This document shows, piece after piece, positions 1 through 64,000 of a DNA stretch of 64,000 nt (position 1 is the first letter of the stretch; each line of letters begins with the position of its first letter). Below the pieces are notes generated by a model that worked only from the letters and a program-made list of their open reading frames with translations, ran no database searches and was not told the DNA's origin. A program made the translations under genes and the position numbers. Source of the stretch: Sphingobium amiense (lineage in GTDB: Bacteria > Pseudomonadota > Alphaproteobacteria > Sphingomonadales > Sphingomonadaceae); contig NZ_AP018664.1 of NCBI RefSeq assembly GCF_003967075.1, positions 2,108,001 to 2,172,000 on the forward strand. The letters run 5' to 3'.

Positions 1-1
1 G

Positions 2-667
2 GACGCCATCGAGAAGGAACGGGTCGGCCTTGAGGCGCTGTCCGGCGCGAAGGCGCTCTTTTCGGGCCATGACCTGACAAAGGTCGACCAGATCGAGGCG
101 ATGATGAAGGAAGCGGCGGACGCCTTCGGCGGCGTCGACATCCTCATCAACAATGCGGGCACCCAGCATGTTGCGCCGGTGGAGGAATTTCCGCTCGACA
201 AATGGGATCTCATCATCGCGCTCAACCTCAACGCCGCGTTTCATACGACGCGGCTCGCGGTGCCTTATATGAAGCAGAAGAAATGGGGGCGGATCATCCA
301 GACCGCGTCGGCCCATTCGCTCGTCGCCTCGCCGTTCAAGGCGGCCTATGTGACGGCCAAGCACGGACTTGCCGGCTTCACCAAGACGGTCGCGCTGGAA
401 GTCGCGACGTTCGGCATCACCGCCAACTGCATTTCGCCCGGCTATGTCTGGACGCCGCTCGTGGAAAACCAGATTCCCGATACGATGAAGGCGCGGAACA
501 TGACGCGCGAGCAGGTCATGAACGACGTGCTGCTGGCGGGCCAGCCGACCAAGCAGTTCGTCACCGCCGAGCAGGTTGCTGCGACCGCGCTCTATCTGTG
601 CAGCGACGCGGCGGCGCAGGTGACGGGCGCCAATCTCAGCATCGACGGAGGCTGGACGGCGCAGTAA
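2..667 (+). CDS. bdhA: 3-hydroxybutyrate dehydrogenase, 5' end outside window
   Basis: A short-chain dehydrogenase whose reading frame is open to the window edge, so the N-terminal Rossmann glycine motif is missing. What remains shows the NNAG motif (IDILINNAGTQHVAPVEEF region), the catalytic serine region (QTASAHS) and the YxxxK pair, with the Tyr codon at 347. The C-terminus, with the GANLSIDGGW pattern and a final Gln, is typical of D-3-hydroxybutyrate dehydrogenases. These interconvert (R)-3-hydroxybutyrate and acetoacetate with NAD in the cytoplasm, in polyhydroxybutyrate and ketone-body use. Family assignment is firm; the exact substrate is inferred from overall likeness. No PHB genes are visible nearby to confirm it. 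Confidence 0.85.
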   Translation, partial: DAIEKERVGLEALSGAKALFSGHDLTKVDQIEAMMKEAADAFGGVDILINNAGTQHVAPVEEFPLDKWDLIIALNLNAAFHTTRLAVPYMKQKKWGRIIQTASAHSLVASPFKAAYVTAKHGLAGFTKTVALEVATFGITANCISPGYVWTPLVENQIPDTMKARNMTREQVMNDVLLAGQPTKQFVTAEQVAATALYLCSDAAAQVTGANLSIDGGWTAQ

Positions 668-803
668 GCCGTTCATCTTGCAGCAAGTTTCCGTGTCCTT
701 TTTGCAACGCAGCGAGATTTTCGGGGCGGAAGGGAAACCAGCGAAGATTGCCGTGGGTTAAACCCTCGCAAACGCAAACATCAACTTCGCAGGATTTTCC
801 CTT

Positions 804-1355
804 ATGAAAAAATATCTTCTCGCCGCGGCGATGGTCGCCGCGCTGCCTTCGGCTGCCTTCGCGCAGGACACCGCGCCTGACGGCACCGACGCCTTCGGCA
901 TCGAACCCTATGTCGGCGTACTGGGCGGCTATCACACGTTCGACCGTGGCAGCGAGTTCGGCCGCATTCCGGGCGAAACCATCATGAACGGTGCGCTCAT
1001 CAGCGGTATCGCGGGCGTCAACGTGCCGCTCGGCCCCGTTTTCGTCGGCGTTGAAGGCAACGCCACCAAGGGTTTCAGCGACATCGACTGGGAATATGGC
1101 GTGAAGGGCCGGTTCGGCGCGCGCGCCGGTGAAAGCGGCCTGATCTACGCGTCGGCTGGCTATCAGTGGGTCAACGGCAAGGGCGGCTGGCCCGACCGCA
1201 AGGACTGGATGTACGGCGCGGGCGTCGAGGTCGGTCCCAAGGAGATCGGCATGGGCGGCATCACCGGCAACAGCGGCGTGCGCGTCCGCTTCCAGGTCGA
1301 CACCTACGACTTCGACAGCTTCCGCCCGATGGCCGGTCTGGTGTTCCACCTCTGA
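804..1355 (+). CDS. small outer-membrane beta-barrel protein
   Basis: 183 residues. It starts with a clear Sec signal peptide (MKKYLLAAAMVAALPSAAFA, cleavage expected after residue 20). The mature part is rich in glycine and aromatic residues with alternating short strands (e.g. YVGVLGGYHTFD, VRFQVDTYDFDSF) and ends in a hydrophobic FHL, as in eight-stranded barrels of the OmpA/opacity-porin type. No catalytic motif is seen. AGGA sits 10 bases before the ATG. It is followed by a strong intrinsic terminator, so it is probably transcribed alone. The likely role is as a small outer-membrane structural or adhesin-like protein; ligand and function are unknown. Confidence 0.7.
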   Translation: MKKYLLAAAMVAALPSAAFAQDTAPDGTDAFGIEPYVGVLGGYHTFDRGSEFGRIPGETIMNGALISGIAGVNVPLGPVFVGVEGNATKGFSDIDWEYGVKGRFGARAGESGLIYASAGYQWVNGKGGWPDRKDWMYGAGVEVGPKEIGMGGITGNSGVRVRFQVDTYDFDSFRPMAGLVFHL

Positions 1356-1378
1356 CCGTTTCGTCAGGCTGACGGCCG

Positions 1379-1416
1379 AAGGCCCGTCCCTTCAAGGGGC
1401 GGGCCTTTTGCTTTTG
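1379..1416 (+). terminator. intrinsic terminator after the outer-membrane protein gene
   Basis: GGCCCGTCCCTT pairs with AAGGGGCGGGCC (11 pairs including one G-T, 3-nt loop), followed by TTTTGCTTTT. It sits 24 bases after the stop codon. Confidence 0.8.
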
Positions 1417-1476
1417 CCCCTTTTCCGCCGCGCATTTGCGCCTATGCTCCCGCCCCAGCAAGGGAGACATTCGCAC

Positions 1477-2817
1477 ATGCGCCACGCGTTAACGGCCTTT
1501 CTGGCCGCCGCCAGCCTTTCGTCCATCGCCGCCGCACAGACACCCACGACGCCGCCGCCGCAGAGCGAGATCGGCGCTGCGGTCGCGAAGGATATGGACG
1601 GGCTGATGACGCTGTATCGCGATCTCCACGCCAGTCCCGAACTGTCGCTTCAGGAAGTGAGCACCGCCGCCAAGCTCGCCAGGCGGCTGCGCGCACTGAA
1701 ATTCGACGTGACGGAAAAGGTCGGCGGCACGGGCGTCGTCGCGGTGATGAAGAACGGCTCCGGCCCGGTGCTGCTGATCCGCGCCGACATGGACGGGCTG
1801 CCGGTCGTCGAGCAAACCGGCCTCGACTTCGCGTCGAAAGTGCGGACCAAGACGCCCGAAGGCGTGGAAACGGGGGTCATGCACGCCTGCGGCCATGACA
1901 CGCACATGACGGCCTTTATCGAGACGGCGAAGCTGCTTGCCGCGCGCAAGAAGTACTGGGACGGCACGCTCGTCATGATCCTCCAGCCCGCAGAGGAAGT
2001 GGGCAAGGGCGCGCGCGACATGCTGGAGGATGGCCTCTACACCCGCTTCCCGCGCCCGACACACGCCATCGCCTTCCACGATGCGGCGAACCTGCCCGCC
2101 GGGCAGATCGGCTACACGCCGGGCTATGCGCTCGCCAATGTGGACAGCGTGGACATCGACGTGAAGGGCGTGGGCGGCCATGGCGCCTATCCGCAGACGA
2201 CGAAAGACCCCATCGTGCTGGGCGCGCGGATCGTCACCAGCCTGCAAACGCTGGTCAGCCGCGAGCAGGAACCGCAAGATCCGGCGGTCGTCACCGTGGG
2301 CAGCTTTCAGGGCGGGGCGAAGCATAATATCATCCCCGACGAAGCCAAGCTGCTGCTGACCGTCCGCAGCTATTCGGACGAAACGCGCGCGAAGCTCATC
2401 GAGGGCATCCGCCGCATCGCGCGCGGCGAGGCGATTGCGGCGGGCGTGCCGGAGGACCGGATGCCGGTGGTAACGGTGAAGGACGAGTTCACCCCGTCCA
2501 CCTATAATCCGCCCGAGTTCGCCGAGCAGATGGCGGGTATCCTGAAAGCACATTTCCCCGAGGGGCGCGTCGTGCGGACCGCCGCGGTCATGGGCGGCGA
2601 GGATTTCGGGCGCTTTTACCGCGCGGACAAGAGCATCAGCAGCTTCATCTTCTGGGTGGGCGGTGTGCCTGCCGACAAAATGGCGGCGGCGAAGGCGGGT
2701 CAGGCGACACTGCCTTCGCTCCACAGCCCCTTCTGGGCGCCGCAGGCCGATCAGGTCATCGCCACGGCGAGCGAGGCGATGACCGTGCTGGCGCTCGACA
2801 TACTGAAAAGGAAATGA
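1477..2817 (+). CDS. secreted M20 family metallopeptidase (amidohydrolase)
   Basis: 446 residues from the ATG at 1477, chosen because AGGGAG lies ten bases upstream and a signal peptide (MRHALTAFLAAASLSSIAAAQ) starts there. An in-frame start at 1408 would hide the signal. The M20D/AmhX-like pattern is present: metal-ligand stretch MHACGHDTH (residues 135-143), PAEE, and a later GGEDFG motif. Relatives are N-acyl-L-amino-acid amidohydrolases or hippurate hydrolases that cleave N-acylated amino acids or peptides with two divalent metals. The signal peptide places this one in the periplasm, where it may trim peptides for uptake. Substrate unknown. Confidence 0.85.
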   Translation: MRHALTAFLAAASLSSIAAAQTPTTPPPQSEIGAAVAKDMDGLMTLYRDLHASPELSLQEVSTAAKLARRLRALKFDVTEKVGGTGVVAVMKNGSGPVLLIRADMDGLPVVEQTGLDFASKVRTKTPEGVETGVMHACGHDTHMTAFIETAKLLAARKKYWDGTLVMILQPAEEVGKGARDMLEDGLYTRFPRPTHAIAFHDAANLPAGQIGYTPGYALANVDSVDIDVKGVGGHGAYPQTTKDPIVLGARIVTSLQTLVSREQEPQDPAVVTVGSFQGGAKHNIIPDEAKLLLTVRSYSDETRAKLIEGIRRIARGEAIAAGVPEDRMPVVTVKDEFTPSTYNPPEFAEQMAGILKAHFPEGRVVRTAAVMGGEDFGRFYRADKSISSFIFWVGGVPADKMAAAKAGQATLPSLHSPFWAPQADQVIATASEAMTVLALDILKRK

Positions 2818-2823
2818 GCGGCC

Positions 2824-2844
2824 GGGCGCCCCGATGGAGCGCCC
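2824..2844. terminator. possible shared hairpin between convergent genes
   Basis: GGGCGC (2824-2829) and GCGCCC (2839-2844) form a short stem in the 42-base gap between the converging peptidase and SDR genes. There is no convincing T-run on either side, so it is only a weak candidate. Confidence 0.25.
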
Positions 2845-2859
2845 GCTTCTGCCACCGCG

Positions 2860-3573
2860 TCAGGCGCCGAAGCCGCCGTCGATCGTGTGGAACGCGCCGG
2901 TGACATAGGACGCCTCCGGACCCGCGAGATAGGCCGCGAGGCCCGCAATCTCATCCGCCCTGCCATAGCGCTTGATCGCGAGGAAGGGCTTGACGATGTC
3001 AGCGATGCCGCCTTCCGCCGGGTTCATATCGGTGTCGATGGGGCCGGGCTGGATGATGTTCACGGTAATGCCGCGATCGCCAAAGTCGCGCGCCAGTCCA
3101 CGGCCCAGACCCTGAAGCGCCGATTTGGTGAGCGCATAGGCCGCCGCGCCCGCAAAGGGGACCGCATCGGCGTTGACGGAGCCGATGACGATGATGCGGC
3201 CGCCGTCGGGCATCCGCCGTGCGGCTTCGACCGACGCATGGTAGGGCGCGCGGACGTTGATGTCGATCATGCGGTCCACCTCGTCGGCGTCGAAGGTGAG
3301 CGGGTCGCCGATGATGGCGACGCCTGCGTTCACCACCAATATGTCGAGCGGCCCCTGCGCGGCGACGACATCTACCACCTGCTGCCGGTCGGCGGCGTCG
3401 GATCGGACGGCGGTGGCGCCTGTTTCCGCCGCCAGCGCCTGCGCTGCGTCGTGCGAGCCGGAATAAGTGAATGTCACCTGCGCTCCGTCCGCGGCGAACC
3501 GGCGGACGATTGCCGCGCCGATGCCGCGGCTGCCGCCGATGACGAGTGCCTTTTTGGATGTGAAGTCGGTCAT
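2860..3573 (-). CDS. SDR family NAD(P)-dependent oxidoreductase
   Basis: 237 residues, full length for a classical short-chain dehydrogenase. The cofactor motif is a GGSRGIG variant at residues 13-19. NAG follows (VVNAGVAI), then the catalytic serine (IVIGSVNAD), YALTK as the Tyr/Lys pair, and a C-terminal VTGAFHTIDGGF. It is similar to 3-oxoacyl-ACP-reductase-like or BdcA-type proteins; the substrate cannot be told from sequence. It is transcribed divergently from a TetR-type regulator with only 72 bases between the two starts, a layout that usually means the regulator represses this gene and itself. Confidence 0.85.
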   Translation of the reverse strand: MTDFTSKKALVIGGSRGIGAAIVRRFAADGAQVTFTYSGSHDAAQALAAETGATAVRSDAADRQQVVDVVAAQGPLDILVVNAGVAIIGDPLTFDADEVDRMIDINVRAPYHASVEAARRMPDGGRIIVIGSVNADAVPFAGAAAYALTKSALQGLGRGLARDFGDRGITVNIIQPGPIDTDMNPAEGGIADIVKPFLAIKRYGRADEIAGLAAYLAGPEASYVTGAFHTIDGGFGA

Positions 3574-3584
3574 GGGAGCTTTCC

Positions 3585-3616
3585 TTGAGAATTTTGTAGC
3601 AGTCGCTATGTATAGT
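3585..3616. promoter_or_regulatory. divergent promoter and possible TetR operator
   Basis: An AT-rich island in the 72-base gap between the divergent SDR and TetR genes. Rightward, TTGAGA (3585-3590) and TATGTA (3608-3613) are 17 bases apart. Leftward, TTGAAT and TACATA can be read 16 bases apart. The core CTATGTATAG (3606-3615) has CTAT/ATAG arms and overlaps both -10 regions, a suitable place for a TetR-family dimer. This is inference from position and symmetry only. Confidence 0.35.
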
Positions 3617-3645
3617 ACCGATGCGCCGATTCAAGGATTTTTATA

Positions 3646-4239
3646 GTGGTCGATAAAGAAAAATCGAAACGCCGTGGCCGACCGCGCGCTTTCGACCGGG
3701 ACAAGGCGCTCCGGACGGCGCAGGCGCTGTTCCACGCGCATGGCTATGAGGGGGTCGGCGTGGCGGCGCTGGCCGAAGCGATGGGCGTCAATCCGCCCAG
3801 CCTCTATGCCGCATTCGGCAGCAAGGCCGCGCTCTATGAGGAGGTGCTGGCGCGCTATGACTGCGCCGCCGCTCCGATGCGCGACCTGCTGGCGCCGGGC
3901 GGCGATCCGGCGGCGGCTTTGTCCGCTTTTTTGCGGGAGACGGCGGCAATCTACGCCGCCGATCCGCAGGCGCCCGGCTGCCTGGTGCTGGAGGGCGCGA
4001 GAGGCGTCGATCCGGACGCGAGCTGCCGCGCGCGTGCCTTCTTGAACGACAGTTGCAACCGGATGCGCGACTTCGTGGCGATCACCCATCCCGACAAGGC
4101 GCAGGTCGTGTCGGATTATATGGCGGCGATCATGTCCGGCATGTCCGCCGATGCGCGCGCGGGCAAGACACCGGAGCAGATACTGGCGGTGGCGGACATG
4201 GCGGGGCTGGCGATCCGGGCGATGCTGGGCGGGCGCTGA
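3646..4239 (+). CDS. TetR/AcrR family transcriptional regulator
   Basis: 197 residues from a GTG start. The N-terminal helix-turn-helix is evident at about residues 15-60 (ALAEAMGVNPPSLYAAFGSK, the usual TetR recognition-helix pattern), after a basic KSKRRGRPR stretch. The C-terminal ligand-binding half contains the CLVLEG segment seen in TetR relatives of the AcrR/YjdC-like branch. It should bind DNA as a dimer and be released by a small ligand. The divergently transcribed SDR oxidoreductase is the obvious target. The ligand is unknown. Confidence 0.85.
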   Translation: MVDKEKSKRRGRPRAFDRDKALRTAQALFHAHGYEGVGVAALAEAMGVNPPSLYAAFGSKAALYEEVLARYDCAAAPMRDLLAPGGDPAAALSAFLRETAAIYAADPQAPGCLVLEGARGVDPDASCRARAFLNDSCNRMRDFVAITHPDKAQVVSDYMAAIMSGMSADARAGKTPEQILAVADMAGLAIRAMLGGR

Positions 4240-4285
4240 CCGCCCCCCGCATCGCTGGGCCTGTCGGATCATCGGGCCTGTCGGA

Positions 4286-5275
4286 TCATTGGGGCCGGTG
4301 GCCCTTGCGCCATTTGGTGAACAGGTGGCGCGCCAGCATCGGCAGCGGCATGCGCAGCAGGTGCGAACGCAGGTAGAAGGCGAACACCAGCGGCTTGCGC
4401 GTTTCGCGGCCCCATCCGTCGCGGGCGAGCAGGCGGGCGATGAAGAGCCGGTCCCGCAAGGTCAGGCGCGTGCCCGCGCCGTAGATCGCACCTGCCAGCC
4501 TGCGGGCCTGTCTCACATCGCGGGCAAGGCCATGGCGTTCCGCACGTCGATCCAGATCCGCCGGATCGCACTCCCGGAGGAGACAGTGAATGTCCCACAG
4601 GTTGCGCAGCCCGCCCTGCAGGTCTCCGTCGGCGAGCATATGGGCGGCGGCATGGATCACGCGGTCTTCGGGTGAGAGGACATACAACCCCTCCCCCGCC
4701 GCGACGGCATCGGCGAGCATCGCCTGCGGATCGGGACGGGGGCGCGCGGTCAGCGGCAGGATGTTGTGGTGCACGTCGATCATCCGGTCGCGCTCGGCAT
4801 GGATCAGGGGCGGCAGTTCGTGCATCCACTGGCGGTAATAGGCGTCGTCATAGGCGTCTTCCTTCACCCATTCCCAGCCCGCCGCCAGCAGTGCGCGCTC
4901 CACCTGATCCATCGCCGCGCGCGGCACGAGGATGTCGAGATCGCCGATGAAGCGGCCCTGCGCCGCTTCAAGGCCAGCGGCGGCATAGGCTGCGCCCTTG
5001 AGCAGCACCGGCGGCACACCGGTCCCGCGCAGCGCGAAGGCGGCGCGGTCCGCTTCCCAGAGCGCCTGTTGCGCCTCCCGCTCGGCGTCGGCGCGGGCGT
5101 CGTCCAGCACGGCGCGGGCGGCGGGCGGCACGGCGCGCTCCTCCAGCCGGACGGCCAGCGTCGCGATCAGCCGCTCCGCCTTGGCGGCGGCGAGCAGTGC
5201 GTTCCACTGCGCAGCGCGGAGCGCTTCGACGCTTGCGGGATCGCGCAGGGCGCGGACCAGCAGCGCGGCGCTCAT
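4286..5275 (-). CDS. nucleotidyltransferase-fold protein of the HPr-rel-A cassette
   Basis: 329 residues from the ATG at 5275, which overlaps the stop of the upstream kinase gene (ATGA); a start five codons earlier is possible but would overlap more. The hallmark of the uncharacterised nucleotidyltransferase family (NTP_transf_5 type) is visible: LLKGAA at residues 91-96, then GDLDILV with the DxD pair D112/D114. These would position metal and a nucleotide. The rest is helical. It is the last gene of a tightly coupled minus-strand operon (small Tat protein, glycosyltransferase, PqqD-like, HprK-like, this gene). It could transfer a nucleotide or phospho-sugar to a peptide or glycan, but no member has a known substrate that I can name. 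Confidence 0.8.
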   Translation of the reverse strand: MSAALLVRALRDPASVEALRAAQWNALLAAAKAERLIATLAVRLEERAVPPAARAVLDDARADAEREAQQALWEADRAAFALRGTGVPPVLLKGAAYAAAGLEAAQGRFIGDLDILVPRAAMDQVERALLAAGWEWVKEDAYDDAYYRQWMHELPPLIHAERDRMIDVHHNILPLTARPRPDPQAMLADAVAAGEGLYVLSPEDRVIHAAAHMLADGDLQGGLRNLWDIHCLLRECDPADLDRRAERHGLARDVRQARRLAGAIYGAGTRLTLRDRLFIARLLARDGWGRETRKPLVFAFYLRSHLLRMPLPMLARHLFTKWRKGHRPQ

Positions 5276-6135
5276 GCCAGTTCCTCCCACAGCCGCTCGA
5301 CCATCGCGACGGCGGCTTCGCCGTCGGGAAAGTCGATGGCGCGGGCGGGCACCTGCTGCACGAAGCGGGTCAGCGCAGCGAAGCCCGGCTGCCCGAGCGT
5401 CACATAGTTGGTCGACGCCTGTGTCATGCGCATGAAGATTTCGGCCTGCCCGACCGGCCTTTCGTCCTTGGCGTGACCGAAGCGCGGGAAGAGAAGCAGC
5501 GCGGGCATCGCCCCCTCCCCCATGCGCGCGACGGCGTCGGCGCGCGGGACCATGTGGCGGATGTCTCCCTTCGCCGTGCCCCGCAACAGCGGTCCCATGC
5601 GGGCTTCGCCGACTTCCCCCTTCACCACGTCGATAGCGCTGTTCTTGAGGCTGACGAGGCGGGGGAAGGGCAGGATTGCGCCGCTCGTCAGGTCGAGGAG
5701 CGCGAACTCGTCGCCCATGAAGCGCCAGCCGCGCTCACCCAGCAAGGCCGCCAGCGTCGATTTGCCCGAGCCGGACTCGCCCGTCATGACGAGCGCGCGC
5801 CCGTCCTTCTCGACGCTCGATGCATGGAGCAGCAGGTGCCGCCGCCAGCCCAGCGCCATTTGCAGGTTCATCCCCATTTCCGCCGCCAGCAGCCCATGCG
5901 CAAGGCTCATCGGCGCGGCGTCGGCAAGGCCATGGTCGCCGGTGATGAAGATGGACGGGCGCACCCAGCGGCGCAGCGCGCCGGTCGGCTGGAGCCGAAC
6001 GGTGAAGTCGGCGATGCACCCGTCCGCATCCGGATAACCGGCATAAAGCCGCCGCAGCGCCGCAATCGGCGACGCCCATGCAGAGCCGATGCGGAAGTTC
6101 GCCGGACCGATCTTCAGGGTCAGCCTGTGCCTCAT
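5272..6135 (-). CDS. HprK-related kinase A
   Basis: 287 residues. The central part resembles the kinase domain of HPr kinase/phosphorylase. HASSVEKDGRALVMTGESGSGKST spans roughly residues 104-127 in two adjoining pieces, with the P-loop GESGSGKST at 119-127, followed by an acidic GDEFALL (141-147) where HprK carries catalytic aspartates. It lacks the HPr-recognition features and length of true HprK, and no ptsH lies near. Similar P-loop kinases occur in peptide-modification clusters, for example lasso-peptide serine kinases. It starts inside the end of the PqqD-like gene (4-base overlap) and its stop overlaps the next start, so the three proteins are translationally coupled. Phosphoacceptor unknown. 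Confidence 0.85.
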   Translation of the reverse strand: MRHRLTLKIGPANFRIGSAWASPIAALRRLYAGYPDADGCIADFTVRLQPTGALRRWVRPSIFITGDHGLADAAPMSLAHGLLAAEMGMNLQMALGWRRHLLLHASSVEKDGRALVMTGESGSGKSTLAALLGERGWRFMGDEFALLDLTSGAILPFPRLVSLKNSAIDVVKGEVGEARMGPLLRGTAKGDIRHMVPRADAVARMGEGAMPALLLFPRFGHAKDERPVGQAEIFMRMTQASTNYVTLGQPGFAALTRFVQQVPARAIDFPDGEAAVAMVERLWEELA

Positions 6136-6428
6136 GCCGGGCGCACCAGCCCCAGCGCTGCCAGCGATTCCAGATGCGCGGCGATGGCCTCCACCGCCGC
6201 ATCGCGGGGTCCGAGGTCAAAGTCGCGCGCGAGATCGTCGTGCAGCGCCGCCGCCGTCACCGGTGCGCCGCTTTCCATGCGGGCGAGAATCTCCGGCACG
6301 GGGCTGATGACCATATGCGTCTGACCCGAGCGGCGGTGATAGAGCAAAGTCAGGTCATCGAGCGCGCAGGTCAGCAGCGCGTCGGCTTCGCTCCGGCGAT
6401 AGGCTGTCGTCGCGGACAATGATGGCAC
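6132..6428 (-). CDS. HPr-rel-A system PqqD-family peptide chaperone
   Basis: 98 residues, the size of PqqD. It has the PqqD pattern of a short beta-winged start, a segment DLTLLYHRRSGQTHMVISPVPEIL (read in two parts), then helices ending LESLAALGLV. PqqD and RRE domains bind leader peptides and present them to modifying enzymes. Here it sits directly upstream of, and overlaps by 4 bases, an HprK-related kinase, as in the recognised HPr-rel-A three-gene cassette (PqqD-like, kinase, nucleotidyltransferase). The predicted role is binding the target peptide or protein for the kinase. The target itself has not been shown for this system as far as I know. Confidence 0.75.
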   Translation of the reverse strand: MPSLSATTAYRRSEADALLTCALDDLTLLYHRRSGQTHMVISPVPEILARMESGAPVTAAALHDDLARDFDLGPRDAAVEAIAAHLESLAALGLVRPA

Positions 6429-6478
6429 CCCCGGATCGCGTCTCCCCCCTTCTCTAGCGCGGGAGAGTAGCCAAGTGC

Positions 6479-7645
6479 CTAACGTATCAGCACGGGGCTG
6501 GCGATGGGCGTCGCGTTCGCCTGAATGCCGACCAGCGTCCTGAACGCGTGGAGATAATGGTCGAGCGCGCGCTCCACGCCATGATCGCGCACGGCGGCGG
6601 TCAGCCTTTCGGGCGCGACCGGATGCGCCATCGTGCGTTCGACGGCGCGCGCGAAGGCGGCGGCGTCGCCCACCGGCACGACCGGATGCTGCGCCGCCGC
6701 AGCCATGATCGGGCGGATATTGGGCGTGCAGTCGGTCGAAACCACCTGCGTTCCGCAGGACAGCGCTTCGATCAGGGTGGCGCCCAGCCCTTCCCAGCAG
6801 GATGGCTGGAGCAGAATGTCGGATTCCCCCATGAGGGCGGCCAGCGCATCGGGATCACCGACATAGCCGGCGAAGGTCACGCGGTCAGCGATGCCCAGCG
6901 ATTCGCTCCGGTCCCGCAGCGACGCTTCGAGCGGCCCCTGCCCCGCGATGGTCAGCCGCCAGTCGATGTGGCGCAAGCGGGCCAGCGCCGCCAGCCCGGT
7001 CGCATGGTCCTTCTGCTTTGCGAGCCGGCCGACCATCAGCAGCCGCCACGGCGCGTCCGGGCAGCGACCTTTGCGCGACGCGCCGATCCGCGCCATGGCG
7101 GGCGTGACGGTGGGGCGCGGCAGCAGGCGCACCGGGCCGGTTGCTTCCAGCAGATCGCGGTCATGCGCGCCCATGACGATGGTCAGATCGCTGATGCGGC
7201 TGATCGCGCGAAACCGGCTGAGCCGCGCAAGCGTCGGCAGGCGGTGCTTTCCGGCGTGCACGATCGGGTTGGAAATGCGCGCCACCGCCTTTGTCGGTGT
7301 CCCCCGGCACGCCAGCGCCACCAGCATATTGCTCTGATTGCCCGCCGAATAGAGGATGTCGGGGCGATGGCGCCGGACCATGGCCGCGAGGCGGGGATAT
7401 TGCGCGATCATCGACAGGCGGCGGGCCATGCGGGGCGCTTTGACCTGACGCACGGGGACGTCGGGATCAATGAGATGCGCCGCTGGACCTTCCAGCCTCG
7501 TCATCCACAGTTCGACCGGAATGCGTCGCCGGAGCAGATGGTTGGCGAGGAGGATGGCGACGCGGTCGAGACCGCCGTCGCCCGGTTGATAGAGATAGAT
7601 CGCGACAAAGGGTCTGGACCCTTCCGGGCCGCCATACTGAAACAT
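6479..7645 (-). CDS. GT4-family glycosyltransferase
   Basis: 388 residues, a GT-B enzyme. The N-terminal acceptor domain has GGLDRVAILLANHL, and the C-terminal donor domain carries VGRLAKQKDHATGL and PSCWEGLGATLIEALSCGTQVVSTDC (read in parts), the E-x7-E-type donor-binding stretch of GT4. It transfers a sugar from a nucleotide donor, typically in exopolysaccharide or glycolipid synthesis at the inner face of the membrane. It lies 50 bases upstream of the PqqD-like gene and 145 bases downstream of the Tat-protein gene, all on the same strand. It is therefore likely part of the HPr-rel-A operon; whether it acts on the same product is open. Confidence 0.85.
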   Translation of the reverse strand: MFQYGGPEGSRPFVAIYLYQPGDGGLDRVAILLANHLLRRRIPVELWMTRLEGPAAHLIDPDVPVRQVKAPRMARRLSMIAQYPRLAAMVRRHRPDILYSAGNQSNMLVALACRGTPTKAVARISNPIVHAGKHRLPTLARLSRFRAISRISDLTIVMGAHDRDLLEATGPVRLLPRPTVTPAMARIGASRKGRCPDAPWRLLMVGRLAKQKDHATGLAALARLRHIDWRLTIAGQGPLEASLRDRSESLGIADRVTFAGYVGDPDALAALMGESDILLQPSCWEGLGATLIEALSCGTQVVSTDCTPNIRPIMAAAAQHPVVPVGDAAAFARAVERTMAHPVAPERLTAAVRDHGVERALDHYLHAFRTLVGIQANATPIASPVLIR

Positions 7646-7789
7646 CGACTGTTCCCCTGTAGTATGCGACCCGCCCTGTCTGTGACGGAGTCAAACCGGG
7701 AAATCCATCCAAAGTTCAGTTTGTTACAATGCAGAAACGATATATTTCGGCGTCGCGATCCGGCGGACGGGGTCCGCCTGTTTCGAGAC

Positions 7790-8224
7790 CTAGCGCGGCA
7801 TTTGCAGGGAAGCGTAGCAGGTAAAGCCGCTGGTGCCGCGCTGAAGGCGGCGGATATAGTTGAGATAGGCCTGATTCTGCTCGTAGCTGGTGCCGGGCAG
7901 CCGCCCGCCCTGCATCGCCTGCTTGACCTGTTCACCGGAGAAGGGCCGCCCCGCGCCGGGATAGGCGCCCTGCGTGCCCGCCGGGACCAGATTGCCGTCC
8001 GGCGCGATATAGTTGCTGGCGCGGCCCTGATCGGGGACCGGGATGGTGCAGTTGAGCACCGACGCGGCGGTGTTGGCGAGCGCCGGGCGGATCGACACGA
8101 TGGCCGCGCCCGCGACCGCTCCGCCCATCAGCAACTGGCGGCGCGAGGGAACGGGCAGCGCGGCGTCGGTGCGCCCTGCCTCTTCGCCCTGCGCGGCATC
8201 CTGCGGCTGCGTCGGTTCGTTCAT
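7790..8224 (-). CDS. small Tat-exported protein with two cysteines
   Basis: 144 residues from the ATG at 8224, preceded by AGGGA at 7-nt spacing. The first 27 residues are polar. SRRQLL (27-32) then begins a twin-arginine signal, with the hydrophobic GGAVAGAAIVSI and an ALA cleavage site near residue 50. The mature part, about 94 residues, has two cysteines (C59 and C136), a Pro/Gly-rich middle (DGNLVPAGTQGAYPGAG) and a helical YLNYIRRL segment. I recognise no enzyme fold. It is the first gene of the operon holding the PqqD-like carrier, HprK-like kinase, nucleotidyltransferase and glycosyltransferase. As the only small non-enzymatic product, it is the natural candidate substrate or partner of that set. 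This is inference from position. Confidence 0.7.
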   Translation of the reverse strand: MNEPTQPQDAAQGEEAGRTDAALPVPSRRQLLMGGAVAGAAIVSIRPALANTAASVLNCTIPVPDQGRASNYIAPDGNLVPAGTQGAYPGAGRPFSGEQVKQAMQGGRLPGTSYEQNQAYLNYIRRLQRGTSGFTCYASLQMPR

Positions 8225-8326
8225 CTGCGTCCCTATTTCTGTCAATGCGCTTGCCAAAGCGTCACGATTGGCCGCTATTGGGTTCAGACATCGCAGCAAA
8301 TGCGGGAAATATCCAGCGCGGTAACC

Positions 8327-9613
8327 ATGAATCGACTGACCACTTCCCAGATCACCGCCTCGCTCGCCATGCTGCTTCTGGGCACGGGGGGCGCGCTGGC
8401 GCTGGGCGCGTCGGCCATCGCCATCGCGCTGCCGGTGCTGGCGGGCCTTGTCGTCATGCTGATCTGCGCCGAAGGGACGCCCACCGGCACGGACACCACA
8501 CCTGCGGACGCGGACATTCCCGACTTTCCCGATCATCCCGCCTTCGCCAGCCTGATGGAAGCGATCGCCGACCCGCTGATGCTGGTCGAGCGCGGGCGCA
8601 TCCTGCGCGCCAACCGCGCGGCGCAGCGGCTGCTGGGCAATCATATCGAGGGGGAGGACGCACGGCTCGCCATCCGCCACCCCGCCGCCGCCGAGCGGCT
8701 GTCGAGCACGGCCCCGCTCGCCGAGCCGCTGACCATCGAACTGGTCGGCGTGGGCGGCCGCGATGCGCGCTGGCAGATGCGCATCGCGCCGGTGGGCGAC
8801 GTCGCCGACATCCGCCGCCTCGTCCACCTCGTCGATCATAGCGGAACCCATGCCGCCGAGCGGATGCGCGTCGATTTCGTCGCCAATGCCAGCCATGAAC
8901 TGCGCACGCCGCTGGCCGGAATACTGGGCTTCATCGAAACGCTGGCCGACCCGGAACTGGGCAAGGACGGGGAAACGCGGCAACGCTTCCTCGGCATCAT
9001 GGACGGCGAAGCGCGGCGGATGCAGCGGCTGATCGACGACCTCATTTCCCTGTCTCGCATCGAATCGGAAAAGCATCGCCTGCCCGACATGCGCGTCGAT
9101 CTGGCCGAACTGGCGGCGGAGGTGGTCGGCGTCTTTCGCTCCAGCCACGGCGAGCGGGGCCGTGACGTGCAGATGGACATCGCGCCTGCCGTGCCCGCCG
9201 TTCAGGGCGACCGGGCGCAACTGTCGCAGCTTCTGCACAACCTCATCGGCAATTCGGTCAAATATGGCCGCCCCGGCACGCCAATTCATGTGTCGCTGAC
9301 CGAAGGGCCGAGCCGCATGGCGAAGCTGATCGTCGCGGACGAAGGCGAAGGCATCGCGCCCGATCATCTGCCGCGCCTCACCGAACGCTTCTACCGCGTC
9401 GATTCCGGCCGCAGCCGGGCGATGGGGGGCACGGGCCTCGGCCTCGCCATCGTCAAGCACATCGTCGAGCGGCATCGCGGGCGATTCGATATTGCCAGCA
9501 CGCTGGGCAAGGGGGCGACCATCACCGTCCTGCTGCCGCCGCCGGTCGAGGAAAGCGCGCAGAGGAACGACGAGAAAAAGCGGCCTTCGGCACTTTCGGG
9601 CACGGTGTCATGA
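8327..9613 (+). CDS. phoR: phosphate regulon sensor histidine kinase PhoR
   Basis: 428 residues from the ATG at 8327; the same frame stays open far upstream, but the hydrophobic N-terminus begins here. Residues 8-47 form one or two membrane helices, 70-170 a PAS-like domain (NRAAQRLLG), then the H-box FVANASHELRTPL with phospho-accepting H190. The ATPase domain has the N-box (HNLIGNSVKYG), VADEGEGI and GGTGLGLAIVKH. PhoR phosphorylates PhoB when phosphate is scarce, under control of PstSCAB and PhoU, and those genes follow immediately on the same strand. It is divergent, with 102 bases between, from the HPr-rel-A operon. Confidence 0.92.
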   Translation: MNRLTTSQITASLAMLLLGTGGALALGASAIAIALPVLAGLVVMLICAEGTPTGTDTTPADADIPDFPDHPAFASLMEAIADPLMLVERGRILRANRAAQRLLGNHIEGEDARLAIRHPAAAERLSSTAPLAEPLTIELVGVGGRDARWQMRIAPVGDVADIRRLVHLVDHSGTHAAERMRVDFVANASHELRTPLAGILGFIETLADPELGKDGETRQRFLGIMDGEARRMQRLIDDLISLSRIESEKHRLPDMRVDLAELAAEVVGVFRSSHGERGRDVQMDIAPAVPAVQGDRAQLSQLLHNLIGNSVKYGRPGTPIHVSLTEGPSRMAKLIVADEGEGIAPDHLPRLTERFYRVDSGRSRAMGGTGLGLAIVKHIVERHRGRFDIASTLGKGATITVLLPPPVEESAQRNDEKKRPSALSGTVS

Positions 9614-9637
9614 AAATGAAACCGATATGTCACAAAG
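9605..9637 (+). promoter_or_regulatory. candidate PHO box before pstS
   Basis: Three consecutive 11-base units, GTGTCATGAAA (9605), ATGAAACCGAT (9616) and ATGTCACAAAG (9627). They resemble the PhoB-box unit of an (A/C)TGTCAT-like 7-mer plus a 4-base AT-rich spacer; the first and third fit well and the middle one poorly. It overlaps the phoR stop codon and lies about 82-114 bases before the pstS start, as expected for PhoB control of pst genes. Judged by eye only. Confidence 0.45.
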
Positions 9638-9718
9638 CGGCGACGAACCGCGATTAGGGGCGTTCTCCGACAGGGGGGCGGCGACACGGGACTCGCGGCC
9701 CTGAATTTGGAGACCCGC

Positions 9719-10771
9719 GTGAAAAGCTCAGTCCTGCTCGCCGTCAGCGTTGCGAGCCTCTGCACCCTCACCGCCTGCGGTGACGGTGCGGGCGGCGCAA
9801 GCACGACGCGCGACCAGATCCGGGCCGTCGGTTCTTCGACCGTCTATCCCTTCGCCACCGCAGCCGCTGAAATCTTCGTGCTGGGAACGCCCGGCATGAA
9901 ATCCCCGATCATCGAGGCGACCGGCACGGGCGGCGGCATGAAGCTTTTCTGCTCGGGCGTCGGCGCGCAATATCCCGACATCGAGAATGCGTCGCGCCGC
10001 ATCAAGAAGTCCGAGTTCGAACAGTGCCGGTCGAACGGCGTCCGCGACATTGTGGAGGTGCAGATCGGCGTCGATGGCCTCGCTTTCGCCCAGTCGAAAA
10101 ATGGCCCGCCCATCAGCCTGACGCCCAGGATCGTCTATGAGGCGCTGGCGGCCAGTCCCTATGGCAAGGGCGACAACCGGGCGCAGACGTGGAAGGATGT
10201 CGACCCTTCCCTCCCCGCCGTCCCGATCACCGTCCTCGGCCCGCCATCGACCAGCGGCACGCGCGATTCGCTGGCCGAACTCATCCTGGAAAAGGGATGC
10301 CAGACCGACCCGGCGATGAAGGCGCTGAAGGAAGAGGACGAGAAGAAATATAAGGGCATCTGCACCCGCGTCCGCGAGGATGGCCGCTATGTCGATGCCG
10401 GCGAGAACGACAATCTGATCGTCCAGAAGCTCGGCGCGAATCCCGATGCGGTCGGCGTGTTCGGCTTCAGTTTTCTGGAGGAGAATAAGGACAGCCTGCG
10501 CGACGTGCCGATCAACGGCATGCAGGCGACCTATGACACGGTTTCGACTGGCCAGTATCCCGGCGCGCGGCCGCTGTTCGTCTATGTCAAGAAAGCGCAT
10601 ATGAAGGCCATTCCCGGCCTTGCGGGCTATCTCGACGCTTTCGCGGTGAACTGGGGGCCGGGCGGGCCGCTCACCAAGCGGGGCATGGTCGCGGCGCCCG
10701 AAGAGGTGCGCGCGAAAAACGCGAAGATCGTCAAAATGCTGACCGTGCTCGACGGCACGGATCTGAAGTAA
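9719..10771 (+). CDS. pstS: phosphate ABC transporter substrate-binding lipoprotein
   Basis: 350 residues from the GTG at 9719, chosen because GGAG precedes it by six bases; a TTG four codons earlier is possible. The signal ends in lipobox LTAC with C20 as the lipidated residue. PstS phosphate-binding hallmarks are AVGSSTVYPFA near the N-terminus, GTGGGMKLFC, and PSTSGTRDSLAEL in the second lobe. It binds inorganic phosphate in the periplasm and passes it to PstC/PstA. It follows phoR by about 100 bases containing a candidate PHO box. It has the longer alphaproteobacterial form with extra loops around the DEKKYKGICTRVRED segment. Confidence 0.92.
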   Translation: MKSSVLLAVSVASLCTLTACGDGAGGASTTRDQIRAVGSSTVYPFATAAAEIFVLGTPGMKSPIIEATGTGGGMKLFCSGVGAQYPDIENASRRIKKSEFEQCRSNGVRDIVEVQIGVDGLAFAQSKNGPPISLTPRIVYEALAASPYGKGDNRAQTWKDVDPSLPAVPITVLGPPSTSGTRDSLAELILEKGCQTDPAMKALKEEDEKKYKGICTRVREDGRYVDAGENDNLIVQKLGANPDAVGVFGFSFLEENKDSLRDVPINGMQATYDTVSTGQYPGARPLFVYVKKAHMKAIPGLAGYLDAFAVNWGPGGPLTKRGMVAAPEEVRAKNAKIVKMLTVLDGTDLK

Positions 10772-10777
10772 GGGACT

Positions 10778-12172
10778 ATGACCGGACCAGCCATCCTCCT
10801 GCTGCTCGCAGGCCTCGGCGCGATCGCCTGGGTCAGCGCCCGCGCCCGCGCCGTCCGATTCCAGACGGCGGCGCGCGCGTCGGGCCGCCGCGACGCGGTG
10901 CATTCGCTCCCCGGCTTCCACGGCTGGTATGTGGCGCTGTGGGCGGTCGCGCCCGCCGCGCTGTTTCTGGCGGTGTGGGCGAATGTGTCGCCCGGCCTCG
11001 TGACGCAGAGCGTGCTGGCGGACCCCGCCGCGCGCACCCTGCCCACCGACGCCTTCGCCCGTTCTGCCATTCTGGGCGAAGCGCGGGCCATTGCTCAGGG
11101 CGATCAGGCCGCCGCCTTCAACCCGGCGAGCGAACCGCTGGTGCAGCCCTATCGCGAAGCCGGATCGCATTACGGCATGGCGGGCGCGGCGCTGGCGCTG
11201 GTGCTGGCCTTTGCCGGGGGCGCCTATGCCTTCACCCGCATCCGCGCCGACTTCCGCGCTCGCACGCGGGTCGAGCGGCTGGTGATGGCGCTGCTGCTGC
11301 TGGCTTCGCTGCTGGCGATCGTGACGACGCTGGGCATCGTCGCGTCGCTCCTGTGGGAAAGTTTCCGCTTTTTCTCGATGGTCAGTCCCGTCGATTTCCT
11401 CTTCGGCCTCAAATGGTCGCCGCAGTCCGCTGCGATGGGCTACGGCAATAATGATGCGTTCGGCGCGGTGCCGCTGTTCTGGGGCACGATCTTCATCGGC
11501 GCGATCATCGCCATGATCGTCGCCATTCCGCTCGGCCTCATGAGCGCGATCTACCTCACCCAATATGCCAGCCCCACGGTGCGCCGCTGGATGAAGCCGA
11601 TGCTGGAGGTGCTGGCTGGCGTGCCCACGGTGGTCTACGGCTATTTCGCGGCGCTGACCGTCGCCCCGGCGCTGCGCGACCTTGCCGCCGCCATCGGCAT
11701 CGGCGGCGCCAGCAGCGAAAGCGCGCTCGCCGCCGGTCTGGTCATGGGCGTGATGATCATTCCCTTCGTGTCCTCCATGGCGGACGACAGCATCGCGGCG
11801 GTGCCCCAGTCCATGCGCGACGGCAGCCTCGCCATGGGCGCGACCACCAGCGAGACCATCCGCCGCGTCCTGATCCCCGCTGCGCTGCCGGGCGTTGTGG
11901 GCGGCGTGCTGCTCGCGGTCAGCCGCGCGATCGGCGAAACGATGATCGTGGTGATGGCGGCGGGCCTTGCCGCGAACATGACGCTCAATCCCTTCGCCAG
12001 CGTGACCACGGTGACGACGCAGATCGTCCAGTTGCTGACCGGCGATCAGGAGTTCGACAGCGCCAAGACGCTGGCGGCCTTCGCGCTCGGCCTCGTCCTC
12101 TTCATCGTCACCCTGCTGCTCAACATCGTGGCCCTGCGGGTCGTGAAGAAATATCGCGAGGCTTACGAATGA
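10778..12172 (+). CDS. pstC: phosphate ABC transporter permease PstC
   Basis: 464 residues, longer than E. coli PstC because of a N-terminal region with two extra membrane helices and a periplasmic loop (residues about 1-170) before the permease core. The core shows the MetI-like helices and the cytoplasmic EAA loop (QSMRDGSLAMGATTSETIRRV). It forms the inner-membrane channel with PstA for ATP-driven phosphate import. It starts 6 bases after pstS and its last codons overlap pstA by 4 bases, so one operon is clear. Confidence 0.92.
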   Translation: MTGPAILLLLAGLGAIAWVSARARAVRFQTAARASGRRDAVHSLPGFHGWYVALWAVAPAALFLAVWANVSPGLVTQSVLADPAARTLPTDAFARSAILGEARAIAQGDQAAAFNPASEPLVQPYREAGSHYGMAGAALALVLAFAGGAYAFTRIRADFRARTRVERLVMALLLLASLLAIVTTLGIVASLLWESFRFFSMVSPVDFLFGLKWSPQSAAMGYGNNDAFGAVPLFWGTIFIGAIIAMIVAIPLGLMSAIYLTQYASPTVRRWMKPMLEVLAGVPTVVYGYFAALTVAPALRDLAAAIGIGGASSESALAAGLVMGVMIIPFVSSMADDSIAAVPQSMRDGSLAMGATTSETIRRVLIPAALPGVVGGVLLAVSRAIGETMIVVMAAGLAANMTLNPFASVTTVTTQIVQLLTGDQEFDSAKTLAAFALGLVLFIVTLLLNIVALRVVKKYREAYE

Positions 12173-13431
12173 GTTCCGCTCCTCTTTCCGCAGAGCGCCT
12201 GCCTACCGACTGGAAATCGGATGCGATGCAGCGGCGGATCGCCCGCCGTTATGCCTCCGAACGGCGCTTCAGGGCGGTCGGACTGCTCGCGGTGCTGCTG
12301 TCGGCCGCGTTCCTCGCCTTCCTGCTCGTCACCATGATGGGCAACGGCCTGCGCGGCTTCACCCGGACCGAGATTGCGGTGAAGATCGACTTCCCCGCCT
12401 CGCCGCTGAAGCTCGACCCCGCCGCCATCACCGACAGGGCGCTGGCCGAAGCCGGACTGCCGACGATGACGGGCGCGGTCGCGGAAAAGGCGCTCGGCCC
12501 CGATGGCGACGACCTGATCGCTCCGACGGCATGGCTCGCGATCCGCGATGCGATTAAGGACGATCCGACGATCCTGCGGCGGACGGCCACGATCGAACTG
12601 CCCGCCGCGACCGCCATCGACCTCGCCAACAAGGGCAAGGGCACGCCGGAAGCGGAAGCGGCGGTGGAGCGGCTCAAGAAGGCAGGCGTCCTGTCGACCG
12701 GTTTCAACGCGACGTTCCTGTCGTCGAGCGACGGCACCGATCCGACGCAGGTCGGCATCTGGGGCGCGTTCAAGGGGTCGCTGCTGACGATGCTCGTCAC
12801 CCTTTTGCTGAGCTTCCCCATCGGCGTCGCGACCGCCCTCTATCTGGAGGAATATGCGCCAAAGGCGTGGTGGACCGACATCATCGAAGTGTCGATCAAC
12901 AATCTGGCGGCTGTGCCCTCGATCATCTTCGGTCTGCTGGGCCTGTCGATCTTCCTCAACTTCCTGCACCTGCCCCGTTCCGCCGCGCTGGTGGGCGGAA
13001 TGACGCTGGCGCTGATGACCATGCCGGTCATCGTCATCGCCGGTCGCAATGCGATCAAGGCGGTGCCGCCCAGCATCCGCGACGCCGCGCTCGGCATCGG
13101 GGCGTCGCCGGTGCAGGTGGTGTTCCAGCATGTCCTGCCGCTCGCCCTGCCCGGCATCCTGACCGGCACGATCATCGGCATGGCGCGCGCTCTGGGCGAG
13201 ACGGCGCCGCTGCTGATGATCGGGATGCGCGCCTTCATCGCGACGCCGCCGGGCGGCGTCACCGATCCGGCGACCGTTCTGCCGGTCCAGATCTTCCTGT
13301 GGTCCGATGAAGTGTCGAAGGGCTTTGTCGAAAAGACGTCCGCCGCGATCATCGTGCTGCTCGTCTTCCTGCTCGCGATGAACGGGCTCGCCATCTACCT
13401 GCGCAACAAATTCGAAAGACGGTGGTCATGA
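12169..13431 (+). CDS. pstA: phosphate ABC transporter permease PstA
   Basis: 420 residues. The first about 190 residues are a cytoplasmic tail, one membrane helix (about 38-58) and a periplasmic insert, the N-terminal extension common in alphaproteobacterial PstA (DUF3333 type). The remainder is a standard PstA permease with the EAA loop ([19 protein letters not shown]) and the [12 protein letters not shown] motif. It pairs with PstC in the membrane. Start and stop both overlap neighbours by the ATGA arrangement (pstC before, pstB after). Confidence 0.92.
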
Positions 13432-14216
13432 CCGAAGAACAGAAAGCCCTCGCCCCCGCCGACCCCAAGATGACGGCGCGCGACGTCAAGGTCTTCTACG
13501 GTACCAAGCAGGCGATCAAGGGCGTGTCCATCGACGTCGACATGGACAATGTGACCGCGTTCATCGGCCCGTCGGGCTGCGGCAAGTCGACCTTCCTGCG
13601 CACGCTCAACCGCATGAACGACACGGTCGCGTCGGCGCGCGTCGAAGGGACGATCACGCTGGACGGCGACGACATCTACGCGCCGTCGATGGACGTGGTG
13701 CAGCTTCGCGCGCGGGTGGGCATGGTGTTCCAGAAGCCCAATCCCTTCCCCAAGTCGATCTACGAAAATATCGCCTACGGCCCGCGCATCCACGGCCTTG
13801 CCGCCGGGAAGGCGGACATGGACGTGATCGTCGAAAAGTCGCTGCGCCGTGCGGGCCTCTGGGAAGAAGTGAAGGACCGCCTGCACGACAGCGGCACCGC
13901 GCTTTCGGGCGGGCAGCAGCAGCGGCTGTGCATCGGTCGCGCCATCGCGGTGGAACCCGAAGTCATCCTGATGGACGAACCCTGCTCCGCGCTCGACCCC
14001 ATCGCGACCGCCAAGATCGAGGAACTGATCCACGAACTGCGCGGCCGCTACGCCATCGTGATCGTCACCCACAACATGCAGCAGGCGGCCCGCGTGTCGC
14101 AGCGCACGGCCTTTTTCCACCTGGGCGAACTGGTCGAATATGGCGTGACATCCGACATCTTCACCAACCCGCGTCAGGAGCGGACCAAGGATTATATCAC
14201 CGGACGATACGGCTGA
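13428..14216 (+). CDS. pstB: phosphate ABC transporter ATP-binding protein PstB
   Basis: 262 residues from the ATG at 13428, which overlaps the pstA stop; a GTG two codons earlier is less likely. It is a complete ABC ATPase: Walker [10 protein letters not shown] (47-55), Q-loop [15 protein letters not shown], signature LSGGQQQRL, Walker [14 protein letters not shown] and switch histidine in IVIVTHN. The PNPFP stretch and the [10 protein letters not shown] wording are specific to PstB. It powers phosphate import with PstCA, and the complex also signals phosphate sufficiency to PhoR through PhoU. Confidence 0.95.
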
Positions 14217-14233
14217 TCCGGGGGAGACGAACT

Positions 14234-14929
14234 ATGGCTGAACATACGATCAAGGCTTTCGACGAGGAAATCGACACGCTGCGGGGGCTGATCGCCGAAA
14301 TGGGCGGACGGGCCGAAGCGGCGATCGAGAATGCGATGGTGGCGCTGCTGCGGCAGGATCGCGACCTTGCCGCGCAGGTGGTCGCCGACGACAAGCGCAT
14401 CGACGCCATCGAGGCGGAGGTCGAAAAGCTCGTCATTCAGGTCATCGCGCTGCGTGCGCCGATGGCCAACGACCTGCGCGACGTGATCGCGGCGCTCAAG
14501 ATCGTGAGCGTGGTCGAGCGGATCGGCGACTATGCCAAAAATATCGCCAAGCGCGTGCCGCTGATCGCCACCAACAGCCGGACGATGGAGCCGGTGTCGC
14601 TGCTCCCGTCCATGGGGCAGGTCGCGGGCGAGATGGTGCACGACGCGCTCAACGCCTTCGCCGCGCGCGATCCCGATCTGGCGCTGGCGGTGGTCGAGCG
14701 CGACACCGTGGTGGACGATTTCTACAACAGCGTGTTCCGCACGCTCGTCACCTTCATGGTCGAAAATCCCAAGACGATCAGCGAGTGCGCGCATCTGCTG
14801 TTCGTCGCCAAGAATATCGAACGCATCGGCGACCATGCGACCAACGTCGCGGAGATGGTCTATTATGCCGCGACCGGCCAGACGCTGCCCGACCGCGAGC
14901 GCCGCCAAGATCTGCAGCCGGAGGAATAG
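14234..14929 (+). CDS. phoU: phosphate signalling complex protein PhoU
   Basis: 231 residues from the ATG at 14234 with GGGGAG eight bases upstream. All-helical, made of two PhoU repeats. Each carries the metal-binding motif of the family, ALKIVSVVERIGDYAKNIA in the first and LLFVAKNIERIGDHATNVAE in the second. PhoU dampens PhoR kinase activity and Pst transport when phosphate is plentiful. It lies 17 bases after pstB and 3 bases before phoB, as in many Pho operons. Confidence 0.95.
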   Translation: MAEHTIKAFDEEIDTLRGLIAEMGGRAEAAIENAMVALLRQDRDLAAQVVADDKRIDAIEAEVEKLVIQVIALRAPMANDLRDVIAALKIVSVVERIGDYAKNIAKRVPLIATNSRTMEPVSLLPSMGQVAGEMVHDALNAFAARDPDLALAVVERDTVVDDFYNSVFRTLVTFMVENPKTISECAHLLFVAKNIERIGDHATNVAEMVYYAATGQTLPDRERRQDLQPEE

Positions 14930-14932
14930 CGC

Positions 14933-15634
14933 ATGGCACGGGCCAGAATGCTGCTGGTGGAGGATGACGCGGCGCTCGCCGAACTGCTCATCTGGCATTT
15001 CAAGCGCGAGGATTTCGAGGTCGCGCATACCGTCGATGGCGAGGAAGCGCTGCTGATGGCGCAGGAGAGCACGCCCGACATCGTGCTGCTCGACTGGATG
15101 GTCGAAAGCCTGTCGGGGATCGAAGTGTGCCGCCGCCTGCGCCGGATGAGCGGCACCGCCAATGTGCCCATCATCATGCTGACCGCGCGCGGCGAGGAAG
15201 AGGATCGCGTGCGCGGCCTCGAAACCGGGGCGGACGATTATGTGACCAAGCCCTTCTCGCCCCGCGAACTGGTGGCGCGGGTGGGCGCGGTGCTGCGCCG
15301 GGTGCGTCCGGCGCTGGCCGGGGAGACGCTGACCTTCGCCGATGTCGAAATGGACACGGTGGGGCACAAGGTCCGCCGCAGCGGTCAGGTGATCCCGCTC
15401 GGCCCGACGGAGTTCCGGCTGCTCAAGCATTTTCTGGAGCATCCCGGCTGGGTCTTCTCGCGCGAGCGGCTGCTCGACAGCGTGTGGGGGCAGGACAGCG
15501 ACATCGAACTGCGCACGGTGGACGTGCATATCCGCCGCCTCCGCAAGGCGATCAACGGCGATGGCCGCTATCAGGACATCATCCGCACGGTCCGGTCGGC
15601 GGGCTATGCGCTCGACACCGACGGAGCGGGCTGA
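14933..15634 (+). CDS. phoB: phosphate regulon response regulator PhoB
   Basis: 233 residues. The receiver domain has an acidic pocket (VEDD, residues 9-12), phospho-acceptor D54 in VLLDWM, and K in VTKPFSP. The C-terminal OmpR-type winged helix includes LGPTEFRLLKHFLEHPG and VDVHIRRLRKAI. Phosphorylated by PhoR, it binds PHO boxes to induce phosphate-scavenging genes including the pst genes just upstream. It is last in the phoR-pstSCAB-phoU-phoB block. Confidence 0.95.
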   Translation: MARARMLLVEDDAALAELLIWHFKREDFEVAHTVDGEEALLMAQESTPDIVLLDWMVESLSGIEVCRRLRRMSGTANVPIIMLTARGEEEDRVRGLETGADDYVTKPFSPRELVARVGAVLRRVRPALAGETLTFADVEMDTVGHKVRRSGQVIPLGPTEFRLLKHFLEHPGWVFSRERLLDSVWGQDSDIELRTVDVHIRRLRKAINGDGRYQDIIRTVRSAGYALDTDGAG

Positions 15635-15637
15635 GCG

Positions 15638-16357
15638 TCAGCCTGCCCCTGCCGCCGCCGGATAGGCGTGGAGTTGCGGGAAGACGTCCTCCGGCTGCTT
15701 GATGTCGGGCAGGATGTAGACGTAGCCGCCCTTCTTCGCGAACAGCGGGCTGACCTGCGCATAGAAGCGTTTGGGCACGTTGATGCAGCCGAAGGTGATG
15801 CGGTTGTCGGCAATGTCGGGGCTGAGCATCCGGGCGACGCGCTTTTCCTTCGGGTTGCCGGGCGGGATGGTGTGGAGCGCCACCGAAGTGGCGTAATCGA
15901 CCCAGAGCACGCGGGTCTTGCCCGCCGCGACCCCGAATTTCGCGAGAAAGCGCCCCGCTGGCGTCGTCTTTTCCGCCGGGCCGATCTCCGCCAGCGACTT
16001 GGCGCCGATGCCGGGCGTGGCGTCGTCGCCCGCCATGATGCCGATCAGCACGGGCGCGTCGGCGATGCGTTCGCCCTTCGCGTTGAACAGCCAGATGCGG
16101 GCGGACTGCTTGTCGATGATGGCGTAGGGCAGCCTGCCATTGTCGCGCGCCGACCCGACCCAGCCCATGACCCGCTGCGCCGGGGGCGTGGGATCGACGG
16201 TCATTTCAGTAGCGTCGGGCTGTCTGGCCGGTTTGGCCGGTGCGGCTGCGGCCTCCTTGCCCTTGCGCGGCTTCTGCGCGGCGAGGGCGGGCGGCGTGGC
16301 TGCGAGAGCGACGATCGAGAGCGCCATCGCGAACGACGCCTGCGGCAATTTCATCAT
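15638..16357 (-). CDS. exported L,D-transpeptidase (YkuD family)
   Basis: 239 residues with a signal peptide (MMKLPQASFAMALSIVALAA, ending PPALA) and an Ala/Pro/Lys-rich linker (about 27-60) before the YkuD catalytic domain. The catalytic cysteine lies in NRITFGCINVP, preceded by the conserved histidine in VALHTIPPG. The usual SHGC reads TFGC here, a variation seen in some relatives. Such enzymes make 3-3 peptidoglycan crosslinks or attach outer-membrane proteins to peptidoglycan in the periplasm. The next gene upstream on the same strand encodes an Lpp-like coiled-coil lipoprotein, a possible substrate. It converges almost end to end on phoB. Confidence 0.85.
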   Translation of the reverse strand: MMKLPQASFAMALSIVALAATPPALAAQKPRKGKEAAAAPAKPARQPDATEMTVDPTPPAQRVMGWVGSARDNGRLPYAIIDKQSARIWLFNAKGERIADAPVLIGIMAGDDATPGIGAKSLAEIGPAEKTTPAGRFLAKFGVAAGKTRVLWVDYATSVALHTIPPGNPKEKRVARMLSPDIADNRITFGCINVPKRFYAQVSPLFAKKGGYVYILPDIKQPEDVFPQLHAYPAAAGAG

Positions 16358-16378
16358 GGAAGGTGGCGACTCATGTGG

Positions 16379-16413
16379 AAGGGCCGGAGCTTATGCCAAG
16401 CCCCGGCCCTTTT
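16379..16413. terminator. hairpin between the lipoprotein and L,D-transpeptidase genes
   Basis: AAGGGCCGG (16379-16387) pairs with CCGGCCCTT (16403-16411). The T-run follows on the plus strand only, so on the minus strand, where both flanking genes run, it may attenuate or protect the short lipoprotein mRNA rather than fully terminate. Confidence 0.4.
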
Positions 16414-16424
16414 CCAATCTCGTA

Positions 16425-16727
16425 TCAGTTGCGCGGGCGCTTGCGCTGCGCTTCGGCCATCCGCTGTTCGACGCCATCGACGCGCGCGCCGAGCTGGTCG
16501 AGGCGCTGACCGTTCTGCTGCGCCAGACCCGAGGCCGAGCGCGCTTCGCCCAGCGCCTGCTGCGCGGTGGCGTCGGTCTGCTGGAGCTTGGAGTCGAGCG
16601 CATCGACGCGCTGGTTCACGGTGGCGACCTGCTCGCGCACGAAGCCCTTGGTGGCGCAGCCGCCAAGGCCCAGCGCGCCGACCAGCACGAGCGAGAGGGG
16701 AACGATCTTCTTGACGGAAGGCGACAT
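16425..16727 (-). CDS. small coiled-coil lipoprotein, Lpp-like
   Basis: 100 residues from the ATG at 16727, with AGGAG upstream; a longer in-frame reading from 16835 lacks a signal and is rejected. A short lipoprotein signal ends at LGGC with C24. The rest is a continuous heptad-like helix (VNQRVDALDSKLQQ, then NGQRLDQLGARVDGVEQRM) ending in basic RKRPRN. Size and layout recall Braun's lipoprotein, though the sequence is not closely similar and the C-terminal residue is Asn, not Lys. It would sit in the outer membrane and trimerise. The adjacent L,D-transpeptidase makes a peptidoglycan tether plausible, but this is inference. Confidence 0.75.
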   Translation of the reverse strand: MSPSVKKIVPLSLVLVGALGLGGCATKGFVREQVATVNQRVDALDSKLQQTDATAQQALGEARSASGLAQQNGQRLDQLGARVDGVEQRMAEAQRKRPRN

Positions 16728-16875
16728 GGTTATTGCTCCTTTAATTTTCCAGGCGAAACGTTTCCAAGCGGAACAAGCATCATCCGGCAAGAAAGGTTCC
16801 GACGATTTGTGCATCACGCCCGACCAGTCGAGCAAGATGAACGGATTGAAAGAAAAGGATTTTTCACCTTAAGTT

Positions 16876-16910
16876 TAAGAAAAACGCCCCGACATCATGG
16901 TCAGGGCGTT
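16876..16910 (-). terminator. intrinsic terminator of def
   Basis: On the minus strand AACGCCC and GGGCGTT (outer stem 16883-16889 and 16904-16910) enclose a partly paired loop and are followed by TTTTCTT. It lies 28 bases beyond the def stop codon. Confidence 0.7.
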
Positions 16911-16937
16911 GCTTTACTTGCACTTTCGCGGCGGCGG

Positions 16938-17468
16938 TCAGGCCGCTTTGCGCGCCTTGAGCAGTTTCTTCATCAGCATGTCGCGTTTGAGGCGCGAGAG
17001 GTGGTCGATGAAGAGAATCCCCTCCAGATGATCCATCTCATGCTGGAGGCAGGTGGCGAGCAGGCCTTCGAGCTGCTCCTCATGGATGCGGCCTTCGCGA
17101 TCCATCCAGCTTGCGCGGATGACGGCGGGACGCTCCACTTCGGCGAACTGGTCGGGGACCGACAGGCAGCCTTCGTTATAGACCGAGAGGTCTTCGGAGC
17201 CTTTCAGGATTTCCGGGTTGATGAACACCATCGGCTTCTTGACCGGTGGCGCGCCTTCTTCGTCGGACTCGGGTTCCTGAAGATCCATCACCAGCACCCG
17301 CTTGGGCACGCCGACCTGGATCGCGGCAAGGCCGATGCCCGGCGCGTCATACATGGTGTCGAACATGTCGTCGATCAGCGTCTGCAGATCGTCGTCGATG
17401 GTCTCGACCGGGGTCGAGATGGTGCGCAGGCGCGGGTCGGGTGCTTCGAGAATGGGACGGATTGCCAT
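16938..17468 (-). CDS. def: peptide deformylase
   Basis: 176 residues with all three deformylase motifs: GIGLAAIQ (44-51), EGCLS with metal ligand C101, and QHEMDHLEG with ligands H143 and H147 and catalytic E144. It removes the formyl group from the N-terminal methionine of nascent proteins at the ribosome. A small acidic insertion ([14 protein letters not shown]) lies between motifs 1 and 2. The partner enzyme gene fmt is about 0.8 kb away on the other strand, separated by recR. It ends at its own terminator. Confidence 0.95.
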
Positions 17469-17659
17469 GGTCCGAACATAGGCGGAACGCAGGATCGATT
17501 CAAGCCGGAGGCGGCGGGGTGTTCATGATCCCTGTTCGCTTAACTTCGCATATTTCCCGCAAGTTTTGACATAGTATTTCCTATACCGGACATTTTCTTG
17601 CGCACGCCTCCCTCGCGTGCACCCTGCCGGGATAGGAGACAAGGCAAAGGTAGGACAGG

Positions 17660-18256
17660 TCAGGCCATCGGCCGGCGCGCGCGCAGCGCCTGCGCCAGCG
17701 TGCCTTCGTCGAGATAGTCGAGTTCGCCGCCGACCGGCACGCCATGGGCAAGCTGCGTCAGGCGAATGGGGAAGCGCTCCAGCCGCTCGGCAAGATAATG
17801 GGCGGTGGTCTGCCCCTCCAGCGTGGCGTTCATCGCCAGCACCACCTCGTCGATGCCGCCCGCCTCCACCCGCGCAACCAGAGCGTCGATGCCCAAATCC
17901 TCTGGCCGCACCCCTTCCAGCGCGGAAAGCCGCCCGCCCAGCACATGAAAGCGGCCGGGGAAGAGGCGCGAGCGGTCGAGCGCCCAGAGGTCCGACACAT
18001 CCTCCACGACACAGAGCGCGCGGGCGTCGCGGCGCGGATCGGCGCAGATGCCGCAGGGATCGACGGTGTCGACATTGCCGCAGATGCCGCAGGTGACAAG
18101 CCGTTCGTTCACCGCCTCCAGCGCGCGCAGCAACGGCTCCATCGCGCTTTCCCGGCGTTTGAGGAGGTGCAGCACCGCGCGGCGCGCCGAGCGGGGGCCA
18201 AGGCCGGGCAGACGGGAGAGCGCCTGCGTGAGGGCGTCGATTTCTGGTGAAGCCAT
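17660..18256 (-). CDS. recR: recombination mediator protein RecR
   Basis: 198 residues from the ATG at 18256 (MASPEIDAL), the normal RecR length; an in-frame ATG 11 codons earlier is less likely. The helix-hairpin-helix [12 protein letters not shown]4 zinc finger (C56, C59, C68, C71) and Toprim domain with [11 protein letters not shown] are all present. RecR works with RecO to load RecA on gapped DNA. Here it stands next to fmt in the opposite orientation rather than after dnaX. The 191-base gap between recR and def is AT-richer than the genes around it; I see no gene in it. Confidence 0.93.
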
Positions 18257-18309
18257 GGACCGAGATAAAGTGTTGCAACTGTCGCACACAAGGGCTTTGA
18301 GGACGCGCT

Positions 18310-19218
18310 ATGCGGATAATCTATATGGGCACCCCCGATTTCGCCGTTCCGGCCCTCGATGCGCTGATCGGCGCGGGGCATGAGGTCGTCGCGGCCTACA
18401 GCCAGCCGCCGCGCCCGGCGGGCCGGGGCAAGGGCTTGCGCCCCTCCCCCGTGCATCAGCGGGCCGAAGCGCTGGGGATCGAAGTGCGCACGCCGCTGTC
18501 GCTGAAGGAGGCGGACACGCAGGCGGCATTCGCCACGCTCGACGCCGATGTGGCGGTGGTGGCGGCCTATGGGCTGATCCTGCCGCGCGCGATCCTCGTC
18601 GCGCCGCGCAATGGCTGCATGAACATCCACGCCTCGCTGCTGCCGCGCTGGCGGGGAGCAGCGCCGATCCAGCGGGCGATCCTGGCCGGGGACAATGTGA
18701 CCGGGGTCACGATCATGGACATGGAAGCGGGCCTCGACACCGGACCGATGCGCGCCAAGCATGTGACGCCGGTGGAGGACAAGACGGCGGGCGGGCTGAC
18801 CGCCGAACTGGCGGAAGCGGGCGCGGACCTGATGGTCGAGGTGCTGGACGATATTTCGCTGCATCCGCCGATGGCGCAGCCGCAGGAGGGCGTGACCTAT
18901 GCCGCGAAGATCGACAAGGCCGAAGCGCGGATCGACTTTGCCAAGGGCGCGCATGGCGTCGAGCGGCAGGTGCGGGCGTTCAATCCCGCGCCGGGCGCTT
19001 TCTTCCAGTATCGCGGCGAGCGGTTCCGCATCCTTGCCGCCCATGTCGAGCATCATGGCGGGGAGCCGGGCGTGCTGCTGGACGACAGCCTGCTGATCGG
19101 CTGCGGCGCGGACGCCATTCGCCCGACGCTGATCCAGCGGGCGGGCAAGGGCGCGATGAGCGCGGGCGAACTGCTGCGCGGCTATGAGATGCCCGCGGGC
19201 AGCCGCGTCGATCCGTGA
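18310..19218 (+). CDS. fmt: methionyl-tRNA formyltransferase
   Basis: 302 residues. The formyl-transferase core includes [11 protein letters not shown] at the N-terminus and the folate/active-site stretch [20 protein letters not shown], followed by the C-terminal OB-like domain. It formylates initiator Met-tRNA using 10-formyl-tetrahydrofolate. It is followed after 7 bases by truA on the same strand, so a two-gene operon is likely. The divergent recR leaves 53 bases for both promoters. Confidence 0.95.
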
Positions 19219-19225
19219 TCCGTCC

Positions 19226-19990
19226 ATGACCCGTTTCGCCTTCACCGTCGAATATGATGGCCGCCCCTTCATGGGGTGGCAGCGGCAGGCGCACGGGGCC
19301 AGCGTCCAGCAGACCGTCGAGGACGCGATCCATCAGGTGACGGGCGAGCGGGTGGCGGTCCACGCAGCAGGGCGCACCGACGCAGGCGTCCATGGCCTTG
19401 GCATGCGCGCCCATGCCGATGTGGAAAAGCCGATCGCGCCGTTTCGCCTGATGGAAGCGCTCAACGCCGTGATGCGGCCCGCGCCGGTCGCGATCCTAGA
19501 TTGCGTCGAGGTGCCGGGCGACTGGCATGCGCGATTTTCCTGCATCGGGCGATCCTATGTCTATCGCATCGCCAACCGCCGCGCGCCGCTGACCTTCGAG
19601 GAAGGGCTGGTATGGCGGGTGATCCAGCCGCTCGATGCGCAGGCGATGCACGCGGCGGCGCAGGTGCTGGTGGGGCGGCATGACTTCACCACATTCCGGT
19701 CGGCGCACTGCCAGTCGGACAGCCCGGTCAAGACGCTCGACCGGCTGGATGTGGAGCGTGACGGCGACCGCATTGCGATCTACGCGGCGGCGCGGTCCTT
19801 CCTCCACCATCAGGTGCGGTCGATGGTCGGCTGCCTCGCGATGGTGGGCATGGGGCGGTGGAGCGCGGACGATCTGCGCGCGGCGCTGGAGGCGCGGGAC
19901 CGCGCGGCGCTGGGCCTCAACGCGCCGCCGGACGGGCTGTATTTCGTGCGCGCGGCCTATGCCGGAGCGGAGACGGCGACGCGGACCTGA
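19226..19990 (+). CDS. truA: tRNA pseudouridine(38-40) synthase
   Basis: 254 residues from the ATG at 19226, seven bases after the fmt stop. The TruA catalytic motif GRTDAGVHG gives D52 as nucleophile, and FHHQ-like [12 protein letters not shown] is present near the C-terminus. It converts uridines 38-40 of the anticodon arm to pseudouridine. Its last 34 bases overlap the end of the converging diguanylate cyclase gene. Confidence 0.95.
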
Positions 19991-20928
19991 TTTTTTCCCG
20001 CGCGCTTGGCGGTCAGCATTGCCGTGTCGGCCCGCGCGATCAGGCTGTCCAGCCCGGACTCGCCTGCCTCCGCAACGGCGAGGCCGATGCTGCCGGTGAT
20101 GCCCCTGCCGCAGCCGGCAAGCGCAGTGCAGAGCCGCTGCGCCCGGTGCAGCGCGCCGTCAGCGTCCTCATCCAGCATCAGCAGCACGAACTCGTCGCCG
20201 CCCAGCCGCGCGATCAGGTCGCTTTCGCCCGACGGTGCGCGCAGAAGCCGGGCCACCTCGACCAGACAGGCGTCGCCTGCGCCATGGCCTTCGCGGTCGT
20301 TGAGCTGTTTGAACCCGTCCAGATCGAGGAAGACAAGCGAGCATTGCGGGAGCGAGGCTCCCGTATCGCCGATCCGGTCCCGCGCGCGCGAGGCAAAGCC
20401 GCGCCGGTTGAGCAGACCCGTCAGCGGATCGTGGATCGCCTCGAAACTCGCCTGCCGCAGTTCGGACAGATCCTCGATCACCGCGACATAGAAATCCGGT
20501 TCGCCTGCCTCGTCCCGCGCCATGGCGACGGTCAGATTGACCCAGATGATCGCTCCGTCTGCGCGGATATATCGTTTTTCCATCGAATAGCGCGGCAGTT
20601 CGCCAGCGTTCAGCCGCGTGAGCAACGCTTCGTCCGCGCGCAGATCGTCGGGATGGGTGATCTGCTGGAAGCCGGTGCGGATCAGCGTGTCGGCATCATA
20701 GCCGCTGATGGCGCAGAAGCGCGGGTTGACCAGCAGGAAGCTGCCGTCCAGCCCGACATGCGCCATGCCGACCGGCGCATGGTGAAAGGTGGCGTCGAAC
20801 CGGCGGCGGGCGCGGGCCAGTTCCGCCTCCATCGCCCCGTAGCATTGAGCGGCGGTCTCGCGCGCCAGTAGATCGACGTCATGCCCCTGCGCGGGCGCGG
20901 AAAACTGCTCGTGCCAATGCCTGCTCAT
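19957..20928 (-). CDS. PAS domain-containing diguanylate cyclase
   Basis: 323 residues: a short N-terminal helix, a PAS/PAC sensor (about 42-158, with [16 protein letters not shown] and a following [12 protein letters not shown]), then a GGDEF domain (about 165-320) with the intact signature RLGGDEF, GGDEF at 243-247. It should make cyclic di-GMP from two GTP. The inhibitory I-site RxxD expected at 234-237 reads GESD, so product inhibition is probably absent. No membrane segment, so it is a cytoplasmic sensor of unknown signal. It overlaps truA tail to tail by 34 bases. Confidence 0.88.
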
Positions 20929-20991
20929 CCCCGACTCTTTGCCGCGAAACTGGTAAACATGACCTTATCGAAGCGGTGGCCGCAGAAAATT

Positions 20992-21714
20992 TCAGGAGAG
21001 GCGGGTGCGGAACGGGGTGAAGTCGGTGTGCTCGTCATAAATGTCCAGCCCCTCGCGCCGCTTGACGAAGCCGACCACGGCATAGGTGACGGGGGTGAGC
21101 AGCGCTTCCCAGCCGACCTTCATCGCCCAGTTCGTCACCATCACCGTCACGACCTGCGCATCGGTCCACTGGCCGTAGAAGGCGAGCGGGTAGAAAAGGA
21201 TGCTGTCCACCCCCTGCCCCACCACGGTCGATCCGATGGTGCGCATCCAGAGATGCTTTCCCTGCGTCAGGATCTTCATCTTGGAGAGGACGAAGCTGTT
21301 GGCGAACTCTCCCGCCCAGAAGGCGCACACCGACGCGAAGACGATGCGCCATGTGCTGCCGAACACGGCTTCATAGGCTTTCTGGTCGGGCCAGCCTTCG
21401 GCGGGCGGCAGGGCCACCACGACCCAACTCATCCCCGCCATGAACAGCATAGCGGCGAACCCCGCCCAGACGCAGCGCCGCGCGCGGGCATAGCCATAGA
21501 CTTCAGTGAGCACGTCGCCCAGCACATAGCCCAGCGGAAAGAAGAGGATGCCGGCGCCAAAGGTGAAGCCGCCCACGCTCGACAGCTTGGCCGCGCCGAT
21601 CAGGTTCGAGAGCAGCAGGATGGTGACGAACGCGCCCATGAAAAAGTCGTAATAGCGCAGCGGCCGTTCCCCCAGCGCGCCTGCGTCGATCCGCTGCAAT
21701 GTCCCGTCGCTCAT
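20992..21714 (-). CDS. queuosine precursor transporter (YhhQ/QPTR family)
   Basis: 240 residues from the ATG at 21714; an earlier in-frame start at 21750 gives 12 more residues and cannot be excluded. Six or so membrane helices with the family motifs: LSNLIGAAKL, FPLGYVLGDVLTEVYGY, WAGEFANSFVLSKMK and GQGVDSILFYPLAFYG. Members import 7-cyano-7-deazaguanine or related queuosine precursors across the inner membrane. It has a cytoplasmic-style C-terminus (EHTDFTPFRTRLS). A tRNA gene lies just beyond its start on the other strand. Confidence 0.85.
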   Translation of the reverse strand: MSDGTLQRIDAGALGERPLRYYDFFMGAFVTILLLSNLIGAAKLSSVGGFTFGAGILFFPLGYVLGDVLTEVYGYARARRCVWAGFAAMLFMAGMSWVVVALPPAEGWPDQKAYEAVFGSTWRIVFASVCAFWAGEFANSFVLSKMKILTQGKHLWMRTIGSTVVGQGVDSILFYPLAFYGQWTDAQVVTVMVTNWAMKVGWEALLTPVTYAVVGFVKRREGLDIYDEHTDFTPFRTRLS

Positions 21715-21744
21715 GGCCGCGATGATTATCGGCTGCCCTGCCGA

Positions 21745-21773
21745 TTGCAAGCGGCGCGCGCGGCCGCTATTCG
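21745..21773 (+). promoter_or_regulatory. promoter of the tRNA-Arg gene
   Basis: TTGCAA (21745-21750), a 17-base spacer of almost pure G+C, and TATTCG (21768-21773), ending 11 bases before the tRNA 5' end. Position and spacing fit a sigma-70 type promoter. Confidence 0.5.
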
Positions 21774-21784
21774 CAGGGCGCTGC

Positions 21785-21861
21785 GGCCCCGTAGCTCAGT
21801 TGGATAGAGCATTCGCCTTCTAAGCGAATGGTCGCAGGTTCGAATCCTGCCGGGGTCGCCA
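21785..21861 (+). tRNA. tRNA-Arg (anticodon TCT)
   Basis: A 77-base cloverleaf. The acceptor stem GGCCCCG pairs with CGGGGTC. The D-arm contains AGCTCAGTTGGATAGAGC. The anticodon loop CTTCTAA gives anticodon TCT (reads AGA, by wobble AGG). The T-arm is GCAGGTTCGAATCCTGC, and discriminator G is followed by an encoded CCA. It is a rare-codon arginine tRNA in such a GC-rich genome. Its 3' half is overlapped in antisense by the end of a small protein gene. Confidence 0.97.
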
Positions 21862-22041
21862 ATCCTTGCCTTCGCTTTCCAGATAGGCCTGCGCTTCCTC
21901 GCGCAGCCGGGCGCGGGTGGCGTATTGCTGCGCCATTTCCCAGTGCAGCCGGGCGGCAAGCGGGTCGGTGAGCGTCTGCGCCGTCTTCAGCTCCTGCTGT
22001 TCGCGGCGGCGATAATAGAGGATGTCGTCGTCCTCGTGCAT
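21820..22041 (-). CDS. small conserved-looking hypothetical protein, 3' end antisense to tRNA-Arg
   Basis: 73 residues, charged and helical (MHEDDDILYYRRREQQELKTA), with a good GGGAG ribosome site 8 bases before the ATG at 22041. I do not recognise a function. Residues 1-60 are unique coding sequence. The last 13 (PRQDSNLRPFA and neighbours) are simply the reverse complement of the tRNA-Arg 3' half, a tail often seen in proteins annotated across tRNA genes. The stop therefore lies inside the tRNA. It is probably expressed as a small cytoplasmic protein; alternatively it ended earlier in an ancestor and read into the tRNA by drift. Confidence 0.5.
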   Translation of the reverse strand: MHEDDDILYYRRREQQELKTAQTLTDPLAARLHWEMAQQYATRARLREEAQAYLESEGKDWRPRQDSNLRPFA

Positions 22042-22050
22042 CTTCTGTCT

Positions 22051-22078
22051 CCCGTCTGTTCCCGTCTGTTCCCGTCTT
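22051..22078. repeat. short tandem repeat, 10-base unit
   Basis: CCCGTCTGTT at 22051 and 22061, followed by a partial CCCGTCTT at 22071: 2.8 copies just upstream of the start of the small hypothetical gene at 22041 (minus strand). Confidence 0.7.
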
Positions 22079-22150
22079 CATGCAACCATTTCGGATGGCG
22101 ATCCATTACCTGGATCAAGACGGGGACAGACCGGACAAGCCGTCCGCGGC

Positions 22151-22804
22151 TCAGAGAATCGTCTGGCCGGTCTTCGCCCAGTCGGCGGCGAAGCCTTCGA
22201 GACCCTTGTCGGTCAGGACGTGCTTCGACAGCATGCGGATGACCGCCGGGGGCGCGGTGATGACGTCCGCGCCGATCTTCGCGCAGTCGAGGACGTGGAT
22301 GGGGTGGCGCAGCGAGGCGGCGAGGATTTCGGTCGTGAAGCTGTAATTGTCGTAGATGAGGCGGATGTCTTCGATGAGGGCGAGGCCGTCGAAGCCGTTG
22401 TCGTCATGGCGGCCGACGAAGGGCGAGATGAAGGTCGCGCCCGCCTTCGCCGCCAGCAGCGCCTGATTGGCGGAGAAGCAGAGGGTGACGTTGACCTTCG
22501 TGCCCTCTCCGGTCAGCGCCTTGCAGGTCTTGAGACCGTCGATGGTGAGCGGGACCTTGATGCAGACATTGTCCGCGATCTTCCGCAAGATTTCGGCTTC
22601 CTTCATCATCGTCTCATGATCGAGGGCGACGACTTCGGCGGAGACGGGGCCGTCCACCACGCCGCAGATTTCCTCGATCACTTCGAGGAACTTGCGGCCC
22701 GACTTGTGGATGAGGGTCGGGTTGGTTGTGACGCCATCGAGCAGGCCGGTGGATTCCAGATCGCGGATTTCGGCGATGTCGGCGGTGTCGACGAAGAATT
22801 TCAT
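22151..22804 (-). CDS. fsa: transaldolase / fructose-6-phosphate aldolase family (TalC/FSA type)
   Basis: 217 residues, the short single-domain transaldolase form. It begins [16 protein letters not shown], carries GVTTNPTLI, and has the Schiff-base lysine K83 in CIKVPLT. It ends with the typical [15 protein letters not shown]. Members either run the transaldolase step of the pentose phosphate pathway or cleave fructose-6-phosphate into dihydroxyacetone and glyceraldehyde-3-phosphate; the sequence alone does not decide which. Probably co-oriented with the small gene downstream. It is divergent from priA with 80 bases between the starts. Confidence 0.9.
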
Positions 22805-22884
22805 GGCTGTCCCCTGACAAGCAAAGTGATTCGTTGGCTGCGCCTATAGCGTCTCCCGCCTGTCCTGTCCTACATGGGGCGGAA

Positions 22885-25053
22885 ATGTCCCGCGCCCGTG
22901 TCCTCCTGCTGAACGCTGCCCTCGGTCCCCTCGACTATCGCGTGCCCCACGGGATGCGCGTGGAGCCGGGCAGCATCGTCGTCGCGCCGCTGGGTCCGCG
23001 CCAGTTGATCGGCGTGGTGTGGGAGGAGAACAGCTTCCCGCAGGTCGAGACGGTGGGCGACAACCGGCTGCGCAACCTGCTGGAGGTGGTGGACGCGCCG
23101 CCGATTCCGGAACCGCTGCGGCGGCTGATCGAATGGACGGCGGACTATTATCTCTCGCCGCCCGCCGCCGTGCTGCGGATGGCGCTTTCGTCCATGTCCG
23201 CGCTGGAGGGCGCGCGGACGGTCATCGAGTATAAGGCGACCGGCGCGGTGCCCGAGCGCATGACCGAGCAGCGGGCGCAGGCGCTGGAGCGGATCGGCGA
23301 GCGGCAGGGGCTGATCCGTGAGCTGGCGATGATCGGCGGAGTGAGCGACGCGGTGATCCGCGGCCTCGTCAGGCAGGACATCTTCGAGGCGGTGGAGGTG
23401 AGCGTGGATACGCCCTTTCCCACGCCCGATCCGGACCATGCGCCGCCCGCCCTGTCGGAGGCGCAGGCGGCGGCGGCGGGGCAGATGGCAGATGCGGTGC
23501 GGAGCGGGGACTTCGCGCCCTTCCTGCTCGACGGCGTCACCGGGTCGGGCAAGACGGAAGTCTATTTCGAGGCGATTGCAGCGGCGATCCGCGCGGGGCG
23601 GCAGGTGCTGGTGCTGCTGCCCGAGATCGCGCTGACGGAGCCTTTCCTCGAACGGTTCGAGAAGCGTTTCGGCACGATTCCCGTCAACTGGCACAGCGGC
23701 CTTCGGCAGAGCGAGCGGCGGCGGGCGTGGCGCGCCATCGCGAGCGGGCAGGCGCAGGTGATGGTAGGCGCGCGCTCGGCGCTGTTCCTGCCCTATCCGA
23801 AGCTCGGCCTCATCGTCGTGGACGAGGCGCATGAGGCGAGCTTCAAGCAGGAGGATGGCGTTCACTATCACGCGCGCGACGTGGCGGTGATGCGCGGCCT
23901 GATCGAGAAATTCCCCGTCATCCTCGCGTCCGCCACCCCCGCCATCGAGACGCGGCATCAGGTGGAGCTGGGCCGCTATGCGGAGATCAGGCTGCCGTCG
24001 CGCTATGGCGGGGCGGAGATGCCGGACATTCACGGCATCAACCTGCTGACCGACCCGCCCGAGCGGGGCCGCTGGATCGCGCCCGAACTGGTCAAGGCCA
24101 TCGACGAGACGCGGGCGAAGGGGGAACAGAGCCTCCTCTTCCTTAACCGGCGCGGCTATGCGCCGCTGACCTTGTGCCGCCATTGCGGCTATCGCTTCCA
24201 GTGCCCCAATTGCACAGCGTGGATGGTCGAGCATCGGCTGACCCACCGGCTCGCCTGCCATCATTGCGGGCATGTGACGCCAGCGCCCCGCCATTGCCCG
24301 GAATGCAAGGAGGAGGATTCGCTGGTGGCCTGCGGCCCCGGCGTCGAGCGGATCGCGGACGAGGTGAAGGCGCTGTGGCCCGACGCGCGCACCGCCATCG
24401 TCACCTCCGATACGCTCTGGTCGCCGGCAAAAGTCGCGGATTTCGTGAAGTCGGTGGAAGCGGGCGATATCGACATCATCGTCGGCACGCAGCTCGTCAC
24501 CAAGGGCTATCATTTCCCGAACCTGACGCTGGTGGGCGTGATCGACGCCGATCTGGGGCTGGAGGGCGGCGACCTGCGCGCGGCGGAGCGCACATTCCAG
24601 CAGATCGTGCAGGTGGCGGGGCGCGCCGGGCGGGGGCAGAAGCCGGGCCGCGTCTTCATCCAGACGCGGATGCCCGAGAGCGAGGTCATCAAGGCGCTGA
24701 TCGACGGGGATACCGAGAGATTCTACGAGGTCGAGACGGAGAACAGGCGACGCGCGAACGCCCCGCCCTTCGGCCGGTTCGCCGCGATCATCGTGTCGAG
24801 CGAGGATGCGGACGAGGCCGCGCAGACCGCGCGCCTGATCGGCAAGTCCGCGCCGGCGATCGAGGGGATGCGGGTCTACGGCCCCGCCCCTGCTCCGCTG
24901 GCGGTGCTGCGGGGGCGGCACCGGCATAGGCTGCTGATCCACGCCAGCCGACAGGTCGACGTGCAGGGCGCGATCCGGGAATGGCTGGGCAATATCGCCT
25001 GGAAATCGGGCACGCGGGTGGCGGTGGACGTCGATCCCTACAGCTTCATGTGA
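22885..25053 (+). CDS. priA: primosomal protein N' (replication restart helicase PriA)
   Basis: 722 residues from the ATG at 22885. The N-terminal DNA-binding domain precedes the helicase core with Walker A GVTGSGKTE (about 217-225) and DEAH at 313-316. A zinc-binding insertion of CxxC pairs (LCRHCGYRFQCPNC, then LACHHCGHV and HCPEC) is followed by the C-terminal helicase lobe with QVAGRAGRG. It recognises stalled forks and reloads the replisome. Its stop codon overlaps the start of a small DUF1289 gene (TGATG). Confidence 0.95.
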   Translation: MSRARVLLLNAALGPLDYRVPHGMRVEPGSIVVAPLGPRQLIGVVWEENSFPQVETVGDNRLRNLLEVVDAPPIPEPLRRLIEWTADYYLSPPAAVLRMALSSMSALEGARTVIEYKATGAVPERMTEQRAQALERIGERQGLIRELAMIGGVSDAVIRGLVRQDIFEAVEVSVDTPFPTPDPDHAPPALSEAQAAAAGQMADAVRSGDFAPFLLDGVTGSGKTEVYFEAIAAAIRAGRQVLVLLPEIALTEPFLERFEKRFGTIPVNWHSGLRQSERRRAWRAIASGQAQVMVGARSALFLPYPKLGLIVVDEAHEASFKQEDGVHYHARDVAVMRGLIEKFPVILASATPAIETRHQVELGRYAEIRLPSRYGGAEMPDIHGINLLTDPPERGRWIAPELVKAIDETRAKGEQSLLFLNRRGYAPLTLCRHCGYRFQCPNCTAWMVEHRLTHRLACHHCGHVTPAPRHCPECKEEDSLVACGPGVERIADEVKALWPDARTAIVTSDTLWSPAKVADFVKSVEAGDIDIIVGTQLVTKGYHFPNLTLVGVIDADLGLEGGDLRAAERTFQQIVQVAGRAGRGQKPGRVFIQTRMPESEVIKALIDGDTERFYEVETENRRRANAPPFGRFAAIIVSSEDADEAAQTARLIGKSAPAIEGMRVYGPAPAPLAVLRGRHRHRLLIHASRQVDVQGAIREWLGNIAWKSGTRVAVDVDPYSFM

Positions 25054-25223
25054 TGGGAAGCCCCGTTCCCAGCCCCTGCCGCGACCTCTGTGCGCTCGAC
25101 GCGGCGCGGCAGACCTGCACCGGCTGCGGCCGCACGATGGACGAAATCGCGCGCTGGAGCGGCATGACCGACGCCGAACGCACGGCGATCATGGCGCGGG
25201 TGCGGGGTTTCAGGCCGCGCTGA
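25053..25223 (+). CDS. DUF1289 family small zinc-type protein
   Basis: 56 residues starting at the ATG that shares a base with the priA stop. The cysteine pattern of DUF1289 is complete: C9, C13, C22 and C25 (SPCRDLCALDAARQTCTGCG), then RTMDEIARW. It probably binds a metal; no function is established for the family. It is translationally coupled to priA. Its last 14 bases overlap the end of the converging radical SAM gene. Confidence 0.85.
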   Translation: MGSPVPSPCRDLCALDAARQTCTGCGRTMDEIARWSGMTDAERTAIMARVRGFRPR

Positions 25224-26742
25224 CTGAGGCGGACTGCGCCCTGCGGCGACGGGACACCGTGGATGCTTCTTCCTCATGATCCTGCGGTGCGCCCAGAAAC
25301 TGCGCGACGGTGCCGCCAGAGCGGTCCGGACGGTCACGGAAGAAAAAGGACAGCATTTCATGCACCCACACGCGGCGGCCCATGCGATAATACCATCGGA
25401 TCGCATGCCGCAATTTGGGATCGCGGTGCCATATCCATCGCCGCAGGGCGCGCGGGCGAAGCTGCGCGACCGCCTCTATCGCCTTGACCCAAAGGAACAG
25501 CCGCCAGCGCGGCATCGTGCGCATGCCGAGCACCTGATGCTTGTAATCCCATCGCGTCAGGTCGGACTGCACCACGGTCTTGTCGGCTGCGATCCGGTAA
25601 TAGGGGGTCCAGCGATGCGGCGTCACGTAAAGCGCCTGAATCTGGTCGGCGTCGTAGGCGACGAGCTGGCGCAACCCGCGCAACAGATCGGGGTCGGTCT
25701 GGTCATCGAAACCCGCCACCCATGTGACCATCGACAATATGTCATGCTCCCGCAGCAGCCGGATCGCCTCCCGGTCGGTCGCGACCGCTCCGCCCTTGCG
25801 GATCAGCGCAAGCGTCGCTTCATCGGTATTCTCCATGCCCAACAGGAACCGCTCAAATCCGGCTTTCTTGTAGAGATGCAGGATGTCGGCATCGCGCACG
25901 ATATCATCGGCGCGTGTCGATCCGACCAGCGTCACATCTATGTCCTCCGCGATCAGCGCTTCGAGAAACGCCTTCCAGGGCTTGCGGCCCGCGCTGGGGT
26001 TTTCGTCGGCGAAATTGAAGACCTGCACGCCCTGTTCGCGATGGAGCCGCGCGATCTCGCCCGCCAGCAAAACAGGATCACGGTGTCGCCATCGCGTCCA
26101 GAAGCCGCGCTGACCACAATAGTTACAGAGATGCGGGCAGCCGCGCGAAAACTGGATCACTACGGCGCGCTTGCCGCCCCAATAGCTGTAGCGGCTATGG
26201 TCGATGAGTTCCCAGCCAATCCGGTAGGCATCGAGGTTCGTGATGACCGGCGCGGGCGAGGTGCCGACGATCTCTCCGTCCCGGCGGAACGCGATACCGG
26301 CAATGTCGTCGAGCGCTGCGCCCGCCTCGAGGGCCGCCATCAGCCGGCGCACCGTTTCCTCTCCTTCGCCGCGCACGATGGCGTGAACATACGGTTCCGC
26401 AGCAAGGATTTCGCGCCAGAAATAGGTCGGATGCACGCCGCCGTAGAGGATGAAGGTTCGAGGAAGAACCTGCGCTACCTGCGCGGCTACCGCGCTGATG
26501 ATAGGCTGCGCCGAAGACGATCCGGAGTGGCCGAAGAGAACTGCATCGGGCGCCCGGCGAACGATCTCGTCAATCAGGTCCGGCAACGGCACTGGACCAT
26601 GTTCGCCATCGAGCAATGCCACGTCATGTCCGCTGTCTATCAAAGAGCCGCCTACATAAAGCAGCCCCAGCGGCGGCAACTGCTCCTTTGGTATCCGACT
26701 GCCGATGGCGGGATGAGGCACATTGACCAGCAAGATTCGCAA
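25210..26742 (-). CDS. B12-binding/radical SAM protein resembling BchE (anaerobic Mg-protoporphyrin cyclase)
   Basis: 510 residues. The N-terminal cobalamin-binding-like domain (about 1-140, with the conserved LPPLGLLYVGG start) precedes a radical SAM core. The core has the 4Fe-4S motif CPHLCNYC (C202, C206, C209) and GMENTDEATLALIRKGG. The C-terminus (KAIEAVAQLRPRALRRWIWHR, FFFRDRPDRSGGTVAQFLG) strongly recalls proteobacterial BchE, which uses B12 and SAM to form the isocyclic ring of bacteriochlorophyll. No other photosynthesis gene is in the window. It could be a real BchE in an anoxygenic phototroph, or a paralogue with another substrate. Family is firm, the substrate is not. Confidence 0.7.
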   Translation of the reverse strand: MRILLVNVPHPAIGSRIPKEQLPPLGLLYVGGSLIDSGHDVALLDGEHGPVPLPDLIDEIVRRAPDAVLFGHSGSSSAQPIISAVAAQVAQVLPRTFILYGGVHPTYFWREILAAEPYVHAIVRGEGEETVRRLMAALEAGAALDDIAGIAFRRDGEIVGTSPAPVITNLDAYRIGWELIDHSRYSYWGGKRAVVIQFSRGCPHLCNYCGQRGFWTRWRHRDPVLLAGEIARLHREQGVQVFNFADENPSAGRKPWKAFLEALIAEDIDVTLVGSTRADDIVRDADILHLYKKAGFERFLLGMENTDEATLALIRKGGAVATDREAIRLLREHDILSMVTWVAGFDDQTDPDLLRGLRQLVAYDADQIQALYVTPHRWTPYYRIAADKTVVQSDLTRWDYKHQVLGMRTMPRWRLFLWVKAIEAVAQLRPRALRRWIWHRDPKLRHAIRWYYRMGRRVWVHEMLSFFFRDRPDRSGGTVAQFLGAPQDHEEEASTVSRRRRAQSASVSAA

Positions 26743-26824
26743 TCGACACCCTTTCCTTTCTCGCGTCTCTATCCCAGCACAGTGTTAAAGGGATGAAAAC
26801 AGGAGAATTTTGGATGTCGTTCCT

Positions 26825-27889
26825 TCAGCTTTCCTCTTTCTCCCGATCCAGCAGCGCACGCTTGCGCTCCAGTCCCCAGGCGTAGCCGCCGAGGCCGCCG
26901 TCGCTGCGCAGGATGCGGTGGCAGGGGATGAGGACGGCGAGGCGGTTGTCGCCGCAGGCGGTGCCCGCCGCGCGGACGGCGGCGGGGCGGCCGACGGCGG
27001 CCGCGAGCTGCGCATAGCTGCGCGTCTCGCCGGCGGGAATTGCGCGCAGGGCCGCCCACACGGCCTGCTGAAAGGCGGTGCCGCCGACATCGAGCGGCAG
27101 GTCGGGCGCTGCGGCGGGATCATCGACCAGCGCCGTGATTGCGCCAGCCAGCCTGTCGAGGGCGGCGTCGGCGGGGCGCAGGTCGGCCTGCGGGAAGGCG
27201 GCGCGCAGGTCCGCCTCGCCCTCGCCGAAGCTGATGCGGCAGAGGCCTTTGTCCGTTGCGGCGACCAGCATCGGGCCGAGGCTGCTGTCCGCCACCTTCC
27301 ACCGGATCGTGACGCCGCGCCCGCCTTCCTTCCATGCGCTAGGCGTCATGCCCAGATGCGCCCGTGCGTCGGCATAGGCGCGGCTGGGCGCTGCATAGCC
27401 TGCGGCGTAGATCGCGTCGGTCACATTATTCTCCTTTTCCAGCGCCGCCTTGAGCCGTCCGGCCCGCAAGGCGCGCGCATAGGCGGCGGGCGTCGCGCCG
27501 GTGGCGCGGCTGAACAGGCGGTGGAAATGATGCGGGGCATAGCCGACCTGCGCCGCCAGCGCCTCCAGCGAGGGCATCTCCTCCGCCGCTTCGATGAGGG
27601 CGACGGCGCGCTCCACCGCCAGCCGGTCGCGCCCCAGCTCATCGGGGCGGCAGCGCAGGCAGGCGCGGTATCCCGCCGCCCGCGCCGCCGCGCCATCGGG
27701 CAGGAAACGCATATTCTCACGCCGGGGATGGCGGGCGGCGCAACTGGGCTTGCAGTAGATGCCCGTGCTCGTCACGCAGCCCACGAAGCGCCCGTCGAAA
27801 GCGCGGTCGCGGCGCAGGAAGGCGTCCCAGCAGGCGTCGTCGTCAGGCGGCAGGGGCGAAGGGGGCGCAAGAGCGGTCATCTGGTTCAT
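26825..27889 (-). CDS. ada: bifunctional transcriptional activator / O6-methylguanine-DNA methyltransferase Ada
   Basis: 354 residues with all Ada parts: an N-terminal zinc/methylphosphotriester domain (GIYCKPSC and YRACLRC cysteine pairs), an AraC-type helix-turn-helix (LEALAAQVGYAPHHFHRLFSRATG, in two pieces), and a C-terminal methyltransferase with PCHRIL and acceptor C323. It repairs alkylated DNA by irreversible transfer to its own cysteines and, once methylated, activates the adaptive response. No alkB or alkA follows directly, so any regulon lies elsewhere. Confidence 0.93.
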   Translation of the reverse strand: MNQMTALAPPSPLPPDDDACWDAFLRRDRAFDGRFVGCVTSTGIYCKPSCAARHPRRENMRFLPDGAAARAAGYRACLRCRPDELGRDRLAVERAVALIEAAEEMPSLEALAAQVGYAPHHFHRLFSRATGATPAAYARALRAGRLKAALEKENNVTDAIYAAGYAAPSRAYADARAHLGMTPSAWKEGGRGVTIRWKVADSSLGPMLVAATDKGLCRISFGEGEADLRAAFPQADLRPADAALDRLAGAITALVDDPAAAPDLPLDVGGTAFQQAVWAALRAIPAGETRSYAQLAAAVGRPAAVRAAGTACGDNRLAVLIPCHRILRSDGGLGGYAWGLERKRALLDREKEES

Positions 27890-28005
27890 AGCCTATGCTA
27901 TAATGCGCCCGCGCGCGCCATGCTTCCCGCGCCTTGCGTTCAAAGCGGCGCGTATCGTCTTTTCCCGATTGCGCGGGACACCGCTTCGCATATGAATGCG
28001 CGACG

Positions 28006-29553
28006 ATGCTTCCTGTCCTGCGCCGCCTCGCCCTGATCCTCGCCCTGCTCGCTCCCGCCGCCGCGCGGGCCGAAAGTCAGGACATCGCCGCCGCCGCGCG
28101 CGGGGTGGTGCGCGTGGCGCTGGTCGCGACGGACGGGTCGGAAGCCTATTTCGTGGGACATGGCAGCGGCTTTGCGGTCGCGCCGGACAAGATCCTGACC
28201 AACGCTCATGTCGTCGAGCTGGCGCGCGAGGAAAAGAACCTCGTCATCGGGGTCATCCCGTCGGAGGGCACTAAGACCTATGGCGGGCGGATCATCGCCT
28301 ATTCGCCGGGCAACGACCTGGCCCTCATCCAGCTGGAGCAGGGCCGCCTGCCCGTCAGCACATTTTTCGCGGGAGCCGTCGCGGACGGCCAGCATGTCAC
28401 CGCCATCGGCTATCCCGGCACGGTGGACCGGGCGCAAGGCCTCGGTCTCAAGCAACTGGTCGAGCCGCTGGCGACGGTGAAGACGAGCGGCAACATTTCG
28501 GCAGGCCGGGCGAGCCGCAGCTTCGACACCCTGCTCCATACCGCCCCGCTCGCCGCGGGGAACAGCGGCGGGCCGCTGGTGGACGATTGCGGGCGGGTGC
28601 TGGGGGTCAACAGCTTCGGGTCGGTGTCGGACGGCAATGACGCCGAGTTCGGCTTTGCCGTGTCGTGGCGCGAGGTCGCGTCCTTCCTGCGGCAGGCGGG
28701 GGTGGCGTCGCTGCACACGGTGGTTCCGTGCCGGTCGATGGCGGAGGCCGACGCCGCCGAAGCGGCGCTGACCCAGCGGGAAGCGCAGGCCAGCGAACAG
28801 AAGGACCGGGCGAGCGCCGAGGCGCGCGACGCCGCGCTGACGAAGGCGCGGGAGGACGCGGCGCAGGACATCATCACCGCGCGCGAAAATGTGATGGCGG
28901 GGGCGGCCGTGCTGCTGGCGCTCGCGGTGCTGGGCATGGGCGCGGGCGGGCTGTTCTACACGCAGGGCAAGGAGAAGCAGGCGGTCTGGTTCCTGGCGGG
29001 CGGCGGCGTGGCGATGCTGGGCGCCCTCGGCCTGTTCCTGCTGCGCCCCAGCTTTTCGGGCATCGACGAGCGGGTGAAGCTGCCGGAAGACAGGGGCGTC
29101 ACCAGCAACGGCGCCTATGCGTGGGCCGGCGACAATGTGTGCAGGGTCGACCTCAATCGCAGCCGCCTCACGGTGTCGCAGCCCAACGATGTCGGCTTCA
29201 ACTGGACCGAAGGCGGCTGCGTCGACGGCAATATGCAATATGTCGCCAGCGGATCGGCATGGCAGCGCACCGCCATCCCCGACGAGGGCAATTATGTGAC
29301 CGCCAGCCAGTTCGACCCGGCAACCGGCACGCTGCGCATCGAACGCTGGCTGCCCGACCTCGACACGATGGACAAGGTTCGCGCGCTGACGAAGGACAAG
29401 GGGTTCGCCGGATGCGGCGGCGACTCAGACCTGCTCACCCGCATCGCCGGGCTGCGCAGCGATGTCGCCGCGCTGCTGCCCGCGCAGCCCAACGAGCGGA
29501 TCGTCTATCATTGCCAGAAGGGCCGGCTGGCGCCTGTCGATCCGGCGCCCTGA
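28006..29553 (+). CDS. exported trypsin-like serine protease with C-terminal membrane hairpin
   Basis: 515 residues from the ATG at 28006, where a signal peptide starts (LRRLALILALLAPAAARA). Domains: an S1C-like protease (about 25-240) with catalytic H68 (TNAHVV), D104 (GNDLAL) and S187 (GNSGGPLV); an Ala/Glu/Lys-rich helix (about 245-295); two membrane helices (about 297-318 and 326-347); then a roughly 165-residue soluble domain with three cysteines that I do not recognise. No PDZ domain is seen, unlike DegP/DegS. The order suggests a periplasmic protease anchored in the inner membrane, but the side on which the last domain lies is uncertain. It is divergent from ada. Confidence 0.8.
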   Translation: MLPVLRRLALILALLAPAAARAESQDIAAAARGVVRVALVATDGSEAYFVGHGSGFAVAPDKILTNAHVVELAREEKNLVIGVIPSEGTKTYGGRIIAYSPGNDLALIQLEQGRLPVSTFFAGAVADGQHVTAIGYPGTVDRAQGLGLKQLVEPLATVKTSGNISAGRASRSFDTLLHTAPLAAGNSGGPLVDDCGRVLGVNSFGSVSDGNDAEFGFAVSWREVASFLRQAGVASLHTVVPCRSMAEADAAEAALTQREAQASEQKDRASAEARDAALTKAREDAAQDIITARENVMAGAAVLLALAVLGMGAGGLFYTQGKEKQAVWFLAGGGVAMLGALGLFLLRPSFSGIDERVKLPEDRGVTSNGAYAWAGDNVCRVDLNRSRLTVSQPNDVGFNWTEGGCVDGNMQYVASGSAWQRTAIPDEGNYVTASQFDPATGTLRIERWLPDLDTMDKVRALTKDKGFAGCGGDSDLLTRIAGLRSDVAALLPAQPNERIVYHCQKGRLAPVDPAP

Positions 29554-29627
29554 CGGCGCGGCGACGGCGGAAATACTCATGCAAATAAGCCGGTTCCGGC
29601 ACTTATGGCCGAATCATGTCACGCGAC

Positions 29628-29656
29628 TTGCATAGTCACAATGTCGCTGCTAACCG
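29628..29656 (+). promoter_or_regulatory. candidate promoter of the ATP synthase operon
   Basis: TTGCAT (29628-29633) and TAACCG (29651-29656) with a 17-base spacer, about 100 bases before the atpH start. The 201-base gap it sits in contains no other recognisable feature. Confidence 0.35.
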
Positions 29657-29754
29657 GCCCGCACAGGGGCACGGGACGGGATTAGCCCGCGCCCTCTTTT
29701 TGCATGACTGGCATGAACGACAGGCCGGTGCGTCAAACGGAGGACGGTAGAAGC

Positions 29755-30309
29755 GTGGAGATGAGCGGCGGTATTCAGGCCAGTCTCAGCGGCCGCTACG
29801 CGGTGGCGCTGTTCGATCTGGCGCGCGACTCGAACGCGCTCGACACGGTGGCGGGCAGCCTCGCCGCTTTGAAGGCCGCCGTCGCGCAATCGGCGGATTT
29901 CAAGGGGCTTATCAACAGTCCGGTCCTCAGCCGCGATGCAGCAGGCAAGACGATCGGCGCGGTCGCATCCTCCATGGGCATCGACCCGCTCACCACGAAA
30001 TTTCTGGGCGTGCTGGCGCAGAACCGCCGCCTTGCGCAGCTTCCCGCCGTCATCCGCGCCTATGAAACGCTGCTGTCGAATCACAAGGGCGAGGCCCGCG
30101 CCGAAGTGACGAGCGCGCACCCGCTCGACGCCGATCAGGTCGCGGCGCTGGCCCGCAACCTGCGCACCCGCGTCGGCCGCGACGTCGCCATCGACGCGAA
30201 GGTCGACCCCGCGATCCTGGGCGGGCTGGTCGTCAAGATTGGCAGCCAGATGATCGACAGCTCTATCCGCACCCGACTGAACACCCTCGCCATGGCGATG
30301 AAAGGCTGA
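29755..30309 (+). CDS. atpH: ATP synthase F1 subunit delta
   Basis: 184 residues from the GTG at 29755 (reading M-E-M-S-G-G), preceded by GGAGG at 11-nt spacing. An ATG two codons later has no free ribosome site, and a start at 29704 would add residues unlike the family. The OSCP/delta pattern is clear: [12 protein letters not shown] at the N-terminus and the C-terminal [21 protein letters not shown]. Delta joins the F1 head to the b-subunit stalk. It is first gene of atpHAGDC; the Fo genes are elsewhere, as usual in Alphaproteobacteria. Confidence 0.93.
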
Positions 30310-31851
<1,542 letters not shown>

Positions 31852-31905
31852 TCGACGTTATGCGCCGCGCCGGTTCGTCCGGGGCGGCGCCATGAAGGGT
31901 GCAAC

Positions 31906-32790
31906 ATGCCCAGCCTCAAGGAACTGAAACTTCGCCGTGACCCGGTGAAGTCCACGCAGAAGATCACCAAGGCGAAGCAGATGGTCGCCGCCGCGAAGCT
32001 GCGCAAGGCGCAGGCCGCCGCCGAAGCCGCGCGCCCCTATAGCGAGCGTCTGGAAGCCGTGGTCGCCAGCCTTGCGACCAAGATTGCGGGCGGATCTGGC
32101 GAAGGCGCTTCGCCGCTGCTCGCTGGCACCGGCAAGGACGATGTGCACCTGCTCGTCGTCGCCAACTCCGACCGTGGCCTTGCGGGCGCGTTCAACGCCA
32201 ATATCGTCAAGGCCGCGCTGGCCAAGGCGCGGGCGCTGGAGCTGGACGGCAAGAAGGTGCTCTTCTACCTGGTCGGCCGCAAGGGCCGTCCGGTCATCAA
32301 CCGCACCTATCCCGGCAAGATCGTGCACCAGTTCGACACGACCGGCACCAAGGAACCCGGCTTCGCACAGGCGCAGGAGATCGCGCAGGAACTCTCGCAG
32401 ATGTTCCTCGACGGCAAGTTCGACGTCGCGCACCTCTTCTACTCGCGCTTCAAGTCGGCGCTGGCGCAGATCCCGACCGAGCAGCAGATCATCCCGGTGA
32501 AGATCCCGGCGGACGCGGACCGCAACGCCATCCCCGCCACAGTCGAATATGAACCGAGCGAGGAAGCGATCCTCGACGACCTGCTGCCGCGCAACGTGTC
32601 GATCCAGCTTTTCAAGGCATTGCTGGAAAACAATGCGTCGGAACAGGGCGCGTCGATGACCGCGATGGACAATGCGACCCGCAACGCCGGCGACCTCATC
32701 AACAAGCTCAACATCCAGTATAACCGCAGCCGCCAGGCCGCGATCACCACCGAACTGGTCGAAATCATCTCGGGCGCCGAAGCCCTCTAA
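31906..32790 (+). CDS. atpG: ATP synthase F1 subunit gamma
   Basis: 294 residues. It opens with the conserved [20 protein letters not shown] and closes with [20 protein letters not shown] and [16 protein letters not shown], the two helices of the rotating central shaft. Gamma couples proton flow to ATP synthesis. It lies 54 bases after atpA. Confidence 0.97.
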
Positions 32791-34257
<1,467 letters not shown>

Positions 34258-34264
34258 GATGAAC

Positions 34265-34366
34265 CATTCCCCTCCCGCTTGCGGGAGGGGTTATAGGGGA
34301 GGGTCTGTCTGGGGACGGCCTTCCTGAACACCCTCCCCCGACCCCTCCCGCAAGCGGGAGGGGGGA
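34265..34366. repeat. paired GC-rich palindromes between atpD and atpC
   Basis: CCCCTCCCGCTTGCGGGAGGGG (34269-34290, read as two halves) is a near-perfect hairpin. A second copy with CAAG in the centre sits at 34342-34363. The two copies and their flanks (GGGAGGGT / ACCCTCCC) are inverted relative to each other, so the whole stretch can also fold as one long stem. It has the look of a mobile intergenic palindromic repeat and lies inside a transcribed operon. Confidence 0.85.
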
Positions 34367-34376
34367 GACAGAGAAA

Positions 34377-34631
34377 ATGGCACTGCATTTCGAACTCGTG
34401 ACTCCGGAAAAGCTCGTTCGTTCCGACGAGGTGTATCAGGTGGTCGTGCCCGGCACCGAGGGTGACTTCGGCGTGCTGGAAGGCCATGCGCCCTTCATGT
34501 CGACGATCCGCGACGGCGCGATCCAGATCTACGCCAGCGCGGGCGCTTCGCCGGAAATCATTCCGGTCGAAGGCGGCTTTGCCGAGGTGAATGAGAAGGG
34601 TCTGACGGTCCTCGCCGAAAAGGCGGGCTGA
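34377..34631 (+). CDS. atpC: ATP synthase F1 subunit epsilon
   Basis: 84 residues, a short epsilon that holds the N-terminal beta-sandwich ([50 protein letters not shown]) and lacks the C-terminal helical hairpin. That hairpin performs ATP-hydrolysis inhibition in many bacteria; short forms like this are common in Alphaproteobacteria. The ribosome site GGGGGGAG is provided by the end of the preceding palindromic repeat. Confidence 0.95.
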
Positions 34632-34669
34632 TCCGGCTTTGGACCGCGGCCTTGCCGACGATCCGGTGA

Positions 34670-34697
34670 AGGGGCGCTTTCCGCGCCCCTTTTTCTT
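34670..34697 (+). terminator. intrinsic terminator of atpHAGDC
   Basis: AAGGGGCGC (34670-34678) and GCGCCCCTT (34684-34692) around a 5-base loop, followed by TTTCTTT. It is 39 bases after the atpC stop. Confidence 0.85.
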
Positions 34698-34715
34698 TGC
34701 CATGACGATGCGCAG

Positions 34716-36203
34716 ATGACCGCGCCCGCTTCCCCCGTTCCGGCAAAAGGCCTTGAGGGCCGCTGGCTGCTCGTCGCGCTCGCGGGCTGGCTGGGGGTGG
34801 ACCAGTTGCTGCTCTGGCGCTTCCTGGGGATGCCGGGATGGACGATCGCGCTGGGCGGAGCGGCGGCCGCGGGGCTGCTCGTCTGGCTCCACCGCGCGTC
34901 CGCCAGCCTGCCGCGCGTCAGCACGGGCGCGCTCGCACTGAGCTTCGCAGCCGCATTCCTGCTGATGCTGCTGGGCGGCGAGGGCCGGTTTTTCTACGCC
35001 AATATCGACTGGCAGGTTCGATATGCCGTCATGCGCGACATGAGCGCCTATCCTTGGCCCTTCGTCTACACGGCGCGGGGGTTGCCCGAGTTGCTGCGCG
35101 GCCCCATCGGCATGTTCTTCGCGCCCGCGCTGGCGGCCAAGGCGCTGGGCGCGCGGGCGGGCGACATCGCGCTGCTAACGCAGAACAGTTTCCTGATCGG
35201 TAGCCTTCTGGCGCTCGGCTCGACGCTGTTCGGGACGCGGCGCGCAAAGATCACGGCGCTGATAGTCGTCGTCCTGTTCAGCGGTCTCGATGCAGTCGGG
35301 CGCATCCTGTTTCGCGGCGGGCTTTCCGATCATATCGAAAACTGGGCCTATCTCCAGTATAGTTCGACCATCACGCTGGCCTTCTGGGTGCCGCCGCATG
35401 CGATTTCGGGCTGGGTCGGCGCGCTGGGCTTCCTGCTCTGGCGCGCGGGGAAGCTCCCGCCCGGCCCCTTCCTCGCGCTGCTGCCGCTGACGGCGCTCTG
35501 GTCGCCGCTGGGCCTGATCGGCGCGATGCCCTTTGCCGCGCTGGCGGGCGTGCGAACACTCGCCGCGCGCAGCCTGCGCGGGAGCGACATCGCCCTCCCC
35601 GCGCTCGCCAGCCTGATCGCGGCGCCGGGCCTGCTCTATCTCGCAGCGGCGGGCGGAGAGGTCGGCGCGCGGCTGCAGGCGCTGCCGCCGGTCCAGTGGG
35701 GAGCGTTCGAGCTGCTGGAAATACTGGTCTATGTCGCGCCGCTCGCCTTCCTCGTCCGCAGCCCGCGTTTCGGGCGCGATACGCTGGCGGTGCTGACGGT
35801 CTGGCTGCTGCTGGCGCCCTTCGTCCAGATCGGCGCGTCGAGCGACTTTCCCATGCGCGCGTCGATCAGCGCGCTCATGGTCCTCGCGGCCATGGTAGCG
35901 GACGGCGTGAACGACGCGGCGCGCGCGCGCCCGGTCCTGATCGGGCTGATCGCCATCGGGTCGATCACCGGCTTCATGGAAGTTCGCCGCGCCCTCATCC
36001 ACCCACCCGCGCCACAGGTGCGATGCGACCTGTTCGATGCGTGGAAGCAGAGCTTCGGCGATTTTCCGGTGAGCACCTATGTCGCGCCGCTGGATGCCGT
36101 CCCGGCCCTCGTCCGCCCCGCCGATCCGGCGCGGGTCAGCCCGCCCCGCCCCGCGCGATGCTGGGACGGGCACTGGTATAGCCCGGACGAAGCGTCAGGC
36201 TGA
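34716..36203 (+). CDS. polytopic membrane protein of unknown function, GT-C-like
   Basis: 495 residues with ten or more hydrophobic helices (e.g. WLLVALAGWLGVDQLLL, ALALSFAAAFLLMLLGG) and a short soluble C-terminus with two cysteines (VRCDLFDAW, RPARCWDGHWY). There is no motif I can name with certainty. The layout of many helices with an acidic loop after the second hydrophobic block (ANIDWQVRYAVMRD) is like lipid-linked-sugar glycosyltransferases of the GT-C class. Next to it on the other strand are a methyltransferase and a polyprenyl-type GT2, and another GT-C-like protein follows. The end overlaps the methyltransferase gene by 9 bases, tail to tail. Confidence 0.7.
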   Translation: MTAPASPVPAKGLEGRWLLVALAGWLGVDQLLLWRFLGMPGWTIALGGAAAAGLLVWLHRASASLPRVSTGALALSFAAAFLLMLLGGEGRFFYANIDWQVRYAVMRDMSAYPWPFVYTARGLPELLRGPIGMFFAPALAAKALGARAGDIALLTQNSFLIGSLLALGSTLFGTRRAKITALIVVVLFSGLDAVGRILFRGGLSDHIENWAYLQYSSTITLAFWVPPHAISGWVGALGFLLWRAGKLPPGPFLALLPLTALWSPLGLIGAMPFAALAGVRTLAARSLRGSDIALPALASLIAAPGLLYLAAAGGEVGARLQALPPVQWGAFELLEILVYVAPLAFLVRSPRFGRDTLAVLTVWLLLAPFVQIGASSDFPMRASISALMVLAAMVADGVNDAARARPVLIGLIAIGSITGFMEVRRALIHPPAPQVRCDLFDAWKQSFGDFPVSTYVAPLDAVPALVRPADPARVSPPRPARCWDGHWYSPDEASG

Positions 36204-36920
36204 CAGGATCGCGTAGAGCGACAGGCCGATGGGAAAGCGGATGCGGCCGAGCAGGTGCCGTTCCCAAGAAAATATGCGGCGCAGGAGCGCGTTGACCGGC
36301 GGCGAGGGCTGCGCATCGAGCGCTTCCTTGCGGCGCAGGAGCCGGTGCGCGGTGCGCATCGCCATGGCGAGGGGGAAGAGCAGGCTGTTGAAATAGCCGA
36401 TCCCCTCAACCTTCAGCCCCGCTTCCTCCGCCACGCGGCGCAGGCTGGCGAGGGTGTAGCGGCGCTTGTGGTGGTGGATCACGTCATGGTCGGACCAGAG
36501 CCAGGGCACGGCGGGGACCGTCAGCAGGATGCGGCCGCCTGCCGCCAGCCGATCCCTAAGCGCGGCGAGCGAGGCGCGGTCCTCGTCCACATGCTCCAGC
36601 ACGTCGAGGATTGCGATGAGGTCGTAGCGGCTGTCATCGAAGCCGATCCGCGCGGGCAACATGCCCGGCTCCACACGGGCGAGGCCACGCGCGCCGGCAA
36701 TCTCCCGCGCCTGTGCGTCATATTCGAGAGCATCGACGCACCCATGGCTGGCCAGCATGGCGAGATTGCCGCCGGTGCCGCATCCCGCCTCCAATATGCG
36801 CGCCCCGTCGCGAGGCGCGATGCGCTGGCGGATCAGGCTGTCGAGGATGGCGCGGCGGGCGACGAACCACCAGTGGCCGCCCTCCTGCGTGCTCATGCTC
36901 GCATAGGCTGAACGGTCCAT
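36195..36920 (-). CDS. class I SAM-dependent methyltransferase
   Basis: 241 residues. SAM motif I LEAGCGTGGNLAML lies near residue 42, followed by an acidic motif II (ALEYDAQA) and IAILDVLEHVDED, as in sugar or lipid methyltransferases of the Methyltransf_11 type. The C-terminal 70 residues include a hydrophobic FNSLLFPLAMAM and a possible terminal anchor. It starts inside the end of the GT2 gene (28-base overlap), so the two are translated together. The acceptor is probably a lipid-linked saccharide made by that GT2, but this is inference. Confidence 0.85.
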   Translation of the reverse strand: MDRSAYASMSTQEGGHWWFVARRAILDSLIRQRIAPRDGARILEAGCGTGGNLAMLASHGCVDALEYDAQAREIAGARGLARVEPGMLPARIGFDDSRYDLIAILDVLEHVDEDRASLAALRDRLAAGGRILLTVPAVPWLWSDHDVIHHHKRRYTLASLRRVAEEAGLKVEGIGYFNSLLFPLAMAMRTAHRLLRRKEALDAQPSPPVNALLRRIFSWERHLLGRIRFPIGLSLYAILSA

Positions 36921-37900
36921 CTTTCCTCTTCCCCCTGCGCGGTTTCGACCGCTTCCGGCTCCGCCGAAGAGCGCGCCACGACATAAAGCGGGCGCTGGCG
37001 CACTTCGCGCGCGACCCGGCCCAGATATTCCCCGATGATGCCGAGGCTCAGAAGATTAAGCCCGCCCAGCATCAGCACCGCGACCATGATGGAGGCATAG
37101 CCCGGCACATCGACGCCCGTGGTCATCGTGCGCACGACCAGCCATGCGGCATAGGCCATCGCGAGCAGCGCAACCGCGCCGCCGATATAGGACCAGATGC
37201 GCAGCGGCATGGTGGTGGACGCGGTGATGCCGTCGATGGCGAGCGACCAGAGCTTGCCCAGCCGCCACTTGGTCGCCCCTGCCCCCCGCGCGGCGCGGAC
37301 GTAATCGACGGTCGCGACCTTGAAGCCGACCCAACTGAACAGCCCCTTGTGGAAGCGCGCCTGTTCGCCAAGCTGGCGGATCGCATCGACGGCCTGCCGG
37401 TCGAGCAGGCGGAAATCGCCGACATCTTCGGGAATGGGATAGTCCGACATGCGGTTGAGCAGGCGGTAGAAGCCGCGCGCGCTCAGCCGTTTGAACCAGC
37501 CGTCGCTCGAACGGTCGATGCGCCGCGCATTGACCACCTGCGCGCCCGAAAGCCAGGCGCACACCATGTCGACGATGACGGCGGGCGGGTCTTGCAGATC
37601 GACGTCGATGGGAATGACCGCGTCGCCGGTCGCATGGTCGATCCCGGCCGCGAGCGCGGCTTCCTTGCCGAAATTGCGCGAGAGCGACAGGTAGCGCACA
37701 TCGGGATTGAGCCGCGAGAGGATCGCCAGCAGATCGGCGGTCCGATCGGTACTGCCGTCGTCCACGAACAGATATTCGGCGCTCGCGCCCGGCCCGATCA
37801 GGTGCAGCGCTTCGTCCACCGCAGGACGCGCGGCGTCGAGGAACAGCGAGAGCGCTTCCTGCTCGTTATACACCGGAATGACGATCGAGAGCGTTCGCAT
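36893..37900 (-). CDS. GT2 family glycosyltransferase, polyprenyl-phosphate type (DPM1/GtrB-like)
   Basis: 335 residues from MRTLSIVIPVYNEQ; a start eight codons earlier (37924) is possible. GT-A motifs: VDDGSTDRT, SRNFGKEAALAAG, and DVDLQDPP, the DxD-like metal site. After the catalytic domain come two membrane helices (about 235-255 and 268-290), as in dolichol/undecaprenyl-phosphate mannose or glucose transferases. Predicted to move a sugar from UDP or GDP to undecaprenyl phosphate at the inner membrane. GT-C enzymes, of which two candidates flank it, would use that donor. Confidence 0.88.
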   Translation of the reverse strand: MRTLSIVIPVYNEQEALSLFLDAARPAVDEALHLIGPGASAEYLFVDDGSTDRTADLLAILSRLNPDVRYLSLSRNFGKEAALAAGIDHATGDAVIPIDVDLQDPPAVIVDMVCAWLSGAQVVNARRIDRSSDGWFKRLSARGFYRLLNRMSDYPIPEDVGDFRLLDRQAVDAIRQLGEQARFHKGLFSWVGFKVATVDYVRAARGAGATKWRLGKLWSLAIDGITASTTMPLRIWSYIGGAVALLAMAYAAWLVVRTMTTGVDVPGYASIMVAVLMLGGLNLLSLGIIGEYLGRVAREVRQRPLYVVARSSAEPEAVETAQGEEERWTVQPMRA

Positions 37901-38023
37901 GGGATGGGCGCGGCTTTCCCTCATGAAGTCCAGCGTCCGGTATCGGCGACATTGGTTAACGGGCGGTAAGCGCGGGGCGTGCGATCACGCTTTCTTTACC
38001 ATGAGTCTGGCAGGGAGGCGGCG

Positions 38024-39589
38024 ATGCGGTCTTATCCCCTCCTGCGCCATCCGCTTGTCGCGCTCACGCTGCTCGGGCTGGCGCTGATGCTGCCTGCCCT
38101 GTTGTGGGGGCCGGGAACGACGCATTTGCATCAGTATAATATCCTGTGGACCGAGCATTTCGGGCAGGAGATGGCGGCGGGGCATTTCTACGAGCGCTGG
38201 CTGCCCGCCAGCTTCGAAGGGATCGGTAGTCCGGCCTTCTATTTCTATCCGCCTTTCGCTTACTGGATCGGCGGGGGGCTGAACGCGCTCGGCATTCCGG
38301 TCCTGACGGCGATCAATCTGACGGGGCTTGTCCTGCTGGTCGCGTCGGGCCTTGCGATGTATCGCTGGCTGGCCGCGCGGGGGACGCATCCGCTGCTGGG
38401 GGCGGCGCTCTATATGGCCGCGCCCTATCATCTGCACGACATCTATGTGCGCGGCGCGCTGGCGGAGGCGGCGGCGTTCGTGTGGCTGCCGCTGATCGCG
38501 CTCGCCATCGACCGGCTACCCGAGCGGCGTGCGACGCTGCTGCTGGCGGCGTCCTGCGCCGGGCTGCTGCTCAGCCATCTGCCGCTGGCGATGCTGACGG
38601 CATTTTTCCTCGTCACGCCGATGGTGGCGCGGCGATGGTGGCGGCGCGATCCGGTGCTGGTCCCGGCAGCGCTGGCGGGCGCGATGGCGCTGTGCCTTGC
38701 GGCGTTCTACCTGCTGCCCGCCATGACGCTCCAGAGCCATGTGTCGATTTCGCTGCTGTGGGGTCCCGATTATCGCGCGACCGACTGGTCGGTGCTGAAC
38801 GCGAGTTTCGAGCTGTTCCCCAGCCTTGCCCTCGGCCTCATGCTGCTGGCGTGGCCCGCCGCGCGGAGCTTCTGGGGCGCGATGGCGATCCTGCTGGCGC
38901 TGCTGTCGGTCCGGCTGATCCCGTTCGTCTGGGACATCGAGATGCTGAACAAGGTGCAGTTTCCGTGGCGGGCGCTGTGCCTTGCGGAATTTGCGGCGGT
39001 GACGGCGATGATGTCCGTGCGGCTGCGCCCGGCGCTGGCGGCGGGCGGGGCGCTGCTGCTGATCTTCCCTTATGCGTTTACCGGTTTTCTGACCGCCGCC
39101 TTCATGGGCAGACCCGACGATACCGCGCAGATCGAGCGGATCGCGCCCGATGCGCCGGAATATCTGCCGCGCGGGTTCGACCTGACCCATGTCGAGCGCA
39201 AATATCGCTGGACCGACATGTCGGCTTATCGCGCCCTGCCGCGCGGCGACGCCATCCTCGTGCGGCGCGCCGGGCCGGTGACGCTGGGCCATGCCGCCTT
39301 CCCGATCTGGCGCGTGACGCGCGACGGTCAGCCGGTGGCGAGCGCAGGTCCGTTGATCCACTTTACCGCGACGCCGGGCCTTTACCGGGTCGAGCGCGTC
39401 ACATTGTGGCAGGAGCGATGGGGCGCCGCGATCAGCCTTGCGACGGCGCTGCTCCTTGCGCTGATGGCAATGGGTCAACGCCGCATTAGCCATTTGTCAA
39501 AGTTTGCGACCTATTCACCCTTATCACCCCGATTGGATCGACCGGCGCGTCTTGCGTTCCGGTCTCGACAGAGTGGCGGAGAAGTATGA
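38024..39589 (+). CDS. polytopic membrane protein related to GT-C / PTPS-related family
   Basis: 521 residues from the ATG at 38024 (GGGAGG upstream). About eleven membrane helices. The first loop carries HLHQYNILWTEHFGQEM followed by YERWLPASFEGIGSPAFYFYPP, a pattern typical of the 6-pyruvoyl-tetrahydropterin-synthase-related membrane family (actually GT-C-like). A periplasmic domain follows near 380-470. It likely transfers sugars from a polyprenyl carrier. The last 34 residues (LSKFATYSPL to GGEV) look less family-like. The stop overlaps the cpaF start (ATGA). Confidence 0.75.
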   Translation: MRSYPLLRHPLVALTLLGLALMLPALLWGPGTTHLHQYNILWTEHFGQEMAAGHFYERWLPASFEGIGSPAFYFYPPFAYWIGGGLNALGIPVLTAINLTGLVLLVASGLAMYRWLAARGTHPLLGAALYMAAPYHLHDIYVRGALAEAAAFVWLPLIALAIDRLPERRATLLLAASCAGLLLSHLPLAMLTAFFLVTPMVARRWWRRDPVLVPAALAGAMALCLAAFYLLPAMTLQSHVSISLLWGPDYRATDWSVLNASFELFPSLALGLMLLAWPAARSFWGAMAILLALLSVRLIPFVWDIEMLNKVQFPWRALCLAEFAAVTAMMSVRLRPALAAGGALLLIFPYAFTGFLTAAFMGRPDDTAQIERIAPDAPEYLPRGFDLTHVERKYRWTDMSAYRALPRGDAILVRRAGPVTLGHAAFPIWRVTRDGQPVASAGPLIHFTATPGLYRVERVTLWQERWGAAISLATALLLALMAMGQRRISHLSKFATYSPLSPRLDRPARLAFRSRQSGGEV

Positions 39590-41118
39590 GCGCCTTTGGA
39601 CGGAAGAATGGACCTGCCGGTATCAAGCCGGGTTTCGGCGTGGCCCGCCCCATGCAGGGCGGCCCCGCCCCCCGCGAGGAAGCGCCTCGCGGCGGTGAGC
39701 AATTCCCTCCGCTCGACATCGCGTCCCTGCCCGGCGAAACGCCCGTCGATCCGCTCGCCGCGCCCACGAGCCAGATGCAGCGCAACGCCGACGCCATGTC
39801 GCGCCTGTCCGAACGCGCCAATGCAGAACATGTGCCCGACGCCGGACCGCAGGGCTTTGAAGCGAGCGTCCACAAGATCAAGGAACAGGTGCTTCCGCGC
39901 CTGCTGGAACGTGTCGATCCCGAAGCGGCGGCGACGCTCACCAAAGATGAGCTGGCGGAAGAATTCCGTCCGATCATCATGGAAGTGCTCGCCGAACTGA
40001 AGCTGACGCTCAACCGGCGCGAACAGTTCGCGCTGGAAAAGGTGCTGGTCGACGAACTGCTGGGCCTTGGCCCGCTCGAAGAACTGCTGGCCGACCCGGA
40101 CATCAGCGACATCATGGTGAACGGCCCGGAACAGACCTATATCGAAAAGAAGGGCAAGCTCCAGATCGCGCCGATCAAGTTCCGCGACGAGGAGCATCTG
40201 TTCCAGATCGCCCAGCGCATCGTCAACAAGGTCGGCCGCCGCGTCGACCAGACGACGCCGCTGGCCGACGCCCGCCTGCCCGACGGCAGCCGCGTCAACG
40301 TGATCGTGCCGCCGCTGTCGCTGCGCGGCACCGCCATCTCGATCCGTAAATTTTCGGCCAAGCCGATCACCATCGACATGCTCGCCCAGTGGGGTGCGAT
40401 GTCGCCCAAGATGGCGACGGCGCTGAAGATCGCGGGCGCGTGCCGGTTCAATGTCGTCATTTCGGGCGGCACCGGTTCGGGCAAGACGACGATGCTCAAT
40501 GCCCTGTCGAAGATGATCGACCCCGGCGAGCGCGTGCTGACCATTGAGGACGCGGCGGAACTTCGCCTGCAGCAGCCGCACTGGCTGCCGCTCGAAACCC
40601 GCCCGCCGAACCTTGAGGGACAGGGCGCGATCACCATCGGCGACCTCGTCAAGAACGCCCTGCGTATGCGCCCTGACCGCATCATCCTGGGCGAAATTCG
40701 TGGCGCGGAATGTTTTGACCTGCTCGCCGCGATGAACACGGGCCATGACGGTTCCATGTGCACGCTGCACAGCAACTCGCCCCGCGAGTGCCTCGGCCGT
40801 ATGGAAAACATGATCCTGATGGGCGACATCAAGATCCCGAAGGAAGCGATTTCCAAGCAGATCGCCGATTCGGTCGATCTCATCGTGCAGGTGAAGCGCC
40901 TGCGCGACGGTTCGCGCCGCGTCACCAACATCACCGAAGTGATCGGGATGGAAGGCGAAGTCATCGTCACGCAGGAACTGTTCAAGTTCGAATATCATGA
41001 CGAGGACGACAGCGGGAAGATCGTGGGCGAATATCGCTCCATGGGCCTGCGTCCCTACACGCTGGACAAGGCGCGCCAGTTCGGGTTCGACCAGCCTTTC
41101 CTCGAAGCCTGTCTGTAA
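39586..41118 (+). CDS. cpaF: CpaF/TadA family secretion ATPase
   Basis: 510 residues. After an about 90-residue Pro/Gly-rich N-terminus come the all-alpha region (LGPLEELLADPDISDIMVNG) and the hexameric ATPase with Walker A GGTGSGKT (294-301), TIEDAAELRLQQPHW, and the RMRPDRIILGEIRG Walker B region plus HDGSMCTLHSNS. It energises assembly of Tad/Flp pili at the inner membrane. The usual cpaABCE and tadBC partners are not adjacent; instead it overlaps a glycosyltransferase-like gene by 4 bases. The rest of the system must lie elsewhere, if it exists. Confidence 0.9.
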   Translation: MSAFGRKNGPAGIKPGFGVARPMQGGPAPREEAPRGGEQFPPLDIASLPGETPVDPLAAPTSQMQRNADAMSRLSERANAEHVPDAGPQGFEASVHKIKEQVLPRLLERVDPEAAATLTKDELAEEFRPIIMEVLAELKLTLNRREQFALEKVLVDELLGLGPLEELLADPDISDIMVNGPEQTYIEKKGKLQIAPIKFRDEEHLFQIAQRIVNKVGRRVDQTTPLADARLPDGSRVNVIVPPLSLRGTAISIRKFSAKPITIDMLAQWGAMSPKMATALKIAGACRFNVVISGGTGSGKTTMLNALSKMIDPGERVLTIEDAAELRLQQPHWLPLETRPPNLEGQGAITIGDLVKNALRMRPDRIILGEIRGAECFDLLAAMNTGHDGSMCTLHSNSPRECLGRMENMILMGDIKIPKEAISKQIADSVDLIVQVKRLRDGSRRVTNITEVIGMEGEVIVTQELFKFEYHDEDDSGKIVGEYRSMGLRPYTLDKARQFGFDQPFLEACL

Positions 41119-41142
41119 GGACGGCCCACGCGGGTTTGACTT

Positions 41143-41191
41143 GCCTCGCCCGTGCGGGCGAGGCACATCATCCTCTCCCCACAAAGAGAGG
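41143..41191. repeat. two adjacent hairpins between cpaF and the methyltransferase-like gene
   Basis: GCCTCGCCCG/CGGGCGAGGC (41143-41164, 2-nt loop) and CCTCTC/GAGAGG (41172-41191). Neither is followed by a T-run. The second ends 11 bases before the next ATG and contains its only AGAGAGG ribosome-site candidate, so it could affect translation. Confidence 0.5.
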
Positions 41192-41202
41192 ATTCCCCCT
41201 GC

Positions 41203-42009
41203 ATGAACCGTCTCGCCCTGTTCGCCGCCGCCGTGGCGCTGATCCCCATGGGAGCCGCGATTGCGCAGCATGAAGGCCATGAAGGCCATGGCAAAGCCGC
41301 CGATCCGGTCGCAGCCGCCGTCGCCGCACCCACGCGCACGCCCGCCAATGTCGCCCGCGACAGATACCGCCATCCGGTCGAGACGCTGACCTTCTTCGGC
41401 GTGAAGCCGGGCAGCCGCGTCGTCGAATATGCGCCGAGCGGCGGATGGTATACCGAGATTCTCGCGCCGCTGCTGCGCGACAAGGGGACGTTCTACGCGC
41501 TCCAGCCGACCGGCAGCTACCTGCCCAAATATCGCGAGTTCCTCGCCGCCAATCCGGTCTATGACAAGGTGCAGGTCGTCGCCTATCCCGAAGAGACCGC
41601 GAATATCCCCGCGAACAGCGTGGACACGGTGCTGACCTTCCGCAACGTTCACAATATGGTGATGGGCGGCAAGGAGGCCGAGACCTTCAAGGCCTTCTTC
41701 ACGATGCTGAAGCCCGGCGGCACGCTGGGCGTGGTCGACCATCGCCTGCCCGAGGATCGCGACACCGCACTCGAAAAGACGAGCGGCTATCTGAAGGTTT
41801 CGACCATCCGCCGCATCGCGCAGGAGGCGGGCTTCGAATATGTCGGCAGCTCCGAAATCAACGCGAACCCCAAGGACACTGCGGACTGGGAAAAGGGCGT
41901 GTGGACGCTGCCACCGGTGCTGCGCAACGGAGACGTCGACAAGGCCAAATATCTCGCCATCGGCGAAAGCGACCGCATGACGCTGAAATTCCGCAAGCCC
42001 ATGAAGTGA
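41203..42009 (+). CDS. exported methyltransferase-like protein
   Basis: 268 residues from the ATG at 41203. A clear Sec signal peptide (MNRLALFAAAVALIPMGAAIA, residues 1-21) is followed by a His-rich stretch HEGHEGHGK. The rest has the class I methyltransferase fold order: motif I region RVVEYAPSGGWYTEIL (73-87, where the usual GxGxG is APSGG), VDTVLTFRNVHNM and LKPGGTLGVVDHR. Proteins of this kind recur in alphaproteobacteria, but a SAM enzyme in the periplasm would lack cofactor, so the function is uncertain. It may act in another way or bind metal through the His motif. Confidence 0.75.
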   Translation: MNRLALFAAAVALIPMGAAIAQHEGHEGHGKAADPVAAAVAAPTRTPANVARDRYRHPVETLTFFGVKPGSRVVEYAPSGGWYTEILAPLLRDKGTFYALQPTGSYLPKYREFLAANPVYDKVQVVAYPEETANIPANSVDTVLTFRNVHNMVMGGKEAETFKAFFTMLKPGGTLGVVDHRLPEDRDTALEKTSGYLKVSTIRRIAQEAGFEYVGSSEINANPKDTADWEKGVWTLPPVLRNGDVDKAKYLAIGESDRMTLKFRKPMK

Positions 42010-42055
42010 CAAGTGGCCCGGTTGCGCAATGGCGCAGCCGGGCTAAGGGGGTGGC

Positions 42056-42982
42056 GTGACCGCCGACGACACTCACTCCCGCCCTCACCGCCCGATGCTG
42101 GCCATTGGGCTGCGGTTGATCGCCGTCATCTGCCTGTCGGTCATGTTCGTGGGCGGGAGGATCGCCGCCAATCACGGCGTCAATATCGTCGAAACCGTCT
42201 TCTACCGCCAGCTTATCGCGATGCCCGTCGTCTTCGTCGCCGTCCTGCTGACCAGCGGCGCTTCGTCCCTGCGCCCGCATCGCATCGGCGTGCACGCCAG
42301 CCGCATGATGGCGGGCGTCATCGGCATGGGGCTGAACTTCCTGTCCTACATCCTGCTGCCGCCTGCGGAAGCGGCGGCGATCGGCTTCACCATGCCGATA
42401 TTCGGCACGATCCTGTCGGCGCTGGTGCTGCGCGAGGCGACGGGCATCCATCGCTGGAGCGCGGTGCTGCTGGGCTTTGCCGGCGTGGTGGTGATGATCC
42501 GCCCGGATGCGGGGCATTTCCCGATGCACGGCGTCCTTGTCGCCATCGCCGCCGCGATCCTGACCGCGATCACCAGCCTGATCCTGCGCGAACTCGGGCG
42601 CACCAACCCGCCGGGCGTGACCGTCTTCTGGTTCACCGTGCTGTCGATGGGGCCGCTGGGGATCATCATGCCCTTCTTCGCCCAGTCGCATGACGGCTTC
42701 ACCTGGGGACTGCTGGTGCTGATCGGCACCATCGGCGGGCTTGCGCAGCTTTGCATGACGGCCGCGCTGCGCTTCGGCCCGGTGGCGACGGTGCTGCCGA
42801 TGGATTACAGCGCGATCATCTGGACGACTTTGCTGGGCGCGGCCATCGGCGAAGGATGGCCGATGGCGACAACGTGGATCGGTGCGGTCCTCATCATCGC
42901 CAGCGGCCTTTATATTGCGTGGCGCGAACATGTCCGCGCCATTCCGCCGATCGTCAGCCCAGCAATTCCGCCTCCAGACTGA
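42056..42982 (+). CDS. DMT superfamily (EamA) transporter
   Basis: 308 residues from a GTG start with AAGGGGG upstream. Ten membrane helices in two EamA repeats (first about 15-145, second about 160-300), with ETVFYRQLIAMPVVF and PAEAAAIGFTMPIFGTILSALVLRE (two pieces) typical of the family. It exports or imports a small metabolite across the inner membrane; the substrate cannot be read. Its end overlaps osmC tail to tail by 29 bases. Confidence 0.88.
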   Translation: MTADDTHSRPHRPMLAIGLRLIAVICLSVMFVGGRIAANHGVNIVETVFYRQLIAMPVVFVAVLLTSGASSLRPHRIGVHASRMMAGVIGMGLNFLSYILLPPAEAAAIGFTMPIFGTILSALVLREATGIHRWSAVLLGFAGVVVMIRPDAGHFPMHGVLVAIAAAILTAITSLILRELGRTNPPGVTVFWFTVLSMGPLGIIMPFFAQSHDGFTWGLLVLIGTIGGLAQLCMTAALRFGPVATVLPMDYSAIIWTTLLGAAIGEGWPMATTWIGAVLIIASGLYIAWREHVRAIPPIVSPAIPPPD

Positions 42983-43385
42983 TGTCGGCGTTCAACAGCT
43001 TGGAGATGGGGCAATTGGCCTTCGCCTTGGCGGCCAGTTCCTGAAAGGTTGCGTCGTCCGCGCCGGGGACCGTAGCCTTGAGCGTCAGCCTGCTCGCGGT
43101 CACGGCAAAGCCGCCATCCTTCTGCTCCAGCGTCACGACGGCGCTCGTTTCCATCTTGTCGGCGGTGAGACCCGCTTCGCCGAGGATCAGCGACAGCGCC
43201 ATGGTGAAGCAGGAGGCGTGCGCCGCCGCGATCAGTTCTTCAGGATTGCTGCCCGGAACGCCCTCGAACCGCGTGGCGAAACCGTAGGGATAGGCGTCGA
43301 GCGCGCCGCTCTGGGTCGAAATGGCGCCCTTGCCGTCCTTGAGACCGCCGGTCCACACTGCCGACCCGCTGCGATTGATCTTCAT
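42954..43385 (-). CDS. osmC: OsmC family peroxiredoxin-like protein
   Basis: 143 residues from the ATG at 43385 with AGGAG upstream; a longer frame from 43535 is rejected because the family starts at MKINRSGSAVW. The two redox cysteines are C59 (AHASCFTM) and C125 (ANCPISKL). OsmC reduces organic hydroperoxides in the cytoplasm and is often induced by osmotic or stationary stress. It ends inside the 3' end of the EamA transporter gene. Confidence 0.93.
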   Translation of the reverse strand: MKINRSGSAVWTGGLKDGKGAISTQSGALDAYPYGFATRFEGVPGSNPEELIAAAHASCFTMALSLILGEAGLTADKMETSAVVTLEQKDGGFAVTASRLTLKATVPGADDATFQELAAKAKANCPISKLLNADISLEAELLG

Positions 43386-43473
43386 CTGCCTTGCTCCTGC
43401 TGCTGAAAGCGGAGGAACCCCTGCGGTCCCCCATGGTTGCTCCCCTATAGGCCATAAGCCGCAGGAGAGTGAC

Positions 43474-43839
43474 ATGACTACCGAAACAGACGAAAATCTT
43501 CGCGACCTGATCGCTTCCGACCGGGTGGAAGGCACCCCGGTCTATAACCGCGAGGGCGAAAGGCTGGGGCGCATTTCGCACTTCATGGTGGAAAAGCGGT
43601 CGGGGCAGGTGCGCTATGCGGTGCTGTCCTTCGGCGGATTTCTGGGGCTGGGCGAGGATCGCTATCCTCTCCCATGGTCGATGCTCGGCTACGATACCGG
43701 GAAGGGCGGCTATGTCGTCGATCTCGATGCACGGGTGCTGGATCAGGCGCCCCGTTTCGGCGACGACGGGCGGCCCGACTATAGCGAAGATTATGGCCGC
43801 AGCGTGTATAGCTTTTACGGTCAGATCTACCCGTGGTGA
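43474..43839 (+). CDS. PRC-barrel domain protein
   Basis: 121 residues from the ATG at 43474 with CAGGAG ten bases upstream. A PRC-barrel covers about residues 11-75 (DRVEGTPVYNREGERLGRISHFMVEKRSG and YPLPWSMLGYD in pieces). The C-terminus is Asp/Tyr-rich. Such stand-alone PRC proteins occur near stress genes in Alphaproteobacteria, and here it is divergent from osmC with 88 bases between the starts. No enzymatic motif; function unknown. The 139-base gap after it holds no gene I can support. Confidence 0.85.
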   Translation: MTTETDENLRDLIASDRVEGTPVYNREGERLGRISHFMVEKRSGQVRYAVLSFGGFLGLGEDRYPLPWSMLGYDTGKGGYVVDLDARVLDQAPRFGDDGRPDYSEDYGRSVYSFYGQIYPW

Positions 43840-43978
43840 GCCGTCGCGGGGAGCGTGCGACGAACCTGTCTCCCCGATGAACGGGCTGCCCAGATTTCAC
43901 CACATTTCATCGCCTGCCTATTGTCTACCAAAGAAATAGAATTAGGTTGGAAGCTCGGACAAGGATGAGGATCAGACG

Positions 43979-44644
43979 ATGGACCGATTCGGATTTTCGG
44001 GTGAGGCGCGGCAGCCGGTTGTCCTGACGATCCCCGGCCTCAACAACAGCGGACCGGGTCATTGGCAGAGTTTGTGGGAAGAAAAGCGCGGCGACTGTGA
44101 GCGCGTCGATCTGGGAAGCTGGGCCAGCCCCAGCCGCAATGCGTGGGTAACGCGGCTGGATGCCGCGATCCGGGAGGCGAATGCGCCAGTCATCCTTGCG
44201 GCGCACAGCCTCGGCTGCCTTGCCGTGGGCTGGTGGGGCGCGCTCCAGAGTCAGGCCTATGGCTGGCCCGTGACCGGCGCGCTGCTGGTCGCGCCGCCCG
44301 ATTGCGACCGGATGGAAACGCCTGAAACCATCGGCGGCTTCGGACCTGTTCCGCGCGCGCAGCTCCCCTTCCCCTCGATCCTCGTGGCGAGCCGCAACGA
44401 TCCCTATATCTTCTTCGAACGCGCCCACAGCATCGGCAAGAACTGGGGCAGCGAGTTTATCGACGCAGGCTATGCCGGGCACATCAACGCCGATTCGGGC
44501 CTTGGCGACTGGGCGTTCGGCCAGTCGCTGCTCGAACGGCTGATCGACAATGCGCAGGAACAGGCGAGCGCGGTGCGGCAGATGCGCCCCGCCGTACCCC
44601 TTGCGCAGCAGGACAGCAAGGCAGCGCCGACGCTCCATCCCTGA
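43979..44644 (+). CDS. RBBP9/YdeN family alpha/beta hydrolase
   Basis: 221 residues. It has the family opening VVLTIPGLNNSGPGHWQSLW, the nucleophile elbow AHSLGC with S77, an aspartate in SRNDPY and histidine in AGHINADSGLGDW, giving a complete triad. This compact serine hydrolase family has few known substrates. The C-terminal 30 residues extend past the usual end. It is followed by a strong terminator, so it is probably monocistronic. Confidence 0.88.
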   Translation: MDRFGFSGEARQPVVLTIPGLNNSGPGHWQSLWEEKRGDCERVDLGSWASPSRNAWVTRLDAAIREANAPVILAAHSLGCLAVGWWGALQSQAYGWPVTGALLVAPPDCDRMETPETIGGFGPVPRAQLPFPSILVASRNDPYIFFERAHSIGKNWGSEFIDAGYAGHINADSGLGDWAFGQSLLERLIDNAQEQASAVRQMRPAVPLAQQDSKAAPTLHP

Positions 44645-44659
44645 CAGGCTCACCCCCGT

Positions 44660-44707
44660 AAGGGGCGCGACAAGACAAACTTGCGCGCCCCTTATATTTG
44701 CTTTTTT
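44660..44707 (+). terminator. intrinsic terminator after the hydrolase gene
   Basis: AAGGGGCGCG (44660-44669) pairs with CGCGCCCCTT (44684-44693), extended by CAAG/CTTG inside, then TATATTTGCTTTTTT. Confidence 0.85.
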
Positions 44708-44751
44708 GTCTATCTCATCAGTTGAGATAAAGGAGGGTCAGAGAGGGATAT

Positions 44752-44940
44752 ATGACCGACCATCGCACCATCGACATTCGCGACGCCCGTCCGGCCAGCC
44801 AGCGCATCGACATCGCCGCCAGCATCGAAAAGGTGCGCGACGTGCTCGAAGGGCTGCGGTTCGGGTCGATCACGCTCACCGTCCATGATGCGCGGGTCGT
44901 GCAGATCGACGTCACCGAAAAGACGCGCCTCACCAGTTGA
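44752..44940 (+). CDS. YezD family small protein (DUF2292)
   Basis: 62 residues with the YezD core IEKVRDVLEGLRFGSITLTVHDARVVQIDVTEKTR (residues 25-59, read in pieces). Related short proteins such as OscA are needed for growth on organic sulfur or under sulfate limitation in other Proteobacteria. It stands 127 bases upstream of a TonB receptor on the same strand, an arrangement that suggests joint control by sulfur supply. AAGGAGG precedes the ATG. No enzymatic motif. Confidence 0.88.
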   Translation: MTDHRTIDIRDARPASQRIDIAASIEKVRDVLEGLRFGSITLTVHDARVVQIDVTEKTRLTS

Positions 44941-45067
44941 GGCCGGGCGTCCCGTCCTGATTGAAGCCCGCGCGGGATCGCGCGGCGGCTGGCGGATCGG
45001 GGGACCGCCCGCGTCGAACACAAGCCCCCCAAGAGATCGACCGGACATCCGGAACAAGGGGAATAGC

Positions 45068-47557
45068 ATGATTGCGCGTAAAATTCTGCTCGCCAGCGTA
45101 GCGGGCCTGTCCTTCCTGTCGCCTGCCGCTTTCGCGCAGGCCGCCCCGGCGGACGCGGCGCCCGATCAGGCCGACGCCGCATCCTCGCCGCGCGGCGACG
45201 TGATCGTCGTCACCGCCCGCCGCCGCACCGAAACCGCGCAGGAAGTGCCGCTCGCCATCTCCGTCATCCGCGGCGACAGCATCGAGGCGACGGGCAATTT
45301 CAACGTGGTGAAGCTGCAGCAGCTCGCCCCCACGCTTCAGGTCTACACCACCAACCCGCGCAACACCTCGGTCAATATCCGGGGTCTGGGCGTGCCCTTC
45401 GGCCTCACCAGCGACGGGTTCGAGCAGGGCGTCGGCATCTATGTCGACGATGTCTATAACAGCCGCGTCGCGGCGGCGACGTTCGATTTCCTCGACGTGG
45501 CGCAGGTCGAAGTGCTGCGCGGGCCGCAGGGCACGCTCTACGGCAAGAACACGACTGCGGGCGCGATCAACATCACGACCAACCAGCCGACCTTCGATTT
45601 CGAAGGCCGCGCGGAAGTGACGGCAGGCAACCTCAATTACAAGCAGGCGAAGGCCGCGATCTCCGGCCCGCTCACCGACAGGATCGCCGCGCGCGTCGCC
45701 GTGGCCACCACCAGCCGCCGTGGCACGCTCTATAATGTGACGAGCCGCCGCTGGATCAACGAGCAGGACAATCTAGGCATTCGCGGCCAGTTGCTGTTCC
45801 AGCCGACCGAGGATCTCAGCATCACCCTGTCGGGCGATTACAGCAAGCAGGACCCGGAATGCTGCGGCACGACCTTCGTGCGCGTGGGCACCACCCAGCG
45901 TCCGATCACCCGGCAATATGACGAGCTGGTCAAGGCGATCAACGCCAATCCCAACCCCGCCTATCCCGGCCGCGTCTATCAGGTGCCCAGCCGCAATCCC
46001 TATGACCGGCTGAGCGATCTGGATTCGAACCTCAACGCAGGCAACAAGATCGGCGGCGCGTCGCTCAAGGTGAAGTGGAATGTCGGCTCAGGCACGCTGA
46101 CGTCCGTCACCGCCTGGCGCTTCTGGGACTGGAAGCCGGAAAATGACCGCGACTTCACCGGCCTGTCGATCGTGTCGAAGTCGCAGAACCCGTCGCAGCA
46201 GGATCAATATAGCCAGGAATTCCGCTATAATTACGAAAGCCAGAAGATCGACTTCGTGGTCGGCCTGTTCGGCTTCAAGCAGCGGATCGACACGCAGGGT
46301 ACAGAACAGCAGGGCGCAGACGCCGCCCGCTGGAGCCTGACCGGGGCGAATGCGGCGAACCCCGCCACGCTTCAGGGGCTGACCGCCAGCAACACCCAGT
46401 ATCTGAAGGCCGACAGCGCCGCCCTGTTCGGGCAGTTGAGCTGGAAGGTGACGGATGCGCTGACCATCCAGCCGGGCGTGCGCCTGAATTACGACAAGAA
46501 GTCGGGCTATTATCAGCGCGTCGTGACCAATGCGCAGGGTCAGGCGATCAGTTGCACCGCAACGCCCGCCCCCGGCACGATCGCGGGGACATCGTCCCAG
46601 TGCGGCGTCTATCAGCCGCAGGTCAGCGCGCCGTCCGACAGCGCCTGGAACTTCACCTATGACTTCAACGTCAATTACAAGGTGACGCGCGACGTCCTCG
46701 CCTACGCTACTTACGCCAAGAGCTTCAAGACGCTGGGGATCAACCAGAACGGCCTGCCGCTCAACGCCGACAACACGGTCAATTACGATGCCAGCACCGT
46801 AAAGCCCGAGTCCGTCAATCATTTCGAAGTCGGCCTGAAAACCCAGTTCTGGGACCGCCGGGCCACCTTCAACCTCTCCGCCTTCCGCACCGAGATCAAG
46901 AATTTCCAGGCGACGGTGAACGGCGGTCAGTTCGGCACCGTGCGCGGCTATCTCGCCAATGCGCAGAAGGTGCGTTCGCAGGGTATCGAAGCGGATTTCA
47001 AGGTGGTCGTCAGCGATCGCTTCACCGCTTACGCCAACGGCGCGTTCACCGACGCCAAATATAAGAAGTTCACCAACGCGCCCTGCCCGCCCGAACTGTC
47101 CGGCGGCACCATCACCACCAACCCGGCGCTGTGGAGTCCCGCAGGGCAAGCCGGGACGACCGCCAATCCGTCCTACAGCCGTCCGCAGTGCGACATTTCG
47201 GGTCAGGATCTGCCCGGCGTATCCAAATGGGCTTTCTCCTACGGCGCGGAATATAACATTCCGGCCCACCTGCTCGACAAGGACGGCCAGGTCTATCTGG
47301 GCGTGGACGGCAATTACCGGTCGCACTGGAACTCCAACGCCTCGCCGTCCATCTATACCGAGGTCAAGGGCTACGCCCTCACCAACCTGCGGGCAGGCTT
47401 CCGGGGCGAAGGGTTCGATGTGTTCGGCTGGGTCCGCAACGTCTTCGACGTGAACTATATCGAGAACCTCCAGGTCGCGCCGGGCAACACCGGCCTGATC
47501 GCCGGGCAGGTCGGCGACCCGCAGACCTGGGGCGGGACCATCAAGGTCAGCTTCTGA
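45068..47557 (+). CDS. TonB-dependent outer-membrane receptor
   Basis: 829 residues from the ATG at 45068 (AAGGGG upstream). Signal peptide 1-23 (ending SPAAFA), a short Ala/Asp-rich linker, then a TonB-box-like DVIVVTARRRTETAQEVPLAI leading into the plug (NIRGLGVPFG, VEVLRGPQGTLYGKNTTAGAINI in pieces). A 22-stranded barrel follows, ending in GGTIKVSF with terminal Phe. It imports a scarce ligand with energy from TonB. Barrel loops contain cysteine pairs (PECCGTT, SCTATPAPGT). The preceding YezD gene points to a sulfur-containing ligand such as sulfonates or sulfate esters; this is inference. Confidence 0.92.
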   Translation: MIARKILLASVAGLSFLSPAAFAQAAPADAAPDQADAASSPRGDVIVVTARRRTETAQEVPLAISVIRGDSIEATGNFNVVKLQQLAPTLQVYTTNPRNTSVNIRGLGVPFGLTSDGFEQGVGIYVDDVYNSRVAAATFDFLDVAQVEVLRGPQGTLYGKNTTAGAINITTNQPTFDFEGRAEVTAGNLNYKQAKAAISGPLTDRIAARVAVATTSRRGTLYNVTSRRWINEQDNLGIRGQLLFQPTEDLSITLSGDYSKQDPECCGTTFVRVGTTQRPITRQYDELVKAINANPNPAYPGRVYQVPSRNPYDRLSDLDSNLNAGNKIGGASLKVKWNVGSGTLTSVTAWRFWDWKPENDRDFTGLSIVSKSQNPSQQDQYSQEFRYNYESQKIDFVVGLFGFKQRIDTQGTEQQGADAARWSLTGANAANPATLQGLTASNTQYLKADSAALFGQLSWKVTDALTIQPGVRLNYDKKSGYYQRVVTNAQGQAISCTATPAPGTIAGTSSQCGVYQPQVSAPSDSAWNFTYDFNVNYKVTRDVLAYATYAKSFKTLGINQNGLPLNADNTVNYDASTVKPESVNHFEVGLKTQFWDRRATFNLSAFRTEIKNFQATVNGGQFGTVRGYLANAQKVRSQGIEADFKVVVSDRFTAYANGAFTDAKYKKFTNAPCPPELSGGTITTNPALWSPAGQAGTTANPSYSRPQCDISGQDLPGVSKWAFSYGAEYNIPAHLLDKDGQVYLGVDGNYRSHWNSNASPSIYTEVKGYALTNLRAGFRGEGFDVFGWVRNVFDVNYIENLQVAPGNTGLIAGQVGDPQTWGGTIKVSF

Positions 47558-47569
47558 TCCATGTCCTGA

Positions 47570-47598
47570 TGGGGCGGCCAGCCACGGCCGCCCCATTT
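47570..47598 (+). terminator. intrinsic terminator after the TonB receptor gene
   Basis: TGGGGCGGCC (47570-47579) and GGCCGCCCCA (47586-47595) with a 6-nt loop, followed by TTT. A 10-pair perfect stem with a short T-run. Confidence 0.65.
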
Positions 47599-47631
47599 GC
47601 GCCTGCCCCCGCGCTGGGGTAGAGCGCATCC

Positions 47632-48504
47632 ATGTCCACCACCTTCACGCTCGACACCGCGACCAGCCGGGCCAATCCGACGCCCGCGCCGATGAAGCGG
47701 CTGACCGTCCCCGCCATTCAGGGCCGCAAGGTCGATGGGCGCACCGCCGATCCGCTCGTCATGCTGACCGCCTATACCGCGCGGCAGGCGCAGTTGCTCG
47801 ATCCGCATTGCGACATGCTGCTGGTGGGCGATTCGCTGGGTCAGGTGATCTACGGCCTCCCCTCGACCCTCGCCGTGACGCTCGACATGATGATCGCCCA
47901 TGGCGCGGCGGTGGTGCGGGGCAGCTATCACAGCCTCGTCATCGTCGACATGCCGTTTGGCGCTTACGAAGCATCGCCGCAGCAGGCGTTCGCCAGCGCC
48001 AGCCGCATCATGGCCGAAACGGGCGCGGCGGGCGTCAAGCTGGAAGGCGGCGCCGCGATGGCGGACACCGTCGCTTTCCTGACGCAGCGCGGCATTCCGG
48101 TGATGGGCCATGTCGGCCTCACCCCGCAGGCGGTGAACGCACTCGGCGGCTATGGCGCGCGCGGCAAGAGCGAGGCGGAACATGCCAAAATCGTCGCCGA
48201 CGCCAGCACCGTCGCCGATGCAGGCGCGTTTGGCCTGGTGATCGAAGGCGTGATGGAGGATATTGCCATCGCCGTCACCGACAGCGTTTCCATCCCCGTC
48301 ATCGGCATCGGCGCATCGGCCCATTGCGACGGTCAGGTGCTGGTGACGGAGGACATGATCGGCATGTTCGACCGCGTGCCCCGCTTCGTGAAACGCTTCG
48401 ACAATGTCGCGGCGCTGATCGACAGCGCCGCGCAGCGCTATGCCGCCGATGTGCGCGCCCGCGCCTTTCCGACCGACGAACAGGTCTACCGCCCTAAAAA
48501 GTAA
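47632..48504 (+). CDS. panB: 3-methyl-2-oxobutanoate hydroxymethyltransferase
   Basis: 290 residues. KetoPantoate synthase signature: MLTAYTARQAQLLD, LVGDSLGQVIYG with metal ligand D67, DMPFGAYEASPQQA, KLEGG and VIEGVMEDIA with the catalytic Glu. It makes ketopantoate from 2-oxoisovalerate and methylene-tetrahydrofolate, the first step to pantothenate and coenzyme A. The N-terminal about 20 residues are longer than usual. No panC follows. Confidence 0.95.
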   Translation: MSTTFTLDTATSRANPTPAPMKRLTVPAIQGRKVDGRTADPLVMLTAYTARQAQLLDPHCDMLLVGDSLGQVIYGLPSTLAVTLDMMIAHGAAVVRGSYHSLVIVDMPFGAYEASPQQAFASASRIMAETGAAGVKLEGGAAMADTVAFLTQRGIPVMGHVGLTPQAVNALGGYGARGKSEAEHAKIVADASTVADAGAFGLVIEGVMEDIAIAVTDSVSIPVIGIGASAHCDGQVLVTEDMIGMFDRVPRFVKRFDNVAALIDSAAQRYAADVRARAFPTDEQVYRPKK

Positions 48505-48580
48505 TTTGCGCTAAAGCCCAGCGCCGCTATTGATCGCGCCTTGCGCCAACCTGTTTCTGTTCCATGTGCCGGAGAATATC

Positions 48581-49279
48581 GTGGCCCTGACGCCGCAAAA
48601 TAGCGAAGTCTTCATGCGTGAGGTCGATGAGGCCGTCCGTCAGGACCAGCTTCTGACCTTCTGGCAGCGCTATGGCCGCACCGCCATCGCCGCGCTCGTG
48701 CTGGGCCTCGCGGCGTTCGGCGGCTGGCTCTACTGGCAGCATTACAGCCGTACCCAGTCCGAAACGACATCCGAAAAGGCGGACGCCGTGCTGACAAGCG
48801 CACTCGGCGGCGGCAATCCCGACGCGAAGGAACTCGACGCGCTGGCGCAGGCCGGGCAGCCCGGCTACCGCGCCGCCGCCCTGCTGACGAAGGCTGGCGT
48901 CGCTTCGCGCAAGGGCGACGCGAAGGGCGCGATCGCCATCTATGCGGCGATGGCGGCGGACGATGGCCTTGACCAGCCCTATCGCGATCTGGCGCTCATC
49001 CGCCAGACCGCGCTGGAGTTCGATGGCCTGAAACCGCAGCAGGTGGTGGACCGGCTGAAGCCGCTCGCGGTCGAAGGCGCGCCGTGGTTCGGCAGCGCGG
49101 GGGAACTGGTCGCGCTCGCCTATGTGAAGATGGGCAAGACCGACCTTGCCGGGCCGATGTTCGCGGCGATGGCGAAGGATGCGCAGGTGCCCGATTCGAT
49201 CCGTTCACGCGCGCGTCAGATGGCGGGCGTCATGGGGATCGACGCGGTCGAAATTCCGGCAGAGCCGAACGAAGGATAA
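48581..49279 (+). CDS. YfgM-like tetratricopeptide-type membrane protein
   Basis: 232 residues from the GTG at 48581, with GGAG seven bases before it; the upstream in-frame ATG at 48530 has no such site. A cytoplasmic N-terminus (REVDEAVRQDQLLTFWQRYG) is followed by one membrane helix (about 30-48, AAFGGWLYWQHY at its end) and a periplasmic TPR-like region of Ala-rich helices. It matches the YfgM/DUF2133 family, ancillary SecYEG chaperones, and the order yfgM-bamB-der is conserved in Proteobacteria. It ends 8 bases before bamB. Confidence 0.85.
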   Translation: MALTPQNSEVFMREVDEAVRQDQLLTFWQRYGRTAIAALVLGLAAFGGWLYWQHYSRTQSETTSEKADAVLTSALGGGNPDAKELDALAQAGQPGYRAAALLTKAGVASRKGDAKGAIAIYAAMAADDGLDQPYRDLALIRQTALEFDGLKPQQVVDRLKPLAVEGAPWFGSAGELVALAYVKMGKTDLAGPMFAAMAKDAQVPDSIRSRARQMAGVMGIDAVEIPAEPNEG

Positions 49280-49287
49280 GCGAGCGG

Positions 49288-50646
49288 ATGGTGAGCATGA
49301 AGAGCCTGTCGCCTCTGGGGCGGAGCGTCACGGTGGCCGCGATGATCGCGCTGGTCGCGGGCTGCGGCGTCGTGGGCGGCAAGAAGGGCGGACCCAAAAC
49401 CCCGGTGGTGGGCAAGCGCACGTCGATCCTGACCAACGAACAGGGCGTGGAGGTCGATCCGGCACTCGCCGATGTGACGGTCAGCCTGCCCGCGCCCTAC
49501 GTCAACGACGCATGGGCGCAGCCGGGCGGCGACCCGTCCAAGGCGATGGGCCATGTCGCGCTGGGCGGATCGCCCGCGCAGGTGTGGAGCGCCTCGATCG
49601 AGGGCAGCTCACCGCAGGCCCGTCTTGCCGCAGCGCCAGTGGTGTCGGGCGGCAAGCTGTTCGTGATCGACAGCGGCGCGCATGTCATCGCCTATGACGC
49701 GGCGAGCGGATCGAAGCTGTGGCAGACCAGCCTGCCCGCCGACAGCAAGGGCAAGGGCAATAATGGCCGCGCCCTCTTCGGCGGCGGCGTATCCGCGCTC
49801 GACAACCGCATCTACGCCAGCACGGGCGTCGGCGATGTCGCGGCGCTCGACGCGGCGAACGGCAGCATCGTCTGGAAAAAGCATCTGGGCGGCCCGCTGC
49901 GCGGCGCGCCGACGCTGGAAAACGGCCATGTCTATGTGATGGGGCAGGACAACCAGATCTTCGCGCTCAATCAGACAGATGGCGAGACCCAGTGGACCGA
50001 CAGCGGCACGCTTCAGGTGACGGGCATCTTCGGCGTCGCCGCCCCCGCCGCCGCGCAGGGCACGGTGATCGCTGGTTACAGTTCGGGCGAAATCAACGCC
50101 TATCGCTATGAAAATGGGCGGCAGCTCTGGGGCGATGCGCTGTCGCGCACCAGCATCTCGACCGCCGTCGCCAGCCTGACCGACATCGACGCCGACCCGG
50201 TGATCGACCGGGGCCGCGTGTTCGCCATCGGACAGGGCGGGCGCATGGCTTCCTACGAACTGACCAGCGGCCAGCGCCTGTGGGAAATCAACATCGCGGG
50301 CATTTCGACGCCGTGGGTCGTGGGCGAATGGGTGTTCGCCGTCACCAGCGACGCCAAGCTGCTCTGCGTCGCGCGCGCCACCGGCAAGATCCGCTGGATC
50401 AGCCAGTTGCGCCGCTGGCAGAAGGAAAAGAAAAAGGACAAGGCGATCCGCTGGACCGGCCCGGTGCTGGCGGGCAATCGCCTGATCGTGGTGTCGACGC
50501 GCGGCGAAATGGCCTATGTCGATCCGACCAGCGGATCGGTGCAGGCGACCGTGGATATGAAGCGGTCCATGTCGCTGTCGCCCATCGTCGCCAACAACAT
50601 GCTCTATGTGCTGGCCGACGACGGAAAGCTGACAGCGTTCCGCTGA
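49288..50646 (+). CDS. bamB: outer-membrane assembly lipoprotein BamB
   Basis: 452 residues; the start could also be the ATG three codons later. Lipobox LVAGC with C26. An eight-bladed PQQ-like propeller fills the rest, with repeated patterns such as AYDAASGSKLWQT, ALDAANGSIVWKK and ALNQTDGETQWTD. BamB assists BamA in folding outer-membrane proteins. It follows the YfgM-like gene closely and precedes der. It ends in a very strong terminator, so der has its own promoter or relies on read-through. Confidence 0.93.
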   Translation: MVSMKSLSPLGRSVTVAAMIALVAGCGVVGGKKGGPKTPVVGKRTSILTNEQGVEVDPALADVTVSLPAPYVNDAWAQPGGDPSKAMGHVALGGSPAQVWSASIEGSSPQARLAAAPVVSGGKLFVIDSGAHVIAYDAASGSKLWQTSLPADSKGKGNNGRALFGGGVSALDNRIYASTGVGDVAALDAANGSIVWKKHLGGPLRGAPTLENGHVYVMGQDNQIFALNQTDGETQWTDSGTLQVTGIFGVAAPAAAQGTVIAGYSSGEINAYRYENGRQLWGDALSRTSISTAVASLTDIDADPVIDRGRVFAIGQGGRMASYELTSGQRLWEINIAGISTPWVVGEWVFAVTSDAKLLCVARATGKIRWISQLRRWQKEKKKDKAIRWTGPVLAGNRLIVVSTRGEMAYVDPTSGSVQATVDMKRSMSLSPIVANNMLYVLADDGKLTAFR

Positions 50647-50666
50647 CGCCACCGCTATGCTATGCG

Positions 50667-50708
50667 GCGCACCCGCGCAGGCCACGCCTGCGCGGGTGCG
50701 CTGTTTTT
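50667..50708 (+). terminator. intrinsic terminator after bamB
   Basis: A perfect 15-pair stem (50667-50681 with 50687-50701) around the loop CCACG, followed by TGTTTTT. It is the strongest terminator in the window. Confidence 0.92.
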
Positions 50709-50737
50709 GAAGTCATGATTCTGGAAGGAAATGGGCC

Positions 50738-52102
50738 ATGCTGCCCACGGTAGCGATCGTCGGACGCCCCAATGTGGGCAAGTCCACCCTGTTCAACCGC
50801 CTCGTCGGCAAGAAGCTGGCGCTGGTGGACGATCAGCCCGGCGTCACGCGCGACCGGCGGGAGGGAGAGGCGCATCTGCTGGGCCTCGACTTCACCATCA
50901 TCGACACGGCGGGCTATGAGGACGAAGATCCGCAGTCGCTTCCCGGACGGATGCGCATCCAGACCGAGGCGGCGGTGGACAATTGCGATGTCGCGCTGTT
51001 CATGATCGACGCTCGCGCCGGCATCACCCCGCTGGACGAGGAAATTGCCCGCTGGCTGCGCGCCAACGACGCGCCGGTCGTGCTCGTCGCCAACAAGGCG
51101 GAAGGGAAAGCGGCGGACCCCGGCGTGATGGAGGCTTTCGGCCTTGGCCTTGGCGAACCCATCCCCTTTTCCGCCGAACATGGGCAGGGTCTGGCCGACC
51201 TGTTCCAAGCGCTGCTGCCCCATCTGGAGCGGGAGGATGCGGAGGATGAAAAGGAATTTTACGAGGATGACGAAAGCGCACCGCTCAAGCTCGCCATCGT
51301 CGGCCGCCCCAATGCGGGCAAGTCCACGCTCATCAACCGGCTGCTGGGCGAAAACCGCCTGCTGACCGGTCCGGAAGCGGGCATCACCCGCGACAGCATT
51401 GCGGTCGACTGGCAATGGGTCAGCCGCGACAACGCGATCCGCCCCGTGCGCCTGATCGACACCGCGGGCATGCGCAAGCGCGCCAAGGTGCAGGACAAGC
51501 TGGAAAAGCTTGCGGTCAGCGACGGCCTCAACGCGGTGAATTTCGCGGAAGTCGTGGTGCTGCTGCTCGACGCGACGCGGGGACTTGAGGCGCAGGATCT
51601 GCGCATCGCCGACAGGGTGCTGGAGGAAGGGCGCGCGCTCGTCATCGCGCTCAACAAGTGGGATACGGTCGAAAACGGGTCGGCGCTCTATCAGGGCATC
51701 AAGAAGGCGCTGGACGACGGTCTGGCGCAGGTGCGCGGCGTGCCGATCATGACCGTGTCCGCCGCCACCGGCAAAGGGCTGGACGATCTGATCCACGTCG
51801 CGTTCGAAACCCGCACCGCCTGGTCGCAGCGCATCTCGACCGGGGTGCTCAACCGCTGGTTCGAACGCGCGCTGGAGGCCAACCCGCCCCCCGCGCCGGG
51901 CGGCAAGCGGATCAAGCTGCGCTACATCACCCAGAACAAGACACGGCCGCCGACCTTCGTTCTGTTCGGCACGCGGCTCGACGAACTGCCCGAAAGCTAT
52001 CGCCGCTATCTGGTGAACGGCATCCGCAAGGAACTGGGTTTCGGCGCGGTGCCGGTGCGCCTGACGCTGCGCAGCGCCAAGAATCCCTATGGCAACAAAT
52101 AA
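50738..52102 (+). CDS. der: ribosome biogenesis GTPase Der (EngA)
   Basis: 454 residues with the two tandem GTPase domains that define Der: first G1 GRPNVGKS near residue 8, second GRPNAGKS at 189-196, each with DTAG (IDTAGYEDED, IDTAGMRKRAK) and NKxD-like motifs (NKAEG in the first, NKWD in the second). A KH-like C-terminal domain has RPPTFVLFGTR. It acts in 50S ribosomal subunit maturation. Its final 14 bases overlap the tusA-like gene. Confidence 0.96.
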   Translation: MLPTVAIVGRPNVGKSTLFNRLVGKKLALVDDQPGVTRDRREGEAHLLGLDFTIIDTAGYEDEDPQSLPGRMRIQTEAAVDNCDVALFMIDARAGITPLDEEIARWLRANDAPVVLVANKAEGKAADPGVMEAFGLGLGEPIPFSAEHGQGLADLFQALLPHLEREDAEDEKEFYEDDESAPLKLAIVGRPNAGKSTLINRLLGENRLLTGPEAGITRDSIAVDWQWVSRDNAIRPVRLIDTAGMRKRAKVQDKLEKLAVSDGLNAVNFAEVVVLLLDATRGLEAQDLRIADRVLEEGRALVIALNKWDTVENGSALYQGIKKALDDGLAQVRGVPIMTVSAATGKGLDDLIHVAFETRTAWSQRISTGVLNRWFERALEANPPPAPGGKRIKLRYITQNKTRPPTFVLFGTRLDELPESYRRYLVNGIRKELGFGAVPVRLTLRSAKNPYGNK

Positions 52103-52313
52103 GGCCGCGCCGGTCGAGATCGACGCGCGCGGGATGAAATGCCCCTGGCCCGCGCTGCGCGCCGCGCGGGCGATGCGGGAAGGCGCGGGCGCGGTGCGCG
52201 TCACCGCCGACGATCCGGTCGCGCCAACGGAACTCGCCGCGCTGGCGGAGGGGCATGGCTGGGCCTTCACGCGGACCGGAACGGATCGCTTCCTCCTCGA
52301 AAAACAGGGGTGA
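52089..52313 (+). CDS. TusA/SirA family sulfur-carrier protein
   Basis: 74 residues, starting within the end of der. The family motif DARGMKCPWPALRA gives the active cysteine C18 followed by PxP. It could relay persulfide sulfur for tRNA thiolation or other sulfur transfer in the cytoplasm. It is an uncommon neighbour of der in general, but translational coupling looks real. Confidence 0.85.
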   Translation: MATNKAAPVEIDARGMKCPWPALRAARAMREGAGAVRVTADDPVAPTELAALAEGHGWAFTRTGTDRFLLEKQG

Positions 52314-52404
52314 TCGGCGTCTCCCTGCGCACTGAAAGCCTGCCTTAACCGGCTGTTTACGCGCCGCACCTACAAGCGTCCGGTCTAGGCAAAGGAGCGC
52401 TCGG

Positions 52405-52845
52405 GTGTCCCACGACGATACCGAACTGGTTAATCTCGCCCATCTTTCCCGTTCGCGGGCGGAGCTGGGCGCGGCGTTCCTGCGCATATTGGGCTATTTC
52501 CGCGAAGATGGAGTCAAGTCGATCAAGGCGGTGGAAGACGCATTCCGCGCCCGCAACTCCGCCGCGCTCGTCAGTCCCGCGCATACGCTGAAGGGCGAAT
52601 CCGCGCAATTCGGCGCCTATCGCCTCAGCGCCATGGCCGAGCATATCGAAATGACCGCGCGCCGCTGCGTCGAGGCGCGGCAGGGACCGGAAGAGCTGAT
52701 CGAAACGATCGTCGCGCTGCGCCCCTGTTTCACCGAGACGATGGCTCTGCTGGACCGCGAAGCCAGTCCGACCGTCCTGCGCCGCCCCGGCGCCTTCGGC
52801 CGTCGCGTCGACATACCGGTGGCGGGTTTCGGCCGGGCGGGCTGA
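52405..52845 (+). CDS. histidine phosphotransfer (Hpt) domain protein
   Basis: 146 residues from a GTG start with AAAGGAGCG upstream. A single Hpt four-helix bundle carries the phospho-accepting H60 in PAHTLKGESAQFGA, the classic HxxKG motif. The C-terminal 30 residues (VLRRPGAFGRRV) are basic and unstructured. It relays phosphate in a multi-step phosphorelay; the kinase and response-regulator partners are not in the neighbourhood. Confidence 0.85.
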   Translation: MSHDDTELVNLAHLSRSRAELGAAFLRILGYFREDGVKSIKAVEDAFRARNSAALVSPAHTLKGESAQFGAYRLSAMAEHIEMTARRCVEARQGPEELIETIVALRPCFTETMALLDREASPTVLRRPGAFGRRVDIPVAGFGRAG

Positions 52846-52891
52846 CAATCAAGTCTTGAAATAAAACCGGTCCTGGCCCCATATGGCGGCC

Positions 52892-53896
52892 ATGACGCGC
52901 TTCTCTCTCCTCGATCTCGTTCCTGTCCGCGAAGGCGGCAGCGTGGCGTCCGCGCTCGCCGATGCGGCGGACCTTGCCGCCCACGCCGAACGGTTGGGCT
53001 ATCACCGCCTCTGGGTGGCGGAACATCATGGGATGGAGGGCATCGCATCGGCCGCGACGGCGGTCGTGCTCGCGCATATCGGCCACGCGACCTCCACCAT
53101 CCGGATCGGGGCGGGCGGCATCATGTTGCCCAATCATTCTCCGCTGGTGATTGCCGAACAGTTCGGCACGCTGGAGGCGCTGTTCCCCGGCCGCGTCGAC
53201 CTTGGCCTCGGGCGTGCGCCGGGGTCCGACCAGCGCGTCGCGCAGGCGATCCGCCGCAACCTTGCGGGCGGGGCTGACCAGTTTCCCCGCGACGTGATCG
53301 AATTGCAGGCATTCCTCGCGGGCGACCAACGGCTCGGTATCGAAGCGACGCCCGGCTCGGGCGCTAATGTGCCGATCTGGATATTGGGATCGAGCCTGTT
53401 CGGCGCGCAGCTCGCCGCCGCGCTGGGCCTGCCCTATGCGTTCGCCTCGCATTTCGCGCCTGCCGCCCTGGACGAAGCGCTGATGATCTACCGCCGCGAT
53501 TTCCGCCCTTCGGCGCAGTTGAAGCAGCCGCATGCGATGGCCGCGTTCAACATATTCGCCGCCGATACGGGCGGGGAAGCGCAACTGCTCGCCACATCCA
53601 TGCAGCAGGCGTTCGTGCGGCTGCGCACCGGACAGCCGGGGAAGCTCCAGCCCCCTGTCGCGGGCTATTATGAAAGCCTGCCGCCACAGGCCAGGGCGAT
53701 GCTGTCCGATGTGCTCAGCGTGTCGTCGATCGGCACGCAGGCCGATGTGGAGCGCGACCTTGCCGCCTTCCTCCGCCGCACGCAGGTGGACGAGGTGATC
53801 CTGACCTCCCAGATTTTCGACCATGAGGCGCGCAAGCGGAGCGTCGCCATCGCGATGGCGGCGGCTCAGGCCATCACGGTGCGCGAAGCCGCCTGA
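52892..53896 (+). CDS. LLM class flavin-dependent oxidoreductase
   Basis: 334 residues from [12 protein letters not shown]; an ATG three codons earlier is also possible. The luciferase-like TIM barrel is recognisable from [65 protein letters not shown] (in pieces) and the C-terminal [14 protein letters not shown]. It belongs to the alkanal-monooxygenase-like MsnO8/YhbW branch, which uses FMN supplied by a reductase. Substrate unknown. Its end overlaps the acyltransferase gene tail to tail by 31 bases. Confidence 0.88.
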
Positions 53897-54987
53897 CGCC
53901 GCGCCGCCAGCCGCCCGCCGCTCAGCACCCCGGCGGCGGCAGGCGCAATGCGCTGCAGGCCGCTGGCGACCGGCACGATCACTGCCAGCACAAGGAAAGG
54001 CTGTGCGATCAGGTAGAGCGGATAGAGCGGCTCGCCCATCCGGCCCGACAGTTTCCCGATCAGCGGCCCGCCCACCCAGATGAGGATGAGGTGCGCGCAG
54101 AAGAGGAAAAAGGCGTAAGGCTCGATCCGCAGGAGCGTTGCACGCGCGGGGCTTGCCGCCAGCGCCCATGCGATCCGCCAGAAGGCGAGCGCCGCGCTCA
54201 CCCGCACCGCCAGATCGAGCGCTGCCTGGCTGCTGCGCAGGCCAGCGTCGCCGATGACGATGGCGCGATAGAGCTGCGCACCCATCAGCAGCAGGAAAGG
54301 CAGCAGCGCGGGCAGCAGCGGCATCGCCGCCACCTTCTCGGCCCAGCCGTGCCGGCGCGCGATAATGCCCGTCGTGAAGAAGAACAGGATCGACGCGCGC
54401 ATCAACACCGGCGCGCCCCACCCCGCGATATGGCACAGGCCCGCCACCGCCACGACCATCGCCAGCGCCCATGTCGGCAACCGGATCAGCACCGGCGCCG
54501 CCACCATGCACAGGAACAGATCGCGCAGGAACGGCATCTGGACGTTGATGTCAGGATTGCGGCTGACGATGAGCACTTCCTGCGCCAGCCACCCGATCGA
54601 CTGCGGCGTGGGCGCCTGCAGCCCCGCGACCAGCGCCGCGCCGGACACGGCCAGGATCGCGATGATGTTCCACAGGATCATCGGCAGCAGGATGGTGCGC
54701 GCCTTGCGCCCGATATGCGCGCGCCAGTCACGCGTGGTGCGCGATCCCGCGACCAGCCAGCCGGATATGAGGCCCAGCAGCGGCACCGCGCTGCGCCCGA
54801 ACACCTCCATCAGAAACCAGCGCAGATTGTCCTGCGCGCTGCCGTGCATTTCCGCGAGGGCCACGCCGCCCTGACCGGTCCAGGCATGCACATACACCAC
54901 GCCCAATATGCAGATGACGCGCGCAATGGCGATCGCGTCGGACCGGCGTGCGATGTCAGAAGAGAAAGAAGCCGGCAAATATTCCAT
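53866..54987 (-). CDS. acyltransferase family 3 membrane protein
   Basis: 373 residues from MEYLPASF at 54987; the ribosome site is weak and longer starts exist. Ten membrane helices. The first carries the family hallmark [17 protein letters not shown] with the catalytic histidine, and [16 protein letters not shown] follows. Members O-acetylate or O-succinylate surface polysaccharides, peptidoglycan or glucans (OafA/OpgC-like) from the cytoplasmic side. The target is unknown. It is divergent from the HerA-like gene. Confidence 0.85.
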
Positions 54988-55204
54988 CCCGATTGTTACG
55001 CCTGAACAATGCCTTGGCCATGGCGGCTGTTCCTTCGGATGCCAAGTTCTTGTCCGAAATGGACCGCTGCTCACCTGCCCTTAACCCTCGCAGGCGCAGG
55101 AAAATGGCCCCGCATCCGGCCATAAAGCCGTTCTTTACTTTCGCCCCCTATGATCGGCCTCCTGTGCCGGATGCGGGTCCGGCCGCTTGGGGAAGATAAC
55201 AACC

Positions 55205-56857
55205 ATGACCCATATGCCGGGGGTGGACCAATTTACGGCCGCGCTGCCGAATCATGCGAACGCCTATCCGGCGATGGGCATGCTGTTCCAGATCGCGGGA
55301 TCGAGTTCCAAGGCGCTGTTCGACGCCCAGCAAATCGCCTTGCTGGGTCACGACGCCGATCCGTGCATCGCCATGGCGGGTCAGGTGGGCAGCCAGGTCA
55401 AATTGCGCGTGGGCGGCAGTTGGCTGATCGCCAGCGTCCGGTCGCTGGTCCTCGACCAGACGAACCATGGCATCGTCGCCGATATCGACTTTCTGGGCGA
55501 GGGCGACGAGGAAGCGCTGACGGGCCGCATCCACCGCTTCCGCCGCGGCGTGACCCGTTATCCGACGCCGGGCACCGACATCTTCCCCGTGTCGGCCGCC
55601 GACATGCAGCAGATCTACGCCGCCGACGACCGCGCGAACATCGAGGTCGGGACCGTCTATCCCACCAGCGACACGCGCGCCGCCCTCTATGTCGATTCCA
55701 TGCTGGGCAAGCATTTCGCGCTGCTGGGATCGACCGGAACCGGCAAATCGACCAGCGCCGCGCTCGTCCTTCACCGCATCTGCGACCTGTCGCCGCAGGG
55801 GCATATCGTGATGATCGACCCGCATGGGGAATATGGCGCGGCATTCGCCGGAAACGGCGCGGTGTTCGACATCAACAACCTCGCCCTGCCCTACTGGCTG
55901 ATGAATTTCGAGGAGCATTGCGAGGTGTTCGTGACCGCCGAGGGCGCCGAACGCACGGTCGATTGCGACATCCTCGCCAAATGCCTGCTCGCCGCGCGGT
56001 CGAAGAACCGGCTCGCGGAGACCATCGGTCGCCTGACGGTGGATTCCCCAGTCCCCTATCTGCTGTCCGACCTCACCACCATCCTGTCGAACGAGATGGG
56101 CAAGCTGGACAAGGGCACCGGCACGCTGCCCTATATGCGGCTCAAGACCAAGGTCGAGGAGATCAAGGCCGACCCGCGTTACGCCTTCATGTTTTCCGGC
56201 ATGCTGGTCGCCGACACGATGCAGCAGTTCATCGCCAAGATTTTCCGCCTGCCCGCAGACGGCAGGCCGATTTCGATCATCGACGTTTCGGCGATGCCGT
56301 CCGACATCACGTCGACCGTGGTGTCCGTGCTCTCGCGCCTCGTCTTCGATTACGCCATCTGGGCGCGCGACGAACCGCAGCGCCCCATCCTCCTCGTCTG
56401 CGAGGAAGCGCATCGCTACATCCCCAGCTCCAGCGTGGGCGGCGGGCAGGCGGTGCGCCGCATCCTGGAGCGGATCGCGAAGGAAGGCCGCAAATATGGC
56501 GTATCGCTGGGCCTCATCACGCAGCGCCCGTCCGATCTGGCCGAAGGTGTGCTGTCACAGTGCGGCACGATCATTTCCATGCGTCTCAACAACGACCGCG
56601 ATCAGGCGTTCGTGAAAGCCGCCATGCCCGAAGGCGCGCGCGGCTTCCTCGATTCGATCCCGGCACTGCGCAACCGGGAAGCGATCATCTGCGGCGAGGG
56701 CGTCGCCGTGCCGATCCGCGTCGCATTCGACGATCTGGAAGCGCATCGCCGCCCCGCGTCGAGCGATCCCAGCTTCACGCAGCTCTGGCGGCAGAGCGGG
56801 CAGGAAGCCGACATCCTCGACCGCACCATCACGCGCTGGCGCAATCAGGGGCGCTGA
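55205..56857 (+). CDS. HerA-like ATPase (DUF87)
   Basis: 550 residues. A N-terminal HAS-barrel-like region (about 20-150) precedes the FtsK/HerA-type ATPase with Walker A GSTGTGKST (175-183) and Walker B LLVCEEAHRYIP. The late sensor region ITQRPSDLAEGVLSQCGTIISMRLNN (in pieces) is typical. In archaea HerA works with the NurA nuclease in DNA end resection, and in some bacteria HerA-like proteins serve phage defence together with a nuclease. No nuclease partner is next to it here. The 217 bases before it hold no gene, only the divergent promoter region. Confidence 0.88.
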   Translation: MTHMPGVDQFTAALPNHANAYPAMGMLFQIAGSSSKALFDAQQIALLGHDADPCIAMAGQVGSQVKLRVGGSWLIASVRSLVLDQTNHGIVADIDFLGEGDEEALTGRIHRFRRGVTRYPTPGTDIFPVSAADMQQIYAADDRANIEVGTVYPTSDTRAALYVDSMLGKHFALLGSTGTGKSTSAALVLHRICDLSPQGHIVMIDPHGEYGAAFAGNGAVFDINNLALPYWLMNFEEHCEVFVTAEGAERTVDCDILAKCLLAARSKNRLAETIGRLTVDSPVPYLLSDLTTILSNEMGKLDKGTGTLPYMRLKTKVEEIKADPRYAFMFSGMLVADTMQQFIAKIFRLPADGRPISIIDVSAMPSDITSTVVSVLSRLVFDYAIWARDEPQRPILLVCEEAHRYIPSSSVGGGQAVRRILERIAKEGRKYGVSLGLITQRPSDLAEGVLSQCGTIISMRLNNDRDQAFVKAAMPEGARGFLDSIPALRNREAIICGEGVAVPIRVAFDDLEAHRRPASSDPSFTQLWRQSGQEADILDRTITRWRNQGR

Positions 56858-56865
56858 CCCCGCGC

Positions 56866-58317
56866 CTACCCGGCGGGCGCGATGCGTCCGGCGGGTTCAG
56901 CCTCGCTATTCACGGTTTCGCGGCATTCCTCCGCGTGCACCGGCGCGATCAGCTTCGCCTTGCGCCAGCCGCCATGCAGGTAGACCGCGCTCGCCAGCGC
57001 CAGAGATGTGACCGACCCGGCGGGAAAGCTGAGCCACAGGGCGTCCGCACCCAGCAGCGGGTAGGCGAGATGATAGAAGCCGAGGCGCACGCCGAACAGG
57101 GTGAAGATGAGGATGAGCAGCGGCTTTACCACCACGCCATTGGCGCGCATCACGCCGAACAGGATCATCGTGCAGCCGAACAGCAGGAAGCTCCACGTCA
57201 CCATCGTCTGCATGTTCCACGCCGCGTCGATGGCCGCGCGGTTGCTGCCGAGGAACAGCGCCAGCAGCGCTTCGTGGAACAGCAGGATGACGCCGATCAT
57301 CGTGCCCGTGATCGCGAGCTGATAGCCAAGGCCATAGCCCGTGATCCGCCCGATCCGGTCCCAGCGCCCCGCGCCCACATTCTGCGCCGCCATGGCGCTC
57401 ACCGCCGCGCCCATCGCCATCGCGGGCATCTGGAGATAGGTCCATATCTGCTGCGCCGCGCCATAGGCCGCCGTCACCAGCAGCCCCTCCCGGTTGACGA
57501 GGCCGATCATGACGAGGCCGGACGCCGACATGACGATCATCTGCAAACCCATCGGCAGCCCCTTGGCAGCGAGAATGCGAAGCTGGTCGGGCGCGGGCCA
57601 GAGCCAGCGCAGCTCGCTCCCGCGCAGGCGCAAGGGCAAGTCCTTCGCGTAGATATAGGCGATCACGCCGATCAGGCTGACGAAGCCCGCCGCCGCCGTC
57701 GCCGCCGCCGATCCCGCGATGCCGAATGCGGGCACCGGTCCCAGCCCCAGGATCAGCACCGGATTGAGCACGAGGTCGATGGTCACGCTTACGATCATGA
57801 AGATGAGCGGCGTGCGCGCGTCCCCCGCTCCGCGCAGCCCCATCATGATCATGAGACCCAGCAGTGAGGCGGGCATCGCGATGAAGATCACGCGCAGATA
57901 GACGAGCGCCATGTCATAGGCACCCGCGGGCGTGGCCAGCAGCCGCAGCAGCGCGGGCGCGCCGACCCAGCCCGCCGTCGCGACGCCGATCCCGAGCATC
58001 GAGCAAAAGCCGATGGCGGAACCGAACGCACGCCGCGCCGCCTCCATGTCGCGCCGCCCTACCGACTGACCGATCACGACGGTCGACGCCATGCCGAAGC
58101 CGAACACGACCGAAAACATGAGGAACATGATGATGTTGGCGTTCGCCGTCGCCGCCAGCGCCTGCGTTCCCAGAAAGCGGCCGACCCAGATCGCGTTGAT
58201 CGACCCGTTCAGCGACTGGAGGATGTTGGACAGCAGCGTGGGGATGGCGAACAGCAGCAGCGCCGACGCGATCGGCGCCTGCGTCAGATCGCGTGTCCCT
58301 TTTGCCGGTCCGCTCAT
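56866..58317 (-). CDS. MATE family efflux transporter
   Basis: 483 residues, twelve membrane helices in two similar halves (ALLLFAIPTLLSNILQSLNGSINAIWVGRFLG in pieces at the start of the first). Sodium- or proton-driven export of drugs or metabolites is typical of the family (NorM/DinF). It ends 9 bases from the converging HerA-like gene and starts next to a palindromic repeat. Substrate unknown. Confidence 0.9.
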   Translation of the reverse strand: MSGPAKGTRDLTQAPIASALLLFAIPTLLSNILQSLNGSINAIWVGRFLGTQALAATANANIIMFLMFSVVFGFGMASTVVIGQSVGRRDMEAARRAFGSAIGFCSMLGIGVATAGWVGAPALLRLLATPAGAYDMALVYLRVIFIAMPASLLGLMIMMGLRGAGDARTPLIFMIVSVTIDLVLNPVLILGLGPVPAFGIAGSAAATAAAGFVSLIGVIAYIYAKDLPLRLRGSELRWLWPAPDQLRILAAKGLPMGLQMIVMSASGLVMIGLVNREGLLVTAAYGAAQQIWTYLQMPAMAMGAAVSAMAAQNVGAGRWDRIGRITGYGLGYQLAITGTMIGVILLFHEALLALFLGSNRAAIDAAWNMQTMVTWSFLLFGCTMILFGVMRANGVVVKPLLILIFTLFGVRLGFYHLAYPLLGADALWLSFPAGSVTSLALASAVYLHGGWRKAKLIAPVHAEECRETVNSEAEPAGRIAPAG

Positions 58318-58349
58318 TCTCTCACTCCCCTTACCCGCGCCGCGATCAT

Positions 58350-58472
58350 CCTCCCCTTGGAACGGGAGGTGGCATTGCGTAGCAATGACGGAGGGGTGTC
58401 GCCCTCACGATGGCGGGAAACCCCTCCACCACTTGCTACGCTAGCGGTCCCCCTCCCCTTTCAGGGGAGAAT
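58350..58472. repeat. composite palindromic repeat between the MATE gene and valS
   Basis: Nested inverted repeats: CTCCCCTTGGAACGGGAG (58351-58368), GCATTGCGTAGCAATG, GGAGGGGT paired with ACCCCTCC, and TCCCCTTTCAGGGGA at the right end. The unit looks like a non-autonomous intergenic repeat rather than a simple terminator, although it lies just downstream of the valS stop and could end that transcript. It differs from the atpD-atpC element. Confidence 0.75.
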
Positions 58473-58475
58473 CGC

Positions 58476-61274
58476 CTACCCCAACCGCTCCAGCGCCGCT
58501 TTCAGCCGCTCCGCCTCCGCGCTTTTTTCGCCATGGTCATCGCGCGCCTTGGCGACGGCTTCGGGCTTCGCCTTTTCGACGAAGGCGGGGTTTGACAGGC
58601 GGCCGCCCAGCGAATCCCGCTCCTTCTCCGCTGCCGCCAAGGCCTTGGCCAGCCGCGCCTTTTCGGCGGCGATGTCAATCACGCCCTCCAGCGGCAGGAT
58701 GAAAGTCGCCTCGTCGATGACGATCTGCGCCGCGCCGCCGGGGGGCGCATCGCCAAAGCTCAGGCTCTCGACCCGGCCCAGCCGCGCCAGCGCCACGCCC
58801 TGCCGGTCGAGGCGGCGGTGCGTCTCCTCCTTGCCATCGCGCACCACCATCGGCAGCTTCGCGCCCGGCGGCACGTTGAGTTCGGTCCGCGCGGTGCGGA
58901 TCGCGCTCACCAGCCGGATCAGCCAGTCGATCTCCGCCTGCGCTTGGCTGTCCACAGCCGCCAAGGCAATCGGCCAGCGTGCGACGATCAGTTCATTCTC
59001 CCGCGCGCCGGTCAGGTTCCATAACTCTTCGGTTATGAAAGGCATGAAGGGATGGAGCATGACGAGGATCTGGTCGAACGCCCAGCCCGCGACCGCCTGC
59101 GTCTCCGCGTCCATCGCGCCCTTGGTCAGTTCGATATACCAGTCGCAAAACTGGTCCCAGACGAAGTGATAGATGGCGTTGGCCGCCGCGTCGAAGCGCA
59201 GGTCCGCCATCGCCATGTCGATCGCCTGCACGGTTGCCACCGTTTCGGCGACGATCCAGCGGTTGACGGGGAGCGCGGCGTGTGGCGCTTCATGCGTGGT
59301 CGACGCCGTGACACCGTTCGCCTGAAGGAAGCGCGCCGCGTTCCACAGCTTCGTTGCGAAGTTGCGATACCCCTCGACACGCTTCTCGTCCATCTTCACG
59401 TCGCGGCCCTGGCTTTCCATCGCCGCCATGAAGAAGCGCAGCGCGTCCGCGCCATAGGTGTCGATCAGGCCCAGCGGATCGACGACATTGCCCTTGGACT
59501 TGGACATTTTCTGCCCGTCCGCCGCGCGCACGAGGCCATGGAGGTAGAGCTTCTTCCACGGAACCTCACCCATGAACTCCTGTCCCATCATCGCCATCCG
59601 CGCGTCCCAGAAGAACAGGATGTCGAATCCGGAAATGAGGAGGTCGTTGGGATAGTGTTTGGCCAGCAGGTCGGTCTGCTCCGGCCAACCCAGCGTCCCG
59701 AACGGCCACAGTGCGGAGGAGAACCATGTATCGAGCACATCGGGATCGCGCCAAATTGACAAGCCAATGCGTTTTTCAGCATCTTGCCTGCTATCGACTA
59801 CGCTGATCTCTTGGCCTTCTAGAAGAAACGGCTTGTAAGCGTCAGTCGCCAAGCGAATTGCTTCTTCTTCTGTTTCCGCAACGAAGATATCCGGCTCAAC
59901 ATTGGGGCCTTTGGCGATGTTGTGCTCGCCTCGTCTCCAACCAAACCAAGCCGGTATCCGGTGCCCCCACCAGAGCTGCCGCGACACGCACCAGGGCTGG
60001 ATATTGTCCATCCAGTTGAAGAAAGTCTTCTCCCACGTCTTCGGCACGATCTCGATGGCACCGTCGCGCACGGCCTGCGTCGGCGCGACCGCGAGCTTCG
60101 CGGCGTCGACATACCATTGGTCGGTCAGCCACGGCTCGATCACCACGCCGGAGCGGTCGCCATAAGGCGTCTGGATTGTGCGCGGCTCGAAGTCGGCGGC
60201 GATTTCTTCGCCCTCCTTGTTCTTCGTGACGTGCGGCACGAGGAAGCCGAGCGCCTTCATCTCCTCGACCACCGCCTTGCGCGCGTCGAAACGGTCCAGC
60301 CCCAGATACTCCTCCGGCACCAGCCCGTCGGCGGTCTGCACTACCTTCGCGTCGGCGTCGAACATGTTGAGCATGTCCGCCGCCCTGATGTCCGCGCGCT
60401 TGCCGACCTCGAAATCGTTGAAGTCATGCCCCGGCGTGATCTTGACCGCGCCCGATCCCAGTTCCGGGTCGGCATAATCGTCACCCACGATTGCGAGTCG
60501 CCGTCCGGTGATCGGCTGGAGAATTTCCTTGCCGATGACGTCCTTGTAGCGGGCGTCATCGGGATGCACCGCGACCGCCATGTCGGCCAGCATCGTTTCG
60601 GGCCGCGTCGTGGCGACAACGATATGGTCGCTCCCGTCGGCAAGCCTCACTCCGTCCGCCAGCGGATAGCGGAAGCGCCAGAAGCCGCCCTGCGTTTCCT
60701 TCGTCTCGACCTCAAGGTCCGAAATGGCGGAGCGGAAATGCGGGTCCCAATTGACGAGGCGCTTGTCGCGATAGAGCAGGCCGCGCCGGTGCAGTTCGAC
60801 GAACACCTTGACCACGGCCTTCGAAAAGCCCTCGTCCATGGTGAAGCGCTCGTTCGCCCAGTCCATCGAGCAGCCCAGCCGCCGCAACTGCCGCGTGATC
60901 GCACCGCCGCTTTCCGCCTTCCATTCCCACACCTTCGCGACGAAATCCTCGCGCGTATAGTTGGTGCGCTTGTCCTGGCGCTCCTCCATCCGCCGCTCGA
61001 CCACCATCTGCGTCGCGATGCCCGCATGGTCGGTCCCCACGACCCACAGCGCGTCCTTGCCGCGCAGCCGCTCGTAGCGGACGGCGATGTCCTGCAGCGT
61101 ATTGTCGAGCGCGTGGCCGATATGCAGGCTGCCCGTGACGTTGGGCGGCGGGTTGACGATAGTGAAGGGCGCGGCGTCGGGCCGTTCCGGGCGGAACAGG
61201 CCTTTCGCCTCCCAATGCGCATACCAGCGGGCCTCGATGTCGGCGGGGTCGAAAGTCTTGGGCAATTCGGTCAT
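58476..61274 (-). CDS. valS: valyl-tRNA synthetase
   Basis: 932 residues from MTELPKTF at 61274, preceded by a short gap to the S9 peptidase gene. Class I synthetase motifs are HIGH (51-54, in [14 protein letters not shown]) and KMSKS (589-593). The editing domain lies between, and the C-terminal coiled arm ([16 protein letters not shown]) is present. It charges tRNA-Val. Residues about 445-510 are encoded by DNA of roughly 48-55% GC against about 65-70% around it, a local anomaly that keeps the frame and the [11 protein letters not shown] motif. Confidence 0.96.
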
Positions 61275-61328
61275 GGGAAGCGGCCTTAATCGCCCGGCCG
61301 CTTCCATTCCAGCGCTTTTAGGCGTCGG

Positions 61329-63371
61329 CTATTTCGCCGTCCATCTGTCGAGCCATCCCAGCGCCTCGCCATACCATTGCAGCGAGTTGCGGGGTTTCAG
61401 CACCCAGTGATTCTCGTCCGGGAACACCAGCAGCTTCGACGGGATATTCCGCCGCTGGAGCGCGGTGAAGGCGGCCAGCCCCTGCGTATAGGGAATGCGG
61501 AAGTCCTTTTCGCCCGTCACCACCAGCATGGGCGTCTTCCACCGGGCGACGTGATTGACCGGGTTCCATTTCTCATATTCGGCGGCCTGCTCATAATAGG
61601 GGCCGCCATGTTCCCATTCGTCGAACCACAGTTCCTCGGTTTCATATGCCATGGCGCGGGCGTCGAACACGCCGTCATGCTGGACGATGCATCTGAACCC
61701 GTCGGGCCACTGGCCCTCGATCCAGTTCATCATATAGCCGCCGTAGCTCGCCCCCAGAGCGCAGGCGTTGCCCGCATCGACCTGCGCGTCCTTCGCCGCG
61801 GCGGCGGCGAGGCCGAGCTTCAGGTCTTCGAGCGGCTTTCCGCCCCAGTCCCTGTTGATGCTGTCGGTGAAGGCCTGCCCATAGCCGGTGGAGCCGTGGA
61901 AATCGACGATCACCGCCGCATAGCCATGCGCCGCGAACGCCTTTGGATTCCAGCGGTAGGACCATGAATCGTTGAAGCTGCCCTGCGGTCCGCCATGGAC
62001 GAGGAAAGCGACCGGCAGCTTGGGCGCCGCGCCGCTGGCGGACGGGTTCAGCGGCTTGACGATCTGCCCCCAGACCGTGTCGCCATTCGCGCCCTTAAAG
62101 CTGAACCGCTCGACCGACACGTCATCGACGCCGTCGAGCTTCTGCGCATTGACGCTGGTGAGGCGCGCGGGCCTGCCCTTCGCTGGCATCTTCCAGAAGT
62201 CTGCGGGCGACTGGATGCTGTCGAGCGCGTACACGAACCCGCCTTTGGGCAGCGGCACGACGCTTGCCGCATGGCCCCTGCCGGTGAGGCGCGTCACCTT
62301 TCCCGACGCGGCATCGACCCGGAACACCGGATTGTCGAGCACATCGTTGGCGGTGACGAGCAGCCCCTTGCCATCGGCGTCCCAGGCGACAGAGCCGACC
62401 GAACGGTCCCACCCTTCGGTCAGCGGCTTCGTTTCACCGGTCGCGATGTTGCGCAGCATCAGCACAAGCCGGTCGCTTTCATAACCCGGCCGCTTCATCG
62501 CGGCATAGGCGAGCCACTTGCCGTCCGGCGACACCGCCGGCATCGTGTCCGTCGCCTCGTTGGCGGCGGTCAGGTTCACAGGCGCAGCGCTGCCGTCCGC
62601 CGGAACCGAGAAGATGTCGAGATTGGTCGAAAGCGGCTCGATTCGCCCCGCCTCGCGCAGCGTGAAGAAGAGCGTCCGCCCGTCCCGGCTCCAGGCCAGT
62701 TCCTCCGCCCCACCATAGGGCTTCGACGGCGCGTCGCCGACAAGGCTTCCCATCACCGACACAGCCGGACCACCCGACAGCGGCATGACGAAGACCTGCG
62801 ACCGCTGCCCGTCTGCCCATCTGTCCCAGTGGCGCACGAAAAGCTGGTCATAGACCCGGCCCGTGCCCGCATCCTTCGGCGCGTCGGGCTTCACATCGTC
62901 GATGGTCTTCGCGCCCACGGGCCGGTCGGCCCACAGCGCGACCCTCGTCCCATCGGGACTGATGAGGAAGCCGGAGATGCCGCCCGGCGCTTTGGTGATC
63001 TGCACCGGCTCCCCGCCCGCCAGCGCCACGCGCCAGAGCTGGTCGTCGCCGCTCGCGTCCGACTGATAATAAAGGCTGGCGCCATCGGGGGAAAAGACGG
63101 GCGCCGCCTCGTTCCTGTCCGGCACCGACGCGATCAGGCGCGGCGTCTGCCCCGCTCGCCCGATGTCGAGCAGGTAGAGGTCGGTCCGTCCGCGATTGGC
63201 GGCAAGGTCGGTGGTGCGCAACTGATAGGCGAGCCATCTGCCATCGGGCGAGACGGCGGGCGCGGCCACGCGGTTGAGGCTCACCATATCGGCGGGCGTG
63301 AACGGACGGGCCAGCGCGGGCGCGGCGTTCATCGCGAGCGCAGCGACGGCTCCCAGAAGATATGTTTTCAT
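61329..63371 (-). CDS. secreted S9 family peptidase (acylaminoacyl/dipeptidyl type)
   Basis: 680 residues from the ATG at 63371, eight bases after AAGGG; a GTG three codons earlier overlaps that site. Signal peptide MKTYLLGAVAALAMNAAPALA. A beta-propeller (about 30-400, repeats such as APAVSPDGRWLAY and APVFSPDGASLYY) caps the C-terminal alpha/beta hydrolase with GASYGGYMMNW (nucleophile S542), a later Asp in TGEKDFRIPY and His in DENHWV. It would release amino acids or dipeptides in the periplasm. It sits between popZ and valS. Confidence 0.92.
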   Translation of the reverse strand: MKTYLLGAVAALAMNAAPALARPFTPADMVSLNRVAAPAVSPDGRWLAYQLRTTDLAANRGRTDLYLLDIGRAGQTPRLIASVPDRNEAAPVFSPDGASLYYQSDASGDDQLWRVALAGGEPVQITKAPGGISGFLISPDGTRVALWADRPVGAKTIDDVKPDAPKDAGTGRVYDQLFVRHWDRWADGQRSQVFVMPLSGGPAVSVMGSLVGDAPSKPYGGAEELAWSRDGRTLFFTLREAGRIEPLSTNLDIFSVPADGSAAPVNLTAANEATDTMPAVSPDGKWLAYAAMKRPGYESDRLVLMLRNIATGETKPLTEGWDRSVGSVAWDADGKGLLVTANDVLDNPVFRVDAASGKVTRLTGRGHAASVVPLPKGGFVYALDSIQSPADFWKMPAKGRPARLTSVNAQKLDGVDDVSVERFSFKGANGDTVWGQIVKPLNPSASGAAPKLPVAFLVHGGPQGSFNDSWSYRWNPKAFAAHGYAAVIVDFHGSTGYGQAFTDSINRDWGGKPLEDLKLGLAAAAAKDAQVDAGNACALGASYGGYMMNWIEGQWPDGFRCIVQHDGVFDARAMAYETEELWFDEWEHGGPYYEQAAEYEKWNPVNHVARWKTPMLVVTGEKDFRIPYTQGLAAFTALQRRNIPSKLLVFPDENHWVLKPRNSLQWYGEALGWLDRWTAK

Positions 63372-63484
63372 GAATATCACCCTTGCATCGGATGGCGATT
63401 CGCGCCGACGCAGGACGCGCCGGTCAGCGATCGTCAGGATGCCAAGGGTCTAGGCCGCGCGAACGGCCTTGTGCAAGCGCCGGT

Positions 63485-63976
63485 TCAGCGACCGCCGGTG
63501 ATGCGGGCGATTTCCTTCGCCACCATGTCCTCGACCAGCGCGGGGAGCCGCGCGTCGAGCCATTCCTTGAGCATGGGCTTGAGCATCGCGCGCACCAGCC
63601 CGTCGAGCGTATTGTCCTGCCCGGCCGCCGGAGCCACCAGCATAGAGGACAGGGCCGATAGCGAATGGCGCGCCGCGACTTCGCTTTCCATGGACAGGAT
63701 CGAGTCGTCCGACGCGGGGGCAGCGGGCGCGGCGGCGGCTGTAGCCTTGGGCGCGGCTTTGGGAGCGGGCATGGGTTCCTCCGCGATCTCGTCGGTCAGT
63801 TCCAGCACTTCGTCGGGGTCGGCGGGAGCAGGCACGGGTGCCTGCGCCGCGGCCTTTTCGCCGCGTGAACGGCGCAGCGGAGCGGCCTGAACCGCTTCCT
63901 CGCCTTCCTCGGCGATGATCCGCTTGATGGACGAGAGGATCTCTTCCATCGAGGGTTCCTTGGTCATGTCACCCAT
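63485..63976 (-). CDS. popZ: pole-organizing protein PopZ (DUF2497 family)
   Basis: 163 residues from MGDMTKEPSMEEIL at 63976 with GGGG(A)AA upstream; the frame continues further upstream but this start matches the family. Three parts are visible: the N-terminal helix SMEEILSSIKRIIAEEG, an acidic Pro/Ala-rich linker (about 30-95), and the C-terminal helical oligomerisation region LDGLVRAMLKPMLKEWLDARLPALVEDMVAKEIARI (in pieces). PopZ builds a polar matrix that anchors the chromosome centromere. Nearness to valS is shared with Caulobacter, as I recall it. Confidence 0.88.
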   Translation of the reverse strand: MGDMTKEPSMEEILSSIKRIIAEEGEEAVQAAPLRRSRGEKAAAQAPVPAPADPDEVLELTDEIAEEPMPAPKAAPKATAAAAPAAPASDDSILSMESEVAARHSLSALSSMLVAPAAGQDNTLDGLVRAMLKPMLKEWLDARLPALVEDMVAKEIARITGGR

Positions 63977-64000
63977 GGAGTTTCCCCGTCCAAATTTCAC

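Follow-up and report, generated by a model that had tools for sequence, protein, structure and literature searches.

We predict that the HPr-rel-A cassette of Sphingobium amiense probably carries out a RiPP-like modification, with the small Tat-signal protein from the gene immediately upstream as its substrate, which would be modified before its Tat-dependent export. The cassette lies at 4286..8224 of the window (the whole 64,000-nucleotide stretch of DNA that was analyzed). All five minus-strand genes listed there by the first-pass annotation were recovered in place, four of them (all but the Tat-signal protein) with agreeing family profiles, and the coordinates confirm the 4-base overlaps that it had given for the PqqD-like, kinase and nucleotidyltransferase (NTase) genes, one at the PqqD-like/kinase junction and one at the kinase/NTase junction. 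The genes and their divergent neighbor are as follows.

7790..8224, minus strand: small Tat-signal protein, proposed substrate, 144 aa (from ORF reading; two cysteines, C59 and C136; co-occurs with the kinase).
6479..7645, minus strand: GT4 glycosyltransferase, accessory, between the Tat protein and the PqqD-like gene (PF00534, 107.8 bits).
6132..6428, minus strand: PqqD-family RRE-like protein, 98 aa, GTG start (TIGR04353, 74.8 bits, cut-off 35).
5272..6135, minus strand: HprK-related kinase A with the P-loop GESGSGKST (TIGR04352, 231 bits, cut-off 200).
4286..5275, minus strand: NTP_transf_5 nucleotidyltransferase-like protein with a DLD motif (PF14907, 185.9 bits, cut-off 31.2).
8327..9613, plus strand: PhoR-like histidine kinase, divergent neighbor by synteny only (searched as 8333-9610; TIGR02966, 291.6 bits, below the cut-off of 334.2).

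The window's kinase and PqqD-like protein thus exceed both curated NCBIfam cut-offs for HPr-rel-A. The gene order of small Tat-signal protein, PqqD-like protein, kinase and NTase recurs within Sphingomonadales and outside it; hence, the grouping is not a chance feature of the S. amiense genome. The PqqD-like, kinase and NTase genes fall together within the fetched 5-kb flank in 78 of 80 named loci, the other two ending at a contig edge. The GT4 gene, which the first-pass annotation had counted as a core part of the cassette, is instead an accessory gene, its core membership being ruled out by patchy occurrence: among the first 60 loci it was found at the home locus only, it comes after the Tat gene in 24 of the 80 named loci, and a homolog, counted regardless of position, is present in 45/94 genomes of the genus. 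Elsewhere in the same genome lies a further, short HprK-like frame of 167 aa.

The two enzymes display intact active-site motifs. In alignments confined to sequences of plausible length (73 kinases, 82 NTases and 35 PqqD-like proteins), residues H104, K125, D142 and E143 are conserved in 73/73 kinases, and K93, G94, R108, D112 and D114 (the KG, R and DxD motifs) in 82/82 NTases. The kinase profile matches HPr kinase structures (2qmh, 1jb1 and 1ko7; E ~1e-4) and, by profile alignment, shares with HPr kinase/phosphorylase the catalytic His, the P-loop and the acidic pair, but the match is confined to positions 104-144 and a single kinase sequence reaches E values of 0.17-0.33. No match to PDB sequences was obtained for the NTase (best profile E 0.14). 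As a cassette apparently equipped for phosphorylation and further decoration of a protein travels with an export-signal protein, that protein is its probable target.

A twin-arginine motif, a hydrophobic stretch and an A-x-A site can all be read directly in the window's Tat protein, the corresponding residues 26-41 giving a sub-threshold match to the Pfam TAT_signal model (PF10518; 16.5 bits vs. a cut-off of 22.7). Neither this protein nor its counterparts in the same slot upstream of other kinases (7 scanned against NCBIfam and 11 against Pfam) score above any family cut-off in these two collections. An alignment of 22 sequences (A1) delineates the following elements.

8075..8143, minus strand: twin-arginine signal region spanning R28 to A50, proposed to serve as leader peptide too (R29, L32, A36 and A50 invariant in 22 sequences).
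8060..8062, minus strand: Ser55, candidate phosphorylation site 1, in S-x3-C (invariant in A1, 22 sequences).
8048..8050, minus strand: Cys59, probable disulfide partner (invariant in A1; even cysteine count in 77/78 type I rows).
7817..7819, minus strand: Cys136, probable disulfide partner (invariant in A1).
7808..7810, minus strand: Ser139, candidate phosphorylation site 2, in C-x-x-S (invariant in A1).

An AlphaFold2 model built on A1 (mean pLDDT 68, pTM 0.52) is most confident at residues 71-120 (pLDDT 86-92 by blocks of ten) and places helices at 97-104, 114-125 and 134-141. The best PDB sequence matches of the Tat-protein profile, to cytokine receptor chains at E 0.1, were taken as chance.

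The first-pass annotation had tied this protein to the kinase, PqqD-like and NTase trio, and the phyletic patterns in Sphingomonadaceae uphold the tie. The kinase is present in 104 of 298 genomes; a Tat-protein profile recovers the protein in 102, all of them among these 104, inspection of the slot reveals diverged proteins in the remaining two, and the same profile finds none in the 194 kinase-less genomes. Wide occurrence of the Tat protein in the absence of the trio, which the first-pass annotation had named as refuting its proposal, is thus not seen in this family. A1 includes sequences from the 298-genome sample, such that part of the 102 match by construction, while the zero is unaffected. 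Tallied by genus, each of the two is present in 31 of 91 genera. It might be argued that the Tat protein simply belongs to a phosphate (pho/pst) neighborhood and owes its link with the trio to genomic position: most loci of the order show the Tat gene diverging from a phoR-like gene. We consider this very improbable because the Tat protein and the trio also co-occur in genomes where they are unlinked. There are five such genomes; in four, the trio lies elsewhere while the Tat gene stays beside the phoR-like gene, as might also be expected if it belonged there, and in one (G053) the Tat protein and PqqD-like gene stand together, away from the kinase and NTase. Conversely, all 12 kinase-less genomes searched possess phoR, with no protein of the Tat pattern within 1.5 kb of it, which together with the unlinked genomes makes phoR synteny unlikely as the cause of the co-occurrence. 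In four loci outside the order whose genes were read (L149, L152, L158 and L165), nothing phoR-like was noticed next to the slot protein. A Pho box in the phoR/Tat intergenic region was likewise rejected, there being no signal over shuffles upstream of the Tat gene (mean shuffle p 0.44; 5/48 at p <= 0.05).

Across a wider set of kinase loci, a Tat-signal ORF lies upstream of the kinase in 101/114 cases (51/56, 32/38 and 18/20), with sequences that are often unalike; 89 of the 101 share the twin-arginine signal and a C-x-x-S motif, mostly near the C-terminus. No slot protein was found in 6 of the 114 loci, three of which have a kinase below the cut-off. Of the 79 genomes whose kinase exceeds the cut-off in the initial search, 55 and then nine more had their regions fetched, as did two with a kinase below it (G006 and G093), the other 15 having no fetched region. 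A regular expression with widened spacing recovers the pattern in 80/80 named loci, and one with narrower spacing in 60/80. Outside Sphingomonadaceae, a single-sequence search matches only G002 and, doubtfully, G014, and the link there comes from signal scans and reading by eye, the slot proteins themselves having been selected for a Tat signal. A universal C-terminal C-x-x-S can be ruled out, since 12/32 slot proteins outside the order are without it. In one genus (g258), a Gly-rich stretch displaces the N-terminal Ser. The Tat gene occurs as two tandem copies at four loci (L088, L106, L116 and L198). Proteins unalike between families fill the same slot, and the tie to the trio that the first-pass annotation had proposed for the window's protein extends to them. 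More tentatively, and with somewhat less conviction than an even chance would carry, we posit that the Tat signal doubles as a RiPP leader across Pseudomonadota. A small protein, in many cases disulfide-bonded, would be recognized at its signal region by the RRE, the HprK-type kinase and the PF14907 enzyme, and would be phosphorylated and capped on a serine close to the point of cleavage before export, coupling modification and Tat export on one leader; the slot proteins would then constitute one class of HPr-rel-A substrates.

For the window's cassette, the mechanism that we favor begins in the cytoplasm, where the PqqD-like RRE protein would bind the N-terminal part of the precursor, with the Tat signal as the probable contact. 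The HprK-related kinase would then phosphorylate a conserved serine, which could be either Ser55, located after the signal, or Ser139 within the C-terminal C-x-x-S, and the PF14907 enzyme would potentially cap or extend this phosphate with a nucleotide or a sugar. The Tat system would export the modified protein, with loss of the signal, and a C59-C136 disulfide would form outside the cell. In an alternative with similar players, modification of the Tat protein by the kinase and NTase would serve solely as a checkpoint on folding or export; it would be transient and leave the final product unmodified. The Tat system exports folded proteins and HPr kinases can double as phosphatases, both of which count in its favor, as do the even cysteine counts, which suggest disulfides that form only after export. 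Against it, an NTase that might cap a phosphate is labeled in most loci (neighborhood tables). Moreover, in the consulted text of the papers on lasso peptides and on the linear polyphosphorylated peptides (LPP) of Bacillota, lasso products and processed LPP cores carry phosphate, though the final LPP product was not identified (PMC9266682, PMC13381572). On balance, we regard the checkpoint as improbable.

A further possibility is that the Tat protein is not the substrate but an extracytoplasmic partner of the trio's product, which would be a separately encoded modified peptide or an exopolysaccharide. One typed locus outside the order sits among XrtA exopolysaccharide genes (TIGR03087, TIGR03108), and XrtA (E <= 1e-40) occurs in 73/79 kinase genomes against 36/68 others in the order (Fisher p 4e-8, uncorrected for relatedness). 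However, those 36 genomes show that XrtA is common without the kinase, and the cassette has no other small gene as a recurrent neighbor in different families (neighborhood table, with a non-exhaustive small-ORF search). The Tat proteins themselves also have the anatomy of precursors, with conserved ends and a variable core of 47-234 residues. We therefore hold the partner role to be unlikely, if less so than the checkpoint, and retain the Tat protein as the probable substrate. These sequence features come from 84 rows chosen for an RR signal, C-x-x-S and a Ser/Thr shortly before a Cys, such that the frequency of these three is inflated there; two spurious rows (L068_1, L180_1) were dropped from the proline-spacing, core-length and cysteine counts, and the latter two counts also omit four rows with the last C-x-x-S more than 60 residues from the end.

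A Tat signal that doubles as a leader would mean that a single recognition sequence serves both protein export and RiPP-type modification. With two invariant serines, the candidate opens the HPr-rel-A substrate and the NTP-transferase chemistry alike to direct testing in culturable Sphingobium and Sphingomonas; in the text consulted, the chemistry of the NTP-transferases accompanying HprK-like kinases is left unsettled in both papers (PMC9266682, PMC13381572). The NCBIfam names and descriptions of HPr-rel-A, as shown, state no substrate, and we propose the Tat protein as one. Our literature search found no occurrence of TIGR04352, TIGR04353, 'HPr-rel-A system', NTP_transf_5 or PF14907. As far as searched, the first-pass statement that no product has been characterized holds for this cassette, while related sets have been studied in LPP (PMC13381572) and in lasso tailoring (PMC9266682). 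The terms kinase and HprK are absent from the main text of the RRE-Finder paper (PMC7470986) and of a 2025 RRE paper (PMC12710340), and titles and abstract openings on twin-arginine signals, RiPPs and leader peptides describe no shared Tat/RiPP leader.

The tailoring of the lasso peptides paeninodin and pseudomycoidin is alike in using an HprK-like kinase on a conserved precursor serine together with PsmN, which is annotated as a nucleotidyltransferase and required for hexoses on phospho-Ser; by the available account, it could be a glycosyltransferase or a nucleotidyltransferase (PMC9266682). The lasso kinases described there have the motif His-Lys-Asp-Asp, whereas the kinase here has His-Lys-Asp-Glu. 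No lasso cyclase or B2 peptidase was noticed when the ORFs flanking the window's cassette were read, and an Asn-synthetase-like neighbor at L149 is an XrtA amidotransferase (TIGR03108, 1018 bits; lasso cyclase model, 239.5 bits vs. a cut-off of 525).

The closest known system is LPP (PMC13381572), whose precursors, like those of lasso peptides (PMC9266682), are phosphorylated by HprK-like kinases. As far as the consulted text of its description goes, LPP resembles the HPr-rel-A cassette in having a discrete RRE, an HprK-like kinase and an NTP-transferase (LppN, for which activity was not detected), a small precursor whose N-terminus is conserved and C-terminus variable, loci encoding from one to three precursors, and a polysaccharide-locus context. 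Its phospho-serine lies 15 residues after the proline of a P-x-V leader (PMC13381572); here, a Ser is found at +15 from the signal proline in 37/53 distinct proline-bearing proteins and at +14 to +16 in 49/53, the proline itself being missing in 26/82 rows, including the window's own protein. None of the 53 has the Tyr/Trp at P-3 of the LPP and lasso leaders (YxxPxV in LPP), and we accordingly do not claim LPP membership. We also rejected, as a rule, the fixed cleavage that LPP shows 12 residues past the proline, the last A-x-A-type site being at +12 in 17/53 and at +9, +10, +11, +13 or +14 in the rest. No SipW-like peptidase or MsbA-like transporter was noticed on reading the ORFs in the first 16 kb of the window or the neighborhood tables, whose neighbors were partly scanned against family models. 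Conserved cysteines and a C-x-x-S at the C-terminus set the type I precursors apart from those of LPP, and where LPP, as described in the text consulted, has a SipW-like signal peptidase and an MsbA-like transporter, the precursor here bears a twin-arginine signal.

Five minus-strand genes in the window include the HPr-rel-A cassette, all of them present where the first-pass annotation had placed them, with two 4-base overlaps among the PqqD-like, kinase and nucleotidyltransferase (NTase) genes:

8224-7790, minus strand, twin-arginine (Tat)-signal protein without a family match over cut-off
7645-6479, minus strand, GT4 glycosyltransferase
6428-6132, minus strand, PqqD-like protein, over the TIGR04353 cut-off
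6135-5272, minus strand, HprK-related kinase, over the TIGR04352 cut-off
5275-4286, minus strand, NTase (PF14907)

By their sequences, the enzymes of the trio formed by the last three genes look active: the kinase has His104, Lys125, Asp142 and Glu143 in 73/73 aligned sequences, the NTase has Lys93, Gly94, Arg108, Asp112 and Asp114 in 82/82, and the PqqD-like protein has Thr37-His38 in 35/35. The kinase profile matches HPr kinase structures over positions 104-144 (E about 1e-4). The GT4 (6479-7645), which has a homologue in 45/94 genomes of the genus, might elongate a sugar that the NTase has attached. A second HprK-like match (sub-cut-off, 33 bits; G000:C1:2578680-2578862, locus L002) lies in a 167-aa frame that is probably an ordinary short HPr kinase. 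At four other loci (L152, L158, L165 and L185), a 554-732 aa protein is encoded between kinase and NTase, with the L158 copy displaying TPR repeats and a weak NoeE match (E 8e-5).

The first-pass annotation had proposed the Tat protein as substrate, a reading that a Tat protein widespread without the trio would have contradicted; within Sphingomonadaceae we found it in 0/194 kinase-less genomes using a 22-sequence alignment of the protein (A1, E <= 1e-4). This figure comes from 298 genomes of the family (completeness >= 90), of which 104 have the kinase and 102 the Tat protein by the same search, all 102 falling inside the 104; A1 includes sequences from sampled genomes, so that part of the 102 matches arise by construction, with the 0/194 unaffected. 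Both tallies cover 31/91 genera, and the two kinase genomes without an A1 match (G591, G679) have a diverged protein in the same place. Across the order Sphingomonadales, the kinase exceeds its cut-off in 79/147 genomes, and a single-sequence Tat query matched 25 of the 147, all inside the kinase-positive 79; one match, in G014 (E 6e-4, with an internal stop), is not counted as real. Among the 64 genomes of the window's family in this sample, the kinase and Tat sets are identical (n=23), the match in G053 being weak (E 6e-5). As related genomes are not independent, no probability is attached to these counts. Genus g11 is mixed, with both kinase and Tat protein in G071 and neither in G083, which argues against one inherited block. 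Nor is linkage needed for co-occurrence: in four genomes (G035, G080, G097, G119) the Tat gene adjoins a phoR-like gene and the trio is located elsewhere, and in G053 the Tat protein and PqqD-like gene stand together with kinase and NTase on another contig. Twelve kinase-less family genomes have phoR in 12/12 and a Tat protein of the pattern within 1.5 kb of it in 0/12.

A Tat-signal ORF occupies a slot upstream of the kinase in 101/114 kinase loci (51/56 in the order, 32/38 outside it and 18/20 further loci in the order), those of L148, L168, L172 and L182 being recognised by eye. The other 13 comprise five unlinked cases, two with an A1 match in place (G558, and G579, where it stands at a contig end) and six where a slot ORF was sought and none found (L160, L174, L175, L176, L179, L183), the kinases of L174-L176 scoring below cut-off. 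On clustering, slot proteins of different families fall in separate groups, and thus one place is filled by proteins unalike in sequence. Four cassettes (L088, L106, L116, L198) have two tandem slot proteins. At L187 (G108:C3:12500-26500), a Gly-rich RR-signal protein precedes an HprK-like kinase scoring below cut-off and a PF14907-like gene; this may be a related system.

Type I slot proteins, with an RR signal and C-x-x-S in the C-terminal part, account for 89/101 (51 + 20 + 18; for the last 18, from the further order loci, both features were part of the scan criteria). In 62/82 usable rows the first Cys is preceded by a Ser at a distance of exactly four residues, and in 80/82 at a distance of three to six, these rows being pre-selected for Ser/Thr near Cys. 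The outer cysteines enclose a core of 47-234 residues in 78 type I rows, and 77 of these have the even cysteine number that disulfides would need. S55, C59, C136 and S139 are invariant in the 22 A1 sequences of the window's family, and S-x3-C and C-x2-S recur in 80/80 named loci. As a control, we scanned 800 kb of sequence from the genome to which the window belongs: of its 8,648 stop-to-stop segments of at least 50 residues, 3 had the C-terminal motif and 0 had RR in addition. In the first 60 loci, no RR-plus-motif ORFs were found outside the slot besides the four unlinked Tat genes. Type II (12/101), all outside the order, lack the C-terminal C-x-x-S, and several have C-x-x-S-G directly after the signal. 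They occur at L148, L150, L151, L159, L163, L164 and L168-L173, several with an [ST]PGxW-like stretch.

A search of genome contigs with the A1 profile found 420 relatives, the best 80 mostly from Sphingobium and Sphingomonas, which places the window in Sphingomonadaceae and, going by the best matches, most probably in Sphingobium; PqqD-like, kinase and NTase genes lie inside the 5-kb flank in 78 of these 80, and contig ends cut the flank in the remaining two. Database proteins matching at E <= 0.001 number 1,953, and among the best 120 any name given is hypothetical or uncharacterized. The literature searched yielded no mention of TIGR04352, TIGR04353, 'HPr-rel-A system', NTP_transf_5 or PF14907. 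Among the papers listed, and judging from those listings, we found no Tat-signal substrate reported in work on HprK-related kinases combined with PqqD or with lasso peptides, on lasso kinases, on exosortase combined with HprK or PqqD, on LPP (the linear polyphosphorylated peptides of Bacillota), or on RiPP leader peptides in connection with twin-arginine signals. Tat protein and trio are strongly linked, and as the best-supported reading of this link we infer one of enzyme to substrate.

The genomic setting suggests a role in the envelope or matrix, without showing one. XrtA is present in 73/79 kinase genomes of the order vs 36/68 others, and L149, a typed locus outside the order, is flanked by two members of the XrtA exopolysaccharide system, namely an upstream glycosyltransferase (TIGR03087) and a downstream amidotransferase (TIGR03108). 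An Asn-synthetase-like gene, judged by its sequence start, follows the NTase at L152, L158 and L165. LPPs, too, are often found close to capsular polysaccharide loci, according to passages of PMC13381572.

According to passages of a review, lasso kinases place their phosphate on a conserved C-terminal Ser, and PsmN is required for hexoses on it (PMC9266682). The LPP set, as given in parts of PMC13381572, comprises an RRE, an HprK-like kinase, an NTP-transferase (inactive in the host used), a SipW-like peptidase and an MsbA-like transporter, with a leader YxxPxVLxHQxIxFETxxS, cleavage after T-1 and phosphate on S3. The published motif puts S3 15 residues from the proline. Of 53 distinct slot proteins whose signal reads P-x-h-h-[TS]-h, 37 have Ser at +15 from the signal proline and 49 have it somewhere from +14 to +16, against a mean Ser frequency of 12% over offsets 6-29. 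Unlike the LPP leader, however, these slot proteins have Tyr or Trp at P-3 in 0/53, and the proline, present in some genomes of the window's family, is missing in 26/82 rows, the window's own protein included. Because of these two differences we withhold the label, and call the slot-protein system LPP-like in its working, not an LPP.
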